DNA from: Nitrospinae bacterium RIFCSPLOWO2_12_FULL_45_22
GTDB lineage: Bacteria > 2-12-FULL-45-22
DNA: 5,762 nucleotides
Reading direction: 5' to 3'
Assembly (NCBI GenBank): GCA_001803565.1
Contig: MHDQ01000156.1
Location: 1 to 5,762, forward strand
Position numbers and translations under genes: made by a program. Numbering within the stretch: the first letter of the stretch is position 1; each line of letters starts with the position of its first letter. This document shows positions 1-5,762 of this stretch, piece after piece. A model generated the notes under the pieces. That model was given only the letters and a program-made list of their open reading frames with translations, searched no databases and was not told where the DNA came from.

Positions 1-32
1 ATTTGTCATTTTGGAGGGTTGATATTATTTAG

Positions 33-60
33 TATTTCGGATTTCGATTTTAGGATTTAG
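33..60. repeat. Degenerate heptamer tandem repeat upstream of glyS
   Basis: Four consecutive 7-mers can be read here: TATTTCG, GATTTCG, ATTTTAG and GATTTAG. Together they form an AT-rich, short-period degenerate array in the leader of the synthetase gene. I infer either a small intergenic repeat or a structural AT-rich element. No clear hairpin is formed and no function is evident. It could also be chance in AT-rich DNA. Confidence 0.35.
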
Positions 61-106
61 ATAAACCACAGGATATTGCGCTATTATGCTCCTTATAGAA
101 TGTGAT

Positions 107-118
107 AAGGGAAGGGAG
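107..118 (+). promoter_or_regulatory. Ribosome binding site that decides the glyS start
   Basis: The purine run AAGGGAAGGGAG ends 10 nt before ATG 129. The alternative in-frame GTG at 102 lies upstream of and within this run and has no Shine-Dalgarno of its own. The ATG at 129 is therefore the better start. Confidence 0.6.
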
Positions 119-128
119 AAGCTATAAT

Positions 129-1433
129 ATGCCGGTAGAGATGGACAAGATTGTTTCGCTCTGTAAGCGCAGAGGGTTTATCTTCCAGAGCAGTGAGATT
201 TATGGTGGCTTAGGCAGTACCTGGGACTACGGTCCCTTAGGGGTAGAATTAAAACGAAATGTCAAAGAAGTATGGTGGCGGGATGTGGTTTATAATCGGG
301 ATGACATGGAGGGATTGGATGCCGCTATCCTGATGCACCCCGAGGTATGGGTGGCCTCCGGGCATGTAGAAGGCTTTACTGATCCTTTAGTTGATTGCAA
401 GTTATGCAAGAAACGGTTTAAGGCCGATGCTATCAGTACTAATGAGAATAAGTGTCCCGAGTGTGGGGGCGAGTTGACCGAGGCCAGGCAATTCAATCTG
501 ATGTTCAAGACCTTTATGGGGCCCGTGGAAGAAGAGGCCGCCACAGTCTATCTACGGCCCGAGACCGCCCAGGGTATCTTTACTAATTTTTCTAATATCC
601 TTACCACCATGCGCCGCAAGCTCCCCTTCGGCATAGCCCAGATTGGTAAGGCCTTCCGGAACGAGATAACCCCCGGTAATTTTACCTTCAGGACTAGGGA
701 ATTCGAGCAGATGGAGATCGAATATTTTGTCGAGGCCGGTACAGACCAGCAATGGTACGAATATTGGGTTCAGGAACGTTTTGCCTGGTACCTCAAATAT
801 GGTATTAATAAAGATAACCTGCAGGTAAGGGAACATGCGCCCCAGGAGCTGGCCCATTATGCTAAATGCTGCTCTGATATAGAATATCTATTTCCCATGG
901 GCTGGTCAGAGCTGGAAGGGATAGCTAACCGAGCCGATTACGACTTGCGACAACATTCTATCCATAGCAATAAAGACCTGAGTTTTTTTGATGAAGATAA
1001 GAAACAGAGGTATATCCCTTATGTGATTGAGCCTTCAGCCGGTGCAGACCGGGCTACCCTGGCCTTCTTGATAGATGCTTACCGAGAAGAGACAGTCCGG
1101 GGGGAGAGGCGGGTAGTATTGGGTTTTCATAAATCCCTGGCACCCATAAAAGTAGCGGTCCTGCCCTTGCTCAGAAACCGGCCAGAGCTGGTACAATTGG
1201 CCCGGACTATAGCCGAAGGGTTACGCAAAAGATTCTTTACTAAGTATGACGATACCGGCTCTATTGGCCGGCTCTATCGCCGTCAGGACGAGATCGGTAC
1301 CCTTTATTGTATTACCGTAGATGTCCAATCCCTGACCGATAAGGCTGTTACCGTACGGGATAGAGATACTATGCTCCAGGATAGAATCCCCCTCGAAGCA
1401 CTGGAGCGCTACGTTATGGATAAATTCTCCTGA
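129..1433 (+). CDS. glyS: Glycyl-tRNA synthetase, single-chain class II type
   Basis: Cytoplasmic enzyme that charges tRNA-Gly with glycine using ATP. The chosen product is 434 residues; a GTG at 102 would add nine residues but overlaps the ribosome binding site. It is the homodimeric type (often labelled glyS or glyQS), not the separate alpha/beta form. Visible features are an N-terminal GGLGSTWDYGPLG block (26-38) and two CxxC pairs, C90/C93 and C109/C112, expected to bind zinc in the insertion. The RPETAQGIF block lies at 143-151. Class II motif 2 runs FRNEITPGNFTFRTREFEQM (176-195), and motif 3 (GADRATLAFLIDAY) lies at 305-318. The anticodon-binding domain runs from about 337 to 430 and contains KYDDTGSIGRLYRRQDEIGT and the VTVRDRDT block. 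Length is slightly below the usual 450-500 but all core motifs are intact. It is complete and reads as ordinary chromosomal housekeeping sequence. Identification is secure. Confidence 0.97.
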   Translation: MPVEMDKIVSLCKRRGFIFQSSEIYGGLGSTWDYGPLGVELKRNVKEVWWRDVVYNRDDMEGLDAAILMHPEVWVASGHVEGFTDPLVDCKLCKKRFKADAISTNENKCPECGGELTEARQFNLMFKTFMGPVEEEAATVYLRPETAQGIFTNFSNILTTMRRKLPFGIAQIGKAFRNEITPGNFTFRTREFEQMEIEYFVEAGTDQQWYEYWVQERFAWYLKYGINKDNLQVREHAPQELAHYAKCCSDIEYLFPMGWSELEGIANRADYDLRQHSIHSNKDLSFFDEDKKQRYIPYVIEPSAGADRATLAFLIDAYREETVRGERRVVLGFHKSLAPIKVAVLPLLRNRPELVQLARTIAEGLRKRFFTKYDDTGSIGRLYRRQDEIGTLYCITVDVQSLTDKAVTVRDRDTMLQDRIPLEALERYVMDKFS

Positions 1434-1502
1434 TAGGTGTTTTTTTTCTCGACAGAACAGGCACAGAGATACGGCAATGAGCTCTGAGCCCGTACTTCTT
1501 CT

Positions 1503-1622
1503 CTAAGGAACAGAAGAGATTTTTCGATAATGCACCCTGGACTCGCCCGTCTCTAAGTACCCCTTCAATGCCCCGATTATTTCTTCTGGATCACGGAAGT
1601 TAATAGTCTGTACCTCGTCCAT
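1503..1622 (-). CDS. Doubtful small ORF, 39 residues, unrecognised
   Basis: On the minus strand an ATG at 1622 opens 39 codons ending at TAG 1503-1505. The product begins MDEVQTINFRDPEEII and continues through GALKGYLETGES. It has an acidic, soluble, helix-like composition with no membrane segment or signal peptide. The text looks more protein-like than most random frames, which is why it is listed. Against it, there is no Shine-Dalgarno before the ATG, the ORF is very short, and I recognise no family. It would converge with glyS and diverge from the DUF4160 gene. It may be a small protein, the N-terminal remnant of a longer gene cut off when cassettes were inserted or rearranged, or noise. 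Confidence 0.2.
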   Translation of the reverse strand: MDEVQTINFRDPEEIIGALKGYLETGESRVHYRKISSVP

Positions 1623-1661
1623 TCTATTGACTTTTCTTTATATGGTCGAAGAAGTCTGCAC

Positions 1662-1689
1662 TTGACAATTTAGTCGCAGAAGATAGAAT
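1662..1689 (+). promoter_or_regulatory. Sigma70-like promoter for the DUF4160/DUF2442 cassette
   Basis: A perfect -35 box TTGACA (1662-1667) is followed after 16 nt by TAGAAT (1684-1689), one mismatch from TATAAT. Initiation would fall near 1696, about 25 nt before the DUF4160 start. It is the only strong promoter-like sequence I see ahead of the cassette genes, so it may also drive hicBA by read-through. I see no operator palindrome overlapping it. Confidence 0.55.
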
Positions 1690-1720
1690 TATCAGATGCA
1701 AGGCGGAGAGGGCCGTACCT

Positions 1721-1993
1721 ATGCCTACAATTTCGATGTTTTACGGCATCCTTATCCGGATGTTTTTCTATGATACGGATAGGCATAACGTGCCGCACAT
1801 ACATGCAGAACATCAAGGGCAAGTTGCTGTGTACTCAATTCACGATGGTTCTGTGTTGGCTGGCGAGCTTCCACCGAAAAAGCACAAATTGGTTGTCGCA
1901 TGGATTGAAATACACCAGGAGGATCTGCTCGCCGATTGGGAGCTGGCGGTTGTTGGCAAAAAACCTTTTCCTATTCGAGGACTTGATCAATGA
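1721..1993 (+). CDS. DUF4160 family protein (putative toxin-antitoxin-like module)
   Basis: A 90-residue soluble protein with the features of DUF4160. It opens MPTISMFYGILIRMFF, has the conserved PHIHAEHQG block (25-33), and then a G-x-LP-x-K segment (48-56). A C-terminal helix follows with W61, H65, L69 and W73 (AWIEIHQEDLLADWELA). The start is supported by GGAGAGG at 1705-1711, 9 nt before the ATG. Its stop overlaps the next start as ATGA, which implies translational coupling. DUF4160 genes are frequently paired with DUF2442 genes in bacteria and in mobile contexts. The pair is often suspected to be an addiction-type module, but I know of no firmly established biochemical function. Family assignment is confident; the role is inference from gene pairing and cassette location. 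A signal peptide or membrane segment is not seen. Confidence 0.85.
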   Translation: MPTISMFYGILIRMFFYDTDRHNVPHIHAEHQGQVAVYSIHDGSVLAGELPPKKHKLVVAWIEIHQEDLLADWELAVVGKKPFPIRGLDQ

Positions 1994-2247
1994 ACATTGA
2001 AGAAATTCTTCCGAGAGAGGATCACCTGCTGTACGTCAAGGCCGATGATGGGCAAGCCGGTCTATTTGACGTAACGCCCTATCTCGAATCAGAAGCTTTT
2101 GCACCCCTGAAAGACCGAAGTGAGTTCGAGCGTATCCACAATGGAAGGTATTTTATTGAATGGGAGTGTGGGGCAGATCTTTCAGCAGATACTATTCAAG
2201 CGCGGTGGACGCCTTTAACAAAGGAAGGCGCCCAACAAGGCGCTTAA
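1990..2247 (+). CDS. DUF2442 family protein, partner of DUF4160
   Basis: An 85-residue protein of the DUF2442 type. The N-terminal beta-strands lead into GLFDVTPYLES (24-34), then FAPLKDRSEFERI (37-49), YFIEWECGADLSADTI (54-69) and a short tail. The FDV-x-PYL and W-x-x-GADL-x-x-DT signatures are the family's hallmarks. It overlaps the DUF4160 gene by four bases (ATGA, 1990-1993) and so is probably coupled to it. No strong Shine-Dalgarno stands before its ATG. About the last six codons and the TAA stop (2245-2247) lie inside the downstream attC-like site. The tail (about 80-85) is therefore recombination-site sequence, as is common for cassette genes, and probably not part of the fold. Function is unknown; a regulatory or antitoxin-like role beside DUF4160 is plausible but unproven. 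Confidence 0.82.
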   Translation: MNIEEILPREDHLLYVKADDGQAGLFDVTPYLESEAFAPLKDRSEFERIHNGRYFIEWECGADLSADTIQARWTPLTKEGAQQGA

Positions 2248-2307
2248 CTCGGACTGCCTCAGTCGCTGCGCTCCTTCGGCAGCCGGTTAGCGCAATCGTT
2301 AGGTGCC
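2227..2307 (+). other. attC-like integron recombination site 1
   Basis: The left R box GCCCAAC (2230-2236) fits RYYYAAC and the right R box GTTAGGT (2298-2304) fits GTTRRRY. Between them the arms can pair: GCGCTTAACTCGGACTGCC on the left faces GGCAGCCGGTTAGCGC on the right, with a few unpaired bases as typical attC sites have. The terminal loop holds CGCTGCGCTCC (2264-2274). Integrase cleavage would be expected after G2298. The site starts within the end of the DUF2442 gene and stops 24 bp before hicB, exactly where a cassette junction should be. Confidence 0.8.
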
Positions 2308-2330
2308 CTTCAAAAATGTGAGGTGATTTT

Positions 2331-2534
2331 ATGAAGCCCAAGGTAATCGTTCATGAAGCGGAAGAAGGAGGCTACTGGGCCGAAGTCCCGTCTATTCCAG
2401 GCTGCGCGACTCAGGGAGAGACTTTCGACGAACTCCTCGGCAACATCTACGAGGCTGTCGAAGGTTGCTTGTTCGTAGACATAAAAGACATTGAGGTAAC
2501 GGAGAAGGATAAAGTTCTGGAGATCGCGGTGTGA
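2331..2534 (+). CDS. hicB: HicB-family antitoxin, short form
   Basis: A 67-residue protein with the HicB-like fold signature: beta-strand KVIVHEAEEGGYWAEVPSIP (4-23), then GCATQGETFDELLGNIYEAV (24-43), followed by an acidic tail. HicB neutralises the HicA mRNA interferase by binding it. This short form has only the partially degraded RNase-H-like domain and lacks the C-terminal ribbon-helix-helix or helix-turn-helix domain of longer HicB proteins, so autoregulation by DNA binding is not expected from this protein alone. AGGTGA (2321-2326) lies 4 nt before the ATG. Its TGA stop overlaps the hicA GTG start as GTGA, which indicates translational coupling. The order hicB then hicA is one of the two known arrangements. 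The gene itself is intact although its toxin partner is frameshifted. Confidence 0.9.
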   Translation: MKPKVIVHEAEEGGYWAEVPSIPGCATQGETFDELLGNIYEAVEGCLFVDIKDIEVTEKDKVLEIAV

Positions 2535-2739
2535 AAGCCATTTCAGGGAAGGACTTCGCGAAGCTGCTTGAGAGAAGAGGCTGGGAATTGCGTAGAACGA
2601 AGGGACGTCATCACATTTACGCAAAAGCGGGAAACCCGGCTCGGATTTCCGTGCCCATACATATGGAAATAGCCCACTCAAAATAGGCTTGTTGAGGCAC
2701 CTCATGAAGGTTGCAGGAATTGACGAAAGCGAGTTGTGA
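2531..2739 (+). pseudogene. hicA: HicA-family mRNA interferase toxin, frameshifted
   Basis: The GTG start at 2531 overlaps the hicB stop. The frame reads KAISGKDFAKLLERRGWELR, then TKGRHHIYAKAG and ARISVPIH, which is a clear HicA double-stranded-RNA-binding-like fold with the catalytic His in the G-x-HH segment (H27/H28). After His44 the frame runs into MEIAHSK and TAG at 2684-2686, giving 51 residues. From G2665 the +2 frame resumes as GNSPLKIGLLRHLMKVAGID and ends ESEL, TGA 2737-2739. This is the conserved HicA C-terminus. Omitting A2663-T2664 joins both parts into 68 residues, the normal length. The change is thus a 2-bp AT insertion in CATATGG. HicA proteins degrade mRNA and halt growth. 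The truncated product lacks the last strand and helix and is probably inactive. A sequencing or assembly error is possible. Position 26 is Arg where Ser is common. Confidence 0.85.
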
Positions 2740-2747
2740 CATAGAGC

Positions 2748-2820
2748 ACATAACAACGCAATCGAGTCGGACTGGCCTTCCGCTGCGCTCCATTGCAACC
2801 GCTTAGCCGAAACGTTAGAC
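2748..2820 (+). other. attC-like integron recombination site 2
   Basis: The right R box GTTAGAC (2814-2820) fits GTTRRRY. The left R box ACATAAC (2748-2754) fits RYYYAAC with one mismatch. The interior shares TCGGACTG (2767-2774) and CGCTGCGCTCC (2781-2791) with the first site in the same order. The ends (TAAC and GTTA) and the inner GGACTGGC/GCAACC segments can pair imperfectly. It begins 8 bp after the reconstructed hicA stop, the expected position for a cassette end. The match is weaker than site 1 but its similarity and spacing support it. Confidence 0.7.
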
Positions 2821-2850
2821 GGCAAGACCCATCGGGCGGAAGAAAGTAAT

Positions 2851-2859
2851 AAAGGAGGT
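2851..2859 (+). promoter_or_regulatory. Strong ribosome binding site of the third, broken cassette gene
   Basis: AAAGGAGGT lies 6 nt before ATG 2866 and is a near-perfect Shine-Dalgarno, the best in the cassette region. It begins 36 bp after the cassette boundary. It indicates that a translated gene once began at 2866 although the frame now closes after 17 codons. Confidence 0.6.
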
Positions 2860-2865
2860 ATTCAA

Positions 2866-3091
2866 ATGATACAATCTTTAACCGGTTTCTTTTTTAAGCT
2901 TGCGCGAGATGTTCTATAAGGATCTGGTAAAGGGAGCAATTGAGAAAAAGTTCAAGACAATCGTTGAGCAAGAAGTAAGGGAAACTCTTGTTGAACACCT
3001 TACTAAGGCACAAAAATCAGTTTCCTACCTCATTCTTCAGTCATGTCGACAACGTCGACTTATTACTTTGAGAGCAATCTGTACAGATTAA
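2866..3091 (+). pseudogene. Probable decayed cassette gene, unrecognised
   Basis: The ATG at 2866, behind a strong ribosome binding site, opens a frame MIQSLTGFFFKLARDVL that stops at TAA 2917-2919. In the next frame, from about 2900, a convincing charged helical stretch runs MFYKDLVKGAIEKKFKTI, then VEQEVRETLVEHLTKAQKS, and ends at TAA 3089-3091. Dropping one T from the six-T run near 2890-2895 would join the two. Downstream, the third frame (about 3072-3215, ending TGA 3213-3215) contains VQINVQIQIPLTDLVSFE and NTNLFLNADASLITPRYL, which also looks like former coding text. I do not recognise the family. I read the stretch as one gene of roughly 110 residues broken by at least two frame changes and a stop. 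Alternatives are two short independent ORFs, a 17-residue leader peptide, or noise in the downstream part. It follows the second attC directly, so it is a candidate third cassette that lost its own attC. Confidence 0.35.
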
Positions 3092-3310
3092 CGTTCAAAT
3101 ACAGATTCCCCTTACCGACCTGGTGTCTTTTGAGAACACCAATCTTTTCCTTAATGCCGATGCAAGTCTAATTACGCCACGCTATCTCTGTTGTAAAAGT
3201 GGATATTTTCTCTGATATTCAAGATGCCACTGCGCTTACCTTGATATCGCTGGATTTTATCCATGGTAAACTTTCTCAATTCATTCTATGAGAAATGTAG
3301 TGGAAACATA
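3092..3310. other. Intergenic region between convergent gene sets
   Basis: This holds only the possible third-frame remnant noted for the decayed cassette gene (to 3215) and small imperfect inverted repeats, such as TTTCTCA at 3272-3278 facing TGAGAAA at 3289-3295. I see no third attC, no RNA gene and no intact ORF. Rightward and leftward transcription would meet here. Confidence 0.5.
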
Positions 3311-3889
3311 TTAACCTGGATTTATTGCCTGGATGACATAAAGGTATTGATAAACCTCTAGCTGGCTAATATCTTTAAACCCAGCTTCAGAGAGTATCCT
3401 GATGGCCTCCTGGCAGGGTATCCTATGTTCTAATGGGGGCCCCATAGGTGATTCTTTTGCCTCCCAGTCTATATTAATAATTTTCCCCTGGGGCTTAAGC
3501 ACCCTCCTTATTTCCGAAAGCAGGGCTTCCTTTTGATCTGCTTCATGGAAGGCCATGGCGATGATAACCATATCCAGACACGAGTCGGGCAGCGGTATAG
3601 AATTCTCCTGGGATAAGATCGGCTCTATATTGGTTATATGCCTCTCTTTCATCCTTTGTTCCAGGATAGATAACATTTCCGGAGAAATATCTACTGCATA
3701 TACTTTTCCGCCCTGGCCTATTCTATGGGCCAGAGGAAAGGTATAATATCCCGTCCCACACCCTATATCGGCTGCGATAGTGCCCCCTGGCATTTTCAAT
3801 AGAGCCAAAAGTTTTTCTGGGTCCTGTATCTCCCGTCGTTCGGGAGAATCTAGCTTAGCAACTTTCTCGATATCGAATTTATGTCCCAT
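3311..3889 (-). CDS. Class I SAM-dependent methyltransferase
   Basis: A 192-residue soluble methyltransferase of the Methyltransf_11/25 type. The N-terminus FDIEKVAKLDSPERRE (5-20) resembles a recurring family of small bacterial and archaeal methyltransferases. Motif I ADIGCGTGYYT (40-50) binds S-adenosylmethionine. The acidic ribose-binding residue is D67 in VYAVDIS. Motif II/III is DMVIIAMAFHE (106-116), and LKPQGKIINIDW (131-142) is the strand typical after the catalytic region. The substrate cannot be told from sequence; the family resembles UbiE/ArsM-like small-molecule methyltransferases, but no arsenite-binding Cys set is present. AGGAG (3899-3903) lies 9 nt before the ATG. It is co-oriented with and downstream of the CoA-disulfide reductase gene, separated by about 155 bp containing a repeat, so co-transcription is possible but not compelling. 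The gene appears complete. Confidence 0.9.
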   Translation of the reverse strand: MGHKFDIEKVAKLDSPERREIQDPEKLLALLKMPGGTIAADIGCGTGYYTFPLAHRIGQGGKVYAVDISPEMLSILEQRMKERHITNIEPILSQENSIPLPDSCLDMVIIAMAFHEADQKEALLSEIRRVLKPQGKIINIDWEAKESPMGPPLEHRIPCQEAIRILSEAGFKDISQLEVYQYLYVIQAINPG

Positions 3890-3956
3890 TTTCTTCTTCT
3901 CCTGTAACGATTCTGTTTGATCCTATTTAACCGTTCACCCCCTTATCCTGCCACAT

Positions 3957-4029
3957 TGTCATTCTGAGACCTTCGCTCCATGTCATTCTGAGTGAAGCGA
4001 AGAATCTCGTTGTTCCGCTCAGGGTGACA
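3957..4029. repeat. TGTCATTCTGAG-type intergenic inverted repeat element
   Basis: TGTCATTCTGAG occurs at 3957-3968 and again at 3981-3992. CTCAGGGTGACA at 4018-4029 is its inverted counterpart, matching at 10 of 12 positions. Inside, CTTCGCT (3971-3977) is the exact inverse of AGCGAAG (3996-4002). The element can fold into a hairpin of about 49-73 nt. Repeats with the core TGTCATTCTGAGCGAAGCGAAGAATCT are known to me as widespread dispersed intergenic elements in several bacterial phyla. The partial duplication here suggests a second, truncated or nested copy. Function is unknown; a terminator-like or mRNA-stabilising role between the two leftward genes is possible. Confidence 0.75.
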
Positions 4030-4044
4030 AATCCGGTGAAAGGA

Positions 4045-5727
4045 CTAGCTGTTTTCTGAGGGCATATTGTGTTTCCAACTGGTAATGCCACCAATGAGGT
4101 TTTTTACCCGAGTAAAGCCATGGGCCTGCAAGATACGGCAGGCCAGGTAGGAACGGAGGCCAGTCCCGCAATGTGCCACTAATTCCTCTTTTTTATGACC
4201 TGCCAGCTCATCCAGCCGAGAGCGCAACTCATCAATAGGTATCAGGGTAGAGCCGGAAATAGAAACAACAGCATGCTCTCTGGGAGTACGTACATCAATG
4301 ATCCGTACCTTTTTTCCTGCCTCCATATCCCCCATCAACTCTTTGCTGGTTAAGGCTGCTACCTCACCCTGGAGTATGTTCTGGGCCACAAACCCCGCTG
4401 TTATAACCGGGTCGCGGGCCGAGCCAAATTGTGGTGCATAGGCCAGGTCCAGGTTTCCCAGGTCCGATATGGTGAGCCCGGCATAGAGGGCCGTAGACAA
4501 GATATCAATCCTTTTATCCACCCCGCCACGCCCCACTACCTGGACACCCAGGAGCCGGCCTGAGCCTTTTTCTGCAATCAGCTTGATAGTCAGAGGCTTA
4601 GCACCCGGATAGTAGCCGGCATGGTCCTCGCCATGGGTATAAGAGCAGTAATAATCCAGGCCTTCCTGCTGGGCTTCCCGTTCATTCAAGCCAGTCCGTG
4701 CCGCTACCAGGTCACAGACCTTGACAATGGCAGTCCCCAGTACTCCCTTCATAACCTTGTTGCCCCCAGCGGCATTAGCGCCAGCTACCCGTCCTTGCTT
4801 ATTAGCCGGCCCGGCCAGGGCTATCCAGACCTTTTTCCCGGTAAGCAGGTGGGTGCTTTCAGCACAATCCCCTGCGGCAAAAATATCTGGGTCGCTGGTC
4901 TCCATCCGTTCATTCACCTCTATGGCACCCGTCGTACCGATCTTTAAACCGGCATCTCTGGCCAGCCGGATATCAGGCTTGATACCGATAGATAGAATAG
5001 CTATTTCAGCCGGGAGCTTATGGCCGGACTCCAGGACAATCTCTTGCACCCGATCACTCTTATCCACCAAAAATTCCTTGACCCCATCTCTCAGGATCAC
5101 TTCTACCCTTTTCTCTCCCAGATGGGCCAGGATAGGCTGGGACATCTCTCTATCCATGGGAGCTAGCAGTTGGTCGGCTTTCTCTATTACCGTAACCTTT
5201 AAGTCCCGGGCCAGCATGGCCTCGGCCATCTCTAAACCGATATAGCCACCACCTACTATGGCTGCCTGGGTTATGGAATTGTTGGCCAGGTACTGAAAGA
5301 TATTATCTGTATCGGGTATAGAACGTAATGGGAAGCAGTTTCTGGCCTGTATTCCCGGCAGAGGAGGGACTATAGGTAAAGCGCCGGGGGCCAGGATCAG
5401 CTTATCGTAGGGCTCTTCAAACTCCTTATCTGTGATCAGGTCTTTCACCAGCACCCGCTTTTTATCCCGTAAAACCTTCAAGACTTCATGGTTAGTCTTG
5501 ACCTCGATATTGTGTCGTGCTTTAAAGCTCTCGGGTGTATTTAAGAGGAGGCTTTCCCGCTTAGCAATCTCACCGGAGATATAATAAGGCAGGCCACAAT
5601 TAGCAAAGGATATATAGGGCCCTTTTTCAAAGATAATTATCTGGCAAAACTCGTCTTGCCGCCTGGCCTTAGCGGCCGCACTAGCACCGCCTGCTACCCC
5701 ACCAATTACTACAATCTTCCTCACCAT
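4045..5727 (-). CDS. FAD-dependent CoA-disulfide/persulfide reductase with fused rhodanese domain
   Basis: A 560-residue cytoplasmic flavoprotein of the CoADR-RHD class, which reduces CoA disulfides or CoA persulfides/polysulfides with NAD(P)H and handles sulfane sulfur. The N-terminal FAD-binding motif GGVAGGASAA lies at 9-18. The single redox Cys44 in SFANCGLPYY (40-49) is the CoADR signature. The NAD(P)-binding loop GGGYIGLEMAE lies at 159-169 and the second FAD motif AAGDCAE at 284-290. The dimerisation domain includes THGEDHAGYYPGA (364-376). From about 456 a rhodanese domain follows: IIDVRTPREH (476-485) and the active-site loop HCGTGLRS (519-526) with catalytic Cys520. The usual rhodanese GHIPGA segment is changed to VSISGST (488-494). 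AGGAGGAG (5736-5743) stands 8 nt before the ATG. Homologues include Bacillus CoADR-RHD and the Shewanella Npsr persulfide reductase. The exact substrate (CoA disulfide, persulfide or polysulfide) is inferred from the family. The gene is complete. Confidence 0.94.
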   Translation of the reverse strand: MVRKIVVIGGVAGGASAAAKARRQDEFCQIIIFEKGPYISFANCGLPYYISGEIAKRESLLLNTPESFKARHNIEVKTNHEVLKVLRDKKRVLVKDLITDKEFEEPYDKLILAPGALPIVPPLPGIQARNCFPLRSIPDTDNIFQYLANNSITQAAIVGGGYIGLEMAEAMLARDLKVTVIEKADQLLAPMDREMSQPILAHLGEKRVEVILRDGVKEFLVDKSDRVQEIVLESGHKLPAEIAILSIGIKPDIRLARDAGLKIGTTGAIEVNERMETSDPDIFAAGDCAESTHLLTGKKVWIALAGPANKQGRVAGANAAGGNKVMKGVLGTAIVKVCDLVAARTGLNEREAQQEGLDYYCSYTHGEDHAGYYPGAKPLTIKLIAEKGSGRLLGVQVVGRGGVDKRIDILSTALYAGLTISDLGNLDLAYAPQFGSARDPVITAGFVAQNILQGEVAALTSKELMGDMEAGKKVRIIDVRTPREHAVVSISGSTLIPIDELRSRLDELAGHKKEELVAHCGTGLRSYLACRILQAHGFTRVKNLIGGITSWKHNMPSENS

Positions 5728-5735
5728 ACGCTAAT

Positions 5736-5743
5736 CTCCTCCT
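5736..5743 (-). promoter_or_regulatory. Ribosome binding site of the CoA-disulfide reductase gene
   Basis: Read on the minus strand, AGGAGGAG precedes the ATG by 8 nt. This confirms the start at 5727 and the full N-terminal FAD motif. The promoter must lie at or beyond the right edge of the window. Confidence 0.7.
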
Positions 5744-5762
5744 AAAAATCCTTCTGCTTATA

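Follow-up and report, generated by a model that had tools for sequence, protein, structure and literature searches.

A small, decaying group of toxin-antitoxin cassettes behind glyS, most likely placed there by a resident integron integrase, in Nitrospinae bacterium RIFCSPLOWO2_12_FULL_45_22

Introduction

Clusters of attC sites lacking an integrase (CALINs) are common, and more than one of them is present in 22% of the genomes that possess IntI (PMC9024848). The IntegronFinder definition asks for at least two attC sites within 4 kb and no integrase nearby (PMC9024848). Dispersed attC sites are known from an archaeal metagenome-assembled genome (MAG), with 107 of them on more than 18 contigs (PMC9668308), and the CALINs of Xanthomonas occupy seven places away from the intI/ilvD integron locus (PMC12444791). 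Secondary insertion of cassettes by IntI at attG has been described (Loot et al. 2024, cited by both PMC12901181 and PMC12444791). Because of these precedents, we regard the locus reported here as a further case of an already known system.

The stretch analysed, referred to as the window, is the complete contig C156 (5762 bases) of a genome assembly of 3.67 Mb in 321 contigs, which is 85% complete. Like CALINs (PMC9024848), the window has attC sites that share one orientation and are spaced as expected for cassettes, with small accessory genes in between and no nearby intI; it differs in that only one of its two attC sites is structurally sound and in that the host has intact IntI elsewhere. 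The genome resembles those carrying Xanthomonas CALINs (PMC12444791) in that, with IntI being active or decayed, cassette groups lie next to ordinary genes and chromosomally distant from intI. However, the seven Xanthomonas loci are spread across a genus, whereas 35 groups occur here in one MAG, many of them single sites and some of them resulting from contig breaks. Insertion into attG (Loot et al. 2024, as far as it is reported in the citing papers) would likewise scatter cassettes over the chromosome by means of IntI; for the window such an insertion is a proposed one, and no empty site was found.

Results and Discussion

Host genes and cassette genes

The features of the window are listed in Table 1. 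An array adjoined by intI and attI, as in a complete integron, is not present; glyS stands on the left, and the contig carries no integrase, as the initial annotation had stated. Correlation of codon usage with the host is high for glyS (0.91) and for the CoA-disulfide reductase gene (0.88), and lower for the cassette genes (0.57, a value that is noisy for such short genes), which marks the cassette genes as foreign-looking and both flanks as host-like. Wrong binning of the contig was rejected because of this host-like codon usage on both sides and because glyS is 82% identical to that of G001, the one further genome of the phylum that was compared, which belongs to the same order. A search of a phage collection gave no match.

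Table 1 Features of the window.
Feature	Position	Strand	Evidence
glyS, glycine--tRNA ligase, left host neighbour	102..1433	+	NCBIfam NF003211, 647 bits; 82% identical to G001 glyS
Left-edge element with promoter-like TTGACA (1662-1667) N16 TAGAAT (1684-1689)	1653..1708	+	similarity to C17
DUF4160 protein, DhiT-like toxin gene, cassette 1	1721..1993	+	PF13711, E 1e-23; NF048015 toxin_DhiT, 89 bits
DUF2442 protein, putative antitoxin, cassette 1	1990..2247	+	PF10387, E 1.3e-10
attC1	2230..2304	+	R'' GCCCAAC 2230-2236; R' GTTAGGT 2298-2304; covariance model, fold, plasmid homologue
Cassette 2 (hicB, hicA and attC2), 516 bp from crossover to crossover	2299..2814	+	distance between the GTT crossover points
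HicB-like antitoxin gene	2331..2534	+	PF15919, E 2.5e-6
hicA toxin gene, C-terminal part out of frame	2531..2686	+	PF07927, E 1.6e-11, profile positions 1-44 of 58 only
attC2, degenerate, probably hybrid	2748..2820	+	R box GTTAGAC 2814-2820; left arm 2757-2777, right arm 2789-2809, unmatched
Broken ORF remnant after attC2, possible third cassette	2865..3091	+	reading frame switches
Class I methyltransferase, right host neighbour, convergent	3311..3889	-	PF13649, E 1.4e-21
CoA-disulfide reductase-like flavoprotein with rhodanese domain, host gene	4045..5727	-	TIGR03385, 488 bits, cut-off 578.8 not reached

Two side observations concern the right flank. At 3928-4007 there is a short repeat (TGTCATTCTGAG...) which is 84% identical to C313:1727-1804 and of which pieces also occur in loci of other phyla. 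At 5534-5702, antisense to the CoA-disulfide reductase gene, Rfam gives a V_AS7 match of 50.8 bits (gathering score 90 not reached), which probably reflects conserved protein-coding sequence.

A two-gene unit of toxin-antitoxin (TA) type precedes each of the attC sites, in agreement with the initial annotation. In cassette 1, the DUF4160 gene remains, at 89 bits, below the cut-off of the DhiT equivalog model (100), and the DUF4160-DUF2442 pairing is present. The same type of pair recurs beside attC sites on contigs C151 and C23, and in G001 a DUF2442 gene precedes one attC. The unit of cassette 2 consists of HicB-like and HicA genes, of which hicA is frameshifted so that the remainder of the protein is encoded in another frame. 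For the remnant behind attC2, a profile search over 2900-3091 gave no family match.

The two attC sites

As a box-and-stem scan returned many chance palindromes, we built covariance models. The training set of model R1 comprised 12 sites, all of them from contigs C304, C206, C17 and C136, and that of model R2 comprised 62 sites from contigs other than that of the window. The arms of these 62 genome sites covary: 235 cells are changed on both sides compared to 92 in shuffles, which is also above slid controls, the counts leaning towards the structure to which the alignment had been fitted. With R2, no hits were obtained in three small genomes lacking a strong integrase match, and four in one larger genome. 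A further control, 833 kb of foreign glyS loci (80 named loci), gave two hits, both in a Chloroflexi locus (L043, JACAEN010000026.1; 8211-8272 and 8881-8938, with 26.9 and 23.8 bits). These also lie closely behind glyS and have the same orientation, the sole such case among the 80 loci.

The two R boxes, GTTAGGT and GTTAGAC, are located where the initial annotation had placed them, 516 bp apart, and application of the models to the window confirmed attC1 with 44.5 bits (R1; E 3.3e-9 in the window) and 49.1 bits (R2). This site has an R'' box of the form RYYYAAC, an R' box of the form GTTRRRY and inverted arms with extrahelical bases, and its bottom strand folds into a canonical hairpin with these bases extruded (z -2.3; 3 of 200 shuffles were as good). 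Crossover is expected between G2298 and T2299. An Rfam scan reported nothing attC-like and nothing relevant at threshold. A match which is independent of our covariance models is provided by plasmid pTBH13 of Thiolapillus brandeum (NZ_AP012275.1), where a site that is 84% identical to attC1 and exactly co-extensive with it is found between HicAB and HigBA cassettes. The plasmid array differs from the window in having five strong attC sites in a row (R2) and in its genes. In the feature table of pTBH13, this row and its TA cassettes (L205:597-671 and further sites) carry no attC annotation.

By its sequence, attC1 can be taken as a real attC. That the locus might instead be made up of TA operons of the ordinary kind, with hairpins behind them that only resemble attC, can practically be dismissed: TA genes are common outside integrons and attC2 alone would miss a strict model cut-off, but attC1 with its 44.5 bits belongs to a family of covarying sites and coincides in extent with a plasmid attC lying between TA cassettes, so that for this site the sequence evidence contradicts such a reading.

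Of the two attC-like sites that had been proposed, the second stands only in part. It scores 8.0 bits with R1; with R2 the score is 19.3 bits (E 9e-4). We consider it to be derived from an attC because, over 71 nt, it shares 80% identity with C287:10053-10123, an attC that folds. However, the arms of attC2 do not pair in the manner of an attC hairpin: its fold is no better than that of shuffles (z +1.1), and its arm score is 7.3 versus 12 for the C287 site, with 17% of shuffled arms being as good. Compared to the C287 site, the right arm has no differences at 21 positions while the left arm has 9 (Fisher p 0.0013, with arm limits chosen after alignment). The left arm of the C287 site would pair fully with the right arm of attC2, whereas the left arm of attC2 itself fails to do so. 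The left half resembles, with weak similarity (E 0.02), an attC from Pseudoalteromonas. Since the left arm has diverged and is unpaired, the right arm is unchanged and the two halves resemble different attC sites, attC2 is called mismatched and is probably a hybrid and dead site. It could have arisen by recombination or template switching in a shared loop, or by misassembly.

The latter would mean that attC2 and its join are a chimera, produced when two attC loops with common sequence were wrongly joined. The match of the arms to different attC types (Pseudoalteromonas-like on the left, C287-like at 21 of 21 positions on the right) is in line with this, and assembly is known to be made difficult by attC sites that resemble each other (PMC9024848). 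Nevertheless we consider a chimera improbable, because hicA is broken too, which points to real decay, and because the host-like codon usage of both flanks requires that any such join falls within one genome.

Integrases and attC sites in the genome

The initial annotation had described the cluster as integrase-less and had supposed that the lineage may be one without a described integron. The former holds for the 5.8-kb contig only, as the search of the genome for intI and further attC sites revealed two intact IntI and many remnants. The latter needs to be corrected: contig C304 carries a complete integron, with intI and six attC sites behind ORFs on the opposite strand, and G001 also has an IntI (506 bits) together with six attC sites. 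Among the papers listed in a literature search, none linked integrons with Omnitrophota, the phylum to which the nearest named glyS belongs but the host itself probably does not.

The two full-length IntI genes are found on C243 and C304 (467 and 439 bits; cut-off 265). Broken intI genes occur on C115, C136, C317, C287, C95 and C106, and intI pieces that run into contig ends on C7, C17, C206 and C248. The intI copies of C136 (L029:10143-10657) and C317 (L031:8631-9142) both lack the same internal portion (about residues 126-268) and are 85% identical over 569 bp; they appear to go back to a deleted integrase gene that was later duplicated. The intI-side sequences of C248, C17 and C206 (L034, L035 and L036) are 91-96% identical and are located near contig ends, which suggests that several integron copies broke the assembly.

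Genome-wide, 69 attC sites (E <= 0.01) form 35 groups on 34 contigs. Seven of the groups are near intI or a remnant, 9 are CALINs and 19 are single sites, the latter two counts being upper estimates because many groups are close to contig ends. Groups adjoin leuS, mfd, lpxK and a macB-like permease gene; together with the window, cassette groups thus occupy at least five chromosomal places.

Origin of the cassette group

We consider the region 1653-3100 to be a small, decaying cassette group without a neighbouring integrase, and with moderate confidence we attribute its position behind glyS to insertion at a secondary site by a resident IntI. This reading is based on the identity of attC1, the descent of attC2, the TA content, the intact IntI elsewhere and the foreign-looking cassettes between host-like flanks. 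It agrees with the initial annotation, which had offered a CALIN-type cluster or a secondary-site insertion, although two sites are reached only if the degenerate attC2 is counted. Cassettes would have been excised as circles from one of the integron arrays of the genome, and a resident IntI would have inserted these behind glyS by recombination of attC with a site other than attI. The group would then have decayed, leaving the attC of cassette 1 intact, the arms of attC2 mismatched, hicA frameshifted and a third remnant. Cassette 1 may still be recombinable in trans, and the TA pair may have contributed to the persistence of the group at this site.

The main rival is the loss of a local integrase: a complete integron would once have resided here and would have lost intI and attI through deletion or an IS event, with a short CALIN as the remainder. 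We consider this quite possible, if less than probable. The genome is rich in broken intI genes, several of which adjoin attC arrays (C115, C136, C95 and C17). In addition, the left edge (within 1627-1708) includes 56 bp that are 80% identical to C17:2215-2268, located 31 bp after leuS and also directly before a cassette group; parts of it are common to C191 (near 375-408, about 35 nt) and C107 (about 19 nt). With two good and two partial copies genome-wide, this element is perhaps promoter-bearing or IS-related. Its occurrence on C17, C191 and C107 also fits an IS- or deletion-mediated loss of the integrase and, like the weak and unfolded attC2, counts against insertion. On the other hand, no intI remnant was found in the 287 bp that separate glyS from cassette 1, and the 19 single-attC groups, a count inflated by contig ends, exceed what would be expected if integrase loss alone were at work.

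No clean G/TT left boundary was recognised before cassette 1. In G001, a different gene follows glyS, so that there is no synteny with the window at this position, and the host gene on the methyltransferase side was not found in that genome. As the comparison with G001 thus yielded no empty insertion site, it is from the evidence given above that we infer insertion rather than local integrase loss.

Significance

The locus is of specialist interest with respect to its phylum, to how widely cassettes are dispersed and to how many integrases are broken. If its arms do come from two sources, attC2 would provide a natural example of such an attC. A more far-reaching proposal, which we regard as tentative and rather doubtful, is that the integron system of this phylum routinely disperses cassettes over the whole chromosome, to places directly after such housekeeping genes as glyS, leuS and mfd; the chromosome, rather than one array, would then serve as the cassette store, while integrases are repeatedly born and lost. 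A deep and barely sampled phylum is added to the carriers of integrons, both of the genomes compared having IntI. With 35 attC groups, two intact integrases and about ten that are broken or cut off, this genome allows the dispersal of cassettes outside of arrays to be measured.
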